Assembly: GCA_947494435.1 (NCBI GenBank)
Contig: CANLUY010000001.1
Coordinates: 1,416,001-1,480,000 of the forward strand
Source of the DNA: an uncultured Litoreibacter sp.
GTDB taxonomy: Bacteria > Pseudomonadota > Alphaproteobacteria > Rhodobacterales > Rhodobacteraceae
Length of the DNA: 64,000 nucleotides
Direction: 5' to 3'
Below the pieces are notes generated by a model. The model was given only the letters and a program-made list of their open reading frames with translations. It ran no database searches and was not told the DNA's origin. Positions 1-64,000 of the stretch are shown here, piece after piece; position 1 is the first letter of the stretch, and each line of letters opens with the position of its first letter. The translations under genes and the position numbers were made by a program.

Positions 1-124
1 AACCCGCAGCTTCATTGAAGATGGCGACACACTGACATTGAGCGGGGTCGCTACTGGCGATGGTTATCAAGTTGGCTTTGGTAACTGCACCGGCACAATC
101 AAGCCAGCTGTAGACTTTCCCTAA
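1..124 (+). CDS. fahA: fumarylacetoacetase, 3' end only
   Basis: Only the last 40 residues are in the window; codons start at base 2 and the TAA stop is at 122-124. The tail reads RSFIEDGDTLTLSG, then VGFGNCTGTIKPA. This matches the end of fumarylacetoacetase, where an 'F-EDGD' turn is followed by a 'GFG-C-G-I-PA' strand at the C-terminus. The family cleaves fumarylacetoacetate to fumarate and acetoacetate, the last step of the homogentisate branch of tyrosine and phenylalanine breakdown. The next three plus-strand genes also look like aromatic-compound oxidation genes, which fits. The body and start lie outside the window. I infer the identity from the C-terminal signature, so a related FAH-fold hydrolase remains possible. 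Confidence 0.7.
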   Translation, partial: TRSFIEDGDTLTLSGVATGDGYQVGFGNCTGTIKPAVDFP

Positions 125-202
125 CAAGACACCTTTTCAGAACACATTGCCGGAGCTTTTCAAACCGCACCCGGCTCAGACGCAAAAAAGGAAGACACGC
201 CC

Positions 203-1153
203 ATGGCAAAAGCATTCGCATCGCAAGGCGACCTGACGGAAAAGAAAATCACCTTTGATGAAGTGGGGCGCGATCTGTGGGCTTTTACTGCGGAAGGCGA
301 TCCGAACTCAGGCATTATCATTGGTGATGAAAGTGTCATGATTGTTGAAGCGCAGGCCACTCCACTTTTGGCAGAAAAGGTCATTGGTAAAGTGCGCACG
401 GTCACCGACAAGCCGATCAGCCACGTCGTTCTCACGCATTATCACGCCGTGCGGGTTCTAGGTGCGTCCGCGTTCGGCGCGGATCAGATTATCATGGGCG
501 ACGCCGCGCGCGGTATGGTGGTTGAGCGAGGACAAGAAGATTGGGACAGCGAGTTTCAACGCTTCCCCCGCCTTTTTGAGGGACATGAAAGCATTCCGGG
601 TTTGACGTACCCGACGACAACTTTCAGCGACAGCATGACCGTCTATCTTGGAAAGAGGCGGGTTGATTTGCATCATTTGGGTCGCGCGCATACAGCCGGT
701 GATATCGTAATTCACGTCCCAGATGAGAATGTGATGTTCACAGGGGATATCGTCGAAGACCATTCCGCCTGCTATTGTGGTGACGGTCATTTCGCGGATT
801 GGGGTGACACGCTTGATAACATCAAAGCGTTTGACGTTGACGCGATAGCACCCGGTCGCGGTGCGGCTCTGGTCGGAAAAAAAGCCGTTGAACGTGCCAT
901 CGAAAGCACGCGTGATTTCGTCTGTTCGACTTATGAGCCTGCCGCCAAAATCGCCGCGCGTGGCGGGTCATTGAAGGAAGCATGGGATGCAGTCCGCGCA
1001 TCCTGCGACCCAAAGTTCAAAGATTATGCGATCTACGAGCATTGCCTGCCATTTAACGTCGCCCGTGCCTATGACGAGGCTCGAGGTATCGAGACACCAC
1101 GTATCTGGACTGCTGAGCGTGATCTGGAGATGTGGGCTGCTCTTCAGGGCTAA
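203..1153 (+). CDS. MBL-fold metallo-hydrolase-like protein with a degenerate metal site
   Basis: 316 aa. The start follows an AAGGA ribosome site. The metallo-beta-lactamase fold can be traced: strand plus first His motif at about residues 77-84 (THYHAVR), a second His region near 157-163 (HLGRAHTAGD), the FTGD aspartate near 182 and the last loop near 216-220 (APGRG). In canonical enzymes the first motif is HxHxDH and the last loop carries a His. Here Asp-His is replaced by Val-Arg, and the last loop has Arg instead of His, so only part of the binuclear zinc site remains. I recall this HYHAVR form recurring next to FAD monooxygenases and DUF2783 genes, as here. The reaction is unknown; hydrolysis of an aromatic ring-cleavage intermediate or a thioester is a guess. 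The gene lies between fahA and the monooxygenase on one strand. Confidence 0.8.
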   Translation: MAKAFASQGDLTEKKITFDEVGRDLWAFTAEGDPNSGIIIGDESVMIVEAQATPLLAEKVIGKVRTVTDKPISHVVLTHYHAVRVLGASAFGADQIIMGDAARGMVVERGQEDWDSEFQRFPRLFEGHESIPGLTYPTTTFSDSMTVYLGKRRVDLHHLGRAHTAGDIVIHVPDENVMFTGDIVEDHSACYCGDGHFADWGDTLDNIKAFDVDAIAPGRGAALVGKKAVERAIESTRDFVCSTYEPAAKIAARGGSLKEAWDAVRASCDPKFKDYAIYEHCLPFNVARAYDEARGIETPRIWTAERDLEMWAALQG

Positions 1154-1179
1154 GCGACAATTCAAGGGAGGATTTCAGC

Positions 1180-2805
1180 ATGGTTGCGACGCGATACGAG
1201 ACCGCTTTCAAGCTTTACCCATATGAAAGAGTCGCGGCTCAGGCAGGCAGTGTGCACCGCCACCCGGTTGTTATTATTGGCGGTGGACCGGTTGGGCTCG
1301 CGTTGGCGCTTGATCTTGGAAAGCGGGGCACGCCAGCTTTGGTCCTTGATGATCACGAAGGGGCGGGCTTGGGTTCAAAGGCGATTTGCTTTGCCAAACG
1401 CACTCTCGATATCGCCACACGTCTTGGCGCTGGACAGGCGATTGTCGAAAAAGGTGTGGTCTGGAACGTCGGCAAAGTCTTCCACGGCGAAAGCAAAGTG
1501 TTCGAATTCAACCTTCTTCCCGAGGAAGGTCACCGGAATCCTGCCTTTATCAATCTGCAGCAGCCCTATGTCGAAAAGTTCTTCTTTGAGGCCATCCAGG
1601 CGGCGCAAGACAACGGCGCGCCCATCGAAATACGCGGTTGCAATGAAGTTACGTCCGCTACACCGCATGATGGTTATGTGACTGTAGATGTCGACACTCC
1701 GGATGGACCTTATACGCTCGAAGCGAATTGGGCTGTGGCATGTGATGGCGCGAGATCTGCGACCCGCGATCTGCTGGGATTATCGTTTGACGGTCGGGTA
1801 TTTGAAGACAATTTTCTGATTGCTGACGTGAAGATGAAGGCGGATTTTCCAACAGAACGCTGGTTCTGGTTTGAACCTCCGTTTGAAGGGGCAGGGCAGT
1901 CCGCCCTGCTACACAAACAACCTGACGATGTCTGGCGTATTGATTTTCAATTGGGTTGGGACATTGATCGCGAGAAAGAGTTACAAGTAGAGCGCATCAG
2001 AGCCCGTGTGGATGCGATGTTGTCCTCTCAAGGTGGACGCGTTCCGGATTATGAGTTGGAGTGGACATCTATCTACACCTTCCAATGCCGCCGAATGAAG
2101 ACCTTCCGCCACGACCGGGTTCTGTTTGCAGGCGACAGTGCGCATCAGGTCTCCCCGTTTGGGGCACGGGGCGCCAATTCCGGTGTGCAAGATGCGGACA
2201 ATCTCGGCTGGAAACTCGACCTCGTACATAAGGGCATCGCCAGCGATGCATTGCTGGACAGCTATGCTACCGAGCGGGAATTTGGTGCGGACGAGAATAT
2301 CCTGAATTCTTCGCGTGCGACGGATTTCATGACGCCTAAATCCGAGATCAGCAAAGTGTTCCGCGACGCAGTTTTGGAAATGGCCGCCCGCGCGCCTTTC
2401 GCGCAACCTTTGGTGAATTCGGGGCGTCTATCTGTTCCATGTACATATGACGGGTTTGCTTTATTTGGCGAAGATGACTTGAACGGTCCCATTAGCACGC
2501 GCCCCGGCGCGGCTTGCCCGGACGCACCCGTCGGGAACGGCTACCTTTTGGATCACTTGACGGGTGGTTTCACGCTCCTCGTCCTGGGTGATGACGCACC
2601 AGAGCAGGTCAATATCGACGATATCGAAGCTCATGTTATACATCTTCGCGACATCGCCCCCGAATTGGCGGAGCGTTATCTCGGAGATGCAGATCACGCG
2701 GTGTATTTGATCCGGCCGGATCAACACATCGTCGCGCGTTGGCATGATTTTGATGCGGAGGCCGTTGCCCAAGCGATACGGATAGCGATCGGGGAGGATA
2801 CGTAA
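1180..2805 (+). CDS. FAD-dependent aromatic monooxygenase (PheA/MhpA-like)
   Basis: 541 aa flavoprotein monooxygenase. I chose the ATG at 1180 because AAGGGAGGA lies just upstream; an in-frame ATG at 1132 would overlap the previous gene by 22 bp and has no ribosome site. The Rossmann dinucleotide motif GGGPVG is at residues 34-39, the CDG (DG) motif at 188-190, and the GD motif (FAGDSAHQVSPFGARG) at about 318-319. These are the three hallmarks of class A single-component hydroxylases that use FAD and NAD(P)H to hydroxylate phenolic substrates. The closest familiar type is 3-(3-hydroxyphenyl)propionate hydroxylase. The C-terminal third resembles the thioredoxin-like tail of these enzymes. The stop overlaps the next start by 1 bp. 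The substrate cannot be told from sequence; the nearby fumarylacetoacetase gene suggests an aromatic acid. Confidence 0.88.
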   Translation: MVATRYETAFKLYPYERVAAQAGSVHRHPVVIIGGGPVGLALALDLGKRGTPALVLDDHEGAGLGSKAICFAKRTLDIATRLGAGQAIVEKGVVWNVGKVFHGESKVFEFNLLPEEGHRNPAFINLQQPYVEKFFFEAIQAAQDNGAPIEIRGCNEVTSATPHDGYVTVDVDTPDGPYTLEANWAVACDGARSATRDLLGLSFDGRVFEDNFLIADVKMKADFPTERWFWFEPPFEGAGQSALLHKQPDDVWRIDFQLGWDIDREKELQVERIRARVDAMLSSQGGRVPDYELEWTSIYTFQCRRMKTFRHDRVLFAGDSAHQVSPFGARGANSGVQDADNLGWKLDLVHKGIASDALLDSYATEREFGADENILNSSRATDFMTPKSEISKVFRDAVLEMAARAPFAQPLVNSGRLSVPCTYDGFALFGEDDLNGPISTRPGAACPDAPVGNGYLLDHLTGGFTLLVLGDDAPEQVNIDDIEAHVIHLRDIAPELAERYLGDADHAVYLIRPDQHIVARWHDFDAEAVAQAIRIAIGEDT

Positions 2806-2987
2806 TGACTCTTATGTTAGAGCCGAACATCATTGATTCGGACGGGTTTTATCAAGAGCTTCTTGGCGCGCATGAAGGCATGAGCAAAGATGAAAGCGAC
2901 GCCTACAACGCGCGCCTGATTCTGACCTTGGCCAATCACATCGGAGATCGTGCCGTGCTGCGCGCCGCGTTGGAGGTTGCAAAGTAA
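2805..2987 (+). CDS. DUF2783 small protein
   Basis: 60 aa, starting within the TAATG overlap with the monooxygenase stop, so probably translationally coupled to it. It is a soluble, acidic, mostly helical protein with the segment DSDGFYQELLGAHEGMS followed by a conserved-looking helix (NARLILTLANHIGDRAVL). This matches my memory of DUF2783, a small family that typically accompanies FAD monooxygenase and MBL genes of this type. No catalytic residues or metal motif are visible. The co-occurrence and coupling suggest a partner or chaperone of the monooxygenase, but that is inference. Confidence 0.75.
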   Translation: MTLMLEPNIIDSDGFYQELLGAHEGMSKDESDAYNARLILTLANHIGDRAVLRAALEVAK

Positions 2988-3036
2988 GTGATCGTTCAGG
3001 CCGCATCCAATTTTCTGATGGCATATCCAGACGAAA

Positions 3037-3693
3037 CTAGCTTGCTGCAGCGCTTTCGGAAGGCAGTCCTATGGCGCTAATATCCAAGCCGCCAATGTCC
3101 GAAATCATCCGGACAACGTCCTCCGCGCCGATACCGTTGCGCAAAGAACAGAACAGATAGGGGCGCCCATCGCGGACCCGGTCACTGTCGTGTTTCATAA
3201 CGTCCAGAGACGCGCCAACATGGGGTGCGAGATCTGTTTTGTTGATGACCAGAAGGTCGGATTTTGTGATTGCCGGTCCGCCCTTTCGCGGAATTTCTTC
3301 ACCCGCAGCGACATCAATTACATAGACTGTCAGATCAGCTAATTCAGGGCTGAACGTGGCAGACAAATTGTCACCACCGCTTTCGATCAGCACGATGTCC
3401 AGGTCTGCATGCCGCGTGCGCATCTCAGCGACGGCTGCAAGGTTGATCGATGCATCTTCACGGATCGCCGTATGCGGACAGCCGCCGGTTTCCACACCGA
3501 TGATGCGGTCTTGCGGAAGGATTTGCATCCGCATCAGCGCTTCAGCGTCTTCTTGCGTATAAATGTCGTTGGTGATGACGCCGATTGAAAGCTGGGGGTG
3601 CAGCGCCTTGGCTAAAGCTGCAGTAAGTGTTGTCTTCCCGGCGCCCACAGGACCGCCAATACCCACGCGCAATGGACCGTTGAGTTGCGTCAT
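3037..3693 (-). CDS. ureG: urease accessory GTPase UreG
   Basis: 218 aa SIMIBI-class GTPase that powers delivery of nickel to the urease active site in complex with UreD and UreF. The P-loop GGPVGAGKT is at residues 13-21. The conserved metal-binding Cys-Pro-His motif ([17 protein letters not shown]) and the base-recognition NKTDLA motif are present, as is the ESGGDN switch segment. Length is normal for the family. The ATG overlaps the ureF stop by 4 bp (ATGA). It is the last gene of the ureDABCEFG order, converging with the DUF2783 gene across about 50 bp in which I see no terminator. Confidence 0.97.
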
Positions 3694-4352
3694 GACCGGA
3701 ATATCCTTGGTTGAAGTGTTTCGTGTTGCATCGCTGCAATGTCAGACAGGAACGCGGTACTTTGCAGGTCCTCAAGCGTATCATGCGCCGATTTTGCAGC
3801 AACGCTTTCGCAAAGTGGCGTAAGTGCCGCAAGCACCCGTTGTCCTTCTGTTTGACCCAATGGCACAGCACGTACAGTGGCAGAGACGAGGTTGGATGCG
3901 AAGGCATGTAGATACATCTTCGTAGTAAGTTCTGCGTCAATTCCCATGCCTGCGGCGGCGTTACCCAAGGCGACGGGGAGGGTTAGCGCCATGTCTTCGC
4001 CGCCCCAGATCGCTGATATCGTTTGTCCTAGCGCTGAGCCTTGCAAATCGGCTTCCATCAGACGTTCTTTTGAAGCTGCGAAGGCGCGGGCGGTTTGATC
4101 GACCAACTTTAGGCTATCATTATCACCACAGTGATAAGCGGCCCGCAGAATGATGCAATCATTGCGACCGCTGCCAAATTCCAACACATCACGCAGCCAA
4201 TTTTCCAAGTCGGGCGCGGTTTCAATTTGCCCCGTTTGTATCGCTGTCTCCAAGCCATGAGAATATGCGAAAGAGCCGAGCGGAAACGCGGGCGACAGCC
4301 ATTGGGTCAGCGTCAGAATATCGCGTTCAATGTTCATGTGCGGTTGCGACAT
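3690..4352 (-). CDS. ureF: urease accessory protein UreF
   Basis: About 220 aa, all-helical UreF, which joins UreD and UreG in the urease activation complex and helps gate UreG GTPase activity. The diagnostic N-terminal block [23 protein letters not shown] is clear (reported here by its first residues [14 protein letters not shown] and then SHGLE). The start is ambiguous: in-frame ATGs at 4376, 4352 and 4337 all lie inside the end of ureE, and none has a strong ribosome site. I list 4352; 4337 is equally plausible. Overlap with ureE implies coupled translation. The stop overlaps ureG by 4 bp. Confidence 0.92.
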
Positions 4353-4800
4353 GTTCGTGAGAATGAGTTCGGCCATGCCCGTATGCGCCACCTTCAGGTG
4401 TGAACGGTGCCGTGATCTCTGACACTGTCGCCCCGAGATGTTCGAGCATGTGACCAATAACCGGATCTGCTTGGATCAATAGATGATCGGCATTGATCTG
4501 GCAGGGTGTGTGGCGATTGCCGACGTGCCACGCGAGTCGGACCAAATGTGGACCCGTAACCTTGTAGAGCGCCTCCGACGCCGCGCTGATTTTCACCAGA
4601 CTGCCATCGTCCAAAGCCAATGCATCGCCATGGTCAAGCGATGTTGTCTTGGCAAGATCGACCAGAAACGGTTTGCCGTTAACGCTGGTGAGTTTTTTCC
4701 GCCGTAAGAACCGCTCCGCGTAGTTTAACTCACATTGATCCGCGGGTCCTGACCAATCATCCTTTCGATAGACGACCTGCGCGATAGGAAGTGTTGTCAT
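4327..4800 (-). CDS. ureE: urease accessory nickel metallochaperone UreE
   Basis: 157 aa. The ATG at 4800 has a GAGG ribosome site 7 nt after the ureC stop; a longer frame reaching 4845 would run into ureC and is not needed. UreE is the dimeric nickel chaperone that hands Ni2+ to UreG. The N-terminal beta domain (residues 1-75) is followed by the ferredoxin-like metal domain with the conserved 'VGNRHTPCQI' segment, where the central His binds nickel. The C-terminus is His-rich ([16 protein letters not shown]), giving extra nickel-binding capacity. Confidence 0.94.
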   Translation of the reverse strand: MTTLPIAQVVYRKDDWSGPADQCELNYAERFLRRKKLTSVNGKPFLVDLAKTTSLDHGDALALDDGSLVKISAASEALYKVTGPHLVRLAWHVGNRHTPCQINADHLLIQADPVIGHMLEHLGATVSEITAPFTPEGGAYGHGRTHSHEHVATAHEH

Positions 4801-4807
4801 CTTGGCC

Positions 4808-6517
4808 TCAGAACATGAAATAGCGCTGTGCCATTGGCAGCACATCAGCAGGTTGGCACGTTAGCAATTCGCCATCTGCGCGGACTTCGTATGTCTCCGG
4901 ATGGACTTCCATCTTCGGCATTGCATCATTCAGGACCATGTCCGCTTTGCTGATTTTGCGGGTATTCTCGACAGCAATCGTATCCTTCGCCAGTCCCAGC
5001 GTGTCTTTCAAATTGCTTGCTTGCGCTGCAGCCGAAACAAAGCTGACAGAGCTTTGTGTCAGAGACCCGCCGAGGCTTCCAAACATCGGCCGCGTATAGA
5101 CCGGCTGCGGTGTCGGGATGGACGCGTTTGGGTCACCCATCTGCGCCACGGCAATGCTGCCTGCCATCAGAACCATTTCTGGTTTCACGCCGAAAAACGC
5201 AGGGTTCCAGAGCACAAGGTCAGCTCGCTTACCGACGGAGATGTCGCCGATCACATGGCTGACACCTTGTGCGATTGCGGGATTGATCGTGTATTTTGCG
5301 ATGTAACGGCGCACACGCAGATTGTCGTTCTCGCCGGTTTCGTCAGGCAGGCGGCCGCGCTGTTTCTTCATCTTATCTGCCGTTTGCCAGGTGCGGATCA
5401 GAACCTCACCGACACGGCCCATGGCTTGGCTGTCTGACGCGATGATCGAGAACGCGCCCATATCGTGCAGGATATCTTCTGCTGCGATCGTCTCACGCCG
5501 AATGCGGCTTTCTGCAAAGGCGATGTCCTCAGGGATGGATTTGTCGAGGTGGTGACAGACCATCAACATGTCCAAATGCTCTTCCAGCGTATTTACCGTG
5601 AAGGGCCGCGTCGGGTTGGTGGAAGACGGCAGGACATTGCGATCGCCGCAGATCTTGATGATATCCGGCGCATGTCCACCGCCAGCCCCTTCGGTATGAA
5701 ACGCGTGGATCGTGCGGCCTTTCATGGCGTTGACGGTATGTTCGACAAAGCCGCTTTCGTTGAGTGTGTCGGTATGGATCATAACCTGCACATCCATGTC
5801 GTCGGCGACAGAGAGGCAGCAATCAATGGCACCCGGCGTGGTGCCCCAGTCTTCATGCAACTTCAGTGCGCAGGCACCTGCATTCACCATCTCGATCAAT
5901 GCGGAGGGTTGGCTGGCATTGCCCTTGCCGGATAGGCCTATGTTCATTGCGATCCCGTCAAAGGATTGCAGCATCCTTCCGATATGCCATGGGCCGGGCG
6001 TGCAGGTTGTGGCCAGTGTGCCATGCGCTGGACCAGTGCCGCCGCCAAAACAGGTGGTGACGCCGGAGTGCAGAGAGTCTTCCATCTGCTGCGGGCAGAT
6101 GAAATGGATGTGGCTGTCCATACCGCCTGCCGTCAGAATGCGGCCCTCGCCAGCGATAACTTCGGTACCGGGTCCGACGATGATGTCGACGCCGGATTGC
6201 GTGTCAGGGTTGCCCGCTTTGCCGATGGCGTGGATCAGCCCATCCTTCAGTGCGACGTCAGCTTTGTAGATGCCTGAGTGGTCAACAATGAGTGCGTTGG
6301 TGATAACAGTGTCCACCGCCCCATTTGCGCGGGTGACTTGGGACTGGCCCATACCGTCGCGGATCACCTTGCCGCCGCCAAATTTTACTTCTTCGCCATA
6401 TGTCGTCAGGTCGCGCTCAACCTCGATAACAAGGTCGGTGTCCGCAAGACGCAGTTTGTCACCGGTGGTTGGTCCAAACATGGCCGCATAATGCGGGCGG
6501 GAGATTTCGGTGGGCAT
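4808..6517 (-). CDS. ureC: urease alpha subunit
   Basis: 569 aa catalytic subunit that hydrolyses urea to ammonia and carbamate in the cytoplasm. All expected active-site residues are visible: His136 and His138 (HIHF), carbamylated Lys219 in ALKLHEDWG, His221, His248 (MIHTDTLNE), His274 ([10 protein letters not shown]), the flap Cys321-His322-His323 (MVCHHLDKS) and Asp362 (SDSQAMGR). Length matches the family. The ATG overlaps the ureB stop by 1 bp (TGATG). The enzyme should be fully active once nickel is loaded by UreDEFG, all encoded here. Confidence 0.98.
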
Positions 6518-6822
6518 CAGAGGTCTCCCATAATCTGTTGATTGAAGCCAAAGATGCGTCTCGCGCCACCAACGGGGATGAGTTGCACTTCCCGCCGTTG
6601 CCCCGGCTCGAAGCGAACCGCTGTACCTGACGCGATATCGAGCCGCATGCCGCGGGCGGCCGTTCGGTCGAATTCCAACGCTGGATTGGTTTCTGCAAAA
6701 TGATAATGGCTGCCGACCTGAATAGGGCGATCGCCTGTATTGGCCACCATCAAGGTGACCGCCTCAGCGCGCGCATTTAAAGTGATGGTGCCGTCGGCTG
6801 GAAAAAGCTCTCCTGGGATCAT
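6517..6822 (-). CDS. ureB: urease beta subunit
   Basis: 101 aa, starting [13 protein letters not shown] and containing [15 protein letters not shown] and NPALEFDR, the standard urease beta-chain signature. It is a non-catalytic beta-barrel subunit of the (alpha-beta-gamma)3 holoenzyme. Separate ureA and ureB genes are the usual bacterial arrangement, in contrast to the fused chain of Helicobacter or plants. It overlaps ureC by 1 bp and follows ureA by 9 bp. Confidence 0.97.
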
Positions 6823-6831
6823 TACGTGGTC

Positions 6832-7134
6832 CTACCTGATCGGGTTGTGAACAGTGACGAGCTTGGTGCCGTCAGGAAATGTGGCTTCCACCTGAACATC
6901 GTGGATCATGTCGGCGATCCCTTCCATGCATTGGTCGCGGGTAATGACCTGTCCACCAGCTTCCATCATGTCAGCGACCGAACGCCCGTCTCGCGCGCCT
7001 TCTACGACCACATCCGTGATCAACGCGATGGCTTCGGGATGGTTCAGCTTGACGCCGCGCGCGAGGCGCTTGCGCGCTACCTCGGCGGCCATGGCGACCA
7101 GCAGTTTGTCTTTTTCACGCGGGGTGAGTTGCAT
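6832..7134 (-). CDS. ureA: urease gamma subunit
   Basis: 100 aa, starting [13 protein letters not shown] and ending [12 protein letters not shown], both typical of UreA. The middle block [20 protein letters not shown] is the conserved helical core. It is a structural subunit of urease. The gene starts 3 bp after the ureD stop and is followed by ureB 9 bp later, which implies a single mRNA for ureDABCEFG. Confidence 0.97.
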
Positions 7135-7137
7135 CGG

Positions 7138-7956
7138 TCAGAGTCTCCAAGACGTTGGCAGTGAGTTTTTGTGAAGAAGTTCCAGTACGGGGATCAGGTC
7201 GCGGCGCAACTCGAAACTGTCTGGTGCCAAGTGGCGCACCACTAAAAGGTCAGGCGCGAGCAGACTTGCACCAGCTGTTTGCGGCAATGCTGCGCGCACG
7301 GCATTCAATTGAGCGCTGGCATCGGGTGCGACATAAACAATACTGGCCATTGCCCCGGCGCCATTTGCAATGGCGGGACGGGAAAGGTGCGCTGTGGCAT
7401 CACCTTCGAGGCGTATGCCGTCTACGTAGATGGGCATACCAGCACGGGTGATGGAAATACGATCTTTAAAGGTGATATCGGTCAGTGTTTCAGACATTGC
7501 CGCGCGACCAAAGATGACAGGCTCAACCATCAAAAGTTGTGCGTCTTTCTCCATTGTGATGCTCAGTCGTCGCTGCAAAGCGCTGTGTTCAAACAAGATC
7601 AGTTCTTGCGGCAGCCAGTTCATCATTGCGCCTGCGCCAACGGTGATATGGGTATCGACTTGCCCAACCTCGCCCCGCTGCGCGCGATAGGCCCGCTCTG
7701 CCGCTTGCGTTGTGAGGGTCAATTCAGCGTCTTGCTCAACGCGCAGATCGAGCGAGAACGTGTCACCACCTGTGATCCCGCCCGCTGTGTTAACGAGAAT
7801 GGTCTCCACACCTGCTTGCAATTGCTGCGGAAAGACAAGCTTAGTTGAGCCTGCCTGTCGCAATTCGCTGATGCTTGACCGGTTCGCGCGGTTAGATCGC
7901 ACGGACAAAACCCCAGCGCCGATGGCACGCGGCTGAACGGGCAAGGCAGCTTCCAT
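7138..7956 (-). CDS. ureD: urease accessory protein UreD
   Basis: About 272 aa from the ATG at 7956. An in-frame ATG at 8022 would add 22 residues (Cys- and Asn-rich) that do not look like UreD, whose N-terminus normally runs straight into a 'QPRA-G' segment, as here (ALPVQPRAIG). UreD (UreH) is the beta-helical scaffold that docks on apo-urease and forms the nickel tunnel with UreF and UreG. The conserved 'VNTAGGITGGD' motif near residue 57 is present. The gene is the first of the urease operon; its promoter must lie in 7957-8367, shared with divergent urtA. The ribosome site is weak. Confidence 0.9.
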   Translation of the reverse strand: MEAALPVQPRAIGAGVLSVRSNRANRSSISELRQAGSTKLVFPQQLQAGVETILVNTAGGITGGDTFSLDLRVEQDAELTLTTQAAERAYRAQRGEVGQVDTHITVGAGAMMNWLPQELILFEHSALQRRLSITMEKDAQLLMVEPVIFGRAAMSETLTDITFKDRISITRAGMPIYVDGIRLEGDATAHLSRPAIANGAGAMASIVYVAPDASAQLNAVRAALPQTAGASLLAPDLLVVRHLAPDSFELRRDLIPVLELLHKNSLPTSWRL

Positions 7957-8000
7957 TTCGATATGTGTAGACGTGTTTATGTTGGCCCCCGAGCGGCAGT

Positions 8001-8018
8001 GTTGCACATACTTGCAGC
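8001..8018. promoter_or_regulatory. putative operator A (GTTGCA-N6-TGCAGC)
   Basis: GTTGCA at 8001-8006 and TGCAGC at 8013-8018, six bases apart, pairing at 5 of 6 positions. It ends 45 bp upstream of the ureD ATG, a suitable position for a regulator of the urease promoter. It shares its half-site with the dyad near urtA. Assignment to a particular regulator is not possible from sequence. Confidence 0.4.
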
Positions 8019-8130
8019 ACACTCGTCACGGAAGTGGCAGTCCTTACGCGTGTTTTTTGAAATCTACCAGATGATGCGCTCAAAAAATAAGCGCCCACAT
8101 ACAAATGCGCTCAAGTTTTAATCAATGCAG

Positions 8131-8157
8131 CCGGAGTGAACACATTTCACTGTCCGG
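8131..8157. other. imperfect hairpin in the ureD/urtA spacer
   Basis: Outer arms CCGGA (8131-8135) and TCCGG (8153-8157) enclose inner arms GTGAA (8136-8140) and TTCAC (8146-8150), with loop CACAT and a 2-nt bulge (TG). It lies in the middle of the spacer, away from both starts. It could be an operator dyad or a structure in one of the leaders. No T-run follows, so it is not a classical terminator. Confidence 0.4.
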
Positions 8158-8282
8158 AAATTTGCGATCCTGCTCGCGACGCACCAACGATCCGACATCC
8201 TCAGCGCTCGAATCGAATGGGCACAGAATAGAGGGTGTGTGACGACCGGTTGAATTGGACCTCACGCCAGCCGCCACACGTT

Positions 8283-8300
8283 TGCAACACTTACGTTGCA
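8283..8300. promoter_or_regulatory. putative operator B (TGCAAC-N6-GTTGCA)
   Basis: A perfect dyad: TGCAAC at 8283-8288, spacer ACTTAC, and GTTGCA at 8295-8300. It ends 67 bp upstream of the urtA ATG. The same hexamers form operator A beside ureD, but in the opposite order. This suggests one regulator, or one pair of sites, controlling both divergent operons. Confidence 0.45.
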
Positions 8301-8367
8301 GGGATTAGCTAAGCGTCCTTTGTTCCAAGAACAAGGCGCAGGCGAGTTTCCTGCGGGGAGACATCAA

Positions 8368-9642
8368 ATGAAAAGAACAACTGCTCTTGCAACAGCATTG
8401 ACCCTTGGGGCCGCGCTGCCAGCATTCGCCGCTGATTGTACGATCAAGGTCGGTGTACTGCACTCGCTATCCGGGACGATGGCGATTTCCGAGACGACAC
8501 TCAAAGACACGATGGAAATGTTGGTCGAGCAACAGAACGCTTCGGGCGGTGTCATCGGTTGCGACCTAGAAGCGATTGTCGTGGATCCGGCTTCCGACTG
8601 GCCCCTCTTTGCGGAAAAGGCGCGTGAGTTGCTTACCGTGCACGAGGTCGATGTGATCTTTGGTAACTGGACGTCTGTGTCGCGCAAATCTGTGCTGCCC
8701 GTGATTGAAGAGCTAAACGGCCTGCTGTTCTACCCTGTGCAATACGAAGGCGAAGAAAGCTCCAAAAACGTGTTCTACACCGGCGCCGCGCCAAACCAAC
8801 AGGCGATCCCGGCGACCGACTACTTCCTCGACGAGTTGGGGATCGAGAAGTTCGCGTTGCTTGGAACGGACTACGTCTACCCGCGCACCACGAACAATAT
8901 CCTTGAAGCCTACCTGCAAGAAAAAGGTATCGCTGAAGAGGACATCTTCGTGAACTACACACCATTTGGTCATTCCGACTGGTCAAAGATCGTGTCTGAC
9001 GTTGTGGCGCTAGGCGCCGACGGCAAGAAAGTTGGCGTTATTTCCACAATCAACGGTGATGCCAACATCGGTTTCTACAAAGAATTGGCTGCTGCCGGTA
9101 TTTCCGCCGATGACATCCCTGTTGTGGCTTTCTCTGTTGGTGAAGAAGAACTGTCCGGTCTCGACACATCGAACCTTGTCGGTCACTTGGCGGCTTGGAA
9201 CTACTTTCAGTCCGCTGAAACTGATGCGAACGCCGAATGGATCGAAGCATGGAAAGCCCGGATGGGCGAAGAGCGTGTGACCAATGATCCGATGGAAGCA
9301 CACTATATTGGCTTTAACATGTGGGTGAATGCGGTGACTGCCGCGGGGTCTGCTGAAGTCGATGCCGTGCGCACAGCTATGTATGGCCAAGAGTTCCCGA
9401 ACCTCACAGGTGGCACTGCGGTCATGTTGCCGAACCACCACCTCGCCAAGCCCGTCCTGATCGGTGAGATTACTGAGGACGGTCAGTTCGACATCATCAG
9501 CCAGACGGAAGAAGTGCCCGGTGATGCATGGACTGACTTCTTGCCTGAATCCGCAAAACTCGTCTCCGACTGGAAAGAGCTTGGTTGCGGAATGTACAAC
9601 ACGGAGACGAAGACATGCGTTCAAACGCTGTCCAACTACTGA
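8368..9642 (+). CDS. urtA: urea ABC transporter substrate-binding protein UrtA
   Basis: 424 aa periplasmic binding protein. I chose the ATG at 8368, behind GGGGAG, because it opens directly onto a signal peptide (MKRTTALATALTLGAALPAFA, cut before ADCTIKVG); an upstream in-frame ATG at 8296 would bury it. The mature protein has the type I fold of branched-chain amino-acid and amide binders, with GVLHSLSGTMAISE at its start, the conserved 'SVSRKSVLPVIEELNGLLFYPVQYEG' segment (given by position, about residues 110-135) and a Cys pair near the C-terminus. These are specific to the urea/short-amide UrtA group. It is followed by a strong hairpin and then urtBCDE, and lies beside urease, so urea is the expected ligand. 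Confidence 0.95.
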   Translation: MKRTTALATALTLGAALPAFAADCTIKVGVLHSLSGTMAISETTLKDTMEMLVEQQNASGGVIGCDLEAIVVDPASDWPLFAEKARELLTVHEVDVIFGNWTSVSRKSVLPVIEELNGLLFYPVQYEGEESSKNVFYTGAAPNQQAIPATDYFLDELGIEKFALLGTDYVYPRTTNNILEAYLQEKGIAEEDIFVNYTPFGHSDWSKIVSDVVALGADGKKVGVISTINGDANIGFYKELAAAGISADDIPVVAFSVGEEELSGLDTSNLVGHLAAWNYFQSAETDANAEWIEAWKARMGEERVTNDPMEAHYIGFNMWVNAVTAAGSAEVDAVRTAMYGQEFPNLTGGTAVMLPNHHLAKPVLIGEITEDGQFDIISQTEEVPGDAWTDFLPESAKLVSDWKELGCGMYNTETKTCVQTLSNY

Positions 9643-9656
9643 TCCTGTGATCTTCC

Positions 9657-9685
9657 TGAGGGCGCGTGACATCAACGCGCCCTCA
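9657..9685 (+). other. strong intercistronic hairpin between urtA and urtB
   Basis: An 11-bp perfect stem: TGAGGGCGCGT (9657-9667) with ACGCGCCCTCA (9675-9685) and a 7-nt loop GACATCA. No T-tract follows, so termination would be partial at most. In transporter operons such hairpins after the binding-protein gene commonly protect the upstream mRNA and raise binding-protein levels over the membrane parts; I infer that role here. Confidence 0.7.
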
Positions 9686-9711
9686 TTCACTAACCCACCG
9701 GAATCCCTCCA

Positions 9712-11667
9712 ATGAAATTCATGTTTTTGGCGATGCTTGCGGCATTGTTCATGACCAGTTTTGCGTCTGCGCAAGCGACCTCCGTTCAGGAGGTTTTGCA
9801 AAGCCAACGTGAGTTGATCGAAAAAAGCTCACGCCGTACGATTGGTCCTGCGATTGACGCAATTTCCGAAAGTGGCTTGCCGCAGATGCAGACCGTTTTG
9901 GAGGCATGGCAATCCAAGAACATGTGGCAGCGCAAAGAAGACGGGCTGTTCTTTCTCGGCGCCAAGAATGAAGATGGTACCTACGCGCTGAGCGATTTCG
10001 AAGATGGCGCCGCAGTTGGGGATTTTGAAAAGAAAGCGCTGAAGCAGCTTAAACCTAATAGCGGCATCCGTGCGATGATCGCGACGGCTTTGGTTCAGTT
10101 CCAATTGTCTGACCCTGATCCGCGCAAGCGGGCTGAAGCGTTGTCGTCTATTTCGCGCGATCCAGAAGCCGCATTGCTTGCCCCACTTAGGGCTTCCATT
10201 GATGGAGAAAAACACACGGTTATCAAAGCACGCAAGGTGCGGCTCGAACGGTTGATGACCATGGCTTATGACGAAAACATTACGGCCCGCGTCGCAGCAA
10301 TTGACGAGATGGCAGGCGATCTGGGTGTCGATTTCCGTGCGACGCTGAACCCGATATTGACGACGACTGCAGTATTTTCCGAAGCAGATGAAACACCGGA
10401 TGCCAATATCGCGCGAGAGCTGATACCGGGCGATGAAGCGTTGTCACGCGTTGCGGCCTATGACCGCCTCGTCGCCGCCGAACTTGCACCAACCTTGATA
10501 ACCAAAGACATGCGCGATGCAGCTCTTGAGGCCAATATCGACGGTGGTCGTGTGGGAAGTTGGCCAGTTGCACAACTCTCCACCGAGGGAGCACGGGATG
10601 AAGCATATGATGCGCTCGTTGCGGAGGGTCTCGCCGATCCACGTGTCACGGAGGATGACGTAAGCGAGAGTTTGGCCGCTTATCGGTTTTATGAGGCGTA
10701 CACCGAACCCTCAGTGGACGTCACAACAGCTGCCAAAGCTGCGCTCGCAAAATCCGAGGCGCGTGTCGCGGTCAGTCAAGCCGCGGATCTCGGTCTTGAC
10801 GCGTTGTCGCTCGCTTCGATCTATTTCCTTGCGGCCATTGGCCTTGCGATCACCTTCGGCGTGATGGGCGTCATCAATATGGCGCACGGCGAGTTCATTA
10901 TGATGGGCGCCTACACTGGCTATGTCGTACAGCTGTTCATCCCGAACCATACCGCATCCATACTTGTTGCCGTGCCGCTCGCATTCGCTGTGACCTTTGC
11001 AGCGGGTGTGTTGCTAGAGCGGCTGGTGATCCGCTGGCTTTATCACCGCCCGCTGGAGACTTTGCTTGCGACCTTTGGGGTTTCCATCGCACTTCAACAG
11101 CTCGCCAAGAATATCTTCGGTACTCAAGCGCGCCCGCTAACCGCACCGTCTTGGCTGGATGGCGCATGGATGATCAATGACGTGGTATCTATCAGCTACA
11201 TCCGCATCGCGATTTTCATTCTCGCTCTGATTTTCTTGGCGCTCTTCTTGTTCATTATGAAGCGCACACGGCTTGGGCTTGAGACCCGCGCCGTGACGCA
11301 AAACCCGCGCATGGCGGCGAGCATGGGGATCAACCCGGATCGCGTGAATATGCTGACCTTCGGGCTCGGCTCGGGCATTGCCGGGATCGCGGGCGTCGCC
11401 ATTGGATTGTTTGCAAAAGTCACTTCCGAGATGGGGGGCGATTACATCGTGCAAAGCTTCATGACGGTCGTGGTCGGCGGTGTTGGCAATATCTGGGGTA
11501 CGCTTGCGGGTGCCGCGATGATCGGTGGCTTCCAGAAAGGGGTGGAGTGGTTGAACCCTTCCAACACGCTCGCGGCGCAAACCTACATGATCATCTTCAT
11601 CATCATCTTCATTCAATTCCGGCCACGGGGCATCATTGCCCTCAAAGGCCGCGCGGCGGGGGATTGA
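9712..11667 (+). CDS. urtB: urea ABC transporter permease UrtB
   Basis: 651 aa. The N-terminus is a signal peptide (MKFMFLAMLAALFMTSFASAQA), followed by about 320 residues of mostly helical, HEAT-like periplasmic sequence. From about residue 350 the LivH-type permease begins, with many membrane helices (ITFGVMGVINMAHGEFIMMGAYTG is the diagnostic block, about residues 380-403). Proteobacterial UrtB proteins of the urea group often carry this long extracytoplasmic extension. The inner-membrane protein pairs with UrtC, energised by UrtD and UrtE. The gene follows urtA by 69 bp and precedes urtC by 3 bp. Confidence 0.94.
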   Translation: MKFMFLAMLAALFMTSFASAQATSVQEVLQSQRELIEKSSRRTIGPAIDAISESGLPQMQTVLEAWQSKNMWQRKEDGLFFLGAKNEDGTYALSDFEDGAAVGDFEKKALKQLKPNSGIRAMIATALVQFQLSDPDPRKRAEALSSISRDPEAALLAPLRASIDGEKHTVIKARKVRLERLMTMAYDENITARVAAIDEMAGDLGVDFRATLNPILTTTAVFSEADETPDANIARELIPGDEALSRVAAYDRLVAAELAPTLITKDMRDAALEANIDGGRVGSWPVAQLSTEGARDEAYDALVAEGLADPRVTEDDVSESLAAYRFYEAYTEPSVDVTTAAKAALAKSEARVAVSQAADLGLDALSLASIYFLAAIGLAITFGVMGVINMAHGEFIMMGAYTGYVVQLFIPNHTASILVAVPLAFAVTFAAGVLLERLVIRWLYHRPLETLLATFGVSIALQQLAKNIFGTQARPLTAPSWLDGAWMINDVVSISYIRIAIFILALIFLALFLFIMKRTRLGLETRAVTQNPRMAASMGINPDRVNMLTFGLGSGIAGIAGVAIGLFAKVTSEMGGDYIVQSFMTVVVGGVGNIWGTLAGAAMIGGFQKGVEWLNPSNTLAAQTYMIIFIIIFIQFRPRGIIALKGRAAGD

Positions 11668-11670
11668 TCG

Positions 11671-12843
11671 ATGGAACGCTCTTTCATTGCCCGGAACCCG
11701 TCGGTCCTGGTCTTTCTCGCGATCCTCGCGCTGTTCACTTTGGTCGTCACTGTCTTCGCGGAAGGCTTCGGCGTTGGGCTGATCTCCACCAGCTTCGTCA
11801 AGACTTTGGGCAAGACGCTGTGCCTGTGCCTGATCGCTGTCGCGATGGACCTCATCTGGGGCTATGCGGGCATTTTGTCCTTGGGTCATTTCGCGTTTTT
11901 CGGTCTCGGCGGCTACATGGTTGGCATGTGGCTGATGTACGAGCGCACGAAGCAAATCGTCGAAAGCTCCCTCTCGGAAGGCATTTTGCCGCCCACACCG
12001 GAGGAGATCGAAGCCGCGATCGGCAATCAGATATTTGGCGTTGTAGGTAGTAACGAGTTCCCGGTTATCTGGGCCTTTGCGGATAGTTTCGTGTTGCAAA
12101 TGGCTTTCGTGGTTCTGGTGCCTGGCCTCTTGGCACTCGTCTTCGGCTGGCTCGCGTTCCGCAGCCGTGTCACGGGCGTTTACCTGTCGATCCTGACGCA
12201 AGCGATGACGCTGGGCCTGTCGCTGTACCTGTTCCAAAACGCGAGCGGTTTGCGCGGCAATAACGGTCTGTCTGGCCTGCAAAACCTGCCGGGTGTGACA
12301 GCCCCGCAATCGGTGGTCTCTCTATGGTTCTTCTGGGCCTCCGCTTTGGCGCTGGGTGTGGGCTATCTGCTGGTCGCGTGGGTTGTATCGGGCAAGTTCG
12401 GGTCCGTCATTCGCGGCATTCGTGACAATGAGGCGCGCGTGCGCTTCCTTGGCTATTCGGTCGAAAGCTACAAGCTGGCCGTCTTCACCTTGACCGCCTG
12501 TATCGCAGGTATTGCGGGCGCGCTCTATTATCCGCAGGCAGGCATCATCAACCCAGCCGAAGTTGCGCCCATCGCGTCTATCTATCTTGCTGTCTGGGTC
12601 GCCATCGGTGGGCGGGGTCGTCTGTATGGCGCCGTGATCGGCACGGCCTTTGTCAGCCTTGTGTCCAGCTGGTTCACCGGTGGACAGGCGCCTAACGTTA
12701 ACCTTGGGTTCTACACGATCAAATGGGTCGACTGGTGGTTGATCTTGCTGGGCCTTAGCTTCGTGCTTGTCACACTTTACGCGCCGAAAGGCATGGGCGG
12801 GCTTGTCGATCTGATCACCCGCAAGAAAGGCAGTGACATATGA
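11671..12843 (+). CDS. urtC: urea ABC transporter permease UrtC
   Basis: 390 aa LivM-type integral membrane permease. Conserved blocks include AMDLIWGYAGILSLGHFAFFGLGGY (about residues 50-74), FRSRVTGVYLSILTQAMTL, RGNNGLSGLQNLPG and GSVIRGIRDNEARVRFLGY, typical of urea/amide LivM homologues. It forms the heterodimeric channel with UrtB. The stop overlaps the urtD start by 4 bp (ATGA), so translation of the ATPase is probably coupled. Confidence 0.94.
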   Translation: MERSFIARNPSVLVFLAILALFTLVVTVFAEGFGVGLISTSFVKTLGKTLCLCLIAVAMDLIWGYAGILSLGHFAFFGLGGYMVGMWLMYERTKQIVESSLSEGILPPTPEEIEAAIGNQIFGVVGSNEFPVIWAFADSFVLQMAFVVLVPGLLALVFGWLAFRSRVTGVYLSILTQAMTLGLSLYLFQNASGLRGNNGLSGLQNLPGVTAPQSVVSLWFFWASALALGVGYLLVAWVVSGKFGSVIRGIRDNEARVRFLGYSVESYKLAVFTLTACIAGIAGALYYPQAGIINPAEVAPIASIYLAVWVAIGGRGRLYGAVIGTAFVSLVSSWFTGGQAPNVNLGFYTIKWVDWWLILLGLSFVLVTLYAPKGMGGLVDLITRKKGSDI

Positions 12844-13580
12844 GCACGCTTCTTGAGGTGTCTGGTGTCTCGGTCAGTTTCGACGGCTTCCGCGCGATAA
12901 ACAACCTGTCTTTCCAGATCGGTGATGCAGAGCTGCGGGCCGTGATCGGCCCGAACGGTGCGGGCAAAACGACCTTTATGGATATCGTCACAGGCAAAAC
13001 GAAGCCTGATGAAGGGCATATCATCTGGGGCTCCATGAGCCGTTCCTTGATTGGCATGTCGGAGGCCAAGATCGCGCGAGCGGGGATCGGACGAAAATTC
13101 CAGAAACCCACCGTGTTCGAAGAACAAACCGTTCAGGAAAACTTGCTCATGGCCCTGCGCAAGGACCGCGGGCCGCTGGCGGTCTTGTTTTTCAAGCCTT
13201 CAAAACCTGATCTAGAGCGGGTCGCCGAGCTTGCCGAAGAAATCGGGCTGACGGATGCGCTGATGCGTGTCTCCGGCGAATTGAGCCATGGTCAAAAGCA
13301 ATGGCTTGAGATCGGGATGTTGCTCGCACAAGAACCTCGCCTGTTACTGGTCGATGAACCTGCTGCGGGTATGACACCGGCGGAGCGGGAGAAGACAACA
13401 GCCATTCTTGTCGAAGCCGCCAAGACCCGCGCGGTTGTTGTGGTGGAGCATGACATGGAATTCGTGCGCCGCCTGAATTGCAAAGTCACAGTGCTGCACG
13501 AAGGCGCAGTTCTGGCTGAAGGCACGTTGGATCATGTGACCAAAAACCAAGACGTGATCGACGTCTATCTGGGGCGCTAA
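12840..13580 (+). CDS. urtD: urea ABC transporter ATP-binding protein UrtD
   Basis: 246 aa LivG-type ATPase. Walker A GPNGAGKTT at residues 38-46, signature LSHGQKQWLEIGMLL, Walker B LLLVDEPAAGMTPAE, and the H-loop VVVEHDMEFVRRL are all intact. The variant signature LSHGQKQWLE, with His instead of Gly, is typical of UrtD. With UrtE it drives import of urea at the inner membrane. Confidence 0.95.
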   Translation: MSTLLEVSGVSVSFDGFRAINNLSFQIGDAELRAVIGPNGAGKTTFMDIVTGKTKPDEGHIIWGSMSRSLIGMSEAKIARAGIGRKFQKPTVFEEQTVQENLLMALRKDRGPLAVLFFKPSKPDLERVAELAEEIGLTDALMRVSGELSHGQKQWLEIGMLLAQEPRLLLVDEPAAGMTPAEREKTTAILVEAAKTRAVVVVEHDMEFVRRLNCKVTVLHEGAVLAEGTLDHVTKNQDVIDVYLGR

Positions 13581-13583
13581 AAG

Positions 13584-14279
13584 ATGCTAAACGTTGAAAA
13601 TCTGACGCTGCATTACGGCAATTCGCAAATTCTCTATGATATCTCGATGAGCGCGGCCCAAGGTGCTGTGACCTGTGTGATGGGCACGAACGGCGTGGGC
13701 AAAACCAGCCTGCTTCGTGCGATCTCTGGCGCGCATCCGCGCTCCGGCGGCGGTATCCAGCTCGATGGCCAAGACCTTGGTAAGCTGGCGGCACACCAGC
13801 TCGCGCAGCTTGGCGTGGGCTATGTCCCGCAGGGCCGCGACATTTTTCCATTGCTGACAGTGCGCGAAAATCTGACGACAGGATTTTCTTGTCTGCCGAA
13901 GTCAGAACATAGAATTCCCGCAGATATTTTCGAGCTGTTCCCCGTTCTCAAGGAAATGGAAAACCGCCGTGGCGGTGATCTGTCCGGTGGACAACAGCAG
14001 CAACTTGCCATTGCGCGCGCGCTGATCACCAAGCCTAAATTGCTGCTGCTTGATGAGCCCACGGAGGGCATTCAGCCCAACATTATCCAACATATTGGTG
14101 ACGTGATCCGCCTTCTGCGCGATCGCGGCGACATGGCGATTGTTCTGGTGGAGCAGTATTTTGACTTCGCGTTTGATCTGGCCGACAGCGTTGTTGTGCT
14201 GCGGCGTGGTGAGGTGATCAAGAACACCGCCAAGCGAGACATCACACGCGAAGAATTGCTCTCACTGGTTTCTGTCTGA
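13584..14279 (+). CDS. urtE: urea ABC transporter ATP-binding protein UrtE
   Basis: 231 aa LivF-type ATPase and last gene of the transporter operon. Walker A GTNGVGKTS lies at residues 34-42; the signature LSGGQQQQLAIARAL and Walker B LLLLDEPTEGIQPNI are canonical, with a Gln-rich signature as in the UrtE group. It starts 3 bp after urtD. A small inverted repeat overlaps its stop codon. Confidence 0.95.
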   Translation: MLNVENLTLHYGNSQILYDISMSAAQGAVTCVMGTNGVGKTSLLRAISGAHPRSGGGIQLDGQDLGKLAAHQLAQLGVGYVPQGRDIFPLLTVRENLTTGFSCLPKSEHRIPADIFELFPVLKEMENRRGGDLSGGQQQQLAIARALITKPKLLLLDEPTEGIQPNIIQHIGDVIRLLRDRGDMAIVLVEQYFDFAFDLADSVVVLRRGEVIKNTAKRDITREELLSLVSV

Positions 14280-14289
14280 TCTGACAGAA
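14270..14289 (+). other. small inverted repeat over the urtE stop
   Basis: TTCTGTC (14270-14276) and GACAGAA (14283-14289) pair perfectly around TGATCT, which contains the urtE stop codon. No T-run follows, so it is a poor intrinsic terminator. It may be the 3' end structure of the urt mRNA. The remaining 150 bp to coxG show nothing else I can support. Confidence 0.35.
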
Positions 14290-14441
14290 GTCTCAAAACC
14301 GCCGTCAAGAAAACAATTCTCTAGACGCAGGCCGATTTTTTCTTAGTCTTTTCAAAGAATAGCCAGCTGCCCGCTCGCCGAATCCCAAATCAGCATTGAT
14401 CTCAAGGATCAAAGTGGGCCGCTATTGGGAGAAAAGACCGC

Positions 14442-14954
14442 ATGAATCTTAGCGACAGCCGCACTATCAAAGCCGATATCGACACAGTCTGGTCGGCATT
14501 GCTAAACGCGGATGTCCTGAAGGAGTGTGTGCCCGGCTGTCAGGAAATGATCGGCTCCCCCGAAAAGGGGTTTGAAGCTGTCGTCGTGCAAAAGGTCGGG
14601 CCGGTCAAGGCGACCTTCAAAGGCCAGGTCGAGCTACAGGACATGGATGCACCAAACAGCGTGAAGATCGTGGGTGCCGGTAAAGGCGGTGCTGCGGGTT
14701 TTGCCAAGGGCGGTGCGGATGTGCGTCTTGAGGCTGATGGTGACAGCACGGTTCTGCACTACGATGTGGAGGCCAAAGTGGGCGGCAAGCTCGCGCAACT
14801 TGGCTCGCGGATCATCGACGGATTTGCCAAGAAGATGGCGGATGAGTTTTTCACCCGGTTCCAAAATGCGTTGGAAGAACCGGAGGAAGAGGAAGAAACA
14901 GACGCGGACGAAGAGACCGCCAAGAAAGGCTGGTTCAAGCGTCTGGTCTCGTAG
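14442..14954 (+). CDS. coxG: CoxG-like SRPBCC protein
   Basis: 170 aa. The START/SRPBCC fold of the CO-dehydrogenase subunit G family is recognisable from [20 protein letters not shown], the block ECVPGCQEM near residues 26-34 and [13 protein letters not shown]. Residues 80-135 contain the [17 protein letters not shown] and [15 protein letters not shown] segments typical of the family. The last 30 residues are very acidic, then end in a basic, aromatic tail ([10 protein letters not shown]) that could form a membrane-touching helix. CoxG has been linked to membrane attachment or maturation of molybdenum hydroxylases. It is 20 bp upstream of coxS, so likely co-transcribed. Confidence 0.85.
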
Positions 14955-14974
14955 GAATTTCTAGGGAGGAAACT

Positions 14975-15460
14975 ATGACCAAAGTGACTTTGACGGTGAA
15001 TGGGAAAACCGTCTCCAAATCGGTAGAAGGCCGGACATTGCTGTCGAGCCTTTTGCGGGAAGATTTGAACCTGACGGGCACGCATATTGGCTGCGACACG
15101 TCGCAATGCGGTGCCTGCGTGGTGCATGTGAACGGCGAGGCGGTGAAATCCTGCACAATGTTTGCAGCCGAAGCGGACGGGGCCGAGGTGAAGACCATCG
15201 AAGGCATGGCCAATGCGGACGGCTCGCTGTCTGTGATTCAAGCGGCGTTTCAGGAACATCACGGTCTGCAATGCGGGTTCTGCACACCAGGCATGGTGAT
15301 GTCTGCGGCTGCGCTGCTGAAGGATAATCCGAAGCCAAGCGAAGTTGAAATTCGCGCTTACCTTGAAGGCAACCTGTGCCGCTGTACTGGCTACCACAAC
15401 ATTGTCAAAGCGATCATGGCTGCCTCAGGACAAGACGTCCCGGCCGTTGCCGCAGAATAA
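14975..15460 (+). CDS. coxS: molybdenum hydroxylase [2Fe-2S] small subunit (CoxS-like)
   Basis: 161 aa. Eight cysteines bind two [2Fe-2S] clusters. The plant-ferredoxin-type cluster uses Cys40, Cys45, Cys48 and Cys60 ([12 protein letters not shown]...C). The helical-domain cluster uses Cys100, Cys103, Cys135 and Cys137 (QCGFCTPGM and NLCRCTGY). These carry electrons from the molybdopterin site in the large subunit to the FAD in CoxM. A GGGAGG ribosome site (14963-14968) precedes the ATG. First of the S-L-M order. Confidence 0.94.
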
Positions 15461-15508
15461 TTTTCAAAGACATTTGGCGGGACACCCGCCGTAAAGGGAG
15501 GACTTCAA

Positions 15509-17872
15509 ATGCCAAAAGATGGAGGCATCGGCGCCAGCAGCAAACGGCGCGAGGACCTGCGGTTTCTGACCGGCAAGGGCAAATACACAGACGACATGAA
15601 CATCCACGGTCAGGCTTACGCCTATTTCATCCGCTCGGATGTGGCGCATGGCACGATCAACTCGATTGATACGTCTGCGGCCGAGGCGATGCCCGGGGTT
15701 GAGAAGGTGTTCACCGCGACCGACTTCGAAGGTGTGGGCGGCGTGCCCTGCGGGTGGCAGGTGACTGACCGGTTCGGTGAAGCGATGCAGGAACCCAAAC
15801 ACCCTGTACTGGCCGAAGGCAAAGTGCGCCATGTCGGTGATCCAATCGCGGTTGTGGTCGCGGACTCGCTGGCCGAAGCGCGCGATGCCGCTGAAGCAGT
15901 GGAGATTGACATCACAGAGCTTGAGCCGGTTCTGAACATGAAGGACGCGCTCAAAGACGGCGCAACCAAAGTGCATGACGATCTGACATCGAACCTCTGC
16001 TATGACTGGGGCTTCGTTGAGGAAAACCGCGATGCGGTGGACGCGGCAATCAAAGGCGCGCATCACGTCACGACGCTGGAGTTGAAGAACAACCGCTTGG
16101 TCGCAAACCCGATGGAGCCGCGCGTTGCGGTCGCGGATTACGACGACTCGACGCAAGAACATACGCTCTACACCACGTCTCAGAACCCCCATGTGATCCG
16201 CCTGTTGATGGGTGCGTTCGTACTGGGCATCCCGGAGCACAAGTTGCGGGTCGTGGCCCCCGATGTGGGCGGCGGGTTTGGTGCGAAAATTTACCACTAC
16301 GCGGAGGAAGCATTCTGCACCTTCGCAGCAAAAGCGGTGGGTCGTCCGGTCAAATGGACCTCGTCGCGTTCGGAAGCGTTCATGTCCGACGCACATGGTC
16401 GTGACCATGTGACGAAGATCGAATTGGCAATGGATGAGAACGGAAAGTTCCTTGCCCTGCGCACCGATACACATGCCAATATGGGCGCTTATCTGTCGAC
16501 CTTCGCGCCCTCCATTCCAACATGGCTGCATGGCACCTTGATGGCCGGCAACTACACGACGCCGCTGATCTATGTGAATGTCAAAGCGGTGTTTACAAAC
16601 ACCGTGCCTGTAGATGCCTATCGCGGGGCTGGTCGTCCAGAGGCGACGTTCCAGTTGGAGCGTGTCGTCGATAAAGCCGCGCGTGAAATGGGGATTGATC
16701 CCGTGGAATTGCGTCGCCGCAACTTCATCACTGAATTCCCATATGCCACACCTGTTGCCGTGGAATATGACACCGGTGACTATCACGCCACGATGGACAA
16801 GCTATTGGAGATGTCCGACCACGCAGGCTTTGAGGCCCGTGCGGCGGAAAGCAAAGCCAATGGCAAACTGCGCGGCTTCGGTATCGCGCATTACATCGAG
16901 GCTTGCGGCATCGCGCCATCAAACCTTGTGGGCCAGCTTGGTGCGCGCGCGGGTCTGTATGAATCCGCGACTGTGCGGGTGAATGCAACGGGCTCCATCA
17001 GCGTGATGACAGGCTCGCATTCACACGGTCAGGGGCATGAGACCAGCTTCGCGCAAGTGGTTGCCGATATGATCGGCATCGACGAGCAGCAGATCGACAT
17101 CGTGCATGGTGATACGTCAAAGACACCGATGGGCATGGGCACCTACGGCTCCCGCTCCATCGCCGTGGGCGGCTCCGCCATGGTCCGTGCGACAGAGAAG
17201 ATCATCAACAAAGCCAAGAAGATCGCGGCCCATTTGATGGAGGCCTCCGAGGGCGATATCGAGCTGAAGGACGGCGCGTTCACCGTCGCAGGTACCGACA
17301 AGTCGGTCGCTTGGGGCGACGTGACGTTAGCGGCTTATGTGCCCCACAACTATCCGCTCGAGGATATGGAGCCGGGTTTGGAGGAAACCGCGTTCTATGA
17401 TCCAGCCAACTTCACCTACCCTTCGGGCGCATACGGCTGCGAGGTCGAGGTCGATCCTGAGACTGGCAAAGTCACGGTTCTGGGTTTCTCCGCTGCGGAT
17501 GACTTTGGCAACATCATCAACCCGATGATTGTCGAGGGTCAGGTCCATGGCGGCCTGGCGCAAGGCATCGGTCAGGCATTGGTCGAGAACTGTGCCTATG
17601 ACGAAAACGGCCAACTGCTGAGCGGATCTTACATGGATTACACCATGCCGCGCGCGGATGATCTGCCGATGTTCAACGTCGATCATTCCTCGATCACGCC
17701 GTGTACGCACAACCCGTTGGGCGTCAAAGGCTGCGGCGAGGCAGGGGCGATCGGATCGCCGCCAGCACTGGTCAACGCCGTCGTTGATGCGCTGCAACGC
17801 GCGGGCCATGACGTCACCCATATCGATATGCCCCTGACGCCGGATCGCGTCTGGTCGGCCATGAACTCGTAA
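15509..17872 (+). CDS. coxL: form II CO-dehydrogenase-like molybdenum hydroxylase large subunit
   Basis: 787 aa catalytic subunit of the xanthine oxidase family, binding molybdopterin cytosine dinucleotide. The active-site loop reads AYRGAGR at residues 370-376, the form II signature. True aerobic CO dehydrogenases (form I) have AYxCSFR, whose Cys binds copper; that Cys is absent here. The catalytic glutamate lies in [13 protein letters not shown] (Glu744). The N-terminal '[19 protein letters not shown]' block and GGGFGAK molybdenum-binding motif are normal. An AAAGGGAGG ribosome site precedes the start. Gene order S-L-M also fits form II, whereas form I is usually M-S-L. The physiological substrate of form II enzymes is unsettled, so an aldehyde or heteroaromatic hydroxylase is as likely as CO oxidation. 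Confidence 0.93.
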
Positions 17873-17888
17873 GTCGGAAGGATAGATT

Positions 17889-18677
17889 ATGTACGACTTT
17901 GAAATCCAAAAACCGGGCAGCATCGCCGATGCGGTCTCGGCCATGTCTGGCGACGATGCGCAAGCGCTTGGCGGCGGGCAAACTCTGATCCCGACGCTCA
18001 AGCAACGCCTTGCCAGCCCGTCCACTTTGGTCAGCCTTGCGGGGCTGTCCGAGATGGTGGGCATCTGCAAAGATGACGCGGGTCGGCTGTGCATCGGTGG
18101 CGCGACCACCCACGCTGCGGTGGCTGCCGATGGCAGTTATGCAGGCCTGTCGGGGCTCGCCTCCCATATCGGGGATCCTGCCGTGCGCAACCGTGGGACA
18201 ATTGGCGGCTCGCTCGCCAATAATGACCCTTCTGCCTGCTACCCTGCAGCTGCCTTGGGCTCGGGCGCCACCATCGTGACCAACGCGCGCGAGATTGCGG
18301 CAGATGACTACTTCTTGGGTATGTTCGAAACCGCGCTGAATGAGGGGGAGATCATCACCGAGGTGAAGTTCCCGATCCCTGAAAAATCCAACTACCAAAA
18401 ATTCGTGCAACCCGCCTCCCGCTTTGCGCTGGTCGGTGTGTTCGTCGCGAAATATGCGGACGGCGTGCGCGTCGCAGTGACGGGCGCGTCAGAAAGCGGC
18501 GTGCATCGCTGGACGGCGGCGGAGGAAGCGTTGAATGCGAACTTCTCAGCGGACGCGATTGCGGGTCTAGATGCGCCAAGCGGTGACGGGATGATCAATG
18601 ATCTACACGGCTCTGGCGACTATCGCGCGCATTTGGTCAAAGTGATGACCGGCCGCGCGGTGGCGGCTGCCAGCTAA
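17889..18677 (+). CDS. coxM: molybdenum hydroxylase FAD-binding medium subunit (CoxM-like)
   Basis: 262 aa. The two FAD-binding motifs of this family are present: ALGGGQTLIP at residues 27-36 (usual form AGGxSLxP) and TIGGSLANNDPS at 104-115. The subunit takes electrons from the CoxS clusters and passes them to the quinone pool or another acceptor. A GGAAGGATAG ribosome region precedes the ATG 16 bp after coxL. It is the last gene of the cluster and is followed by an intrinsic terminator. No MoxR/VWA (coxD/E) or XdhC/MobA-like maturation genes are next to it. Confidence 0.93.
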   Translation: MYDFEIQKPGSIADAVSAMSGDDAQALGGGQTLIPTLKQRLASPSTLVSLAGLSEMVGICKDDAGRLCIGGATTHAAVAADGSYAGLSGLASHIGDPAVRNRGTIGGSLANNDPSACYPAAALGSGATIVTNAREIAADDYFLGMFETALNEGEIITEVKFPIPEKSNYQKFVQPASRFALVGVFVAKYADGVRVAVTGASESGVHRWTAAEEALNANFSADAIAGLDAPSGDGMINDLHGSGDYRAHLVKVMTGRAVAAAS

Positions 18678-18702
18678 GACAGGCGTAGAATTGACGATGA
18701 AG

Positions 18703-18728
18703 GGGCGGGGGCAACTCCGCCCTTTTTT
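18703..18728 (+). terminator. intrinsic terminator of the cox operon
   Basis: Arms GGGCGG (18703-18708) and CCGCCC (18717-18722) with an 8-nt loop, followed directly by six T residues (18723-18728). It lies 25 bp after the coxM stop. Confidence 0.85.
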
Positions 18729-18779
18729 ATGTCGGCTGCAGGTGGCACTCTAGGCACAGAATTTATGGAGGTATGACAG

Positions 18780-19250
18780 ATGCGCCGTTGGACCATTCGC
18801 GCCATCACTCATGGCATCGCTATTGCGATAGGCTTCGCGTTGGGAATTTACTTCCTTCCGATCCTTACTGCCCCGCCTTCGCCCGATGCAGCGATGTTGG
18901 AAGAGCAGGCGCAAGGCGCGCTGTTCACCGCAGAGCTCACCCGCGACCTGCGTGGCAGTGACTTTCTGCACTGGGGCGAGGGCACGATCAGCATCAGTGC
19001 GACGCAAGTTATTCACGAAGGCGCGCTGGCGCCGGGGCCGGATTACAAGCTTTATCTGCTGAAAGAGTTTATCGACCATGAGGACGGGTTCGAGACCGCA
19101 CTTACGGAAGCAGTTCAGATCGGTGACATCAAAACCTTTGGTGGTTTTCTGGTCGATGTGCCTGACGGGGTGGATGTGAATGAGTTCAATACTGTGCTTG
19201 TCTGGTGCGAGTCCTTTGGTGAATTCATTACGTCCGTGAAATACCGCTGA
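18780..19250 (+). CDS. DM13 domain protein, membrane-anchored
   Basis: 156 aa. TGGAGG sits upstream of the ATG. Residues 1-35 contain one membrane helix (ITHGIAIAIGFALGIYFLPIL) with a positively charged N-terminus, so the rest probably faces the periplasm. Residues 45-156 match the DM13 fold: 'GALFTAELTRDLRGSDF-HWGEGTISI', 'APGPDYKLYL' and the hallmark NTVLVWCESFGEFI with its conserved Cys143. DM13 domains are thought to have redox or haem-related roles, but this is not established for the bacterial proteins. It follows the cox terminator and is probably transcribed separately. It converges with the aminotransferase gene. Confidence 0.82.
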   Translation: MRRWTIRAITHGIAIAIGFALGIYFLPILTAPPSPDAAMLEEQAQGALFTAELTRDLRGSDFLHWGEGTISISATQVIHEGALAPGPDYKLYLLKEFIDHEDGFETALTEAVQIGDIKTFGGFLVDVPDGVDVNEFNTVLVWCESFGEFITSVKYR

Positions 19251-19267
19251 GCTTTCCCCGCCTTTCA

Positions 19268-20620
19268 TTAGAGCGCAGCAACCCCTGCCTCAACTGCGGA
19301 AATCAGCCTGTTCACCTCATCCTCTGTGATAACGAGGGGTGGTGACATCAGCAGGTTGTTTCCGCCGATCCGCACCATTGCACCGGCATCGTAGGCGGTT
19401 TCGAATGCTGTTTTTAAGGCGGCCGGGGAGGCCGGAGTTTTGTTGGCGCGGTCGCTGACCAGTTCGACGGCTGTCATCAGCCCATGGCCGCCCCGGACAT
19501 CGCCAATGACATCGTATTTGTCTTTCAGCTTGTTCAGGCCTTTGAAGAGTTGCGTTCCGCGTGGGGCTGCATTTTCGTTGATCTTCATGCGCTGGCTTTC
19601 GCGAATGCAGGCCAATGCGGCGGCGGCTCCGACGGGATGGGCGGAGTAGGTGTAGCCGTGGAAGATGCTGGCGACATCTGGGTCACCCTTCTCGAACACT
19701 TCGGCGAAGGCCTCGCTGACCATGCAGGCGCCGAAGGGGAAGTAGCCAGAGGTGATGCCCTTGGCCATCGTCATCATATCGGGCTGCACGCTCCAATGGC
19801 GAGAGCCGGACCAGTCGCCGGAGCGACCGAAGCCGGTAATGACCTCGTCGGCGATCATCAAGATGCCGTAGCGGTCGCAGATCTCGCGCATGGCCGGCAT
19901 GTAATGGACGGGGGGCACGATCACACCGCCTGCGCCTTGGATCGGCTCCATGATGAAACAGGCGATGGTGTCGGGGCCTTGGAACTCGATCTCGTCTATC
20001 GCGGCTTTGACGCAGAGGTCGCTGAGCTTTTGCGGGTCGGTCTCGTCAAACGGGTTGCGGTACGCATATGGCGTTGGCAGGTGGAAGCAGCCGGGCATGA
20101 GAGGCTCGTAATTGATGCGGAAGCGGTTGTTGCCATTGACCGAAGCACCGCCGAAATGGGTGCCGTGATAGCCTTTCTTGAGCGATAGGAACTTGGTGCG
20201 CGTCGGCTCCCCTTTGATCTTGTGATATTGCCGTGCGAGGCGCAGGGCTGTTTCGACAGCGTCGGAGCCACCAGAGGTGAAAAACGCGCGGGCCATGCCA
20301 TCGGGGGCGAACATCTCCCGCAGCTCGTAGCTCAGTTCAATCGCGCATTCGTTGGTCGTGCCACCAAAGGCGGAGTAATAGGGAAGGACCTGTACCTGAT
20401 CAGCGATGGCTTTCTTGATCGGATCGCAGGAATAGCCGACGTTGACGCACCACAGCCCTCCGACGCCGTCGACGACCGTATTGCCGTCGTTATCGGTGAT
20501 GGTCGAGCCCTCCGCGGATGAGATGATGCGCGGCGGATGCGCCTGCATCGCACCGGGATGGGCCATGGGATGCCACATGTGACGGGCGTTGTTCTCCTTC
20601 AGGAAGTTGTCGTCTTTCAT
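19268..20620 (-). CDS. class III (omega-amino acid) aminotransferase
   Basis: 450 aa from the ATG at 20620, which has GAGAAAGG upstream; the frame stays open to 20725, but that extension lacks a ribosome site and family similarity. PLP-dependent fold type I enzyme. The motifs are FFTSGGSDAVETALRLAR (about 125-142), EPIQGAGGVIVPP, MIADEVITGFGRSG with the cofactor Asp, and the Schiff-base lysine in MAKGITSGYFPFGA. The N-terminal block HMWHPMAHPG is typical of omega-amino acid:pyruvate or taurine:pyruvate-type aminotransferases common in roseobacters. The amine donor cannot be deduced. It diverges from sppA across about 130 bp. Confidence 0.9.
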   Translation of the reverse strand: MKDDNFLKENNARHMWHPMAHPGAMQAHPPRIISSAEGSTITDNDGNTVVDGVGGLWCVNVGYSCDPIKKAIADQVQVLPYYSAFGGTTNECAIELSYELREMFAPDGMARAFFTSGGSDAVETALRLARQYHKIKGEPTRTKFLSLKKGYHGTHFGGASVNGNNRFRINYEPLMPGCFHLPTPYAYRNPFDETDPQKLSDLCVKAAIDEIEFQGPDTIACFIMEPIQGAGGVIVPPVHYMPAMREICDRYGILMIADEVITGFGRSGDWSGSRHWSVQPDMMTMAKGITSGYFPFGACMVSEAFAEVFEKGDPDVASIFHGYTYSAHPVGAAAALACIRESQRMKINENAAPRGTQLFKGLNKLKDKYDVIGDVRGGHGLMTAVELVSDRANKTPASPAALKTAFETAYDAGAMVRIGGNNLLMSPPLVITEDEVNRLISAVEAGVAAL

Positions 20621-20752
20621 CGCGGGGCCTTTCTCAATTTCTGACCAAGGGTCACTTATGTCAGCAATTGCTGCAAGCATGATTGCGACATTCCCGACAT
20701 GAAGCCGTCGCAGCCCTTGTTTCATGGGGTGTGCGCCTCTACATCACATCCC

Positions 20753-21553
20753 ATGAAACATCTCATCCCCTTCATCAAAAAAGAGCCCGTTGTGGCTGTG
20801 GTCCGCCTGAACGGCGTTATTGCGTCCGGTGGTCGCGGCCAAACTTTGAACGATGCAGGCACGGCCTCCATGCTGGAAAAAGCTTTTCGTAAGGGCAAGC
20901 CAGCTGCTGTCGCCTTGGTCATCAACTCGCCCGGCGGAAGCCCAGTACAATCGTCTTTGATCGGCGCGCGTATTCAGCGGCTCGCGGAAGAGATGGAGGT
21001 CAAAACCTTCGCTTTTGTCGAGGATGTTGCGGCCTCAGGCGGATACTGGCTGGCGGCAAGTGCGGATGAGATTTGGGTGGATGACAGCTCCATCACCGGC
21101 TCCATCGGTGTCATCTCCGCGAGCTTTGGGTTCAATGAATTGATGGAACGGCAGGGGATTGAGCGACGCGTGCATACTGCGGGTAAAGACAAATCCATGC
21201 TTGATCCGTTCCGGCCGGAACGCCCCGAAGATGTAGAGCGCTTGAAGGCGCTTCAGAAACAAATCCACGACAACTTCATTGATCATGTCAAAGCCACGCG
21301 CGGCGCGCGATTGTCTGAGGACAAGGACCTATTCACCGGCGAAATTTGGGTTGGGAAACACGCGATTGAGGTGGGGCTGGTCGATGGGGTCGGCCACGTC
21401 GTTCCGAAAATGAAAGAGTTTTACGGCGACAAAGTTCGATTTCAGGTCTATGGCCCGAAGCGATCGTTCTTTCAACGCTTTGGTTCTCAGCTATTGGGCG
21501 ATGCAATGGCGCAGATTGATGACAGAGCGCTCTGGGCGCGGTTTGGCCTGTAG
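20753..21553 (+). CDS. sppA: short S49 signal-peptide peptidase-like protease
   Basis: 266 aa from the ATG at 20753; an upstream in-frame ATG at 20699 is possible. Neither has a good ribosome site. The ClpP/crotonase-like fold is clear: VVAVVRLNGVI, INSPGGSPVQS (about 58-67), the nucleophile Ser95 in DVAASGGYWLA, SITGSIGVIS and the general-base Lys147 in GKDKSML. The Ser-to-Lys spacing of 52 residues is that of short bacterial SppA. There is no signal peptide or membrane helix, so it may act at the cytoplasmic face. The family degrades cleaved signal peptides. The gene is directly followed (stop then ATG) by a microprotein gene. Confidence 0.87.
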   Translation: MKHLIPFIKKEPVVAVVRLNGVIASGGRGQTLNDAGTASMLEKAFRKGKPAAVALVINSPGGSPVQSSLIGARIQRLAEEMEVKTFAFVEDVAASGGYWLAASADEIWVDDSSITGSIGVISASFGFNELMERQGIERRVHTAGKDKSMLDPFRPERPEDVERLKALQKQIHDNFIDHVKATRGARLSEDKDLFTGEIWVGKHAIEVGLVDGVGHVVPKMKEFYGDKVRFQVYGPKRSFFQRFGSQLLGDAMAQIDDRALWARFGL

Positions 21554-21721
21554 ATGCTATTCAAAATTATCACTTTCTTTCTGATTGGCATGGCAGTCTT
21601 GGCCATGTTCGGAAAGTTGCGGATGCCCAAGTTAAAAGGCTTCAATCCTAAAAAGTGTAAAAAGTGCGGATCCTTCCAGATCGGCAAATCTCCCTGTATC
21701 TGCGAAAGACCCGAAATTTGA
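21554..21721 (+). CDS. membrane-anchored zinc-ribbon microprotein
   Basis: 55 aa. It starts on the base after the sppA stop and its TGA overlaps the ATG of the antiporter gene by 1 bp (TGATG), so it is packed between two longer genes and probably translationally coupled. Residues 1-20 form one hydrophobic helix (LFKIITFFLIGMAVLAMF). A basic linker (KLRMPKLKG) follows, and then a compact Cys set, KKCKKCGS and SPCICE (Cys35, Cys38, Cys48, Cys50), which looks like a small zinc ribbon. I recall similar small proteins in Rhodobacterales genomes, of unknown function. The conserved architecture and perfect packing argue for a real gene. Confidence 0.8.
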   Translation: MLFKIITFFLIGMAVLAMFGKLRMPKLKGFNPKKCKKCGSFQIGKSPCICERPEI

Positions 21722-22683
21722 TGTATTGGCTTGTGAATGAATTCACGCTGGCGGCAGTCGGCCTTCTTTTGTTGTTATTCGCAGGCGATGCCTTGGTCAA
21801 AGGCGCTGTAAATTTGTCTTTGCGGTTGGGTGTTCCAGCGTTGATCGTCAGCCTGACAATTGTGGCTTTCGGCACGTCAGCACCGGAACTATTGATTTCC
21901 GTCCAGTCGATTCTGGACGATGAGCCGGGACTGGCGATCGGGAATGTCGTGGGATCAAACACGGCCAATGTTTTGCTTGTGTTGGGCATCCCTGCGTTGT
22001 TGGCGGGGCTCGGTGCCTCTACCTCCGATACACGCAAAAGCTACGTAATTATGATCCTTGGAACAGTCTTGTTCATCGGCTTGGCCTTCTTTGGCCCAAT
22101 CACGTGGTGGCACGGCTTGATCCTTCTAGGGGCCTTGGCTGCGATGTTGCTCGACAGTTTCATTGATGCCCGCAAACACATGAAATCCGGCCTTGATGAA
22201 GAAGAGCCTGAAGGAGCAGACCCTGATTTAGCAGGGTGGAAAATAGCGGGTTTCTTGATCGCCGGTTTGATTGGATTGCCACTTGGTGCAAAACTGCTGG
22301 TTGATAACGCGGTGATTATCGCGACAGATTTCGGTGTCTCAGCAACTGTTATCGGGTTGACCCTTGTGGCTATCGGTACCTCGATGCCGGAACTGGCAAC
22401 GACTGTCATGGCTGCCTTCCGCAAGAAAGCGGATGTGGCAATTGGCAATGTCATCGGGTCGAACGTATTCAATCTTTTGGCCATTATCGGGATCGCGTCT
22501 TTGGTAGGACCAATGCCCGTGCCACCAGCGTTTCTTACGCTTGATCTATGGGTGATGCTTGGGGCATCGCTGTTGATCGCGCCGATGGTCTTCAAGCCAC
22601 AGCGGATGGGCTACAGATGGGGCATATGCTTGACCCTTGCTTATATCGCCTACCTATACATGGTTCTCACCAACGGAGCCTGA
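21721..22683 (+). CDS. calcium/sodium antiporter (CaCA family, YrbG-like)
   Basis: 320 aa inner-membrane protein. I start it at the ATG overlapping the microprotein stop. The two alpha-repeats that form the ion-binding site are clear and inverted in topology: GTSAPELLISV with GNVVGSNTANVLLVLG (about 53-95), and GTSMPELATTV with GNVIGSNVFNLLAIIG (about 220-265). A cytoplasmic acidic loop (DEEEPEGADPDLAG) separates the halves. The family exchanges Ca2+ for Na+ (or K+). Confidence 0.93.
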   Translation: MYWLVNEFTLAAVGLLLLLFAGDALVKGAVNLSLRLGVPALIVSLTIVAFGTSAPELLISVQSILDDEPGLAIGNVVGSNTANVLLVLGIPALLAGLGASTSDTRKSYVIMILGTVLFIGLAFFGPITWWHGLILLGALAAMLLDSFIDARKHMKSGLDEEEPEGADPDLAGWKIAGFLIAGLIGLPLGAKLLVDNAVIIATDFGVSATVIGLTLVAIGTSMPELATTVMAAFRKKADVAIGNVIGSNVFNLLAIIGIASLVGPMPVPPAFLTLDLWVMLGASLLIAPMVFKPQRMGYRWGICLTLAYIAYLYMVLTNGA

Positions 22684-22686
22684 ACC

Positions 22687-23472
22687 ATGATCCGCAAAGC
22701 CGCCCTTGTCACAGGAGCCGGAGATCGCCTTGGACGCGCTATGGCTTTACGTTTGGCCGAACTTGGGCATGCGGTTGCTGTGCATTACGCGCACTCTGCT
22801 GAGGGGGCGGCCGAAACCGTTGCATTGATTGAAGCCGCGGGTGGTGAAGGCTTTGCTGTTCAGGCAGACCTTCTAGACATGGATCAGACCGAAGGACTGG
22901 TAAGCAAAGCGTCTGCAGCCTTGGATGCGCCGCTATCTGTGCTGATTAACAATGCATCAATCTTCGAATATGACACTCTGACCTCCGCGACCCGAATGAA
23001 TTGGGACCGCCACATCGGATCGAACCTGCAAGCGCCGTTTTTTTTGACGCAGGCTTTTGCCGCGCAAGCGCCCGATGCGATCATGGATGAAAATAACGAG
23101 CCGATGGCACAGGCAAATGTGATCAATATGATCGACCAACGTGTGCGTAAGCTGACGCCAGAATTCATGACTTATACGATTGCCAAGATGGGACTTTGGG
23201 CGTTTACGCAGACAGCAGCTCGCGGGTTGGCGCCCCATATCAGGGTGAACGCCATCGGACCCGGCCCGACCCTGAAAGGCGCTAGGCAGTCAAGGGCGCA
23301 TTTTGAGGCACAACGCAAAGCGACGATATCAGGCCGAGGATCAAACCCCGATGATATCGTCACCACAATGGAATATATCCTGAATTCCCACGCTCTCACG
23401 GGGCAGCTTCTATGTATTGACGGGGGGCAACATCTTGGTTGGATGACGCCAGATGTCCAAGGTGTTGAATAG
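22687..23472 (+). CDS. SDR-family reductase, pteridine reductase-like (PTR1/FolM type)
   Basis: 261 aa NAD(P)H-dependent short-chain dehydrogenase. The cofactor loop TGAGDRLGRAMA (residues 9-20) has the Arg of NADPH-preferring enzymes, and NNAS is at 88-91. Instead of the usual Ser-Tyr-Lys triad I see Asp150, Tyr163 and Lys167. The 13- and 4-residue spacing equals that of Asp181-Tyr194-Lys198 in Leishmania PTR1, where Asp replaces Ser. The DGGQHLGW ending is also of the pteridine reductase type. A role in reducing dihydropteridines (dihydromonapterin or dihydrofolate) is therefore more likely than generic alcohol oxidation. It starts 3 bp after the antiporter gene. Confidence 0.85.
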   Translation: MIRKAALVTGAGDRLGRAMALRLAELGHAVAVHYAHSAEGAAETVALIEAAGGEGFAVQADLLDMDQTEGLVSKASAALDAPLSVLINNASIFEYDTLTSATRMNWDRHIGSNLQAPFFLTQAFAAQAPDAIMDENNEPMAQANVINMIDQRVRKLTPEFMTYTIAKMGLWAFTQTAARGLAPHIRVNAIGPGPTLKGARQSRAHFEAQRKATISGRGSNPDDIVTTMEYILNSHALTGQLLCIDGGQHLGWMTPDVQGVE

Positions 23473-23776
23473 GCATAAACAGGCTTTATTTGCGCCGGTA
23501 CCTTGACTTGTCCCCTTTGACCCAAATCGTCACGAATCTGTTACCAAAACCATAATGTTATCAAGGAGTTACCAAGAAGCAAAAAAATATATAATAAAAT
23601 CATATACTTAATAACTGCCTAAAAATTAGGCAAACTGTAAGAGTTCCCGAAAATTAACGAAAAATTCGGTGTGAAAGAAGTTTCCCCACAAGATTATCCA
23701 CAGGAACCGTGGACAGGTTTCTTCTTGAACCCAAACCGGTCAAAGTGCAGCAGATCAGGGAATCGCAAATCAACAG
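23473..23776. promoter_or_regulatory. AT-rich spacer upstream of uvrC with a perfect DnaA box
   Basis: 304 bp without a gene. The stretch 23581-23632 is almost pure A/T, a sharp contrast with the flanking genes. It holds a perfect 7-bp inverted repeat TGCCTAA-AAA-TTAGGCA (23616-23632), the direct repeat GTTACCAA (23540-23547 and 23568-23575), and TTATCCACA at 23694-23702, which is the DnaA-box consensus, preceded by the weaker TTTCCCCACA (23681-23690). The uvrC ATG follows 74 bp later. It could be a DnaA-responsive promoter; an origin of replication is possible but less likely. Confidence 0.6.
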
Positions 23777-25663
23777 ATGGTTAATGTGACTGAGGTCGAA
23801 GACTCAAACCCAAATGATACCCCAATCGGGCACGCGTGCATTCAGGCTTATCTGAAAACGCTCGATAACTCGCCAGGCGTGTACCGCATGCTCGATGAGC
23901 AGCAACGCGTGCTTTACGTAGGTAAAGCGCGCAATCTCAAAAAGCGCGTGTTGAATTACGCCAAACCATCCGGCCATTCCGCGCGGATCGCTACAATGAT
24001 CTCCCGCACCAGCTCGATGATGTTTCTGACAACCAAGACAGAAACCGAAGCGCTGTTGCTAGAGCAAAACCTGATCAAGCAGCTCAAGCCGAAGTACAAT
24101 GTGCTGCTGCGTGACGATAAATCCTTTCCGAATATCCTTGTTGCCAAGAACCATGATTTTCCGCAGATTAAAAAGCACCGTGGTGCGAAACGTGAGAAGG
24201 GCGATTACTACGGCCCCTTTGCCTCTGCCGGTGCAGTCAATCGGACACTGAACCAATTGCAACGTGCGTTCCTTCTGCGCGATTGCACCGACAGCAACTT
24301 TGAAAGCCGCACGCGGCCCTGTTTGCAGTATCAAATCAAGCGCTGTTCTGCCCCTTGTGTCGGCCATATCAGCCCTGAAGACTACGGTGCGCTTGTCAAA
24401 GATGCGGAGCGGTTCTTGTCGGGCCGGTCGACCAATGTTCAAGAAGTCTTGGCCAAAGAGATGCAACAAGCCTCTGAAGATATGCAGTTCGAACGTGCTG
24501 CGGCCCTGCGCGACCGTATCCGTGCTTTGACGCAAGTCCAAACCGCACAAGGCATCAACCCCAAAGGCGTGGCAGAGGCTGATATCATCGCGCTACATCT
24601 TGAGCATGGTCAGGCCTGCGTGCAGGTCTTCTTCATTCGTGCCAACCAAAACTGGGGCAATAAGGATTACTACCCAAAAATCCCGGGTGACAGCTCTCCG
24701 GCTGAGATTATGGAAGCCTTCATGGGGCAGTTCTACGGCGATAAGGAACCACCGCGCCAAGTGCTGTTGAGCCATGATATCCAGAACGATGACCTTATGA
24801 CCGAAGCACTCAGCGATAAAGCTGGCCGTAAGGTCGAAATCCTCGTCCCACAACGCGGCGAAAAGATGGAGTTGATCGCAGGTGCCACGCGAAATGCTCG
24901 CGAAAGCCTCGCCCGCAAAATGAGCGAAAGTGCAACACAGGGCAAACTGCTGAGGGGGCTGGCAGAAGCGTTTGATCTCGACACGCCGCCCCAGCGGATC
25001 GAAGTCTATGACAACTCCCACATTCAAGGCACCCACGCGGTGGGTGGGATGATTGTCGCTGGTCCGGACGGCTTCATGCGCAATCAGTACCGCAAGTTTA
25101 ACATTCGTGGAGAAGAGTTGACCCCGGGTGACGATTTCGGGATGATGAAAGAAGTATTGAAGCGCCGTTTCAAGCGGTTGCTTAAAGAGGACCCAGACCG
25201 CGAAAAAGAGATGTGGCCGGATTTGCTGCTCATTGATGGTGGTGCGGGGCAGGTCAGCGCCGTGCGGGAAATCATGCGGGAGATGGGCGTCGAGGACATC
25301 GCGATGGTCGGTGTGGCAAAGGGCATCGACCGTGATGCAGGTAAGGAAGAATTCCATCGAACAGGCAAGCGCGCGTTCGCTTTGCGGCACAATGATCCGG
25401 TGCTTTACTTTGTGCAGCGCTTACGGGACGAGGCCCACAGGTTTGCAATTGGCACACATCGCGCCAAACGCGCGAAAAGCCAGATCAAAAGCCCATTGGA
25501 TGAAGTCGAAGGCGTTGGCCCCAAACGCAAGAAAGCACTGCTGCAGCACTTTGGTTCGGCCAAAGCGGTAGGCCGTGCGAATTTATCTGATCTGACCGCA
25601 GTGGAGGGTGTTTCCGAGGCAATGGCTCAAACGATCTACGATCATTTTCATGAGAAGGGCTAG
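23777..25663 (+). CDS. uvrC: excinuclease ABC subunit C
   Basis: 628 aa. UvrC makes the two incisions around a lesion in nucleotide-excision repair after recruitment by UvrB. Domains in order: GIY-YIG nuclease ([19 protein letters not shown], about 33-51), a Cys-containing linker ([10 protein letters not shown]), the UVR/UvrB-contact motif ([16 protein letters not shown], about 235-250), the RNase H-like nuclease region ([18 protein letters not shown], about 413-430; [14 protein letters not shown]), and the C-terminal tandem helix-hairpin-helix ([18 protein letters not shown] and [18 protein letters not shown]). Length is normal. Its promoter probably lies in the AT-rich spacer upstream. Confidence 0.98.
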
Positions 25664-25708
25664 ATTTGGTGACTTCCACCACTGCCTGCTTCGCGCTAGA
25701 GAACATGT

Positions 25709-26377
25709 ATGAACTGGAATATCCCAAACATCCTGACACTGTTGCGCCTGCTGGCTGCACCGGGCGTTGCTATCATGTTTCTGTATTTCACGCGGCCTTG
25801 GGCGGATTGGTTTGCACTGATCCTGTTCGTCGTCGCGGCACTGACAGATTACGTCGACGGGTATCTCGCACGAGCGTGGAAACAGGAAAGTAAGTTCGGC
25901 GCTATGCTGGACCCAATCGCGGACAAGGCGATGGTTATCATCGCGCTGTTGGTCATCACCGGCTTTTCTGGCATGAACCCTTGGATTTTGCTTCCCGCCA
26001 CCGTCATCATTTTTCGCGAAACCTTCGTCTCAGGCCTGCGGGAGTTTCTTGGTGATACGGCCGGATTGCTCAAAGTCACAAATCTTGCCAAGTGGAAGAC
26101 CACAGCGCAGATGGTGGCAATCGCGGTTCTGTTCGCGACGGGGCTATTCGAGCATGAATTCCTCGACCGCACCTCTGGTATGGACGACGCAACACTCGCT
26201 GCAATTATGGAGGGGGGGCCAGACCCGCTTGGTTTGATGTGGTATTCAGACGCCGCAAATCTAACCTTCTTGATTGGAACGATCCTGCTGACCATCGCAG
26301 CCATCCTCACGCTGGTCACGGGCTTTGACTATTTGCGTAAGGCGATGCCGTATCTGAGGGAAGATACAAATGGTTGA
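25709..26377 (+). CDS. pgsA: CDP-diacylglycerol–glycerol-3-phosphate 3-phosphatidyltransferase
   Basis: 222 aa inner-membrane enzyme that makes phosphatidylglycerophosphate, the first committed step to phosphatidylglycerol and cardiolipin. The CDP-alcohol phosphotransferase motif DGxxARx8GxxxDxxxD is complete: Asp50, Gly51, Ala54, Arg55, Gly64, Asp68 and Asp72. The N-terminus MNWNIPNILTLLRLLAAP is typical of PgsA. The last 8 bp overlap moaD. Confidence 0.96.
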   Translation: MNWNIPNILTLLRLLAAPGVAIMFLYFTRPWADWFALILFVVAALTDYVDGYLARAWKQESKFGAMLDPIADKAMVIIALLVITGFSGMNPWILLPATVIIFRETFVSGLREFLGDTAGLLKVTNLAKWKTTAQMVAIAVLFATGLFEHEFLDRTSGMDDATLAAIMEGGPDPLGLMWYSDAANLTFLIGTILLTIAAILTLVTGFDYLRKAMPYLREDTNG

Positions 26378-26618
26378 CGTGCTTTATTTTGCGTCGGTTC
26401 GTGAACGGATCGGCCTGCCGAAAGAGCAGGTGGAAACCTCGGCTGCCACCGTCGCAGAACTTGTCGACGAACTTCGTGCAAAAGAAGAACGCTACGAACT
26501 CGCCTTTTCTGACATTTCCGCCTTGAAAGTCGCACTGGATCAAGAGTTGGCCACCTTTGACGCCCCCCTTACTGGCGTGCGCGAAGTCGCTTTCTTCCCG
26601 CCAATGACCGGCGGTTGA
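26370..26618 (+). CDS. moaD: molybdopterin synthase sulfur-carrier subunit MoaD
   Basis: 82 aa, ubiquitin-like beta-grasp protein. It opens VDVLYFASVRERIGLPKEQVE and ends in PPMTGG, whose terminal Gly-Gly is adenylated and thiocarboxylated before sulfur is given to precursor Z in complex with MoaE. It overlaps pgsA by 8 bp and precedes moaE by one base. It supplies the cofactor for molybdenum enzymes such as the coxSLM enzyme in this window. Confidence 0.95.
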   Translation: MVDVLYFASVRERIGLPKEQVETSAATVAELVDELRAKEERYELAFSDISALKVALDQELATFDAPLTGVREVAFFPPMTGG

Positions 26619-26619
26619 T

Positions 26620-27060
26620 ATGGCAGTCCGTGTTCAGGAAGAGCCTTTTAACGCCGGCGACGAATTAAACACGTTCTCAAAGACCAGCACGGATGTTGGT
26701 GCGGTTGTCAGCTTCACGGGACTGGTGCGCGACGTGGCGGGCGGTCTGCAAACCATGGAGATCGAGCATTACCCCGCGATGACTGAACGTGCGATCATTG
26801 AGATCGTTGAGGATGCGAAGGCTCGCTGGTCTCTCAAAGATGTGCTGGTCATCCATCGCTACGGCAGACTCGAAGCAGGCGACACGATCATGATGGTCGC
26901 GACCTCTTCCAAGCACCGCGCTGACGCGTTTGCGGCGGCTGATTTTCTGATGGACTACCTCAAATCCCGCGCTCCGTTTTGGAAGAAGGAAACGACTGGA
27001 AACGGCGCAAGCTGGGTCGACGGTAAAGACGAAGACGAGGATGCCCTAAACCGCTGGTGA
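26620..27060 (+). CDS. moaE: molybdopterin synthase catalytic subunit MoaE
   Basis: 146 aa. Conserved blocks are VGAVVSFTGLVRD, the LEIEHYPAMTE-like segment (METEHYP is MEIEHYPAMTE here), VIHRYGRLEAGD and the active-site lysine region (YLKSRAPFWKKE). MoaE converts cyclic pyranopterin monophosphate to molybdopterin using sulfur from MoaD. Its stop codon abuts the stop of the convergent EamA gene with no spacer. Confidence 0.95.
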   Translation: MAVRVQEEPFNAGDELNTFSKTSTDVGAVVSFTGLVRDVAGGLQTMEIEHYPAMTERAIIEIVEDAKARWSLKDVLVIHRYGRLEAGDTIMMVATSSKHRADAFAAADFLMDYLKSRAPFWKKETTGNGASWVDGKDEDEDALNRW

Positions 27061-28014
27061 TTAGCGTTGAACCTGCGTGTGGCTTGTTTGTTTTTGCAAC
27101 TGGTTCTCGCGCCAGACCGTGTACAGGCCAGAGGCGGCGATTAATCCAATGCCGATCCACGCAACCGCGTCAGGCCAGTCCCCAAACACCAGAACGCCCC
27201 AAAGGATGCTGAGCGGCAGTGCGAGATACTCAAACGGCGCGACCACGGCGGCTTCGCCCAACCGGTAGGCCTGAGAAATAAAGAACCCGCCCACGGATGC
27301 AAAAACGCCCAACACCATCACGAAGGGCAGATCGACTGCGGTGGGCCAGCTCCAAGCCCGAAACAAGAAGGCGAGTGAGGGGTCGCTTTGCTCTGCAAAT
27401 GCGCCGCCACCGATTGTCACGCCAAGAAGCCCTGTTACAGCAATGAAGGTCACCTGAATGTAAAACACCATCGACACGGCGTTTTCCGTCTCACGCATAT
27501 GACGTGTCATGATGTTTAAACCTGCAATCCCAAATGCTGCGGCGATCGGGAACAATGCTGCGAGTTGAAAAGCATCGGAACCGGGGCGCAGCACGACCAT
27601 TACGCCGATAAACCCCACGGCTGTTGCCGCCCAGCGCCGCGCACCTACGGTTTCTTTAAGGAATACCATAGAGAAGATCGTAACAAGCGACGGTGTTACG
27701 AAGAAAATCGCAACACATGTGGCGAGCGGCAAAGCGGCGACGCCAAGAAAGAAAGTCATGTTTGCAAAAACCACGCAAGACGCGCGGAACAGATGACTGC
27801 CCAGCCGCTTGGTTTTCAGCTTCCCATATCCGCCTTGAAGTGGCGCCATAATCGCAAGCACAATGAACAATCCCACAGCTGAGCGGATCAACACCAGCAA
27901 ATGCAACGCATACTCCCCCGACAGCATCTTCATTACTACGTCATTAAGAGAGAACAAGGTGACCGCAATCGCGGCGCAAGCAGGTCCGATTAAAGCTACG
28001 GGAATGCGGGACAA
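27061..28014 (-). CDS. EamA/DMT-family transporter
   Basis: 317 aa, ten predicted membrane helices in two EamA repeats (about residues 10-150 and 165-305). The first repeat contains RSAVGLFIVLAIMAP and FFVTPSLVTIFSMVFLKETVGARRW, the typical EamA exporter pattern; the second ends PFEYLALPLSILWGVLVFGDWPD. Drug/metabolite transporters of this type export amino acids, nucleobases or other small metabolites. The substrate is not predictable. It converges with moaE. Confidence 0.9.
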   Translation of the reverse strand: MSRIPVALIGPACAAIAVTLFSLNDVVMKMLSGEYALHLLVLIRSAVGLFIVLAIMAPLQGGYGKLKTKRLGSHLFRASCVVFANMTFFLGVAALPLATCVAIFFVTPSLVTIFSMVFLKETVGARRWAATAVGFIGVMVVLRPGSDAFQLAALFPIAAAFGIAGLNIMTRHMRETENAVSMVFYIQVTFIAVTGLLGVTIGGGAFAEQSDPSLAFLFRAWSWPTAVDLPFVMVLGVFASVGGFFISQAYRLGEAAVVAPFEYLALPLSILWGVLVFGDWPDAVAWIGIGLIAASGLYTVWRENQLQKQTSHTQVQR

Positions 28015-28066
28015 AATAGACCCTCCTTCACGCGGAAGGTGAACCCAAATTCACATGTCGTCCAGC

Positions 28067-28393
28067 TTAGTTTTGGTTGATACGCTCGATATAGCCGCGC
28101 AGTTCCTCTGCTTCGTGACGGGCATCCCGTAGACCGTCCATGGCTGCGCTCAACTCTGCCTCTGTCTGAGACAATTGATTGGTCAGTTCAGCTTCGCGCT
28201 GTTGGAGGTAAGTGATCGCCTGATCGCGGGTTTCCTCCGCATCATGCAGCGCCTTTGACATTTGATCCAACTCTGCCACATCGGCGGTGGAGACGCGGCT
28301 GAAGCGCTGGACGAGCCAGCAGGTCAGGTAGCCAACCGTGAAGGCGACGAACAAAATAATTGCGGTCGCAATGATAAACTCAGTTCTGTTCAC
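28067..28393 (-). CDS. single-pass membrane coiled-coil protein
   Basis: 108 aa from a GTG at 28393, which overlaps the 3' end of the OmpA/BON gene by 14 bp; a longer frame from 28492 would lie inside that gene. A membrane helix (EFIIATAIILFVAFTVGYLTCWLV, about residues 4-27) is followed by about 75 residues of heptad-rich sequence (LDQMSKALHDAEETRDQAI and onward), which should form a coiled coil. The overlap with the upstream envelope protein gene suggests co-expression and perhaps a joint envelope role. I do not recognise a named family. Confidence 0.75.
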   Translation of the reverse strand: MNRTEFIIATAIILFVAFTVGYLTCWLVQRFSRVSTADVAELDQMSKALHDAEETRDQAITYLQQREAELTNQLSQTEAELSAAMDGLRDARHEAEELRGYIERINQN

Positions 28394-30287
28394 TGGTCGC
28401 CTCTGCCCCTTCTGCGTCCTCGCTGGTCTGCTCTGAAGATGCGGCCTCACCCGTATCTTCTGCAGTGTCGTCTGTGGCGGCGGCACGTGCATCTGTCAAC
28501 AGCTTGAACTCGATCCGCCGATTTGCCTCACGCCCCGCTTCTGTGCCGTTATCTGCGATCGGAACGGCCTCGCCATAGCCTTTCGCGCTCAGGTTGCGCG
28601 TGCGCACGCGACGTTGCTGCAGTGCGAGCAAAACCGAATCTGCGCGTTGTTGGCTGAGTTCTTCATTCATGATCTCGCGACCCTGACTGTCGGTATGTCC
28701 ACCGATCTCCATCTGAGTGCGTTCGCATTGCTTTGCGATCTCCGCAATCGCATCAATCGTACGGCCTGCAACTTCGGTGATCTCGGCGGAGGAGGGTTCA
28801 AATACAATTTTACCCGCCGCCAAAATACCATTGATCCGGTCCACACACTCCTGGGGTGTTGGGATATTCAGCGTTGTGTCGAGTAATTCGTCATAACGGA
28901 TTGCAATTTCGAAATTGGCGGAGTCGCTTAGTTTGCCCGCTAGCAAGCGAGACACATCGTTGGACGCAGTTTTCGATCCGCTCACGCCGCGCAATTCAAG
29001 GTAGTCTTCTTGTACCGTCACAACGCCGCTTTCCAGCATTGCAAGCGCTTCAAGTCCTGCCAAGACCCGCACTGGCCAGTTTCTTGGCAACGCAGGGTCA
29101 TCGCGCGTTGCGAGATAGACATTTTCACTGCCGAACTGTGCGCGCGCGTAGGAGCCTACGATATTCTCAACCGCGTCATTGGGCAGCCGACCGCGCATCT
29201 GCAATGATCCTTCCGGGCTATGCGTCGCAACAAATTCTGGCACTGTCCCGTCTGAAACGATCTTCTCAGGCAAAACCGCGTGGAGGGAGAAGACCTCAGG
29301 CAAAGTTGCGTCCAAATCCCCGACCACACGGTCAAACGTCGCCTGCGTCGTGCTATCAAGTGCGACTAGCGTGATGTCGGCGTCAGAGAAGGTCAGCGAT
29401 CCCCCCCCCATCTGCTTCAAGCCTTTCATGGCCACGTCGACAGCCTTGGCCCAGTTGGGTGATGGTACGCCGAGGCCAATCGCGCAGGTGGGGCGTTCCG
29501 GCAAAGTGCCGACACTCGCCGCTGAGCGCAGGATCGCATTGCGAGTTTGGCTTGTGTCTGCAGAGCACGCATCGAAGGACGCCTGCTCGCCGTTCAATTC
29601 AAAGCGCAAAGTAAACGGGCTGATCACCGGGCGCGGCGCAGTGATATTCATAATAAGCTGCACCGACGATGGCGCGCGTCGTGCTAAATATGTCTCGATC
29701 CGGCGTTTGTCTTCGGGGCTTTCGCTGATTGCGGTCACTTCCACCCGGTCAGCCGAGACGGAGATTTTTGAGCGGGGCAGATCATCCAGCGCCTGCGTGG
29801 CGAACTCAATGGCCGCATCCCAGCCGCGCGGTGTCGGGAAGGCCGCAGTTTCAAGCATATCGGTGACCTTGCCCGAATTGTCCATCAACCGTTCAATTGT
29901 ATCAGTAAAGGCGTCACGTTCAGCTTCAGCTGGGATCAGTCCGATGAGGGAGACGCCGTCACCATTGCGCAACATCTCAACGGTGAATTTCGGCGCGGCC
30001 GTTGGTTCGGAAACGCGGACGCCCATGTCATCGACGATCCGATCAGGATCAACAGCGCGACCGACTGCGCTGACGACGCGAAACCGCGTAGCCTCATCTG
30101 GCGCAGTCCCGTTCAACAAAACCTGCAGGCCGTCCACATTGACCTCGGCCCAGTCATGGCCTCCATCCAAAAGGGTGGCATTGACCAACTCTTCAGAGCG
30201 AGATTCGATCCAACCAACGGCCAGATAGGACCCACCAACCGACAAAAGAGCGGCCATGATAAAAGCAACTATGGACTTAGGTGTCAT
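28380..30287 (-). CDS. OmpA-family envelope protein with BON-like repeats
   Basis: 635 aa. A single N-terminal membrane or signal segment (SIVAFIMAALLSVGGSYLAVG) is followed by a long periplasmic region with several BON-like units. One is near residues 40-95 (VNVDGLQVLLNGTAPDEATR) and another near 103-165 (GVSLIGLIPAEAERDAFT). The C-terminal domain (about 490-605) is an OmpA-like peptidoglycan-binding module: IGGHTDSQGREIMNEELSQQ, RADSVLLALQ, AKGYGEAVPIADN and REANRRIEFKL. The last 25 residues are acidic and Ala-rich. Such proteins tether the envelope to peptidoglycan. The start has no strong ribosome site. Confidence 0.85.
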   Translation of the reverse strand: MTPKSIVAFIMAALLSVGGSYLAVGWIESRSEELVNATLLDGGHDWAEVNVDGLQVLLNGTAPDEATRFRVVSAVGRAVDPDRIVDDMGVRVSEPTAAPKFTVEMLRNGDGVSLIGLIPAEAERDAFTDTIERLMDNSGKVTDMLETAAFPTPRGWDAAIEFATQALDDLPRSKISVSADRVEVTAISESPEDKRRIETYLARRAPSSVQLIMNITAPRPVISPFTLRFELNGEQASFDACSADTSQTRNAILRSAASVGTLPERPTCAIGLGVPSPNWAKAVDVAMKGLKQMGGGSLTFSDADITLVALDSTTQATFDRVVGDLDATLPEVFSLHAVLPEKIVSDGTVPEFVATHSPEGSLQMRGRLPNDAVENIVGSYARAQFGSENVYLATRDDPALPRNWPVRVLAGLEALAMLESGVVTVQEDYLELRGVSGSKTASNDVSRLLAGKLSDSANFEIAIRYDELLDTTLNIPTPQECVDRINGILAAGKIVFEPSSAEITEVAGRTIDAIAEIAKQCERTQMEIGGHTDSQGREIMNEELSQQRADSVLLALQQRRVRTRNLSAKGYGEAVPIADNGTEAGREANRRIEFKLLTDARAAATDDTAEDTGEAASSEQTSEDAEGAEATSEQN

Positions 30288-30350
30288 GAACTACGCAACA
30301 TGTCTGTGGTCCCCGCGCAAAGTCCTAACGGGCTATCGCCCGGGTTTCAA

Positions 30351-31328
30351 TCAAAGCAATGCAGCAACAGCAAGAAACAGCGCAGGAATCAGCCCCGCAT
30401 CGCGGTTGGAGCGAAACAGTCGCAGGCATGTGTCCGTGTCTTCAGTATCGAGTTGTCTCATTTGCCACATCATGTGCCATCCAAAGCCCCATGCTCCAAG
30501 CAGCGCCAAGACCAAGGCCAGTACATTCGCGCCAGTAGGGACCAAGGCCAGAATGATCGCAATCGACATCAACATGACAGAGGCCATCATGAAAAACCGC
30601 AACCAAGGGGCTGTGTTATCGCCAAACAACCGCGCGGTCGATTTCACACCAATCAGAGCGTCGTCTTCTTTGTCTTGGTGGGCATAGATCGTGTCGTAGA
30701 ACAGCGTCCAGCTTATGCCTGCGATGTATAAAATGACGGGCGGCCAGCCTAGAGACCCAGTGTGTGCTGTCCATGCCAGAAGTGCGCCCCAGTTAAACGC
30801 CAGACCCAAAAACACTTGCGGCCACCAAGTGAAACGCTTGGCGAACGGATAGATCGCTACGGGCAGCAGCGCTAGAATGCCCAGCCCGATAGAGGCCCAG
30901 TTGAAGGTGAACAGGATGAAGGCGGCCAGTCCTGTTTGGATCACCAACCAAGCCAAGGCCTGTTTTGTCGACACCTGACCGGATGGAATAGGCCGCGACC
31001 GCGTTCGGGCGACTTGCGCGTCAATGTCGCGATCTGTGATGTCATTCCAAGTGCACCCAGCACCACGCATAAGAAATGCGCCTAAAGCGCATCCAACTAT
31101 GATCCATAGATCAAAAAGCTTGAACGAGGTGGACGCAGCAGCCAGCAAAACACCCCACCAGCAGGGCAACAACAGCAACCACGTACCAATGGGCCTGTCT
31201 GCACGGCTCAATCGCAAGTAAGGGCGTGACCATGACGGGGCCAGCGTATCGACCCAATTCTCAGGCACAGCATCTGCCACCTGACCATCTTTAACGTGCC
31301 CCTCTGGCGTTCCAGCAGTCTCGGTCAT
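30351..31328 (-). CDS. ubiA: 4-hydroxybenzoate polyprenyltransferase
   Basis: 325 aa polytopic membrane enzyme that prenylates 4-hydroxybenzoate in ubiquinone biosynthesis. Both Asp-rich magnesium/diphosphate motifs are present: NDITDRDID at residues 95-103 and YDTIYAHQDKEDD at 211-223. The RPIPSG motif after the first is diagnostic. The N-terminal 30 residues are a polar extension. The start is only 11 bp from the divergent rsmE start, so the two promoters must reach into the opposing coding sequences, or an internal start is used. Confidence 0.95.
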   Translation of the reverse strand: MTETAGTPEGHVKDGQVADAVPENWVDTLAPSWSRPYLRLSRADRPIGTWLLLLPCWWGVLLAAASTSFKLFDLWIIVGCALGAFLMRGAGCTWNDITDRDIDAQVARTRSRPIPSGQVSTKQALAWLVIQTGLAAFILFTFNWASIGLGILALLPVAIYPFAKRFTWWPQVFLGLAFNWGALLAWTAHTGSLGWPPVILYIAGISWTLFYDTIYAHQDKEDDALIGVKSTARLFGDNTAPWLRFFMMASVMLMSIAIILALVPTGANVLALVLALLGAWGFGWHMMWQMRQLDTEDTDTCLRLFRSNRDAGLIPALFLAVAALL

Positions 31329-31339
31329 AGGTTAGCCTC

Positions 31340-32065
31340 ATGGCAGATGCGAAGATCAGATTGTTTGTAGAGCACCCGCTCGCGCCCGGCAATTCGGTTC
31401 CGGTTGATCGTGATCAGGCCAACTACCTGTTCAACGTGATGCGCTTGGGCGTTGGAGCCCATATTTTACTGTTCAACAGTGCCGATGGTGAGTTTCTGGC
31501 TGAGGTGGCTGATGCGGGGAAACGCCGCGGTCTTTTGCTGGTGAAAGAGCAGACAAAGCCATTGCAAATGCCACCAGACCTTTGGCTGCTCTTCGCACCT
31601 ATCAAGAAAGCCCGCACAGATTTCATCGTCGAGAAAGCGGCAGAGATGGGCGCGGCCCGCATCATGCCGGTGATGACACAATACACCAATTCCGACCGCA
31701 TCCGCCGCGACAAGCTGCAAGCCCATGCGATGGAAGCGGCAGAGCAATGCGGTGGGACATACGTTCCCGAAGTGGCCGATATTGCAAAGCTTGGCGCGGT
31801 TCTCGACACATGGCCGGAAGACCGTCAGTTAATGTTCTGCGACGAGGCCCGTGTTGGTCCTGCAGAAACGCTGGCACATTCAAAATCGGGGAAATGGGCC
31901 GTCTTAATCGGCCCTGAAGGCGGTTTTTCGGACGCTGAACGTGATCGCTTGCACAAGCTTCCGCAGACCACGCCTATCAGCCTCGGCCCGCGTGTTCTTC
32001 GCGCGGACACCGCTGCTGTGGCTGCGCTGACGGTTTGGCAAGCCGCTTTGGGGGATTGGACGTGA
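31340..32065 (+). CDS. rsmE: 16S rRNA (uracil1498-N3)-methyltransferase
   Basis: 241 aa SPOUT-class enzyme that methylates U1498 of 16S rRNA. The C-terminal trefoil-knot motifs are VLIGPEGGFSDAERD (about 193-207) and LGPRVLRADTAAVAAL (about 219-234). The middle KKARTDFIVEKAAEMG block is typical of RsmE. The stop overlaps the next gene by 4 bp (GTGA). Confidence 0.95.
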   Translation: MADAKIRLFVEHPLAPGNSVPVDRDQANYLFNVMRLGVGAHILLFNSADGEFLAEVADAGKRRGLLLVKEQTKPLQMPPDLWLLFAPIKKARTDFIVEKAAEMGAARIMPVMTQYTNSDRIRRDKLQAHAMEAAEQCGGTYVPEVADIAKLGAVLDTWPEDRQLMFCDEARVGPAETLAHSKSGKWAVLIGPEGGFSDAERDRLHKLPQTTPISLGPRVLRADTAAVAALTVWQAALGDWT

Positions 32066-32583
32066 TCCGCCCCGAAATCCTTGCCCTTTTGAAGAAATAC
32101 GCAGAGCCGCTTGTCGGGCTCGCGGTCTTTGCTGTTGGGTTTTGGTTTCTCACTTACGTCGGATGGTTTTGGAAAGTTATCGGGGCGATCATCATATTCG
32201 CTGGTCTTGGCCTATTCACAACGTCACTTAGGCGCATCACCTTCCGCACCGATCAAATTGGCCCCGGTGTGGTTGAGGTGGACGAGCGGCAGATCAGCTA
32301 TTTCTCGGCTTACGAAGGCGGAGTTGTCTCCATTGAGTCCCTTGCGCGCATCACGGCAATCACGAACGATCAGGGGCCGTGGGCGGATGATCTGCATTGG
32401 GTTTTGGAAGAAGATGGCGGTACAGTGCTGACTATTCCAAACTCTGCGACCGGATCATCGAAACTCTTTGATGCGTTTTCAGCGCTAGATGGCGTGGATT
32501 ATTCGATGGCCACCAAAGCGATGGGGACGACGCAAAATGACAGCTACGTGATCTGGTCGAAACCTCGCGCTGCGCTGCATTGA
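32062..32583 (+). CDS. conserved membrane protein of unknown function
   Basis: 173 aa from a GTG at 32062 inside the rsmE stop (GTGA), so translationally coupled; the ATG at 32035 would overlap rsmE further. Two adjacent membrane helices (PLVGLAVFAVGFWFLTYVGW and FWKVIGAIIIFAGLGLF, residues about 17-54) are followed by a soluble domain of about 115 residues rich in beta strands (ITFRTDQIGPGVVEVDERQI). I recall similar proteins downstream of rsmE in Rhodobacterales, without an assigned function. Confidence 0.8.
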   Translation: MIRPEILALLKKYAEPLVGLAVFAVGFWFLTYVGWFWKVIGAIIIFAGLGLFTTSLRRITFRTDQIGPGVVEVDERQISYFSAYEGGVVSIESLARITAITNDQGPWADDLHWVLEEDGGTVLTIPNSATGSSKLFDAFSALDGVDYSMATKAMGTTQNDSYVIWSKPRAALH

Positions 32584-32639
32584 CTTCCCTGTGCGGCTCA
32601 CCCATCCCTTGCACTCCAGCGAATTGATCGGAGCCTGAC

Positions 32640-34010
32640 ATGTCTATCCCACAATCCGGCGGCGGCCCAATCACGGATCATGCGCAACTTGCGGGCTATC
32701 TGGAAGACGGCTGTAAACCGAAAGAAGACTGGCGGATTGGAACCGAGCACGAGAAGTTTGGCTTCTGCCAAGACTCGCTCCTTCCGCTTCCCTATGATGG
32801 TGACCGCTCGATCAAAGCGATCCTTGAAGGTCTGCGTGATCAATTCAATTGGGAGGCAGTCAACGAGGGTGACAATATTGTGGGCCTTGTCAAAGACGGG
32901 GCGAATGTCTCGCTTGAACCGGGCGGTCAACTTGAGTTGTCCGGTGCGCCTTTGGAGACCATTCACGAGACCTGTGACGAGGTGAACCAGCATCTCAAAG
33001 AGGTGCAAACTGTTGCCGACCGGATCGGTGCGAAGTTCATCGGCCTCGGCGCGGCGCCCGAATGGACGCATGAGCAAATGCCGCTGATGCCCAAAGGCCG
33101 CTACAAACTGATGGATGCCTATATGGGCACTGTCGGCACGCATGGAACGCAAATGATGCGACGCACATGTACAGTGCAAGTGAACCTCGATTTTTCATCC
33201 GAGGCCGACATGATCCAGAAGATGCGCGTCGCGGTTGCCCTGCAGCCGGTTGCGACGGCGCTCTTTGCCAATTCGCCCTTCTTTGAGGGCAAAGTAAACG
33301 GTCACAAAAGTTGGCGCGCCCGTGTCTGGCGCAGCCTTGATGATGCGCGCACGGGTATGGTCCCGTTCATTTTTGATGAAGGCTTCGGCTTTGAAGCGTG
33401 GACCCAATGGGTGCTCGATGTGCCCATGTATTTTGTCTATCGCGACGGCAAATACGTCGATGCGCTGGGCCAATCCTTCCGTGACTTCCTGAAAGGAGAG
33501 CTGCCAGCATTGCCCGGCGAAACGCCGACCCTGTCTGACTGGGCCGACCATCTAACCACCGTCTTCCCCGAAGCCCGCGTCAAGAAATTCATCGAGATGC
33601 GCGGCGCTGATGGGGGACCGTGGCGCAGGCTTTGTGCTTTGCCCGCATTTTGGGTCGGTCTGACTTATGATCAATCCGCGCTGGATGCAGCTTGGGACAT
33701 CGCGAAGGGCTGGGATGCGGAAACGCGCGAAGCACTGCGCGTGGTGGCCTCAGTGGATGGCCTGCAAGCGCAAGTCAACGGGATCAACATGCATGATCTG
33801 GCCCGCGAAGTTGTGAATATTGCAGAACTTGGACTGAAAAATCGCGCGCGGCCCGGTGCCGGCGGTATGGTCCCAGACGAGACGCATTTCCTAAACGCAT
33901 TGAAAGACAGTATTGAAAGCGGTGAAACGCCTGCGGATGAACTGTTGCGTCACTATCACGGTGATTGGAATGGCGATATCAGCCGTGTGTATGACGCGTA
34001 CAAGTACTAG
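32640..34010 (+). CDS. gshA: glutamate–cysteine ligase, alphaproteobacterial/plant type
   Basis: 456 aa enzyme that joins glutamate and cysteine in the first step of glutathione synthesis. GGAG precedes the ATG. It belongs to the GCS2 lineage found in alphaproteobacteria and plants rather than the E. coli type: KEDWRIGTEHEKFGF (about 28-42), VSLEPGGQLELSGAP (about 90-104), TCTVQVNLDFSSEADM and RVWRSLDDARTGMVPF are all characteristic. Plant homologues are redox-regulated by disulfides, but I did not match those cysteines here. Confidence 0.95.
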   Translation: MSIPQSGGGPITDHAQLAGYLEDGCKPKEDWRIGTEHEKFGFCQDSLLPLPYDGDRSIKAILEGLRDQFNWEAVNEGDNIVGLVKDGANVSLEPGGQLELSGAPLETIHETCDEVNQHLKEVQTVADRIGAKFIGLGAAPEWTHEQMPLMPKGRYKLMDAYMGTVGTHGTQMMRRTCTVQVNLDFSSEADMIQKMRVAVALQPVATALFANSPFFEGKVNGHKSWRARVWRSLDDARTGMVPFIFDEGFGFEAWTQWVLDVPMYFVYRDGKYVDALGQSFRDFLKGELPALPGETPTLSDWADHLTTVFPEARVKKFIEMRGADGGPWRRLCALPAFWVGLTYDQSALDAAWDIAKGWDAETREALRVVASVDGLQAQVNGINMHDLAREVVNIAELGLKNRARPGAGGMVPDETHFLNALKDSIESGETPADELLRHYHGDWNGDISRVYDAYKY

Positions 34011-34025
34011 GTTTGCTGACAGCGA

Positions 34026-34691
34026 TCAGCTGTAGCTTGGCTCGTCAGGCTTCAAACTGCCGAGTACCTTGTTCTTGTAATAGTCGCTGATCTCCGACTT
34101 CCGCTGTTGCTGGAATTCTTTGGCGGATTCAATCAGCTCCGCATCCGTAATTCCGCCGACACGTGCTGGCTCGTCCTCCGGGGCCCGGCGCATGCGTGGG
34201 TCCGTTGTATAGGCGGCAACATATGCGTTTGAGACGTCGGTCCGGTTGTAAATGTCGGGCCGTTTCTGCCGTTTTGAACGTACTGGTGTAGGGATGGTCG
34301 GGTCGACCGCGTCGCCAAATTCTGGCCCAAACCGGTTTTCGCCCTCAGAAGACGGCAGGATCAAAAGGATCAAGAACCAGATGGCGCCGATCACGGGAAT
34401 GAAATTGATAAAGAACCACATGCCCGACCTGTCCGTGTCGTGAAGGCGGCGCACCATGACTGTGATGTTTGGTACGATTGTCGCCAGCATGAACGGAAAA
34501 AATAAAGCCCCATTCACAAGCGCCACCATTGGTGGCCAGCTTGGATCCAGTGACACAACCGCGATGCTCATGGAGATCATCGTTATGGCAAAATGAGTAA
34601 ACGCCCACCACCAGTACTCCGCGCGTGTCGCACGCCCATCCATGTGTACGTAGTTACGAAATACTGATTTAGTCGCGGCAATCGGCCCCAT
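34026..34691 (-). CDS. DUF805 membrane protein (longer paralogue)
   Basis: 221 aa. The N-terminal 125 residues are a DUF805 domain: FRNYVHMDGRATRAEYWWW, then three to four membrane helices and the conserved MVRRLHDTDRSGMWFF motif. The remaining 95 residues are a polar cytoplasmic tail rich in Lys, Arg, Asp and Glu with no recognised domain. Its function is unknown. It lies 100 bp downstream of a second, shorter DUF805 gene on the same strand and probably arose by tandem duplication with tail extension. Confidence 0.88.
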   Translation of the reverse strand: MGPIAATKSVFRNYVHMDGRATRAEYWWWAFTHFAITMISMSIAVVSLDPSWPPMVALVNGALFFPFMLATIVPNITVMVRRLHDTDRSGMWFFINFIPVIGAIWFLILLILPSSEGENRFGPEFGDAVDPTIPTPVRSKRQKRPDIYNRTDVSNAYVAAYTTDPRMRRAPEDEPARVGGITDAELIESAKEFQQQRKSEISDYYKNKVLGSLKPDEPSYS

Positions 34692-34791
34692 CGGTCACGT
34701 CCTCTAGTCTCAGTTTTTCGAAGGATCGCCTTAAAATGCGGCAGTTTTATGCAGCAATCGGGTCGTTTCTCTGATGATATCTTAACGTCTG

Positions 34792-35217
34792 TTAATTACG
34801 ATCTTTGACGTTTGGGATGTTTGAGCGTTGAAAAACCGGCTCATTCTGTGCATTTGGCTGCGCTTCGCCGTATCCGTTGTCACCCGCATCTCCAGGCAGG
34901 GCGCAGAGGATCAAAACAGCAATGCCGCCAAACGGAAACAAGAACAAAAGCATCACCCAAGCGGTCAGGCCCTTATCATGCAAGCGGCGCGCAGTGACCG
35001 ATGCCATTGGTGGCAACAGAAACAGCATGGTCGTAAATAAAGGCCAAATAAGCCCACCTTCCCCTTCGGGCGTGATGGTAAACATCACAAGGATAAATCC
35101 ACAGACGGTTGCCAGATTATAAAAGAGAACAAACCACCAAAACTCCGAACGGGATGCACGACCAGAGAAGGTCAAATACTTGTTGAGGCAGGTCATGACG
35201 GCTTCCTTGAAACCCAT
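34792..35217 (-). CDS. DUF805 membrane protein (short paralogue)
   Basis: 141 aa. DUF805 hallmarks: NKYLTFSGRASRSEFWWF near the N-terminus and the VTARRLHDKGLTAWVML motif in the middle, with four hydrophobic segments. It starts 4 bp after the plsY stop, so is probably in the pyrB–plsY transcription unit. The N-terminal pattern (MGFKEAV, then NKYL, GRASRSEFWW) parallels the neighbouring longer paralogue. The function of the family is unknown. Confidence 0.9.
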   Translation of the reverse strand: MGFKEAVMTCLNKYLTFSGRASRSEFWWFVLFYNLATVCGFILVMFTITPEGEGGLIWPLFTTMLFLLPPMASVTARRLHDKGLTAWVMLLFLFPFGGIAVLILCALPGDAGDNGYGEAQPNAQNEPVFQRSNIPNVKDRN

Positions 35218-35221
35218 CGTA

Positions 35222-35830
35222 TTACCCTTTTTTGCCGATCTTCGACTCCGTGCCGGTTAGAATGCGCCTAATATTCGGGATATGCTGCACCCAGATCAGC
35301 GCACCCAATGCAATCGACAGCACCACCATATCCGGGCGGCCGAGAACCATAAGCCAGACCGGAACAATCAATGCTGCAATCAATGCTGCAAGGGATGAAA
35401 TTCGGAAAAGCGCGGCAATCACGAGCCAAGTGAGACAGGCCGCAGCACCGATAGGAAAGGCGAGGGCAAGTAGAGTTCCAAGATAGGTCGCAACCCCTTT
35501 GCCCCCCCTGAACCCAAGCCAGACGGGAAAAAGGTGGCCAAGGAACGCCATGAAACCTGCCAATTGTGCAGCGTCCTCACCAACCAAAACGCGCGCCAAA
35601 ATGACAGCAATCGCGCCTTTCCCGCTATCAAGAAGCAGTGTGGCCAAAGCGGCGGGTTTCGATCCCGTGCGCAGAACATTGGTCGCGCCGATATTGCCCG
35701 ATCCGATCTGTCGCAGATCGCCCAGCCCCATCAGCTTTGCAATGACCAAACCAAAAGGAACTGACCCGAGCAGATAGGCCAAAACCGCGACGGCACCCAA
35801 GAGCGGGACGGAGGTAACAATCTCAGGCAT
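35222..35830 (-). CDS. plsY: acyl-phosphate:glycerol-3-phosphate acyltransferase
   Basis: 202 aa inner-membrane enzyme that acylates glycerol-3-phosphate at position 1 from acyl-phosphate. Motifs: LLGSVPFGLVIAKLMG-LGDLRQIGSGNIGATNVLR, GKGAIAV and GFRGGKGVATYLG are the conserved PlsY loops. The ATG overlaps the stop of the pyrC-like gene by 1 bp. This enzyme works upstream of PgsA, also encoded in this window. Confidence 0.96.
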   Translation of the reverse strand: MPEIVTSVPLLGAVAVLAYLLGSVPFGLVIAKLMGLGDLRQIGSGNIGATNVLRTGSKPAALATLLLDSGKGAIAVILARVLVGEDAAQLAGFMAFLGHLFPVWLGFRGGKGVATYLGTLLALAFPIGAAACLTWLVIAALFRISSLAALIAALIVPVWLMVLGRPDMVVLSIALGALIWVQHIPNIRRILTGTESKIGKKG

Positions 35831-37116
35831 CAGCGGGCGTAGACCTCGCGGCCAGCCACAAATGTCCGTAACACGCGCCCTTGCATCCGTTGACCGTCAA
35901 AGGGCGTATTTTTGGATTTCGACTTCAATGTCTCACGGTTCATCACAAAGGGCGCGTCCGGATCGAACAAAACGAGGTCTGCTGGTGCTCCTGCGCTTAA
36001 TCGTCCACCGTCCAACCCAAGACGTTTCGCCGGATTCAATGACATGGCCCGGAACAATTCTGGCAGGCTCAATTGCTCGGCGTGGTAAAGCCGCATTGCT
36101 GCGGGAAGCAATGTCTCTAGCCCAACCGCGCCGGAGGCTGCTTGTTCGAACGGCAAGCGCTTGCTTTCTTCATCCTGCGGCGTGTGCATCGAACAGATGA
36201 TGTCAATTAGTCCGGTGGCTACTGCTTCGACCATGGCTTGTCGGTCATCTTCGTTGCGCAATGGTGGTTTGACTTTGAAAAAGGTTCTGTAGTCGCCCAC
36301 ATCCAACTCATTCAACGTCAGGTGGTGGATTGAAACCCCGGCGGTCACGTCGAGCCCGGCATCCTTGGCGCGCTTTAAGGCGGGCAGGGCAGCGGCACAC
36401 GAAATTTGGTCCGCGTGGTAGCGGACTTTTGTAGCCTCAATCAAAGCCAGATCACGTTCCAGCCCCATGCGTTCTGCAAGCGGCGAGACAGCAGGAAGTC
36501 CGCGCAAAGACGCAAACTTGCCAGAGGTTACGGCGGCGCCGTCGCTCAGGATCGGCTCTTGGGGGTGGCCCATCACCAAAGCGCCGAGCGAGCGGGCATA
36601 GACCATTGCGCGGCTGAGGACTTTCGTATCCGTCACCACATGGTCACCGTCGGTAAAGGCGACAGCCCCGCCGTCTTGCAGAAACCCCATCTCAACCATT
36701 TCGCGCCCAGCGCGTTCTTTGGTCAGCGATGCCATCGGGGCAATGCGCACATCTGTCATTTCCGATCCGCGTCGTTTGGCGAATTCCAGTGTCTCCGGCG
36801 TGTCCACGGTGGGCATCGTATCTGGACGGGTCACCATTGTCGTTACACCGCCAGCGGCAGCCGCCTGACCGGCGGTACGGAAGCTTTCCTTGTGGCGTTC
36901 ACCAGGCTCGCAAACTTTAACGCCGATATCGACAATGCCGGGCGCAAGACACTTGCCGTTGCAGTCAATAGCTGTCCCTGCGGGGACAGAATAAGACGTT
37001 AAATCAGCATCTTGTGGTAATACTTCGTTAATTCGCCCATCCTTGATCAGAACGCTACCCGGTTCAGCTGTGTTGGCTTCGGGGTCAATCAGAAGCGCGT
37101 TGGTTAGAAGCAGCAT
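35830..37116 (-). CDS. pyrC: PyrC-type dihydroorotase homologue, probably non-catalytic
   Basis: 428 aa amidohydrolase-fold protein in the pyrimidine operon. It aligns along its length with type I dihydroorotases (GVTTMVTRPDTMP, SIHHLTLNE, NTPFDGQRMQGRV), yet the metal-binding HxH after APGxVD is Gly65-Val66-Lys67 (VDIGVKVCEPG). The catalytic Asp of the DH motif is Met310 (SMHTPQDEESK). Without these ligands it should not bind the zinc pair. Non-catalytic PyrC-like partners that stabilise aspartate carbamoyltransferase are known (for example PyrC' of Pseudomonas), and pyrB lies two small genes upstream. I infer the same role; an active dihydroorotase must then be encoded elsewhere. I recall the same substitution in other Rhodobacterales. 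Confidence 0.9.
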   Translation of the reverse strand: MLLLTNALLIDPEANTAEPGSVLIKDGRINEVLPQDADLTSYSVPAGTAIDCNGKCLAPGIVDIGVKVCEPGERHKESFRTAGQAAAAGGVTTMVTRPDTMPTVDTPETLEFAKRRGSEMTDVRIAPMASLTKERAGREMVEMGFLQDGGAVAFTDGDHVVTDTKVLSRAMVYARSLGALVMGHPQEPILSDGAAVTSGKFASLRGLPAVSPLAERMGLERDLALIEATKVRYHADQISCAAALPALKRAKDAGLDVTAGVSIHHLTLNELDVGDYRTFFKVKPPLRNEDDRQAMVEAVATGLIDIICSMHTPQDEESKRLPFEQAASGAVGLETLLPAAMRLYHAEQLSLPELFRAMSLNPAKRLGLDGGRLSAGAPADLVLFDPDAPFVMNRETLKSKSKNTPFDGQRMQGRVLRTFVAGREVYAR

Positions 37117-37183
37117 AACAGCGGGCCTTTCTTAACATCGCATCCGTGTCGCATGGCGCATAGGGGCTTGGCAATTCCGATCA

Positions 37184-37720
37184 TCATGAGGTGGCCAGTG
37201 CCATCATGATCCCTGCAATCAACACGAAAATTGACAGGATGATGGATATCTTCAACCCGCTGCGCGACTTATTCTTGCTATGCCAACCAACATTGTCCTG
37301 AGAAGGTTGGCCATAAATTTCTTTTGTTGGCTCCAGCGCTTCAGAAGAATGGTCCGCACGCGCCATCGGCAGGCTAGCGATCAAGGTCAACTCTGGCTTG
37401 GTTTCAACTGTGCCGGCGACGGCTGCGTCTGGGACTAAAAGAACATGCCCGTCCAGCGCGTTCATCCGCGCCATTGTCTGACCCGCCGGTTGGCCGTCCA
37501 AATCAAATGCGTTCGACACATAGTCCGACAATGCCATTCCAGCCAAATCACTCACCGGAAACAGCTCGATCTCGTCCGTGTTCAGACCGCCTTGCCGCAG
37601 TCCCATCCATCCGGCGAGGTCGGGCAACTTCATCGCTTCCTCTTTTGAGCGGCTGAGATAAGTATGCCGCCCTTCAACCGCTGCGTTCACCGCAAAGATA
37701 TGCAGCATACGCGACGCCAT
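37184..37720 (-). CDS. tail-anchored protein of unknown function in the pyrB operon
   Basis: 178 aa. Residues 1-150 are soluble with no motif I recognise; the segment DEIELFPVSDLAGMALSDYV (about 49-68) looks like a folded core. Residues 157-177 form one C-terminal membrane helix (ISIILSIFVLIAGIMMALAT), so the protein is probably tail-anchored with its bulk in the cytoplasm. Its ATG overlaps the stop of the 34-aa gene by 1 bp (TGATG), placing it in the pyrB–pyrC-like–plsY operon. No function is suggested beyond the context. Confidence 0.75.
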   Translation of the reverse strand: MASRMLHIFAVNAAVEGRHTYLSRSKEEAMKLPDLAGWMGLRQGGLNTDEIELFPVSDLAGMALSDYVSNAFDLDGQPAGQTMARMNALDGHVLLVPDAAVAGTVETKPELTLIASLPMARADHSSEALEPTKEIYGQPSQDNVGWHSKNKSRSGLKISIILSIFVLIAGIMMALATS

Positions 37721-37824
37721 CAGCTGCCAAACCAGATAAGAAAACCGGTGAACGCTGCGAGCCCTAGCAACGCATACATTGCGATTTTGCCGGACATGCG
37801 GGGGTCTTTAGGCTCTTCGCTCAT
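37720..37824 (-). CDS. 34-aa single-helix membrane microprotein
   Basis: 34 aa. It starts in a 4-bp ATGA overlap with the pyrB stop and ends in a 1-bp TGATG overlap with the next gene, so both junctions look coupled. After a polar N-terminus ([13 protein letters not shown]) it has one hydrophobic helix ([20 protein letters not shown]). The tight packing is the main evidence for coding. With its 178-aa neighbour, which also has one helix, it could place a small membrane assembly beside pyrimidine enzymes. Confidence 0.7.
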
Positions 37825-38771
37825 ACCATCACCCCGACGGGTTTCAGTTTGCGGGCTTTCACGAGGAGTTCCATGCAGGCCATGCGAACAGCGACGCCCA
37901 TTTCGACCTGCTCTTGGATGACGGAGCGGTTGATGTCATCGGCAAGGGTGCCGTCGATTTCCACACCTCGGTTCATCGGACCCGGATGCATAACAATCGC
38001 GTCGTTTTTCGCATGGCTCAGCTTTTCTGCGTCAAGGCCGTAGCGATGGTAATACTCACGTTCGGATGGGATGAAACCGCCATCCATCCGCTCGCGCTGC
38101 AAGCGAAGCATCATGACGACGTCGACGTCTTCCAGGCCCTCGCGCATGTCTTCGTAGACCTCGACGCCGAACTGGTCGATTTCTGAAGGCATCAATGTCG
38201 GCGGGCCAACGAGGCGGATGCGGTTCTCCATCTTGCCCAAGAGCAAAATATTCGAGCGCGCAACGCGGCTATGAGCAATGTCGCCGCAGATCGCGACGTT
38301 CAAGCGGTGCAAGCGCCCTTTGGCGCGCCGGATTGTCAGCGCATCTAGCAACGCTTGTGTCGGATGTTCATGACGCCCGTCACCTGCATTCAGCACAGCG
38401 CAATTCACCTTCTCTGCCAGCAGGTTTACCGCGCCGGAATGCGGATGGCGCACGACCAGAAGGTCAGGATGCATTGCGTTCAGCGTCAGCGCCGTATCAA
38501 TGAGCGTCTCGCCCTTTTTAATCGAACTTGCCTGCATCGCCATATTCATGACGTCAGCACCAAGGCGCTTGCCCGCAATCTCAAAAGACGCCTGCGTGCG
38601 CGTGGAATTCTCGAAGAACATGTTTACCTGTGTCTGCCCTGCAAGCACTTCGGAATGCTTGCGGTCTGAACGGTTCAGATCGACATATTGATCGGCGAGG
38701 TCGAGAATAGCGGTGATATCCGTCGGGGAGAGATGCTCGATCCCTAGCAAATGCTCTGCGCGGAATGTCAT
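37821..38771 (-). CDS. pyrB: aspartate carbamoyltransferase catalytic subunit
   Basis: 316 aa enzyme joining carbamoyl phosphate and aspartate in the first committed step of pyrimidine synthesis. The carbamoyl-phosphate site [12 protein letters not shown] is at about residues 54-65. Other conserved segments are VVRHPHSGA, the [18 protein letters not shown] loop and [13 protein letters not shown] near the C-terminus. There is no PyrI regulatory gene nearby. It is the first gene of an operon that continues through two small proteins, the pyrC-like gene and plsY. It diverges from the uracil-DNA glycosylase gene over 97 bp. Confidence 0.97.
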
Positions 38772-38868
38772 GGCCGTCCTTCCCCTTGGTCGGTTGGTAT
38801 ATAGAAAGCCAGTGCAGTTTGAACAAGCTGCGATTGCTGCTCATGGTTGTGCACCTTAGACTGCCCCA

Positions 38869-39636
38869 ATGGAATCGCAGCTGGACTATCATCAAGCGAA
38901 AGCACTGCTGGAGTGGCAGATTGACCTCGGTGCAACTGAGGCCATTGGCGAGCAACCGGTCAATCGCTACGAAGAGCCTGCAAAGAAGCCCAAACCCAAA
39001 GTTGCTGCGCCTGCTGACATTCCTGCTGCGCCTATCGAAATTGACGCCGTGGCTGTGTCGCGTCAGATGGCAAACGGGTCAGATGATCTTGAGGCGCTCA
39101 AGGCGGCGATGGCTGGCTACGAGCATTGCGAGTTGAAGAAAGGCGCCCGCTCGCTGGTCTTTTCCGACGGAAAACCCGGTGCGCGTGTCATGGTCATCGG
39201 CGAAGCACCAGGCCGGGATGAGGACCGCGAAGGGCGGCCTTTTGTGGGACGTGCGGGCCAGTTGCTTGATGCCATGTTGGCCGCGATTGACCACGGACGG
39301 GATCACGCCGAAAACCCCGTCTATATTACCAATGTGATGCCGTGGCGGCCGCCAAACAATCGCGAGCCTACGCCGGAAGAGATTGCGATGATGCTGCCGT
39401 TTCTTGAGCGCCACGTGGCACTTGCGCAGCCTGACCTCTTGGTTTTGATGGGCAATGTGTCTTGCCTCGCAGTGCTTGGCAAAAAGGGCATCACCAAACT
39501 TCGTGGTGATTGGGTGGAAGCCTTTGGAAAACCGGCGCTACCCATGTTCCACCCTGCTTATCTGTTGCGCAATGCGCCCGCAAAACGCGAAGCATGGGCC
39601 GATTTGCTTAGCTTACAGAAGAGGTTGCGCGGATGA
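38869..39636 (+). CDS. family 4-like uracil-DNA glycosylase without the FeS cysteines
   Basis: 255 aa. Residues 1-75 are an extension; the glycosylase domain follows. Motif 1 [17 protein letters not shown] starts at 111, the [17 protein letters not shown] block at 155-171 and motif 2 FHPAYLLR (His228) at 227-234. This is the family 4/5 pattern for removing uracil from DNA. Family 4 enzymes bind a [4Fe-4S] cluster with four Cys. Here the expected first CxxC pair is Tyr84/Cys87 (YEHCEL), the Cys normally before the PFL segment is Met (MMLPFL), and the other visible Cys (199) sits in VSCLAVLG. A cluster is therefore unlikely. The stop overlaps moaB by 4 bp. Confidence 0.88.
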
Positions 39637-40163
39637 GCGAACGTGAGTTTATCCCCGTGCGTATTGCGGTATTGACGGTATCCGATACGCGCAAGGAGGA
39701 GAATGACAAGTCGGGCAATACGCTGGTGGATCGTTTGAAGGGTGCGGGGCACATCTTGGCGGACCGGAAAATTCTACCCGACGAGCGCGCACAGATTGCA
39801 GATCAGCTAAAGGCTTGGTGTGCGGACGATAGCGTTGATGTAGTGCTCTCGACCGGTGGAACGGGTCTGACGGGGCGCGACGTGACCGTCGAGGCGCACC
39901 GCGATGTTTATGAGAAAGAGATCGATGCGTTTGGAACTGTGTTCACGCATGTTTCAATGGCCAAAATTGGAACGTCAGCAGTGCAAAGCCGTGCCACAGG
40001 TGGTGTGGCTCAAGGGACGTATCTGTTTGCGTTGCCCGGTAGCCCGGGTGCCTGCAAAGACGCGTGGGACGAGATTTTGGTGAAGCAGCTCGATTACCGA
40101 CATAAGCCCTGCAATTTCGTAGAAATTATGCCGCGATTGGACGAGCATCAGCGACGGAAATAA
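39633..40163 (+). CDS. moaB: molybdenum cofactor biosynthesis protein MoaB
   Basis: 176 aa MogA/MoaB-type protein that adenylylates molybdopterin before molybdenum insertion. It contains the VLSTGGTGLTGRDVTVEAH block (about 73-91) and FALPGSPGACKDAWDEIL (about 130-147), both diagnostic. The ATG overlaps the glycosylase stop (ATGA). It complements moaD and moaE in supplying cofactor. Confidence 0.93.
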   Translation: MSEREFIPVRIAVLTVSDTRKEENDKSGNTLVDRLKGAGHILADRKILPDERAQIADQLKAWCADDSVDVVLSTGGTGLTGRDVTVEAHRDVYEKEIDAFGTVFTHVSMAKIGTSAVQSRATGGVAQGTYLFALPGSPGACKDAWDEILVKQLDYRHKPCNFVEIMPRLDEHQRRK

Positions 40164-40249
40164 CACTCCCGTGCGTTTGACCTCTATTATTGGACGTTTA
40201 AGAGGCTAAGCCCTACATTAAACGTAGTTTTTATCGGAGCCGTCGCTAC

Positions 40250-41704
40250 ATGCGTTTCTTTCGCCGCAGCTTAATCGGGTTGTTTTTGCTGGCCCTGACC
40301 GCAGGGATTTTGGCGATGGGGGGCAATTCTGTCTACTCAGCCCTGCAAGAACGCTGGGCGGAAGAGCCTTCGCAAAGACCGGCACGCGAACGTGTTTTCT
40401 CGGTCGTGGTGGAAACGATAGAGCCCACAGATATCACCCCTGAATTGACAAGTTTTGGCGAGGTTCGATCGCGACGCACACTTGATTTGCGTGCCCCTGT
40501 TGGGGGCGCAGTGGTCGAACTTGGTGAAAATTTCCAAGAGGGCGGTGCCGTAAAGGCCGGCGCCTTGCTAGCGCGGATTGATCCTGCTGATGCACAAGCC
40601 GCTTATGAGGTGGCCGAAACAGATTTGATCGAAGCTGAATCCGACCTGCTTGATGCAAAACGCGCGATTGAGTTGGCGCAAGACGAATTGGAAGCTGCGC
40701 GGCGCCAAGCGGACCTGCAGCAAAAAGCATTGGTACGGCAGCAAGATTTGCGGTCTCGCAATGTTGGAACAGCTGCAGCGGTGGAAGCGGCAGAGCTAGC
40801 CGCGTCGTCATCTGATCAAGCGGTATTGTCACGGAGGCAAGCCCTGCAGCAAGCAGAGGCTCGTTTGGCGCAAGCTGGAACTCTGATCACACGGCGCAAG
40901 ATCAACCTGCGTGATGCCAAGAGGCGGCTGGAAGACACGGAGATTTACGCGGCTTTCGATGGGCGCTTGTCTGACGTTCAAGCGACAACGGGCGGATTGG
41001 TTGCCAATAATGAGCGCCTTGCGCAGCTCGTTGACCCGACGGCTTTAGAGGTCTCGTTCCGCGTCTCCACCGCGCAATATGCGAGGCTGGTAGAAAATGG
41101 GGAGCTGATCGCCTCCCCCGTTGAAATCAGGCTAGATGTTTTGGGCACGGATTTGGTCGTTGCCGGCAGGATCACCCGCGAAAGCGCCGCGGTTGCGGAA
41201 GGATCAACGGGTCGGTTACTGTTTGCTGAGATCGACAGCACTGGTGGGTTAAGGCCCGGTGATTTCGTGACGGTAATTGCAAAAGAGCCCGTGTTAACCC
41301 GCGTGGTGAAATTGCCAGCTTCTGCCGTGACACCTGGCGGGGAAGTTTTGGTGTTGGGCGAAGAGGATCGTCTAGAAGAAGCAAATGTCGATGTATTACG
41401 CCGCCAAGGCGATGCAGTAATTGTGCGTGCTCGCGGATTGCGAGGACGTGAAGTGGTTAGCGAACGTAGCCAAGTGCTGGGGGCTGGTATCAAGGTGAAA
41501 CCTCTGCGCGGTGCCGGAGGCGGTGTGCCGCAGGCGCCTGAATTGGTCGAGTTGGATGATGACCGCCGCGCGCGTATTATTGCGTTTGTTGAGGCCAATC
41601 AGCGTATCCCGAAAGAGGTAAAGGCTCGGATGCTCGGGCAATTGCAAGATGCGAAGGTGCCTGCCCAGATGGTTGCCCGGATCGAATCCCGGATGGGCAG
41701 CTAG
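40250..41704 (+). CDS. RND efflux periplasmic adaptor subunit
   Basis: 484 aa. An N-terminal membrane helix (RRSLIGLFLLALTAGILAMGG) anchors a periplasmic adaptor. In order: lipoyl half-motif (VGGAVVELGENFQEGGAVKAG, about 86-106), a long coiled-coil hairpin with many Glu/Ala/Gln heptads (about 120-215), the second half-lipoyl, a beta-barrel (LEVSFRVSTAQYA) and a C-terminal membrane-proximal domain. An extra 60-residue Arg/Gln-rich tail follows. It links the RND pump 3 bp downstream to an outer-membrane channel that is not encoded here. Confidence 0.92.
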   Translation: MRFFRRSLIGLFLLALTAGILAMGGNSVYSALQERWAEEPSQRPARERVFSVVVETIEPTDITPELTSFGEVRSRRTLDLRAPVGGAVVELGENFQEGGAVKAGALLARIDPADAQAAYEVAETDLIEAESDLLDAKRAIELAQDELEAARRQADLQQKALVRQQDLRSRNVGTAAAVEAAELAASSSDQAVLSRRQALQQAEARLAQAGTLITRRKINLRDAKRRLEDTEIYAAFDGRLSDVQATTGGLVANNERLAQLVDPTALEVSFRVSTAQYARLVENGELIASPVEIRLDVLGTDLVVAGRITRESAAVAEGSTGRLLFAEIDSTGGLRPGDFVTVIAKEPVLTRVVKLPASAVTPGGEVLVLGEEDRLEEANVDVLRRQGDAVIVRARGLRGREVVSERSQVLGAGIKVKPLRGAGGGVPQAPELVELDDDRRARIIAFVEANQRIPKEVKARMLGQLQDAKVPAQMVARIESRMGS

Positions 41705-41707
41705 ACG

Positions 41708-44700
41708 ATGCGCGAGGTGATCAAGTCCTCAACCGGCGGCGCGCTATCTTATTTTACGCGGCATAAGACAGCTGCAAACCTGCTTTTGGTGATCTTGATT
41801 GCGGTTGGTGTCGCCGCCTTGCCGCGGATGCGGACCCAGTTTTTCCCTGATGTCATTCTGGACTCAGTATCAGTCAATGTGCAGTGGAACGGCGCAGGGG
41901 CGGAGGATGTGGACCGCGCGGTTGTGCAACTGCTTGAGCCTGCGTTGCTAAGTGTCGAAGGGGTCGAAAGTTCTGTCTCGCAATCACGAGAGGGCAGTGC
42001 GTCGGTCAATCTCGACTTTGAACCCGATTGGGATATGTCGCGCGCTGCTGATGAGGTGCAAGCCGCTGTCGACGCAATCTCTGATTTGCCGGATGACGCC
42101 GAAGACCCAGTTGTACGGCGCGGGGCATGGCGTGATCGCGTGACGGACGTTGTGATCACAGGCCCTGTTGCCGTGGAACAGTTAGGCCGATTTGCCGATG
42201 AATTTGTCACGCGCCTGTTTGCGGCAGGCGTCACACGGACAACGATCAGAGGAGTCGCAGCCCCGGAAACCTTGGTGGAGGTGCCGTCAACCGCGCTGAT
42301 CAAAAACGATATCACGATGGCTGAGATCGCGGAGGCGATCCGGGGCGAGGCGTCTGCCGACCCTGCAGGCGATGTCTCCGGCGGTAACGCACGGGTGCGT
42401 ACGGGTGTTGCCAAGCGTGATCCGACACAGATCGCAGCGATTGTCTTGCGCTCCGACCCTGATGGCTCGAACCTGACGATCGGGGATGTCGCGACCATCA
42501 CGATTGAAGGAACCGACCGTGAGCGCGCTTATTTCTCCGGCGAAAACCCGGCGATTTCGGTGCGCGTTGACCGCTCTGATCGGGGCGATGCGATCAAGAT
42601 ACAAGAGCGAGTCACGAAGGTAGCGGAAGAGCTAAGCCTGACCTTGCCAGCCGGTACAAGTATTGACCTGATCCGGACGCGGTCGGAAGCTATTACGGGT
42701 CGCCTCGATATCCTTGTGGACAATGGTGCAGTTGGACTTGGTATGGTGGTTTTGCTGCTTTTCCTGTTCCTCAACGCGCGGACAGCTTTTTGGGTTGCCG
42801 CAGGAATTCCAGTGGCCATGCTGGGCGCGATAGCCCTGATGTATCTTGCAGGGCTGACGATCAATATGGTCTCGCTGTTCGCGTTGATCATTACGTTAGG
42901 CATCGTTGTCGATGACGCGATTGTTGTGGGCGAACACGCTGATTTTCGACATCGAATTTTGGGTGAGGACCCGGTCACCGCGTCTGAAAACGCGGCGCGG
43001 CGGATGTCAGCGCCGGTGTTCTCCGCTACCTTGACTACTGTGATTGCTTTCTTTGGTTTGGTCGCAGTGGGCGGTAGGTTTGGGGATCTGATCGCAGATA
43101 TCCCGTTTACAGTGATCGTGGTGCTGATCGCCTCTCTGGTCGAATGTTTTCTGATTTTACCCCACCATATGAGCCATGCGTTGGCGGCCTCTGCCAAAGA
43201 ACACTGGTATGATTGGCCCTCACGTACCGTCAGTAAAGGGTTCAACTGGCTGCGTGATCGCGTGTTCCGGCCCTTCATGAAGCTGGTAATCTGGGCACGG
43301 TACCCCGTCGTTGCTTTGGCGCTTTTGTTGCTGGCCAGTCAAGCCGCGCTGTTCATCAAAGGTGACGTGACGTGGCGATTCTTCAATGCTCCGGAACGCG
43401 GGTCAGTTTCCGGCAATTTCTCAATGCTGCCCGGTGCGACGCGTGATGACACGTTGGAAATGATGCGCGAGATGCAGCGTGCGACCACCGAACTGGCAGC
43501 GGATTATGAAGAAAGATACGGCCGCAATCCCTTGGATTATGTGTTGGCAGAAGTGGGCGGCACGACCGGTCGCGGGCTGTCTGGGCAAGAGAGCAAAGAT
43601 CAAGATCAATTGGGCTCCATCGCGATTGAGTTGATTGATGCTGATCAACGCCCGTATTCCTCCTTCCAATTCGTTGGCGAGTTGCAGGATACCGTCCGTC
43701 GTCATCCGATGGTAGAGCAGGTGAGTTTCCGTGGATGGCGTTCTGGGCCCGGTGGCGATAGTCTGGATGTGCAGATGTTTGGGGGGGAGGCACAGGTCCT
43801 TAAAGGCGCAGCTGAAGCGTTCAAAGAGGCCATGCTGCAATTCCCGGAAGTCAGCGCTGTCGAAGACAGTTTGGCCTATGACAAAGAAGAGCTGATCCTT
43901 GATCTGACCCCGCAAGGCCAAGCGCTTGGCTTCACGATTGATGCTTTGGGTCGCGTTCTACGGAACCGTTTGAACGGGATCGAGGCGGCAACGTATCCTG
44001 ACGGGCCGCGTTCCGCGACGATCCGGGTGGAGCTGCCTTCAGGGGAACTAACAGCAGATTTTCTTGATCGCACCTTCATGCGCGCACCGTCAGGCGAATA
44101 TGTGCCCTTAGCCGACATTGTGACAGTGGAAAGCCAGACCGGTTTTTCGACCGTCCGCCGGGAAAACGGGATCAGGTTGATCTCTGTCACAGGTGATATC
44201 TCGGAAGATGATCCTGCGCGAGCGGCAGAGATCAGTAAGCAGATTGCGGAGGTTATCTTGCCGCAGATCGAACAAGATTTCGGGATTGCGACACGCCAGT
44301 CCGGACTCGCGGAGCAGGAAGAAGAATTCCGCAACGATGCCACCCTTGGGTTCATCCTCTGCCTAATCGGAATTTATCTCGCTTTGGCTTGGGTTTTTGC
44401 CAGCTTCACAAGGCCTGTCGTGATCATGGCAATTATTCCCTTCGGTCTGATTGGCACGATCTATGGCCACCATGCGTGGGACGTGCCGCTGTCGATGTTT
44501 ACCGTCGTGGGATTGATCGGGATGACAGGAATTATCATTAACGATTCCATTGTGCTGGTCTCGACCGTTGACGAATACGCCAAAGAGCGGGGCCTGATCC
44601 CAGCAATCATTGACGGTGCGGCCGACAGGTTAAGACCCGTGCTGTTAACGACCTTGACCACAGTCTTGGGTCTGGCGCCGCTGTTGTTTGAAACGTCGCG

Positions 44701-45112
44701 CCATGCGCAGTTTTTGAAGCCAACAGTGATCACGCTATGCTATGGGTTGGGGGTCGGACTTGTCTTGGTTCTTTTGATTGTACCTTCCCTTATTGCGATG
44801 CAATCCGACGTGCAAAAACAGACCAAAGCTTTGAAACGGGCATTGACCTCGGGTAGAGCTGCGCCCGTGTTCAAAGCAATTACGCTTTTTAATCTTGTCC
44901 TAGCAACGGTGCTCTTTGCCGTGACGATGGGCGCCACACTCTGGTTCGGAACTTTGCCGGAGGCGTTGCGGATGGCATTGCCCGCAAAAGTGCCCGCGAA
45001 TTCGTTGCCGATGGCGTTTCTCCTGTTCTTGTCAGGGGTCTTGGTGCTTTTGCTGCTGAACTGGATTTTGGCAGTCGTTGCGCACAGTTTCGGGCGCAAA
45101 GCGCAGGCCTAG
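41708..45112 (+). CDS. RND efflux permease
   Basis: 1134 aa inner-membrane proton-driven exporter of the AcrB/HAE superfamily. The first helix (AANLLLVILIAVGVAALP) and the two large periplasmic loops (about 40-335 and 560-860) are as expected. The fourth helix carries the proton-relay pair in GIVVDDAIVVGEHADF. The C-terminus has two further hydrophobic segments after the usual twelve, an extension I note without an explanation. The substrate is unknown; drugs, lipids or detergents are possible. The stop codon shares a CTAG with the stop of the opposing gene. Confidence 0.93.
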   Translation: MREVIKSSTGGALSYFTRHKTAANLLLVILIAVGVAALPRMRTQFFPDVILDSVSVNVQWNGAGAEDVDRAVVQLLEPALLSVEGVESSVSQSREGSASVNLDFEPDWDMSRAADEVQAAVDAISDLPDDAEDPVVRRGAWRDRVTDVVITGPVAVEQLGRFADEFVTRLFAAGVTRTTIRGVAAPETLVEVPSTALIKNDITMAEIAEAIRGEASADPAGDVSGGNARVRTGVAKRDPTQIAAIVLRSDPDGSNLTIGDVATITIEGTDRERAYFSGENPAISVRVDRSDRGDAIKIQERVTKVAEELSLTLPAGTSIDLIRTRSEAITGRLDILVDNGAVGLGMVVLLLFLFLNARTAFWVAAGIPVAMLGAIALMYLAGLTINMVSLFALIITLGIVVDDAIVVGEHADFRHRILGEDPVTASENAARRMSAPVFSATLTTVIAFFGLVAVGGRFGDLIADIPFTVIVVLIASLVECFLILPHHMSHALAASAKEHWYDWPSRTVSKGFNWLRDRVFRPFMKLVIWARYPVVALALLLLASQAALFIKGDVTWRFFNAPERGSVSGNFSMLPGATRDDTLEMMREMQRATTELAADYEERYGRNPLDYVLAEVGGTTGRGLSGQESKDQDQLGSIAIELIDADQRPYSSFQFVGELQDTVRRHPMVEQVSFRGWRSGPGGDSLDVQMFGGEAQVLKGAAEAFKEAMLQFPEVSAVEDSLAYDKEELILDLTPQGQALGFTIDALGRVLRNRLNGIEAATYPDGPRSATIRVELPSGELTADFLDRTFMRAPSGEYVPLADIVTVESQTGFSTVRRENGIRLISVTGDISEDDPARAAEISKQIAEVILPQIEQDFGIATRQSGLAEQEEEFRNDATLGFILCLIGIYLALAWVFASFTRPVVIMAIIPFGLIGTIYGHHAWDVPLSMFTVVGLIGMTGIIINDSIVLVSTVDEYAKERGLIPAIIDGAADRLRPVLLTTLTTVLGLAPLLFETSRHAQFLKPTVITLCYGLGVGLVLVLLIVPSLIAMQSDVQKQTKALKRALTSGRAAPVFKAITLFNLVLATVLFAVTMGATLWFGTLPEALRMALPAKVPANSLPMAFLLFLSGVLVLLLLNWILAVVAHSFGRKAQA

Positions 45113-45915
45113 TCGCAACCGGATAACTCGACTGCAGAAGTTGTCGTCAGCATAGTCAGGCGCAATGTGGACAGGTCTATCTTTGCACGCGCATTTTGCG
45201 GGATTAGCCGGACACTGGACATCACCCAATCATCCTCACGCAGGAACTCCGGCTCGCTGACCCAGACCATTTTGTCTGCAAGTTCTACCACGGACGTCTC
45301 GGCATTACCGTGCAGTGGGGGGACATTCGTCGCGATATCGAGCCGATATTCATCGCCGACTTTCGTTAGTGAGCAATCAAGCCGTGCTTCAACCGGTTTA
45401 GGGCGGTCCGTCAGTGCCGTTTGGATCGGGACCATTCCCTCCACGTGATTAGGATGCAGTCGGCTGTTGATTGCCACATCCACAGGCAGGCAGATTTCTT
45501 TGCACACGCCGAGGCGCATGTTCATCTTGATGGAAATCGGGCCATTGGTTTCCGCCTCAAGATGCACTGGAAGCACAACACGATCCGCGTAGCCGACCGA
45601 GCGCATGCCAAAAGCCCGGAAGACGACAGGGCGCGGCCACATGATGCTGGCCTCTTTCAGGTTTTCAGATCCGTTCCATGTCACCGTCGTTGGGATGCCG
45701 CCATCCCCGGGCGCGCGCCAATAGGTTTTCCAACCCGGCGCTAGATCAATCTGGATGCCTGCATAATGCGCGCCATTTTCAAGCCGCCATCCTTCAAGCA
45801 GTGTCACGGACACGACGCTGTCGGTCGTGTGCAACACTTGCGCGCTCACAGGCGTCGCGGCACCAGTGATCAGGCATATGGCTATTGCAGCTTTATGGCA
45901 AAGGGTTCGGATCAT
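45109..45915 (-). CDS. exported DsbD N-terminal-domain protein
   Basis: 268 aa from the ATG at 45915, which opens onto a signal peptide (MIRTLCHKAAIAICLITGAA, cut after VSA). An upstream ATG at 45945 would add 10 residues before it. The body is a DsbD-alpha-like immunoglobulin fold with WKTYWRAPGDGGIPTTV and the paired cysteines in RLGVCKEICLPVDV (about 136-149), which in DsbD exchange electrons with partner proteins. There is no DsbD membrane or thioredoxin domain, so it is a stand-alone periplasmic acceptor or redox carrier. It converges with the RND permease by a shared CTAG stop. Confidence 0.85.
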   Translation of the reverse strand: MIRTLCHKAAIAICLITGAATPVSAQVLHTTDSVVSVTLLEGWRLENGAHYAGIQIDLAPGWKTYWRAPGDGGIPTTVTWNGSENLKEASIMWPRPVVFRAFGMRSVGYADRVVLPVHLEAETNGPISIKMNMRLGVCKEICLPVDVAINSRLHPNHVEGMVPIQTALTDRPKPVEARLDCSLTKVGDEYRLDIATNVPPLHGNAETSVVELADKMVWVSEPEFLREDDWVMSSVRLIPQNARAKIDLSTLRLTMLTTTSAVELSGCD

Positions 45916-46047
45916 GACCGGAACATATGGAGCATGATCACACACAGGAAATCACGTCTAAGCGAGAAACTGCTACAGTGGCGAATACGCCGCGGTTTTG
46001 TTGCGCTACCCCTTGATCGCCGCAGATGAAACCCTCACGCTGGGTGG

Positions 46048-46623
46048 ATGACAGAAACAAGCGATTCCATAGATTTGAACGGTAGATTGCTCATTGCCAT
46101 GCCCTCCATGGGGGATGCGCGATTTGAACAAAGTGTGATTTTCATATGCTCCCATTCGGAGAAGGGCGCGATGGGGCTAATCGTCAACAAACCTGCCGAT
46201 GATCTGAAATTTGCCGATTTGTTGAAACAGTTGGAAATAGAAGCGCCCGAAGAAATGCGCCCGATCCGGATCCATGTCGGTGGTCCGGTCGAATTCGGTC
46301 GAGGTTTCGTGCTGCATTCATCGGATTACAATCAGCAGGACTCAACGATGCAGGTGGGCGAAGCTTTTGCCATGACGGCCACGCTTGATATCCTCGAGGA
46401 TATCGCAATGGGCGAAGGTCCAACGGATGCTTTGCTTGCGATGGGGTATGCCGGGTGGGGGCCCGGGCAATTGGAAGACGAGATTGTGCGCAATGGTTGG
46501 TTGATTGGTGATGCGTCGGAGGCTTTGGTGTTTGGGTCTGAAGATGGCTCCAAATGGCAGAGCGCTTTGAAGAAGATGGGGATCAACCCGCTGCTTTTAT
46601 CAGCCGAAGGCGGGCGCGCTTAA
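46048..46623 (+). CDS. YqgE/AlgH family protein
   Basis: 191 aa. The family pattern is clear: LNGRLLIAMPSMGDARFEQSV, FICSHSEKGAMGLIVNKP, VHVGGPVEFGRGFVLHS (IHVGGPVE here) and AMGYAGWGPGQLEDEI. AlgH/YqgE proteins are widespread and small, with no agreed biochemical function; AlgH was named from alginate regulation in Pseudomonas. It diverges from the DsbD-N gene and converges with the Sua5-type gene, sharing TTAA as the stop for both strands. Confidence 0.93.
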   Translation: MTETSDSIDLNGRLLIAMPSMGDARFEQSVIFICSHSEKGAMGLIVNKPADDLKFADLLKQLEIEAPEEMRPIRIHVGGPVEFGRGFVLHSSDYNQQDSTMQVGEAFAMTATLDILEDIAMGEGPTDALLAMGYAGWGPGQLEDEIVRNGWLIGDASEALVFGSEDGSKWQSALKKMGINPLLLSAEGGRA

Positions 46624-47558
46624 GGGCGCGGAGCGGCAGCACGGGTCAATCTGTCGTTGATCGCGAGACCAATTCCCATGTCCGGAATGGGTGCCACTGT
46701 GAAGTGATCTTCGCCACTTTCGCGTGTCAGCTCGTCCATTTGCCTTAAATTGCTAAAGAGGTTTGCAGCTGCCTCGATCAGATTGCCTGTGGTGGAAAGA
46801 CTTAGATCAGCGGGCATCTCGCCAAAGCCAAGGTGCGGCGCGGAGCCTTTTGTTGTGACATTCAGTCTGACTCGGGCGTCTGGCGCGTAATGTGACGCCA
46901 ATTGTCCCGGCGCATTTGGCGTGGATGGCGTAGGGGTCGATGCCAAGGGATGCCCTAATACCTTTTCTGCATCCTCCTTTGAAATCCCGCCGGGGCGTAA
47001 TAGAGTTATTGGGTCCCCCCCGAAGATTGATGATTCAAGGCCGACGGTGCACGCACCGCCATCCAAAACAGCGGCGATCCGTCCTCTAAGGCCGTCCATG
47101 ACATGCGCGGCAGTCGTTGGGCTGATCTTGCCGGAGGGATTGGCCGAAGGTGCTGCAATCGGGCGGTCCGCCAAGCGCAAAAGGTCTTGCGCGATGGGAT
47201 GCGCGGGTACGCGGATTGCGACAGTGTTTAGGCCAGCGGTTACGAGGTCGGACAGGCCTGCATCGTGGCGCAGCGGTAAAACCAACGACATTGGGCCGGG
47301 CCAGAACGCGCGCGCCAACGTGCGGGCAGCTTCTGTGAAAATCACGTAATCCTCTGCGGCGTCCATGTCCGGCAGGTGAACGATCAAGGGATTGAAGCTA
47401 GGGCGGTTCTTGGCCTCGAAGATACGTGCGACAGACTGGTATTGTGTTGCATCTGCCCCTAGGCCGTAGACTGTCTCTGTTGGGAAGGCCACGAGCTCCC
47501 CGTCACGCAGCAGTTTTGCGGCGTGCGCAATTTGTGTTTTGTCTAGCTGAAATGTCAT
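46620..47558 (-). CDS. L-threonylcarbamoyladenylate synthase, Sua5 type
   Basis: 312 aa, about 100 more than TsaC. Residues 1-200 are the YrdC/TsaC domain with FPTETVYGLGADA, the ligand-binding IFEAKNRPSFNPLIVHL motif and the SANPSGKISPTT segment. The C-terminal Sua5 domain begins near residue 235 with NAPGQLASHYAPDARVRL. The enzyme makes threonylcarbamoyl-AMP for the t6A37 modification of ANN-decoding tRNAs. The start has no strong ribosome site, and the frame runs to a 132-bp spacer shared with the divergent acyl-CoA dehydrogenase gene. Confidence 0.93.
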   Translation of the reverse strand: MTFQLDKTQIAHAAKLLRDGELVAFPTETVYGLGADATQYQSVARIFEAKNRPSFNPLIVHLPDMDAAEDYVIFTEAARTLARAFWPGPMSLVLPLRHDAGLSDLVTAGLNTVAIRVPAHPIAQDLLRLADRPIAAPSANPSGKISPTTAAHVMDGLRGRIAAVLDGGACTVGLESSIFGGDPITLLRPGGISKEDAEKVLGHPLASTPTPSTPNAPGQLASHYAPDARVRLNVTTKGSAPHLGFGEMPADLSLSTTGNLIEAAANLFSNLRQMDELTRESGEDHFTVAPIPDMGIGLAINDRLTRAAAPRP

Positions 47559-47690
47559 ATCAACTGTCCCGAAATGACGCTGCGTCTTGCTTGCGGGGGA
47601 CCCGTCAGCACGGCACGGTAGCGAGAGTTTACAAGCCCTTTAACCGATCCGTGCGGAGCTGCAAAGCCACGCATTTCATGGAGTTAGAAG

Positions 47691-49397
47691 ATGCCTTATC
47701 GTGCCCCAGCCACCGAGTACCAGTTCTTGTTTGACCACGTCATCGGCTATGCACAGCTTTCAGAGACTGAGAAGTTTGCAGAAGCAACGTCTGATGTGAC
47801 CGCGGCAATCTTGGAAGAAGCGGCAAAGATGTCTGACGATATTCTCGCGCCCTTGAACCGTAATGGCGATTTGCATCCGGCGGTTCTGGAGAACGGGGTT
47901 GTGCGGACGTCACCGGGGTTTGCTGACGGCTATAAGGCTATTTCCGAAGGCGGCTGGGTTGGCATGGCCGGCGATCCTGAATATGGCGGCATGGGTCTGC
48001 CGCAGTCATTGGTCAATGCGGTCAATGAGATGATGGGTGGCGCGTGTCTGTCATTGCAATTGAACCCGTTGATGAGCCAAGGTCAGATTGAAGCGTTGGA
48101 ACATCACGCGTCTGATGAGATCAAAGACCTGTATCTGCCAAACCTCATTTCAGGCGCTTGGTCAGGCACGATGAACCTGACGGAGCCACAAGCGGGTTCG
48201 GATGTGGGCGCTTTGCGCACGAAAGCTGAACCAAATGGCGACGGAACCTATGCCGTAACGGGGCAGAAGATTTATATCAGCTGGGCTGATAATGATTTCA
48301 CAGAGAATGTTTGCCATCTCGTTCTGGCCCGTCTGCCAGATGCGGGCGCTGGCACAAAGGGCATCAGCCTCTTTATGGTGCCGAAGTTAATTCCGGACGA
48401 GAACGGTAAGCCGGGTGTGGCGAACTCTCTCAAGGTTGTCAGCCTTGAGCACAAAATGGGTCTTCATGGCTCACCTACCGCAGTGATGCAATATGATGGC
48501 GCTACGGGGTGGCTCGTTGGTGAACCGCATAAAGGTATGGCCGCGATGTTCACGATGATGAACAACGCGCGACTGGGTGTCGGTGGTCAAGGGATTGCTG
48601 TAGCGGAAGCCGCCTACCAGCACGCGTTAGGGTATGCGATGGATCGCAAGCAAGGCCGCGCGCATGAGGGCGAGACGATTATCGGCCACGCAGATGTGCG
48701 CCGGATGCTAGCTGAGATGAAGGCTGATATCTTCACGGCACGCGCAATCTCTGCGGCCTGTGCCTTTGCGATTGATATGTCGACTGCGGCTGACACGCCG
48801 GAGTGGAAAGCACGTGCTGCCTTGCTGACCCCGATTGCCAAAGCGTTTGGCACTGATGCGGGCATCGAGATTGCCCAAAAGGGCATCCAAGTACATGGCG
48901 GGATGGGCTTCATCGAAGAGACCGGCGCAGCGCAATATCTGCGCGATGTACGGGTAACCGCGATTTATGAAGGCACCAACGGCATCCAAGCTATGGACCT
49001 CGTTGCGCGCAAGATGATGGATGGTGGCGAAGCTGCCTATGCCTTGATTGACGAGATTGAGGCGTCCGTCGAAAAGTGCAAAGGCAACAACGCCGCGTTG
49101 GCAGCCAAGGTTTTCACGGCATTCGAGACATTGCGCGAAACAACAGAATGGCTTGTTGAGCAGGATATGAATGATCGTTTCGCGGGCTCCGTTGCTTATC
49201 TGAAGCTGTTTGCGCGGTGTCTGGGTGGATATTATCACCTTTGCGCTGCCCATCGTGCAGGTAAGGATGGCATTCGCGGCCGGATGGCGAGCGTTTATAT
49301 CAACCGTCTGTTGCCCGAACACACTGCGCTTGCGGAGCAGGTGCGCCAAGGTGCTGACGATCTCTATGCGCTCAGCGTTGATGATCTTGTCGCGTGA
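47691..49397 (+). CDS. acyl-CoA dehydrogenase, DmdC-like
   Basis: 568 aa, longer than ordinary acyl-CoA dehydrogenases because of N- and C-terminal extensions typical of the DmdC group. TGGAG precedes the ATG. Key segments are MNLTEPQAGSDVGALRTKA (about 162-180), QVHGGMGFIEETGAAQYLRD and the catalytic Glu in AIYEGTNGIQAMDLV (about 424-438). DmdC oxidises 3-methylmercaptopropionyl-CoA in DMSP demethylation. Roseobacters carry several paralogues with other acyl-CoA substrates, so I leave the substrate open. The stop overlaps the next gene by 4 bp (GTGA). Confidence 0.88.
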   Translation: MPYRAPATEYQFLFDHVIGYAQLSETEKFAEATSDVTAAILEEAAKMSDDILAPLNRNGDLHPAVLENGVVRTSPGFADGYKAISEGGWVGMAGDPEYGGMGLPQSLVNAVNEMMGGACLSLQLNPLMSQGQIEALEHHASDEIKDLYLPNLISGAWSGTMNLTEPQAGSDVGALRTKAEPNGDGTYAVTGQKIYISWADNDFTENVCHLVLARLPDAGAGTKGISLFMVPKLIPDENGKPGVANSLKVVSLEHKMGLHGSPTAVMQYDGATGWLVGEPHKGMAAMFTMMNNARLGVGGQGIAVAEAAYQHALGYAMDRKQGRAHEGETIIGHADVRRMLAEMKADIFTARAISAACAFAIDMSTAADTPEWKARAALLTPIAKAFGTDAGIEIAQKGIQVHGGMGFIEETGAAQYLRDVRVTAIYEGTNGIQAMDLVARKMMDGGEAAYALIDEIEASVEKCKGNNAALAAKVFTAFETLRETTEWLVEQDMNDRFAGSVAYLKLFARCLGGYYHLCAAHRAGKDGIRGRMASVYINRLLPEHTALAEQVRQGADDLYALSVDDLVA

Positions 49398-50425
49398 GTG
49401 CCAAGCTAAGTTACCCGTTCGAGGATATCCCAGCAGAAGGTGACGCAGTCGAGGTGGCGAAGGGCATTTTGTGGATGCGCCTTCCACTGCCGATGAAGCT
49501 GGATCACGTCAATGTCTACGCGATCGCGGATGAGGACGGTTGGGCGATCGTCGATACGGGGTTCTTCTCCAAGCGTGGTGTCGCGATATGGGAAAAATTG
49601 ATGGCGGGTCCGCTGCAAGGTAAACCAGTCACCAAGGTCATTGTCACGCACCATCACCCGGATCACATCGGGATGGCCGGCTGGTTTCAGACAGAACACG
49701 GTGCGGAACTGGTCACCACGCGCACGGCTTGGCTGATGGCGCGGATGTTGACGCTTGATGTGCAACCTGTCCCGACGCCAGAGGCGATCACCTTCTATAT
49801 GCGGGGAGGCATGGCACCGGATGTGCTTCAGGCCCGCAAGACAGATCGTCCGTTTAACTTTGCTGATTGCGTTGCGCCAATGCCGCAGGGCTACACGCGG
49901 ATACGCGAAGGTGATGTGCTACGTATCGGCGCACGGGATTGGCGCGTGCGCATCGGCAATGGTCATGCGCCGGAGCACGCGACGCTTTGGGCCGATGATA
50001 GTGTCGTCCTTGGGGGCGATCAATTGATTCCGTCCATCTCCCCCAATCTTGGCCTTTATCCAAATGAACCGGAGGCCGATCCCGTCTTGGAGTGGCTGGA
50101 AGCCTGCGAGGCGATGCTGCCGCACGCCAAGCCGGATCAGTTGGTTCTGCCGGGGCATAAATTGCCTTTCACAGGTCTGCCGTTGCGGTTGAAACAGCTG
50201 ATTGAGAACCATCACGGCGCATTAAAGCGATTGGAAGAATTCCTGCAGGAGCCTCATGCTGCGGGGGAGTGTTTCAAAACGCTCTTTAAGCGCGAGATTG
50301 GTGGCGGAGAATATGGATTGGCTTTGGTTGAGGCCATGGCCCATTGCCATCACCTTTATTTGTCTGGAAAAGTAACGCGAACCTTGCGCAATGATGGGGC
50401 GTATCTCTACCAGACAAAGGGTTAG
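49394..50425 (+). CDS. MBL-fold hydrolase coupled to the acyl-CoA dehydrogenase
   Basis: 343 aa from a GTG in the GTGA overlap with the dehydrogenase stop. The metallo-beta-lactamase ligands are complete: THHHPDHIG (about 86-94), GNGHAPEHATL, LGGDQLIP and VLPGHKLPF. In contrast to the MBL protein at 203-1153, this one should bind two metals. Coupling to the dehydrogenase suggests a hydrolase or thioesterase acting in the same pathway. The C-terminal helical domain (ENHHGALKRLEEFL) resembles that of MBL proteins of the LACTB2 type. Confidence 0.87.
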   Translation: MSAKLSYPFEDIPAEGDAVEVAKGILWMRLPLPMKLDHVNVYAIADEDGWAIVDTGFFSKRGVAIWEKLMAGPLQGKPVTKVIVTHHHPDHIGMAGWFQTEHGAELVTTRTAWLMARMLTLDVQPVPTPEAITFYMRGGMAPDVLQARKTDRPFNFADCVAPMPQGYTRIREGDVLRIGARDWRVRIGNGHAPEHATLWADDSVVLGGDQLIPSISPNLGLYPNEPEADPVLEWLEACEAMLPHAKPDQLVLPGHKLPFTGLPLRLKQLIENHHGALKRLEEFLQEPHAAGECFKTLFKREIGGGEYGLALVEAMAHCHHLYLSGKVTRTLRNDGAYLYQTKG

Positions 50426-50428
50426 GAC

Positions 50429-50893
50429 ATGGACGATAAGATCAACACGACGGCTGAAGCGATCGAAGCAGATGCTATGGCTCGGGCCGGAGTTGTGCAT
50501 CTGAAAAAGTGTTCGCCGACGGTCGAGCAGCAACCTTTGCCAAAAGGGGTCGCGGCCAAGCCAGTTGCGCAGAAGTCACCCGCCGAATGGGCGTATGAGC
50601 GTTTGGTGCTCTATATCCAGAATTTCGAAGAGCAATTGGATGCAGATCATGAAGTGGCGATGGGCTTCACAGCAGGTGGAGCAGGTGTCATGCGGATTGA
50701 GGGGATGGGGTTTTACGCACCCGATATTTTGACCTTTTATGGTACAGACCAACAAGGGACGAAGTCACAGCAAATTCAGCATGTAAGTCAGCTAAATGTC
50801 ATGTTGAGGGCCCTTCCGAAGGAAGTTGATCAACCGGAACCTAACCGCATTGGTTTTCGTTTGGCCCAGCAACTTGAAGAAGATGACAGCTAG
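50429..50893 (+). CDS. DUF6173-like conserved protein
   Basis: 154 aa, 3 bp after the MBL gene and so likely in the same operon. The first 55 residues are low-complexity and polar. From about residue 50 a compact alpha/beta domain follows: KSPAEWAYERLVLYIQNFEEQLD, then EVAMGFTAGGAGVMRIEGMGFYAPDILTFYG and SQLNVMLRALPK. I believe this is the small family known as DUF6173, with no known function. No catalytic motif is evident. Confidence 0.7.
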   Translation: MDDKINTTAEAIEADAMARAGVVHLKKCSPTVEQQPLPKGVAAKPVAQKSPAEWAYERLVLYIQNFEEQLDADHEVAMGFTAGGAGVMRIEGMGFYAPDILTFYGTDQQGTKSQQIQHVSQLNVMLRALPKEVDQPEPNRIGFRLAQQLEEDDS

Positions 50894-50965
50894 CGGCGAT
50901 CTGTCTCGTGACAGCGCGTAAAGAATCCGGTATCCCGAGCAAAACTTTGACTGACGGAGGCCATC

Positions 50966-51106
50966 ATGGCTGATCAAGAGCACGAACACGGGTCCATGGA
51001 CTATTCTGACCAAGAGAAGACATTTGACGGGTTTGTCAAATTCACGACCTACTCGGTGGTCATTATTCTCGTCGCCCTCGTCCTCTTGGCGTTGATTAAC
51101 GGCTGA
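50966..51106 (+). CDS. aa3-type cytochrome c oxidase subunit IV
   Basis: 46 aa. GGAGG lies 9 nt upstream of the ATG. The sequence MADQEHEHGSMDYSDQEKTF, then GFVKFTTYSVVIILVALVLLALI, is the bacterial aa3-type subunit IV: a short polar N-terminus and a single membrane helix packed on subunits I-III. The main ctaC-D-E genes are not nearby. The next gene starts 9 bp later. It contributes to oxidase assembly or stability, though Paracoccus oxidase is active without it. Confidence 0.9.
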   Translation: MADQEHEHGSMDYSDQEKTFDGFVKFTTYSVVIILVALVLLALING

Positions 51107-51115
51107 TCTGCGAAG

Positions 51116-51715
51116 ATGTTTAAGCGGGTTCGCCTTTGGATCGCTATTGCGTGCCTGGTGAGCCTTGCTGCGTGTGGCGCGGAACCGATCTGGTCCGAGC
51201 AGCACGAGATTGACCGCGTCGCTTTCCGGTCCCCAGAGCCCGCGTCCCTTACTTTAATTACGGTGATCAACAACCGCACAGGCGCTGGTGCGCATACGGG
51301 GCTTTTGATCAACGCCTCCCAGCGCGTGATTTGGGATCCAGCCGGCACGTGGTGGAACCCAAATGCGCCCGAGCGTAATGATCTGCACTACGGTCTGACG
51401 GATAGAATGGTCGATGTGTATGTCGATTATCATACGCGTCAAAGCTTCGATACGATCTTGCAAGAGGTGCCTGTCAGTGCAGAGGTCGCCCAAAAAGCCT
51501 TCCAGCTGGCGGCCAATTACGGGGCGGTACCGAAAGCGCAATGCTCTATTTCTACAGGAAGTATTTTGCGCCAATTGCCGGGGTTTGAAACGCTCCCGGT
51601 CAGCTATTTCCCAAAGAAGATGATGGAGGCCTTTGCCAAAATCCCTAGGGTGCAAACACGCCGTGTAGTGGATGATGACCCCGACGATAATTCTGCAAAG
51701 CTGCCGCAGGGCTAG
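51116..51715 (+). CDS. lipoprotein with a possible permuted NlpC/P60-like fold
   Basis: 199 aa. The lipobox SLAAC is at residues 16-20 (Cys20) after a basic, hydrophobic signal peptide, so it is probably a membrane-anchored periplasmic lipoprotein. A His at 60 (GAGAHTGLLINASQRVIWDP) precedes a Cys at 143 (KAQCSISTGSILRQLPG). His before Cys, with a beta-hairpin after the His and a helix starting at the Cys, is the layout of circularly permuted papain-like (NlpC/P60, YiiX-type) amidases. This is a fold guess from motif order, not a family match. An intrinsic terminator follows. Confidence 0.7.
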   Translation: MFKRVRLWIAIACLVSLAACGAEPIWSEQHEIDRVAFRSPEPASLTLITVINNRTGAGAHTGLLINASQRVIWDPAGTWWNPNAPERNDLHYGLTDRMVDVYVDYHTRQSFDTILQEVPVSAEVAQKAFQLAANYGAVPKAQCSISTGSILRQLPGFETLPVSYFPKKMMEAFAKIPRVQTRRVVDDDPDDNSAKLPQG

Positions 51716-51735
51716 CGGCATCCAGGTGGTTTGCT

Positions 51736-51765
51736 GGTGGAGGCTGATCGCCTCCACCCGTTTTT
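51736..51765 (+). terminator. intrinsic terminator after the lipoprotein gene
   Basis: A perfect 9-bp stem, GGTGGAGGC (51736-51744) and GCCTCCACC (51750-51758), with loop TGATC, followed by CG and five T residues (51761-51765). It lies between convergent genes and ends 7 bp before the acnB stop. Confidence 0.9.
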
Positions 51766-51772
51766 CTCTTGA

Positions 51773-54565
51773 TCAGAAGTGAACCGACAACGCGTCGATT
51801 GGCGTCTTTTGTGGGGGCGCGAATTTTGTCAGATCAATCCCCTCAACTGCGGTTTTGTATTCTTCAATAGTCGGTGTGCGGCCGAGAATAGCGGACAGAA
51901 CAACCACAGGTGTTGAGGCAAGAAGGGATTCCCCTGTCTTGTCTGCGGCATCTTCCACGACACGGCCTTTGAATAAACGCGTTGAAGTGGCGAGAACCGT
52001 GTCGCCTTTGGCGGCTTTTTCTTGGTTGCCCATACACAGGTTACAGCCCGGGCGCTCAAGGTAGAGGATGTTCTCGTAGTCTTCGCGCGCTGTGTTTTTG
52101 GGCGCGCTGTCGTCGAACTCGAAGCCGGAGTATTTCTGGAGAACAGCCCAGTCGCCTTCTTCCTTCAACTCATCAATGATGTTGTAGGTCGGCGCCGCGA
52201 GCACCAGAGGTGCTTTAAACTCCACCTTGCCTTCGGCTTTCTCAAGATTGCGCAACATCTGAGCAACAATCTTTACGTCTCCCTTGTGCACCATGCAGGA
52301 GCCAACAAAGCCAAGATCAACTTTCTTCTCCGCCTTGTAGAAAGAGATCGGTCTGATCGTGTCATGGGTATACCGTTTGGAGACATCGATATTGGCGACG
52401 TCCGGATCCGCGATCATCGGCTCGTTGATCTCGTCCAGATCAACGACGACTTCTGCAAAGTACTTGGCATTGTTATCTGGTTTCAGAGCTGGCTTCTCTC
52501 CAGACTTGATTTCCGCGATGCGCTTGTCCGCGATATCAATCAGGCCTTGGAGCATCTTGTTGTCGTTCTCCATGCCCTTTTCGATCATGATCTTGATGCG
52601 GTGTTTTGCGATTTCGAGCGATTCAATCAGCGTGTTGTCTTCGGAGATACAGATCGAGGCTTTCGCTTTCATCTCAGCTGTCCAGTCGGTGAAGGTGAAG
52701 GCTTGATCGGCAAGAAGCGTGCCGATGTGCACCTCGATGATACGGCCTTGGAAGACGTTGTCACCAAACTGCTTGAGCATTTGGGATTGCGTGGCGTGGA
52801 CGACGTCACGGAAATCCATGTGGTCGGCCATTTTGCCTTTGAACGTGACTTTGACGGATTCTGGGATAGGCATTGATGCCTCTCCGGTGGCAAGGGCAAG
52901 CGCCACGGTGCCGGAATCTGCGCCAAAGGCCACACCCTTGGACATGCGTGTGTGACTGTCCCCGCCAATAATGATCGCCCAGTCATCCACTGTGATGTCG
53001 TTGAGGACTTTGTGGATAACGTCCGTCATTGAGTGATAAATGCCCTTCGGGTCACGCGCAGTTACGAGGCCGAACTTGTGCATGAACTTCATCAGCTTTG
53101 GCGTGTTTTCCTGAGCTTTGATGTCCCAAACGGATGCCGTGTGACAGCCTGATTGATAGGCGCCGTCAACGGTTGGTGCGAGCACAGTCGCTGCCATTGC
53201 TTCAAGCTCTTGGCTGGTCATAAGGCCGGTCGTGTCTTGAGAACCTACGATGTTGACCTTGACCCGAACGTCAGAGCCCGCGTGCAGCACTGCCCCTTCA
53301 CTGACGCCGAGGGCGTTCTTGTTAAATATCTTCTCAACCGCAGTCAGGCCTTGGCCTTCATGGGAAATTTCTTTGGCCGGTGCAAAGGCGGATTTCAGCT
53401 CCAGTCCTAATGTCTCGCACGCGAAGCTTTGAAGTTTCTTGCCAAAGACGATCGCATAAGACCCACCAGCCTTCATGAACTCGGTTTTCTGCGGCGTGAA
53501 CGCCGAAGAGACATCGACGAGTTCTTCATCACCGGTTTCATTGTAAAGCTTCTTATCTTTGGTGTTGATCGTCAGAACGGTGCCTGTCGCGACAGAGTAT
53601 TTTTGCTCAAGGATCGGATTGTCGTCGTTATTGAGGATGGGGTTCCCATCTTCATCGAGTTTCTTAACCCAGTTTTTCAGGTCAAGACCGATGCCACCTG
53701 TCACGCCAACGGTCGTTAGGAAGATCGGTGAGATACCATTTGTTCCGGCCACAACCGGCGCGAAATTCACAAATGGCACATAGGGGCTTGCTTGCTTGCC
53801 TGTCCAAAGCGCGACGTTGTTGACGCCCGACATCCGGGACGACCCCACGCCCATGGTGCCCTTTTCTGCGATCAGCATGACGCGTTTGTCTGGATGTTGT
53901 GCCTGCAGCTCTTGGATTTCCGCCTGTGCCTCAGGGGTAATCATGCACTTGCCGTGCAACTCGCGATCAGAGCGAGAGTGCGCCTGATTGCCGGGGGAGA
54001 GCAGGTCAGTGGAGATGTCACCTTCAGCCGCGATATAGGTGACGACTTTGATTTCCTCATCGATCTCAGGGAGCTTGGTGAAGAACTCAGCCTTGGCGTA
54101 GCTTTCGAGGATGCCTGTCGCGATAGGGCTCCCAGCAGCATGGGCATCCTTGAGGCGCTTTGTATCGGCATCGTAAAGGAAGACTTGGGTTTTCAGAATT
54201 TCGGCAGCGCCCTCAGCAATGCTCGCGTCTTCGCCCAGTGCAAGATCAAGTAGGACCTCGACCGAGGGACCACCTTTCATGTGGGACAACAGCTCGAACG
54301 CAAACGCTGATGTGATTTCGGGAACATCGTGTTGCCCAAGGATGATCTCTTTTAGAAACTGAGCCTTGTCGCCTGCAGCGCTGGTTGTGCCAGGTAGCGT
54401 ATTGTAGATGAAAAAGTTCAGCGAGTCTGCCCGATGTGCGTTGTCTGCATCTTTGATCTGAGCGATGATTTCGCGCGTGAGAGCACCGTCTTCAATCGGC
54501 TTGGGGTTCAAGCCTTGCTCTTTGCGGGCTTCGATTTCGGTGAGGTAGTCGCTGTACAAACTCAT
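51773..54565 (-). CDS. acnB: aconitate hydratase B
   Basis: 930 aa. AcnB isomerises citrate and isocitrate in the TCA cycle and can also act as 2-methylisocitrate dehydratase. The layout is AcnB-type: N-terminal HEAT-like domain (MSLYSDYLTEIEARKEQGLNP), swivel domain (about 175-390), then the iron-sulfur catalytic domains. The [4Fe-4S] ligands are the Cys in FVGSCMVHKGD and the CNLC pair in ERPGCNLCMGN. An upstream GTATAC pair (54643-54658) may be its operator. Confidence 0.96.
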   Translation of the reverse strand: MSLYSDYLTEIEARKEQGLNPKPIEDGALTREIIAQIKDADNAHRADSLNFFIYNTLPGTTSAAGDKAQFLKEIILGQHDVPEITSAFAFELLSHMKGGPSVEVLLDLALGEDASIAEGAAEILKTQVFLYDADTKRLKDAHAAGSPIATGILESYAKAEFFTKLPEIDEEIKVVTYIAAEGDISTDLLSPGNQAHSRSDRELHGKCMITPEAQAEIQELQAQHPDKRVMLIAEKGTMGVGSSRMSGVNNVALWTGKQASPYVPFVNFAPVVAGTNGISPIFLTTVGVTGGIGLDLKNWVKKLDEDGNPILNNDDNPILEQKYSVATGTVLTINTKDKKLYNETGDEELVDVSSAFTPQKTEFMKAGGSYAIVFGKKLQSFACETLGLELKSAFAPAKEISHEGQGLTAVEKIFNKNALGVSEGAVLHAGSDVRVKVNIVGSQDTTGLMTSQELEAMAATVLAPTVDGAYQSGCHTASVWDIKAQENTPKLMKFMHKFGLVTARDPKGIYHSMTDVIHKVLNDITVDDWAIIIGGDSHTRMSKGVAFGADSGTVALALATGEASMPIPESVKVTFKGKMADHMDFRDVVHATQSQMLKQFGDNVFQGRIIEVHIGTLLADQAFTFTDWTAEMKAKASICISEDNTLIESLEIAKHRIKIMIEKGMENDNKMLQGLIDIADKRIAEIKSGEKPALKPDNNAKYFAEVVVDLDEINEPMIADPDVANIDVSKRYTHDTIRPISFYKAEKKVDLGFVGSCMVHKGDVKIVAQMLRNLEKAEGKVEFKAPLVLAAPTYNIIDELKEEGDWAVLQKYSGFEFDDSAPKNTAREDYENILYLERPGCNLCMGNQEKAAKGDTVLATSTRLFKGRVVEDAADKTGESLLASTPVVVLSAILGRTPTIEEYKTAVEGIDLTKFAPPQKTPIDALSVHF

Positions 54566-54642
54566 GGCTGTCTCGTTTTCTAGCTATTTTTGTGGTTTTG
54601 ACATGCGGATAAATTACGAAATTTCATCCGGTCTGATTATTT

Positions 54643-54658
54643 GTATACAGCGGTATAC
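54643..54658. promoter_or_regulatory. putative operator upstream of acnB (GTATAC pair)
   Basis: GTATAC at 54643-54648 and again at 54653-54658, four bases apart; each hexamer is itself palindromic. Flanks give TTGTATACA and GGTATACCA, close to the T-GT-N3-AC-A pattern bound by FadR-type GntR regulators. It is about 80 bp upstream of the acnB ATG (54565), in a 239-bp spacer that is otherwise AT-rich. Regulator identity is not proven. Confidence 0.4.
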
Positions 54659-54742
54659 CATGCGCTTTGAATTGGCAAGTGCGACCGTTTCGCGATGGGC
54701 CGGTTTAAGTAAGTTATAGGCAGACTCCTTTGACACCTGACA

Positions 54743-54774
54743 AAAACAAACCCCCGAAGCTTGCGCTGCGGGGG
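54743..54774 (-). terminator. intrinsic terminator of rpsU
   Basis: Read on the minus strand, CCCCCG (54774-54769) pairs with CGGGGG (54756-54751), with an inner 3-bp AGC/GCT stem, and is followed by TTTGTTTTTG (54750-54741). It begins 30 bp after the rpsU stop. The GC-rich stem with a T-rich tail is convincing. Confidence 0.88.
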
Positions 54775-54804
54775 TCGTTTTCTTCATCGCAATGAAGTCC
54801 GGGA

Positions 54805-55011
54805 TTACATCCCGCCTTCGCGTTGGGCTTTTTTACGAGCCAACTTGCGGGCGCGGCGGATGGCTTCGGCCTTCTCGCGTGCTTTCTTCTCAGACGGCTT
54901 TTCGAAATGTTGCTTCAGCTTCATTTCACGAAAAACGCCTTCACGCTGAAGTTTCTTCTTCAGAGCGCGGAGTGCCTGATCGACATTGTTGTCGCGAACG
55001 CTTACCTGCAT
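54805..55011 (-). CDS. rpsU: 30S ribosomal protein S21
   Basis: 68 aa, highly basic. Sequence blocks [40 protein letters not shown] and the Arg/Lys-rich helical tail are typical of alphaproteobacterial bS21. The protein sits near the anti-Shine-Dalgarno end of 16S rRNA and aids initiation. A strong terminator follows on the minus strand. Confidence 0.97.
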
Positions 55012-55117
55012 GTGGTGTCACCACCTTCCTAAGTTAGAGTTTGCAAGAATTTGCAGGAAGTGGCCCTATAGCAAAGCCGTTCTATCTTGTCCACCAAGGA
55101 TGATAAGGAGACCTGAC

Positions 55118-55813
55118 ATGTCTGAAGAGATCAAAGCCCGCCTTTTGGATGCAGCTCTGGATCATGTTGTGTTCGACGGATGGTCGGATGACGCATTTGA
55201 CTCGGCGGTGCGCGATGTCGCGGTCGACCCAGCCGTTGCGTCGAGTTTGTATCCGCGCAAAGGGTTTGATCTGGCGGTTGCGTTTCACAAGCGTGGTGAT
55301 GCCGAGATGATCGACCGCCTGAACGCCGCAAATTTGATGACCATGCGTTTTCGCGACCGTGTGGCTGCCGGCGTGAAATATCGCCTTGAAGTCGCTGCTG
55401 ACCATAAAGAAGCTGTGCGTCGTGGGAGTGCACTGTTCTCGTTGCCTCAAAATGCCGCCATGGGGGCGAAACTCGTATGGGGGACGGCTGACGCGATTTG
55501 GACGACCCTTGGCGATAGCTCTGAAGACGTGAATTGGTACACGAAGCGAGCAACTCTGTCGGCGGTGTATGGCTCTGTGGTTTTGTTCTGGCTTGGAGAT
55601 ACGAGTGAAGATCACGAGGCGACTTGGGCGTTTCTGGACCGGCGGATCGACAACGTAATGCAATTTGAAAAGTTCAAAGCGCAAGTGAATGACAACCCGA
55701 TGGCGCAAAAATTACTGGCAGGTCCAAATTGGTTTCTGTCAAAAATTCGCGCACCGTCCCGTATGCCTGATCCAAATTTGCCCGGCTTCATGAGCACCAG
55801 ATCACCAAAGTAA
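55118..55813 (+). CDS. COQ9 family ubiquinone-biosynthesis protein
   Basis: 231 aa from the ATG at 55118, behind AAGGAG; an open frame reaching 54986 overlaps rpsU and is spurious. Homology to the COQ9 fold is seen from LLDAALDHVVFDGWSDDAFDSAVRD, FHKRGDAEMIDRL and the C-terminal region ATLSAVYGSVVLFWLGDTSEDHEATWAFLDRRID (about 157-190), the lipid-binding helix region. COQ9 presents ubiquinone intermediates to COQ7. With ubiA in this window, it is a second ubiquinone gene. Confidence 0.93.
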   Translation: MSEEIKARLLDAALDHVVFDGWSDDAFDSAVRDVAVDPAVASSLYPRKGFDLAVAFHKRGDAEMIDRLNAANLMTMRFRDRVAAGVKYRLEVAADHKEAVRRGSALFSLPQNAAMGAKLVWGTADAIWTTLGDSSEDVNWYTKRATLSAVYGSVVLFWLGDTSEDHEATWAFLDRRIDNVMQFEKFKAQVNDNPMAQKLLAGPNWFLSKIRAPSRMPDPNLPGFMSTRSPK

Positions 55814-55823
55814 GGCTTGAGAT

Positions 55824-56813
55824 ATGACACTCCCGACGACGATGCGCGCTGTGAAGATTTCTGAACCGGGCGGCCCAAACGTGCTGACCCCGACAACAGA
55901 AGCTGTTCCAACTGCCGCGGCGGGAGAAGTGGTGATTAAGTTGGCCTATGCCGGCGTCAATCGCCCGGACGCTTTGCAACGCGCAGGGGCATATGATCCG
56001 CCACCCGGCGCGTCGCCACTTCCAGGCCTTGAAGGGGCCGGTGAGATTGCTGCAATCGGACCGGGTGTGTCCGGCATCGCTGTCGGTGACGCCGTGTGTG
56101 CTTTGCTGCCGGGCGGTGGGTACGCGGAATACGTTGCCACGCCAGCGGCTCATTGCTTGCCGATCCCAAACGGTTTGAGCATGGCGGAGGCGGCGGCACT
56201 GCCTGAAACCTTCTTTACGGTCTGGTCCAATGTATTTATGCGAGGCGGCCTAAAGGCAGGCGAGCGGTTTTTGGTCCATGGTGGATCCTCAGGTATTGGC
56301 ACAACAGCGATACAGCTTGCCAACGCATTTGGCGCGCGCGTGTTCGCAACGGCTGGGTCTGACGACAAGTGTTCAGCTTGTTCTAAATTGGGCGCAGAGG
56401 TTGCGATTAATTATCGCGACGCCGATTTTGTGGATGTCTTGAAGAAAGAAGGCGGCGCAGATCTGATCCTTGATATGGTCGGAGGGGATTATATCCCACG
56501 GAATGTTAAAGCTCTGGCGATGGATGGTCGTCTGGTACAGATCGCGTTCTTGCAAGGACCGAAGGTGGAATTGAATTTCGCCTTTGTGATGACGCGCAGA
56601 TTGACGATTACCGGTTCAACATTGCGCCCGCAAAGTGATCTCGCCAAAGCCCGCATTGCCGATGCGTTGCACACCGAAGTCTGGCCTTTGATCGAGGCGG
56701 GCAAAGTACGCCCTGTGATGGATTCCGAGTTTGCCTTAGAGGATGCGGCCAAAGCACATGCGCATATGGAAAGCTCGTCCCATATCGGCAAGATCGTCCT
56801 GAAAGTCAGCTAA
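55824..56813 (+). CDS. NAD(P)H-quinone oxidoreductase, zinc-free MDR family (PIG3-like)
   Basis: 329 aa. The GroES-like N-terminal domain has VKLAYAGVNRPDALQRAGAY (VIKLAYAGVNRPD) and GLEGAGEIAAIGPGVSG; the Rossmann domain has FLVHGGSSGIGTTAIQLANA (about 152-171). Structural-zinc cysteines are absent, consistent with quinone oxidoreductases of the zeta-crystallin/PIG3 group. The 'TLRPQSDLAKARIADAL' block is typical of the PIG3 type. It starts 10 bp after the COQ9 gene, so likely the same operon. Confidence 0.92.
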   Translation: MTLPTTMRAVKISEPGGPNVLTPTTEAVPTAAAGEVVIKLAYAGVNRPDALQRAGAYDPPPGASPLPGLEGAGEIAAIGPGVSGIAVGDAVCALLPGGGYAEYVATPAAHCLPIPNGLSMAEAAALPETFFTVWSNVFMRGGLKAGERFLVHGGSSGIGTTAIQLANAFGARVFATAGSDDKCSACSKLGAEVAINYRDADFVDVLKKEGGADLILDMVGGDYIPRNVKALAMDGRLVQIAFLQGPKVELNFAFVMTRRLTITGSTLRPQSDLAKARIADALHTEVWPLIEAGKVRPVMDSEFALEDAAKAHAHMESSSHIGKIVLKVS

Positions 56814-56867
56814 CGCTAAGACGGCGCCCTCAATTGGCGCTGCTTTGAATTCGGTAAAGGCCTACGC

Positions 56868-57479
56868 TCAGGATTTCTTGCGTAGTTTCCGCATTGCGCC
56901 CAGACCACCAATGCCTCCGAGCAGCAACAGCGCGGATGCTGGCAGCGGGACAGGGGCGATCTCGAGCCCGACCCTAAGGTCAACGCCGAAACATGTCATA
57001 CCGCACTGGCCCCAATCGTGATCACCCCAAAGGCTCAAGAAAGTGAAGTCCGAGTTTGCGCCATTTGCCGGGCCAGATTGCAAGCCGTCGCTAAAGTCTA
57101 TTCTGAATGTGCCATCGACCATCGCGTTGGTGAAGGTCATGTCGATGTAGCCACCGACAGCGTTGTTGTCGCCGAAGTTTGCTCCGGGCTTTAACTCCAG
57201 AATACCCGAACCTGCGACATAGCCGTCGCCATCAGCCAACCCGAAGTTAAGTACGATTTCGCCAGTGTTTGTGTTCCAGAAGCTCGCCGCATCCAATTCG
57301 GATGCGTCCGGATCCTCCAGCATGTCGCCGCTCATACGACTATTGAATTGATCGTGGAATAGGCTGAACCCGAAACCGGGGACTGTCCCATCTTCAATGC
57401 TTGTGATGTTGTAAACCGCAGCGGATGTTGGTGCGGCCGTTGCCACCACGACGGCGAGGCTCAAAGCCAAATTTTTCAT
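56868..57479 (-). CDS. VPLPA-CTERM sorted exoprotein
   Basis: 203 aa from the ATG at 57479, which opens directly onto a signal peptide (MKNLALSLAVVVATAAPTSA). The frame extends to 57602 but the extra residues bury the signal. The body is beta-rich, Asp/Gly/Asn-rich and Cys-poor. The C-terminus is a complete sorting tail: VPLPASALLLLGGIGGLG followed by AMRKLRKKS. VPLPA-CTERM proteins are processed by a dedicated exosortase-type enzyme and attached to the surface or matrix; that enzyme is not in the window. Confidence 0.88.
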   Translation of the reverse strand: MKNLALSLAVVVATAAPTSAAVYNITSIEDGTVPGFGFSLFHDQFNSRMSGDMLEDPDASELDAASFWNTNTGEIVLNFGLADGDGYVAGSGILELKPGANFGDNNAVGGYIDMTFTNAMVDGTFRIDFSDGLQSGPANGANSDFTFLSLWGDHDWGQCGMTCFGVDLRVGLEIAPVPLPASALLLLGGIGGLGAMRKLRKKS

Positions 57480-57570
57480 ACCCGTTTCCTCATTACACAC
57501 CGCACACGCGGCATACCCTAACGAGCAGCTAACATACATTTGGTATTCACTTACGGGGAAATTCGCGTTG

Positions 57571-57601
57571 TTGACGCCACGTTGCCCGATTTTTGACGCC
57601 A
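57571..57601. repeat. direct repeat TTGACGCCA upstream of the VPLPA gene
   Basis: TTGACGCCA at 57571-57579 and 57593-57601, exactly 22 bp apart (about two helical turns), 92-122 bp upstream of the start of the VPLPA-CTERM gene. On the minus strand this is TGGCGTCAA twice. The spacing suggests side-by-side binding of a regulator. The rest of the 235-bp spacer shows nothing I can assign. Confidence 0.45.
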
Positions 57602-57714
57602 ATATGCCTCAATTGGGGTGCTCTGACGCGAGAGGTTTACGTGCAAAACTTGAGGGGCATATCACGATGCCGTCTAACGACTCTGAGTATGTCAAGCTGA
57701 AGCACCAAGAAATC

Positions 57715-58344
57715 CTAGCGAATAGGTGCAAAATAGGCGTTTGACATATCACAATCTCGGATGACATCAGCACCACAAGCGCGAGGTTCGAGGGTCTTGG
57801 TCAGGCAAATTCGGGCTTCTTGGATGTGACCTTGCTTGCAGGTGATCGTGAGGCCGTCAGCCTCCAACTCCGGGTTGTCTTGAAGAAACGCTTCCTCAAC
57901 CACTGAGGCAGGAAGCGTGATCTCTTTCGTCAGTTTCCGAAAGACCGCAGGGCGTGTGATTTTCTCGTAGGCTTCGCGCGACAAGGCGAAATAGTCTTGT
58001 GAAGATAGGCCAGAGCACCGCCCATGCTTTTTCCATTGATGCCAAGCCAGTCCACCGGATCCCATAATATCCTCCATGGCCTTTGTTTCGGACCGCGAGG
58101 GCGCGCGTGAAGCGCTGTTGCAATAGGACGGCCACCCGCGCTCAAATTGCGGCCAGAGCCCATGCATGATCCATCCATGATCGTGTCGTGGGTCGCATTG
58201 ATCTGAATTGCGGGCATTGCCTTCCAAGGCACACCAGTTGGGCGACCAGCTCAGGGCGAGAACATAATAGTCAAACTCGCCTGCTTTTTCACCATCGGCC
58301 CATGCTGTTGTGACCATCGCCATCCACATCAAAATCGCTCTCAT
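57715..58344 (-). CDS. ribonuclease T2 family endoribonuclease
   Basis: 209 aa. A signal peptide (MRAILMWMAMVTTAWA) leads to a secreted or periplasmic RNase T2. Both active-site blocks are intact: CAS I WIMHGLWPQ (His61) and CAS II WHQWKKHGRC (His102, His107). Paired cysteines at 38, 50, 75 and 110 fit the usual disulfides. The enzyme should degrade external RNA, giving nucleotides for phosphate and nitrogen. Confidence 0.95.
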   Translation of the reverse strand: MRAILMWMAMVTTAWADGEKAGEFDYYVLALSWSPNWCALEGNARNSDQCDPRHDHGWIMHGLWPQFERGWPSYCNSASRAPSRSETKAMEDIMGSGGLAWHQWKKHGRCSGLSSQDYFALSREAYEKITRPAVFRKLTKEITLPASVVEEAFLQDNPELEADGLTITCKQGHIQEARICLTKTLEPRACGADVIRDCDMSNAYFAPIR

Positions 58345-58470
58345 TTACTCTTCCCCTTTTGCACAAGCGCGCTTATACACGCGTCAAGTTCCCCAACACT
58401 ACGAACTTGTTCCGAAAGGGACAGCCCCTAATCCGGGCGGCGGGGAAAGTGTATCTAAAGGAGAAATCTG

Positions 58471-59235
58471 ATGGCTCTACCAATTATGGCGAAAGCGACT
58501 GCCGTTTGGCTGGTCGACAATACAACACTGACCTTCAAGCAGATCGCTGATTTCTGCGGTTTACACGAGCTGGAAGTCCAAGGCATTGCTGATGGCGACG
58601 TGGCGGCCGGTGTCAAAGGCTTTGACCCGATTGCCAATAACCAGCTGACACAAGAAGAGATTGACAAAGGCATTGAGGACCGCCGTCACAAGCTGAAACT
58701 TAAGCATAACGCTGCCGCTGTCGGTGAAGAGAAACGCCGCGGCCCGCGCTACACACCGTTGTCTAAACGTCAGGATCGCCCCGCGTCGATTTTGTGGTTG
58801 GTGAAATTCCACCCAGAGCTGTCAGATGGCCAGATTTCCAAGCTGGTTGGCACAACAAAGCCCACCATCAATGCGATCCGCGAGCGGACCCATTGGAACA
58901 TTCAGAACATTCAGCCAATCGATCCGGTTGCTCTGGGGCTTTGTAAACAATCCGAGTTGGATGCCGCCGTTCAGAAAGCCAATGCCAAGAAGGCGAAAGA
59001 AGGCGAGACAATGAGCGATGACGAGCGTCGCAAGCTTGTCTCTACGGAGCTGTCTTTGGGGACCGAGCCAGAACCCGCGTTGCCTACAGCGATTGCCGGT
59101 CTGGAAAGCTTCACTTTGGCTGATGGACCTGACGGTGACGACGAAGAGGCGGATGACAACCTATTGGTTGACGCAGATTCTTTGTTCAACTTGCCTGATT
59201 CCGAAGACCAGCCGGATGTCGAAGACGACAAATAA
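58471..59235 (+). CDS. trcR: cell-cycle transcriptional regulator TrcR (DUF1013)
   Basis: 254 aa. DUF1013/TrcR: LPIMAKATAVWLVDNTTLTFKQIADFCGLHELEVQGIADGD at the start (first 43 residues; helix-turn-helix-like), then HPELSDGQISKLVGTTKPTINAIRERTHWN (about 111-140), a second helix-turn-helix-like unit. TrcR is reported as a transcription-associated, essential regulator in alphaproteobacteria related to CtrA-type cell-cycle control. The last 45 residues are strongly acidic. An AAAGGAG ribosome site precedes the ATG. A terminator follows, reaching the end of the next convergent gene. Confidence 0.93.
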   Translation: MALPIMAKATAVWLVDNTTLTFKQIADFCGLHELEVQGIADGDVAAGVKGFDPIANNQLTQEEIDKGIEDRRHKLKLKHNAAAVGEEKRRGPRYTPLSKRQDRPASILWLVKFHPELSDGQISKLVGTTKPTINAIRERTHWNIQNIQPIDPVALGLCKQSELDAAVQKANAKKAKEGETMSDDERRKLVSTELSLGTEPEPALPTAIAGLESFTLADGPDGDDEEADDNLLVDADSLFNLPDSEDQPDVEDDK

Positions 59236-59257
59236 TCTGGTACATGATCGTATTAGA

Positions 59258-59287
59258 GCCGCTGGTTGTCTGACCGGCGGCTTTTTT
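59258..59287 (+). terminator. intrinsic terminator of trcR
   Basis: GCCGCTGG (59258-59265) pairs with CCGGCGGC (59274-59281) with one T-G wobble, followed by six T residues (59282-59287). The T-run overlaps the stop end of the convergent SDR gene. Confidence 0.9.
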
Positions 59288-60092
59288 AATGCGCGGCGGT
59301 TTCCACCGGATCCAGCAAGGTACGCCCACCATCAATCGTAATGATCTGACCGGTTATAAATCCAGCAGCGTCGGAGGATAGAAATTGAGCGGCTTCGGCG
59401 ATTTCCATCGGACTGCCGATCCGCGCCAAAGGCGTGTGTTTTGTAATATCCTCGCGCAGACCTGTTGTATCTTTGAGGGACTGCTTCAGGCTTGCCGACA
59501 TGACGGAGCCAAATCCAATCGCATTGACGCGGATATGTTCGGGCGCCATGGCGAGTGCAAACGTGCGGGTCATCTGATCCATCGCCGCATTTGCGATCGA
59601 GAATCCCATCAAGCCGGGCCGCGACCGCAAGCTGGCAATTGAGGATAAATTGACGATAGAGCCTGCAATTTCGCCAGGTTCGTTGTCCGCGGCCTGCTCG
59701 ATCATCTTTTTCGCGACTTGCTGGCTAAGCCTGAGGCTGGACAACAGGTTTTGCTGTAACATCACATCGACACTATCGTCATCCACATCGAAAGCGTTTG
59801 TCGTCAGAACCTGACGTGACGCGTTGATCAGGATGTCGATCCGGTCGAACGCATCGACAGTGGCGTTGATCAGGTTTGAGTGGCTAAGTTTCTCACGCAG
59901 ATCACAGGCAAAAATGCGTGCCGCGCCTTCTTCATTTTCCTGATCGCCGATTTCAGCGCGCAAAGAATCTTCTTCGCGGTCGGCCATCATGACGTTCGCG
60001 CCTTGGGAAATGAAATGTCGGGCGATCGCAAGTCCGACACCATTTGCGGCGCCCGTCACGATTGCGGATTTGCCAGCGATTGAGAAAGACAT
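59286..60092 (-). CDS. SDR-family protein lacking the catalytic Tyr and Lys
   Basis: 268 aa short-chain dehydrogenase fold. The cofactor motif TGAANGVG (13-20), the NAS triad remnant and the SIVNLSS strand are present, as is the terminal ITGQIITIDGG. At the YxxxK active site, however, the residues are Phe164 and Asn168 (GLMGFSIANAAMDQM). Ser150/151 is retained. Without Tyr and Lys the standard hydride-transfer chemistry should not work. It may be a binding or regulatory protein, or use another mechanism. The rest of the frame is intact, so it does not look like a decaying pseudogene. Confidence 0.85.
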   Translation of the reverse strand: MSFSIAGKSAIVTGAANGVGLAIARHFISQGANVMMADREEDSLRAEIGDQENEEGAARIFACDLREKLSHSNLINATVDAFDRIDILINASRQVLTTNAFDVDDDSVDVMLQQNLLSSLRLSQQVAKKMIEQAADNEPGEIAGSIVNLSSIASLRSRPGLMGFSIANAAMDQMTRTFALAMAPEHIRVNAIGFGSVMSASLKQSLKDTTGLREDITKHTPLARIGSPMEIAEAAQFLSSDAAGFITGQIITIDGGRTLLDPVETAAH

Positions 60093-60137
60093 GACTCATA
60101 TCTCCGAATTTGCGTTTGTGCAGGTTAGGGCAAGCGC

Positions 60138-61124
60138 CTAGCTGGTGCGAGCCTTTTTGGGCGTATGTGCGTGGATCACCTTGAACCCGCCGGTTTGGCT
60201 GATCACTTTGATCTGCCTGAAGTGGTCGTCCAGCGTGGCTTCATAGGGGAGCGTACGGTTCGCGACGAGCCAGAGTTGACCTTTCGGCTTCAGCATCTCG
60301 GCCGCTTTGCGAATGAATGCGGCTCCGAGGGCTGGGTCAGGTTTGCGTGAGATGTGGAATGGCGGGTTGGTGAGGACGGCGTCAAAGCCAGTCTCGTTCA
60401 AATCGAGAACATCGGCCCAATGGAACGTCGCTCGCGGGTCTGTGACATTATGCTTTGCGCATGCGACTGCGTGATAGTCGGCCTCATACGCGTCAATTGA
60501 TGAAATTGCATCGGATTTCAACGCTTCGGCTGTCAGATATCCCCAACCGGCACCAAGATCGGCAACCTTGCCCTTCAAGACGGGCAGCGCGTCTGCCAGC
60601 AGTTTTGATCCCTGATCGGGGCCATCGGCAGAAAACACACCAGCCCGCGTGGTCCAGCCGTTTGGAAATAGGTAGGTCGTATCGAGCCAGTCGTCTATGT
60701 CGGGCAACGTGTTCGGTCGTGTGAACCAGACCAGCTTTCCATGTGCTTTTGAATAGCTCGTCACGTCTTCGAAACGACGCTTGAGTTCTTTTAGGATGCC
60801 TTCAATACCATCTGTTTTGTCACCATCAACCGCGATCAAGCCGCCGCTTTCGGTTTTCAAAAGGGCCTGTCCAATCAATTCAAGCGTGGCCGCTTTTGAT
60901 CTGTGCGCGTTGACAACGCAATGCTCGACATCGTCCTCAAGCACCGGAGAGACGGCTATGCCGCGCTCTTTGAGGGCCGCGAAGTCTGGATAGATAGGTT
61001 GGGCCGCTGTGAGAGTGTCGACGCCAAGCTCGGTGTAGGGGGACGCATTTAGCCAGCCTACAAGGCCAGTTGGCACTTCTAGTTCACCGCTCTCGGCGGC
61101 CAGAAGAAAACGGGAGGTTTGCAT
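60138..61124 (-). CDS. rsmC: RsmC-like rRNA guanine-N2 methyltransferase
   Basis: 328 aa. The C-terminal half is a class I SAM-dependent methyltransferase: VADLGAGWGYLTAEAL (motif I, about 186-201), IDAYEADYHAVACA and the N2-guanine signature TNPPFH (about 254-259), then LWLVANRTLPYEATL. The N-terminal half is a degenerate copy of the fold, as in RsmC, which modifies G1207 of 16S rRNA. RlmG, with the same layout, is an alternative. Confidence 0.88.
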   Translation of the reverse strand: MQTSRFLLAAESGELEVPTGLVGWLNASPYTELGVDTLTAAQPIYPDFAALKERGIAVSPVLEDDVEHCVVNAHRSKAATLELIGQALLKTESGGLIAVDGDKTDGIEGILKELKRRFEDVTSYSKAHGKLVWFTRPNTLPDIDDWLDTTYLFPNGWTTRAGVFSADGPDQGSKLLADALPVLKGKVADLGAGWGYLTAEALKSDAISSIDAYEADYHAVACAKHNVTDPRATFHWADVLDLNETGFDAVLTNPPFHISRKPDPALGAAFIRKAAEMLKPKGQLWLVANRTLPYEATLDDHFRQIKVISQTGGFKVIHAHTPKKARTS

Positions 61125-61146
61125 GAAAGCTCAAGCAGGCGCGCGC

Positions 61147-61488
61147 CTACTCTTTTTCCATAGTGCATTGTAGAGGATGCTGATTGCGGCGCGCGAAGTC
61201 CATGACTTGCGCAACTTTGGTCTCCGCAATCTCGAAAGAAAAGACGCCGACAACTGCAAGACCTTTCTTGTGAACGGTCAGCATGATCTCAACCGACTGG
61301 GCGTGGTTGATCTGGAAGAAACGTTCCAGCACGAGGACCACGAATTCCATCGGCGTGTAATCATCATTCAAGAGCATCACCTTATACATCGGCGGCTTCT
61401 TGGTCTTTGGCTTGGTCTTCAGGACGGTATCAACACCGGTTCCGGCGTCGTCATCGTCTTTGGACAATATGAATTCAGGTGCTGTCAC
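61147..61488 (-). CDS. clpS: ATP-dependent Clp protease adaptor ClpS
   Basis: 113 aa. The N-degron pocket segment [20 protein letters not shown] (about 39-58) and [20 protein letters not shown] are diagnostic. ClpS delivers N-end-rule substrates to ClpAP. The N-terminal 30 residues are an acidic then Lys-rich flexible extension. The opposite strand is open along the full gene, an artefact (see rejected items). Confidence 0.97.
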
Positions 61489-61572
61489 GTCTGTGCCTTG
61501 CCGAAGAGATTCTGTGGTGAGATATCAGTATATAGGACCGAGGTCCTGCCAGAAAAGGGGGTTCGGGTTAAC

Positions 61573-62271
61573 ATGTCGCAAACAATCACAACAATTGGTT
61601 TCGATGCGGATGACACTCTTTGGCAGAATGAAGAGTTTTTTCGTCTGACGCAGGACCGCTTTTGCGCGCTTTTGGCGGGGTATGCGGATCCTGAAACGCT
61701 TGCTGAAAAACTGCTGCAGGCGGAGCGGCGTAATCTTGGGCGGTACGGGTTCGGGATCAAGGGGTTCGTGTTGTCGATGATTGAGACGGCGATTGAGGTG
61801 ACGGATCAGAAGGTGCCTGCATCTGTTATCGCGGAGATCATTGAGGCGGGTCAGGACATGTTGGTCCATCCGATCCATCTGTTGCCTCATGCTGAGGCGA
61901 CGGTTTCTTCGCTGGCGGGGCGGTTCAGGTTGATCTTGATTACGAAGGGCGACTTGCTGGATCAAGAGCGGAAGCTGGCGCAGTCGGGGCTGGGAGAGAT
62001 GTTTGATGCGGTGGAGATCGTTTCAGAGAAAGTTCCGCAGACTTATATGCGGGCTTTTATGCGGCATGGGGATGGGCCGGAGCGGGCGGTTATGGTGGGC
62101 AATTCCATGAAGTCAGATGTTGTGCCCGCGATTGATGCGGGCGGCTGGGGGGTGCATGTGCCAGCTAAATATGAATGGGAGATCGAGCGGGCGGAGGCGC
62201 CGGTGGATCATCCCAGATTTCGGGTTTTGAGGGACCTGAGCGGGCTTGTCCCGATGTTGGACGAGCTGTGA
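61573..62271 (+). CDS. HAD-superfamily hydrolase
   Basis: 232 aa from the ATG at 61573. The frame is open far upstream (to 61177), but that part lies antisense to clpS. Motif I FDADDTLW gives nucleophile Asp11 and acid Asp13; motif II ILITKGD and motif III/IV MVGNSMKSDVVPAIDAGG close the site. The cap is helical (C1). It is probably a small phosphatase for a sugar phosphate, nucleotide or related compound; the substrate is not predictable. Confidence 0.9.
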   Translation: MSQTITTIGFDADDTLWQNEEFFRLTQDRFCALLAGYADPETLAEKLLQAERRNLGRYGFGIKGFVLSMIETAIEVTDQKVPASVIAEIIEAGQDMLVHPIHLLPHAEATVSSLAGRFRLILITKGDLLDQERKLAQSGLGEMFDAVEIVSEKVPQTYMRAFMRHGDGPERAVMVGNSMKSDVVPAIDAGGWGVHVPAKYEWEIERAEAPVDHPRFRVLRDLSGLVPMLDEL

Positions 62272-62278
62272 TGCTGAA

Positions 62279-62296
62279 TTCCCCGCGTGCGGGGAA
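62279..62296. terminator. short hairpin between the HAD gene and recR
   Basis: TTCCCCG (62279-62285) and CGGGGAA (62290-62296), loop CGTG, then ATTTATAAATAT. It lies 8 bp after the HAD stop and 50 bp after recR on the opposite strand. The T-tract is weak in either direction, so it is a modest, possibly two-way terminator. Confidence 0.5.
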
Positions 62297-62346
62297 ATTT
62301 ATAAATATCTGATTTTAAAAGATAGTCGTGAATTTTAAGGATTTCT

Positions 62347-62955
62347 TTACATGGCTTTGCGGGCTTTGAGGGCGGCTGTGATTGTACCGTCATCAAGATA
62401 GTCCAGCTCGCCACCAATGGGGACGCCTTGGGCAAGCGATGTGACGGTGATGGCGCGTTTTTCCAGCTCGCCTGCGATGTAATGGGCCGTGGTTTGGCCG
62501 TCGATGGTGGCGTTGAGCGCCAGAATGACTTCGGTGATGCCCTCGGAGGAGACACGGTCCATCAGTTTGGGAATGCGCAATTCATCGGGGCCTATGGCGT
62601 CGAGCGCGCTGAGCGTGCCGCCGAGCACATGATAACGGCCTTTGAAGACGGCGGCGCGTTCCATCGCCCAAAGATCGGCGACATCTTCGACGACGCAAAT
62701 CTCGCCATTTGCACGTTTCGGGCTGTCGCAGATATCGCAGGTGTCAGACGTGCCGACATTGCCGCAATTGAGGCACTCACGCGCCGTTGCCGCGACTGTT
62801 TGCAAGACATCCGACAGTGGCGTCATGAGAAGCGCACGTTTCTTGATCATGTGCAACACGGCGCGACGCGCCGAGCGGGGCCCGAGGCCGGGTAGTTTGG
62901 CCATCATCTCGATCAGGGCGTCTATGTCTTTGGTGTTGGACAATGGAGGTGGCAC
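62347..62955 (-). CDS. recR: recombination mediator protein RecR
   Basis: 202 aa from a GTG at 62955; a TTG at 62943 ([10 protein letters not shown]) is an alternative start. It has the helix-hairpin-helix [12 protein letters not shown], the C4 zinc finger ([16 protein letters not shown], about 61-76) and a Toprim domain ([16 protein letters not shown] onward). RecR works with RecO (and RecF) to load RecA on gapped DNA. Composite palindromic element 1 ends 15 bp upstream of the GTG and may affect its translation. Confidence 0.95.
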
Positions 62956-62970
62956 CTAGCTTGGATTGGT

Positions 62971-63038
62971 GTGGGACTCCGCCAAAATGCTGTGCATTTT
63001 CACTCTGTCCCACCGGTCGCATTGCCGGGCAATGCGAC
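62971..63038 (-). repeat. composite palindromic element, copy 1 (ybaB 3' side)
   Basis: On the minus strand, in order: a 10-bp perfect hairpin GTCGCATTGC/GCAATGCGAC with loop CCG (63038-63016); 2 nt; arm GTGGGAC (63013-63007); 6 nt AGAGTG; arm AAAATGC (63000-62994), triloop ACA, arm GCATTTT (62990-62984); 6 nt GGCGGA; arm GTCCCAC (62977-62971). Thus a 7-bp outer stem, a 6x6 internal loop and a 7-bp inner stem follow the first hairpin. It begins on the base next to the ybaB stop and fills the ybaB–recR spacer. A second copy with the same geometry is at 63856-63925. Confidence 0.8.
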
Positions 63039-63383
63039 TCAAAAAGGCAACTTCATACCAGCGGGGAGACCCATGCCTTCGGTGAGTTTGCCCATCTCTT
63101 CTTGCGCTTTCGTTTGCGCCTTCCCTTGGGCGTCTTTGATGGCCGCGAGGATCAGGTCTTCGACCACTTCTTTTTCTTCGGGATGGAAGATGGAGGGGTC
63201 AATATCGAGCGCGGTGATCACACCTTTGGCCGTGGATGTGGCTTTCACCAGTCCTGCACCGCTTTCGCCGGTGACGGTCATATTTTCCAGCTCTTCCTGC
63301 ATTTCGCCCATTTTGGCCTGCATTTCCTGAGCTTTTTTCATCATTCCGGCCATATCGCCGAGACCGCCTAGTCCTTTGAGCAT
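63039..63383 (-). CDS. ybaB: YbaB/EbfC nucleoid-associated protein
   Basis: 114 aa. Met/Lys/Glu-rich helix at the N-terminus (MKKAQEMQAKMGEMQEELENM), then VTGESGAGLVKATSTAKG and the conserved central strands, ending with DAQGKAQTKAQEEMG. YbaB dimers bind DNA and are typically encoded with dnaX and recR, as here. It is followed immediately by composite element 1. Confidence 0.95.
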   Translation of the reverse strand: MLKGLGGLGDMAGMMKKAQEMQAKMGEMQEELENMTVTGESGAGLVKATSTAKGVITALDIDPSIFHPEEKEVVEDLILAAIKDAQGKAQTKAQEEMGKLTEGMGLPAGMKLPF

Positions 63384-63399
63384 GAAGTGTCTCCGTGTG

Positions 63400-63786
63400 T
63401 CAGAGCCGCGTCTCGCGCGGCAGGGTGTATAGGATCATTGCGATACATATTGCAGTGACAGCGCTGATGAACAAGATGGGGGAGCCGATACAGCCCTGAG
63501 AAATCGCGAGAGAGCTTGTCATATGTTCACTCGCGAATGTCACGAAGGTGACGAGACCTGACCAGAGCAAAACCACCGCCAAAGCGCCCCATTGGCTGCG
63601 TTTGAAGATGACAATCGCGCTGGCGGCGAGCAACAACAGCGAGGGCAGCATCGTGAAAAGGTAGATGGCTTCCTGCCACGCAGGTGTGGGGGTGCCGGGG
63701 GTCCAGTTTGGTCTGAGTTTGTGACAGACCTCTGCCAGAGCGGGGCCTGGGATGAGGGTTGCGAGTGTAAGGGTTTTTAGGGAGAT
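63400..63786 (-). CDS. small membrane protein, no canonical start codon visible
   Basis: About 128 aa. The first recognisable stretch, SLKTLTLATLIPGPALA then EVCHKLRPNWTPGTPTPAW, looks like a signal peptide and mature start. Three membrane helices follow (AIYLFTMLPSLLLLAASAIVIF, WGALAVVLLWSGLVTFVTF, SPILFISAVTAICIAMILY). The last Met/Val/Leu start in frame before the signal is absent: the codon in the ATG position is ATC (63786-63784), with GGGAG upstream. I recall similar small proteins near dnaX/ybaB in Rhodobacterales. Either ATC is used, the protein starts far upstream in the hairpin region (ATG at 63927 or 63954), or it is newly inactivated. Confidence 0.55.
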   Translation of the reverse strand: MSLKTLTLATLIPGPALAEVCHKLRPNWTPGTPTPAWQEAIYLFTMLPSLLLLAASAIVIFKRSQWGALAVVLLWSGLVTFVTFASEHMTSSLAISQGCIGSPILFISAVTAICIAMILYTLPRETRL

Positions 63787-63855
63787 CGGGTGACGCTCCC
63801 GCTGAAGCGGGTCGCCCCACCCGCCCTCCCGTATGTGCGCGAGAGGGGCGAATAG
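63787..63855 (-). other. GC-rich spacer with a small hairpin
   Basis: Between composite element 2 and the small membrane protein. It contains the near-perfect palindrome CCCGCT-GA-AGCGGG (63798-63811) and adjacent GGGT/GACCC repeats. It is about 75% G+C by eye and has no T-run. An open frame crosses it, but codons look non-coding, so I treat it as spacer. Confidence 0.5.
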
Positions 63856-63925
63856 GTGCCGGCCCGCCAAAAATCTTTGATTTTTCGCTACACCGCACTT
63901 GGTTGATCCGCTGCGCGGCTCAACC
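63856..63925 (-). repeat. composite palindromic element, copy 2 (dnaX 3' side)
   Basis: Minus strand, in order: hairpin GGTTGA-G-CCGC/GCGG-A-TCAACC (63925-63901), with the dnaX TGA stop inside its first arm; 2 nt; arm GTGCGGT (63898-63892); 6 nt GTAGCG; arm AAAAATC (63885-63879), triloop AAA, arm GATTTTT (63875-63869); 6 nt GGCGGG; arm CCGGCAC (63862-63856). The spacing between each part equals that of copy 1, although the arm sequences differ. The outer stem pairs at 5 of 7 positions. Confidence 0.75.
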
Positions 63926-64000
63926 ATCTTCAAAGGGATCCCACTCATCTTCAACTTCCGGCAGGGCTTCCACAGCGGCTTCCTGCACCAGCTCTTCCGG
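63920..64000 (-). CDS. dnaX: DNA polymerase III subunit gamma/tau, 3' end only
   Basis: The last 26 residues plus TGA (63922-63920) are in the window, frame phase set from base 64000. They are very acidic: PEELVQEAAVEALPEVEDEW then DPFEDG. This is like the C-terminal tail of alphaproteobacterial DnaX. The neighbours ybaB and recR, in the same order and strand as in most bacteria, support it. DnaX is the clamp-loader ATPase subunit. The assignment rests on context plus this tail. Confidence 0.7.
   Translation of the reverse strand, partial: PEELVQEAAVEALPEVEDEWDPFEDG

Follow-up and report, generated by a model that had tools for sequence, protein, structure and literature searches.

A two-hairpin structured repeat at gene 3' ends in Litoreibacter and its relatives, and its possible role in messenger RNA

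The spacers that follow dnaX and ybaB in a 64,000-nucleotide stretch of Litoreibacter DNA (the window) each contain a unit of two hairpins, and comparison with related genomes firmly establishes, at the level of sequence, that such units form a family with characteristic folds. The unit is stereotyped: the end of a gene is followed by a first hairpin (H1), about 1 nt and a second hairpin (H2), a covarying composite structure with a variable outer stem, a conserved internal loop, a variable inner stem and usually a 3-nt loop. The two window copies are members of this low-copy, REP-like family, which is placed in Rhodobacteraceae, a group to which the family is assigned because of its named relatives; the closest named YbaB matches of the window genome (G000, 3.89 Mb) belong to Litoreibacter.

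An earlier note had described two composite palindromic elements of identical geometry 3' of genes. Both are present, on the minus strand, at the ends of ybaB (copy 1) and dnaX (copy 2), and the minus-strand order is dnaX, copy 2, a small ORF, ybaB, copy 1 and recR. Copy 1 spans 62971-63038. Its H1 (63016..63038) is a perfect 11-bp inverted repeat, GTCGCATTGCC/GGCAATGCGAC, lying 0 nt from the ybaB stop codon (TGA, 63039-63041), and is separated by the 2 nt CG from H2 (62971..63013), which reads GTGGGAC-AGAGTG-AAAATGC-ACA-GCATTTT-GGCGGA-GTCCCAC. The outer arms of this H2 occupy 63007-63013 and 62971-62977, the inner arms 62994-63000 and 62984-62990 (loop, 62991-62993), and the strands of the internal loop, of type B, 63001-63006 (AGAGTG) and 62978-62983 (GGCGGA); it scores 55.8 bits against model R1, in which the copy itself is included. 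Protein matches identify ybaB (YbaB/EbfC nucleoid-associated protein, 63039..63383) and recR (62347..62955), which follows copy 1 and is read in the same direction.

Copy 2 spans 63856-63926 on the minus strand. Its H1 (63900..63926), TGGTTGAGCCGC/GCGGATCAACCA, has 12-nt arms that are 92% complementary, and the 5' arm holds the stop codon (63920-63922) of dnaX, a gene identified by a DnaX protein match whose 3' end (63920..64000) is all that the window contains. H2 (63856..63898) has an internal loop of type A (GTGTAGCG / GGCGGG), reads GTGCGGT-GTAGCG-AAAAATC-AAA-GATTTTT-GGCGG-GCC(G)GCAC and scores 71.6 bits against R1, which again includes the copy itself. The spacings of the two copies are nearly identical, not identical as had been noted, because the outer stem of copy 2 is out of strict register: its fold leaves one G of the 3' arm bulged and pairs T with G next to the loop. 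In an exact-geometry scan of the window only copy 1 fits at 7/7 + 7/7, and copy 2 is missing from the list even at 6/6 because of this bulge. The fold z-scores are -6.9 for copy 1 and -4.0 for copy 2.

Two further features lie in the same region. A second hairpin-rich stretch at 63780-63830 (-), CGGGAGGGCGGGTGGGGCGACCCGC..GCGGGAGCG..CACCCG.TCTCCC, located between the dnaX element and the small ORF, is similar in the relatives L034, L035 and L036 and has no Rfam match. The small ORF itself (63400-63798, minus strand, between dnaX and ybaB) has no Pfam match; frames resembling it were seen by eye in some relatives, in the same place or after ybaB.

Two alignments bear out the proposal that the structure is selected and that changes at paired positions go together. 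Among 20 H2 copies, 95.5% of the cells are paired (39–50% in slid controls), double-changed cells number 50 as against 14.9 in shuffles, and covariation reaches 0.493 as against 0.213; further pair types do not exceed the shuffles (271/500). Ten type-C copies show 89.1% pairing in the reported register (35.9% in a register one column away, 35–52% in slid controls) and 19 double changes, compared with 5.9 in shuffles. These comparisons are to be read with the relatedness of the copies left in by the shuffle controls and with copy ends chosen with the structure in mind.

The element is also maintained in relatives. L034, L035 and L036, whose YbaB proteins are 92–93% identical to that of the window genome, keep it with its pairing at both the dnaX and the ybaB sites, and the loss of pairing in these spacers, which the earlier note would have counted against the structure, is not seen in them. 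A decayed element follows dnaX in L037 (YbaB 88%), and in Aestuariivita boseongensis (L104) an element 3' of ybaB is cut by the contig end; L033, with the closest YbaB of all (96%), has no element after ybaB. Covariance-model searches, the check suggested at the outset, found matches in many relatives. With a model built from eight copies, 8 of 21 genus members yielded matches, 17 in total at E up to 0.1. Model R2, built from 20 copies and scoring 32 candidates per genome, matched 38 times, in 28 of 198 genomes, and a few of the weakest matches look like chance; model R3, for type C, gave 65 matches (about half of them inspected) in 33 of 149 genomes with 42 candidates scored in each. Copy numbers are therefore lower bounds, as 32 to 150 candidates were scored of the hundreds to thousands in each genome.

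Four types of internal loop can be distinguished, approximately GGTGTAGCG / GCGGGCC (A), GGGACAGAGYG / GCGGAGTCCC (B), GGCAG / YGAGAGC (C) and AAAGCG / GCGG (D), and one copy after lpd fits none of them well. In G000 three of the types are represented by at least six copies, with A behind dnaX, B behind ybaB and C at four sites, namely rplP, two tuf-like genes (whose C-terminal stretch is one residue off the EF-Tu confirmed in G075) and, antisense, the start of a 2OG-oxygenase-like gene. Simple patterns discriminate unevenly. A first family pattern scan gave matches in 47 of 198 genomes, mostly at non-palindromic sites (one site in G145 looks palindromic), and its controls also matched often; the pattern GGTGTAGCG..GCGGGCC matched 22 of 149 genomes, was element-like only in G000, G013, G061, G095 and G141, and had a reversed control that also matched often. 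The type-B pattern matched G000 and G044 among 149 genomes, and its control none.

Known families do not account for the element. At the gathering threshold, Rfam 15 finds only RF02514 in the window, away from the element (a 5' ureB small RNA match of 126.2 bits at 6076-6364 on the plus strand, an observation in its own right), and nothing at 13 element-bearing loci; at E up to 10, three matches at the window end are far below their thresholds. A 42-nt query of plasmids returned four weak partial records, none from Rhodobacteraceae. No description of the H1–H2 unit was found in the literature searched, which mostly excluded subscription papers, so that an earlier description elsewhere is possible.

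The counts that follow refer to a hand-curated set of 59 copies, which are related by descent. The set leaves out the R2 matches in G065, G061:3166, G049:2234754, G178:C23, G155, G158 and G121, the first tandem copy of G095, L104 (contig end), the decayed dnaX sites of L119 and L131, the degenerate rplP-site candidates L223, L226, L228 and L267, and the type-C R3 matches outside rplP.

The position of the unit at the gene edge is precise. In 48 of the 50 sense copies that were scored, H1 starts between -21 and +10 nt relative to the stop codon (extra hairpins precede it in the two outliers), and in 21 of the 50 it overlaps the stop codon and so includes the end of the gene itself. The scored copies comprise 22 non-rplP and 28 rplP copies (one rplP copy in both groups was counted once) and omit seven reversed copies, L201 and the window dnaX copy, whose gene runs past the end of the window. 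The gap between H1 and H2 is 0–3 nt in 52 of 58 copies, and an H1 of at least 7 bp is absent from only one of the 59. Sense copies directly follow rplP, rpsO, dnaX, ybaB, two ABC permeases, fhs, RNase R, lpd and valS, as well as a gene of the SDR family, one for a 2OG-Fe(II) oxygenase and one for an M20-like peptidase (this last named by eye), and others lie after tuf, groEL, lepA and a UvrD-like helicase; each upstream gene has one or a few loci, rplP excepted.

H1 is often built in part from the host gene. The dnaX end of L034 is TTTGAAGATGGC-TAA-GCCATCTTCAAA, and at this site the coding arm and the H1 3' arm change together between relatives (GAA/TTC in L034 and L035, GAG/CTC in L036). At the ybaB site, L035 and L036 each pair with their own, different gene end, L034 has a tandem copy of its own gene end, paired, and a reversed copy in G211 pairs with the start of cobH. 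Template switching is known to create and mend hairpins (PMC8794818). We infer that H1 was created or renewed here by template switching during replication, through reverse copying of the adjacent gene edge. A tentative extension, which we hold to be doubtful, is that the unit represents a new gene-edge class, in which H2 would recruit the end or start of its host gene into H1 by this route and the loop types would be interchangeable at each site; if so, each copy would be custom-fitted to its host gene.

A second line of evidence concerns the strand on which the unit acts. The H2 hairpins contain 89 G-U pairs on the element strand and 15 on the complement, and the element strand is the more stable in 56 of 59 copies, less stable in one and equal in two. 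A conserved T.G pair beside the loop occurs in 24 of 33 type-A copies, and the bias therefore does not come from that pair alone; H1 is strand-neutral (17 G-U pairs versus 17). The asymmetry shows a preference for one strand of H2 and argues for a single-stranded form, RNA and single-stranded DNA not being told apart by the bias alone. RNA is favoured because of the sense 3' bias of the copies and the arrangement at rplP, where H2 lies upstream of an intrinsic terminator in 27 of the 28 curated copies (the sequence of the remaining one is masked N). Lying between stop codon and terminator, the rplP copies are, judging from their sequence context, very probably transcribed. The rplP sample consists of 120 fetched loci, of which 117 were parsed and 28 entered the curated set; the element is found in 19 of the first 100, nearly in rank order of L16 similarity, and nine of the last 20 were chosen because they had already matched. 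At the window copies, no promoter-like site was found in 62250-64000 and no terminator-like site after either copy, which fits co-transcription; the single terminator-like site of this region, fewer than in shuffles, is weak and lies inside the small ORF.

The function that these observations suggest is that of a REP-like 3' mRNA element whose hairpins would face the ribosome at termination and obstruct 3' exonucleases, and in which template switching would renew H1; this mechanism is offered as a proposal to which we give roughly balanced prospects. The unit would act in mRNA, where H1 would form when the stop codon is free of the ribosome and H2 would be a stable knob with an internal loop that may bind a protein. 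Together they would slow the 3'-to-5' decay of the upstream message and, where the stop codon is inside H1, the pair would meet the terminating ribosome, so that the element could set relative yields within operons such as dnaX–ybaB–recR. During replication, template switching would make and renew H1 by reverse copy of the gene edge. REPs lie near gene 3' ends (Di Nocera et al. 2013, PMC3733652), and PMC12306157 describes them as able to protect mRNA or to make ribosomes stall at stop codons.

Several observations are contrary to this proposal. Antisense copies stand at gene starts (cobH, the G061 flavoenzyme and the 2OG-oxygenase-like gene of G000) and reversed copies lie 3' of nrdJ, and a 3' mRNA role does not fit there. 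The reversed copies at the cobH start occur in three genomes (identified by a profile match in one and by the start peptide in two), the G061 copy is at the start of the gene for an FAD enzyme of the aminoacetone oxidase family, and the reversed copies that lie 3' of nrdJ, at varying distances, come from three genomes, in all of which the gene is recognised by its C-terminal peptide and in one also by a profile match; the nrdJ C-terminal peptide also lies near a type-C copy in G055. The clustering of reversed copies (L145, L197, L204, L148, L193 and L194) and of the type-C copy L417 at the B12-linked genes cobH and nrdJ is possibly due to chance. One of them, L148 (G206:C62), is a reversed type-B copy 3' of nrdJ, situated between two terminator-like hairpins and flanked, by eye, by a 14-bp direct repeat, TGATCAGCGAAACT.

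A second contrary point is evolutionary. Of 20 dnaX loci of the genus, scored by eye, four have an intact element, two a decayed one, one a doubtful one and 13 none; decayed, doubtful or absent in 16 of 20, the element is therefore dispensable. At the ybaB site the loop type differs, being A in three relatives (two of which have a similar flank downstream) and B in the window, and at the rplP site loop types A, C and D are found across genomes. Such loss and replacement are compatible with a dispensable regulatory element as well as with a slowly mobile one. The third point lies in the H2 loops, which have 3 nt in 48 of 59 copies and of which 17 are C[GCA]G, six C[GAA]G and two C[GTA]G, the 3-nt class accounting for only 4 of 70 terminators at the 117 rplP loci (44 have 4-nt loops). 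GNA triloops are specially stable in DNA, and C[GNA]G is a favourite of DNA.

These same observations nourish the main rival, a mobile single-stranded DNA hairpin, in which H2 would be recognised on one strand by a putative recombinase or nuclease, and insertion at gene edges and H1 itself would be by-products of insertion or of replication stalling. It agrees with the copies at many unrelated genes, which share type-specific loops and often outer stems, with the reversed copies, with the loop types that differ at one orthologous site, with the C[GNA]G triloops and with the tandem units of G095 and G145. Most curated copies, however, are in sense orientation 3' of genes, in the curated set H1 lies 5' of H2, neither an empty site nor a target duplication was demonstrated, and a Y1/RAYT transposase, the only class searched, is missing from 23 of 26 and 10 of 13 genomes, both lists including G000. 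We regard this reading as possible and clearly the less probable. Of the options that the earlier note had left side by side, the 3' RNA element and the mobile palindromic repeat are both plausible, the former being favoured.

In G145, tandem type-C arrays contain three units with a 117-bp period and, after groEL, four units with a 93-bp period (L413, L414), and the repeated part of the array after groEL includes a terminator-like hairpin. In G072, type-C-like hairpins (L394, L418, L419, L424) occur within partly tandem repeats; BLAST places them inside larger repeats of about 180–220 bp, they were rejected as dispersed H1–H2 units and, for this reason, are not counted as evidence of mobility.

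An RNA role of another kind, a small RNA derived from the 3' UTR, is improbable. Processing before H1, or between H1 and H2, would free H2 together with a terminator, and at rplP an intrinsic terminator does follow shortly after H2; against this, neither window copy is followed by a terminator-like site, the spacer between H2 and the rplP terminator is short, with no conserved unpaired seed seen by eye, and the loop types differ. That the unit is itself an intrinsic terminator or attenuator, another option of the earlier note, is highly improbable despite the stable hairpins directly 3' of genes: none of the 59 copies has 5 or more T in the 8 nt after H2, so the terminator is rejected, and 27 of the 28 rplP copies have a separate one. 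For the internal loop, kink-turn, sarcin-ricin and ribozyme readings were considered by eye and dropped.

Chance palindromes in GC-rich spacers can practically be dismissed, in spite of a strict sequence-blind scan near shuffle level, because relatives conserve loops and positions across genera and show covariation in two alignments, one of which covers a separate loop type; this already refutes them. That scan, for H1 with H2 over 864 kb, gave four matches (both window copies and two chance-like ones) as against 2, 4, 1 and 1 in four shuffles, and it misses imperfect outer stems and three type-C copies of the family within its own stretch; without H1 it gave 132 matches, compared with 85–101 in shuffles. 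A loose geometry scan gave 215 matches (shuffles, 150–161) and was swamped by G-U pairs, and the pattern AAAA-N9-TTTTGGCGG matched the 3.89-Mb genome twice, at both copies, its reversed control once. Copy counts in G000 alone are without significance.

The family offers useful material. It adds a structured repeat to core genes that are otherwise well understood (dnaX, ybaB, rplP, rpsO, tuf, groEL, lepA and valS), and natural pairs of presence and absence at the same gene in close relatives would allow mRNA decay and translation termination to be measured directly. H1 arms that track the coding end provide a clean setting in which to test whether template switching builds and mends hairpins in bacteria.

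Among known systems, the unit resembles attC sites, which are folded hairpins with short stems and unpaired spacers. The attC motif at the 5' end is the RYYYAAC box (PMC8632094), and attC was rejected since no such box was seen by eye at the 5' end of the curated copies, whose outer stems are, for instance, GTGCGGT, GTGGGAC and GCGGGCG. HRC-8-4 and uORFC-8-2 (Brewer et al. 2021, PMC8632094, compared by their text descriptions) are likewise structured motifs restricted to Rhodobacterales; the former differs in being a terminator-like stem at cco genes, and the latter in its location upstream of cysS.

The GTAG/CGTC REPs of PMC3733652 too are short palindromic units, mainly intergenic, near gene 3' ends and probably transcribed, with stems that contain alternative complementary residues and G-T pairs, and CGTC REPs also lack a dedicated transposase. 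The position near gene 3' ends (48 of 50 scored sense copies) is shared, and the copy number is at least six in G000, as a lower bound. The end-placed, unpaired GTAG/CGTC tag was not found: in most type-A copies GTAG is internal, between the stems, types B, C and D have no GTAG and, by eye, no CGTC tag was seen. Further differences from the REPs of that source are the two unlike hairpins per unit, one of them often formed with the host gene end, the composite H2, the few copies found per genome and the lack of RAYT in most genomes searched; PF01797 turns up in three genomes of each list (26 and 13 genomes) and is absent from G000, which both lists include, and a RAYT-mobilised REP was rejected on this ground. 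A parallel in position is with the E. coli REP sites at stop codons, as summarised in PMC12306157 and compared without sequence, where a hairpin near the termination codon could likewise stall ribosomes and shield mRNA; unlike in those sites, the stop codon here is often inside H1.
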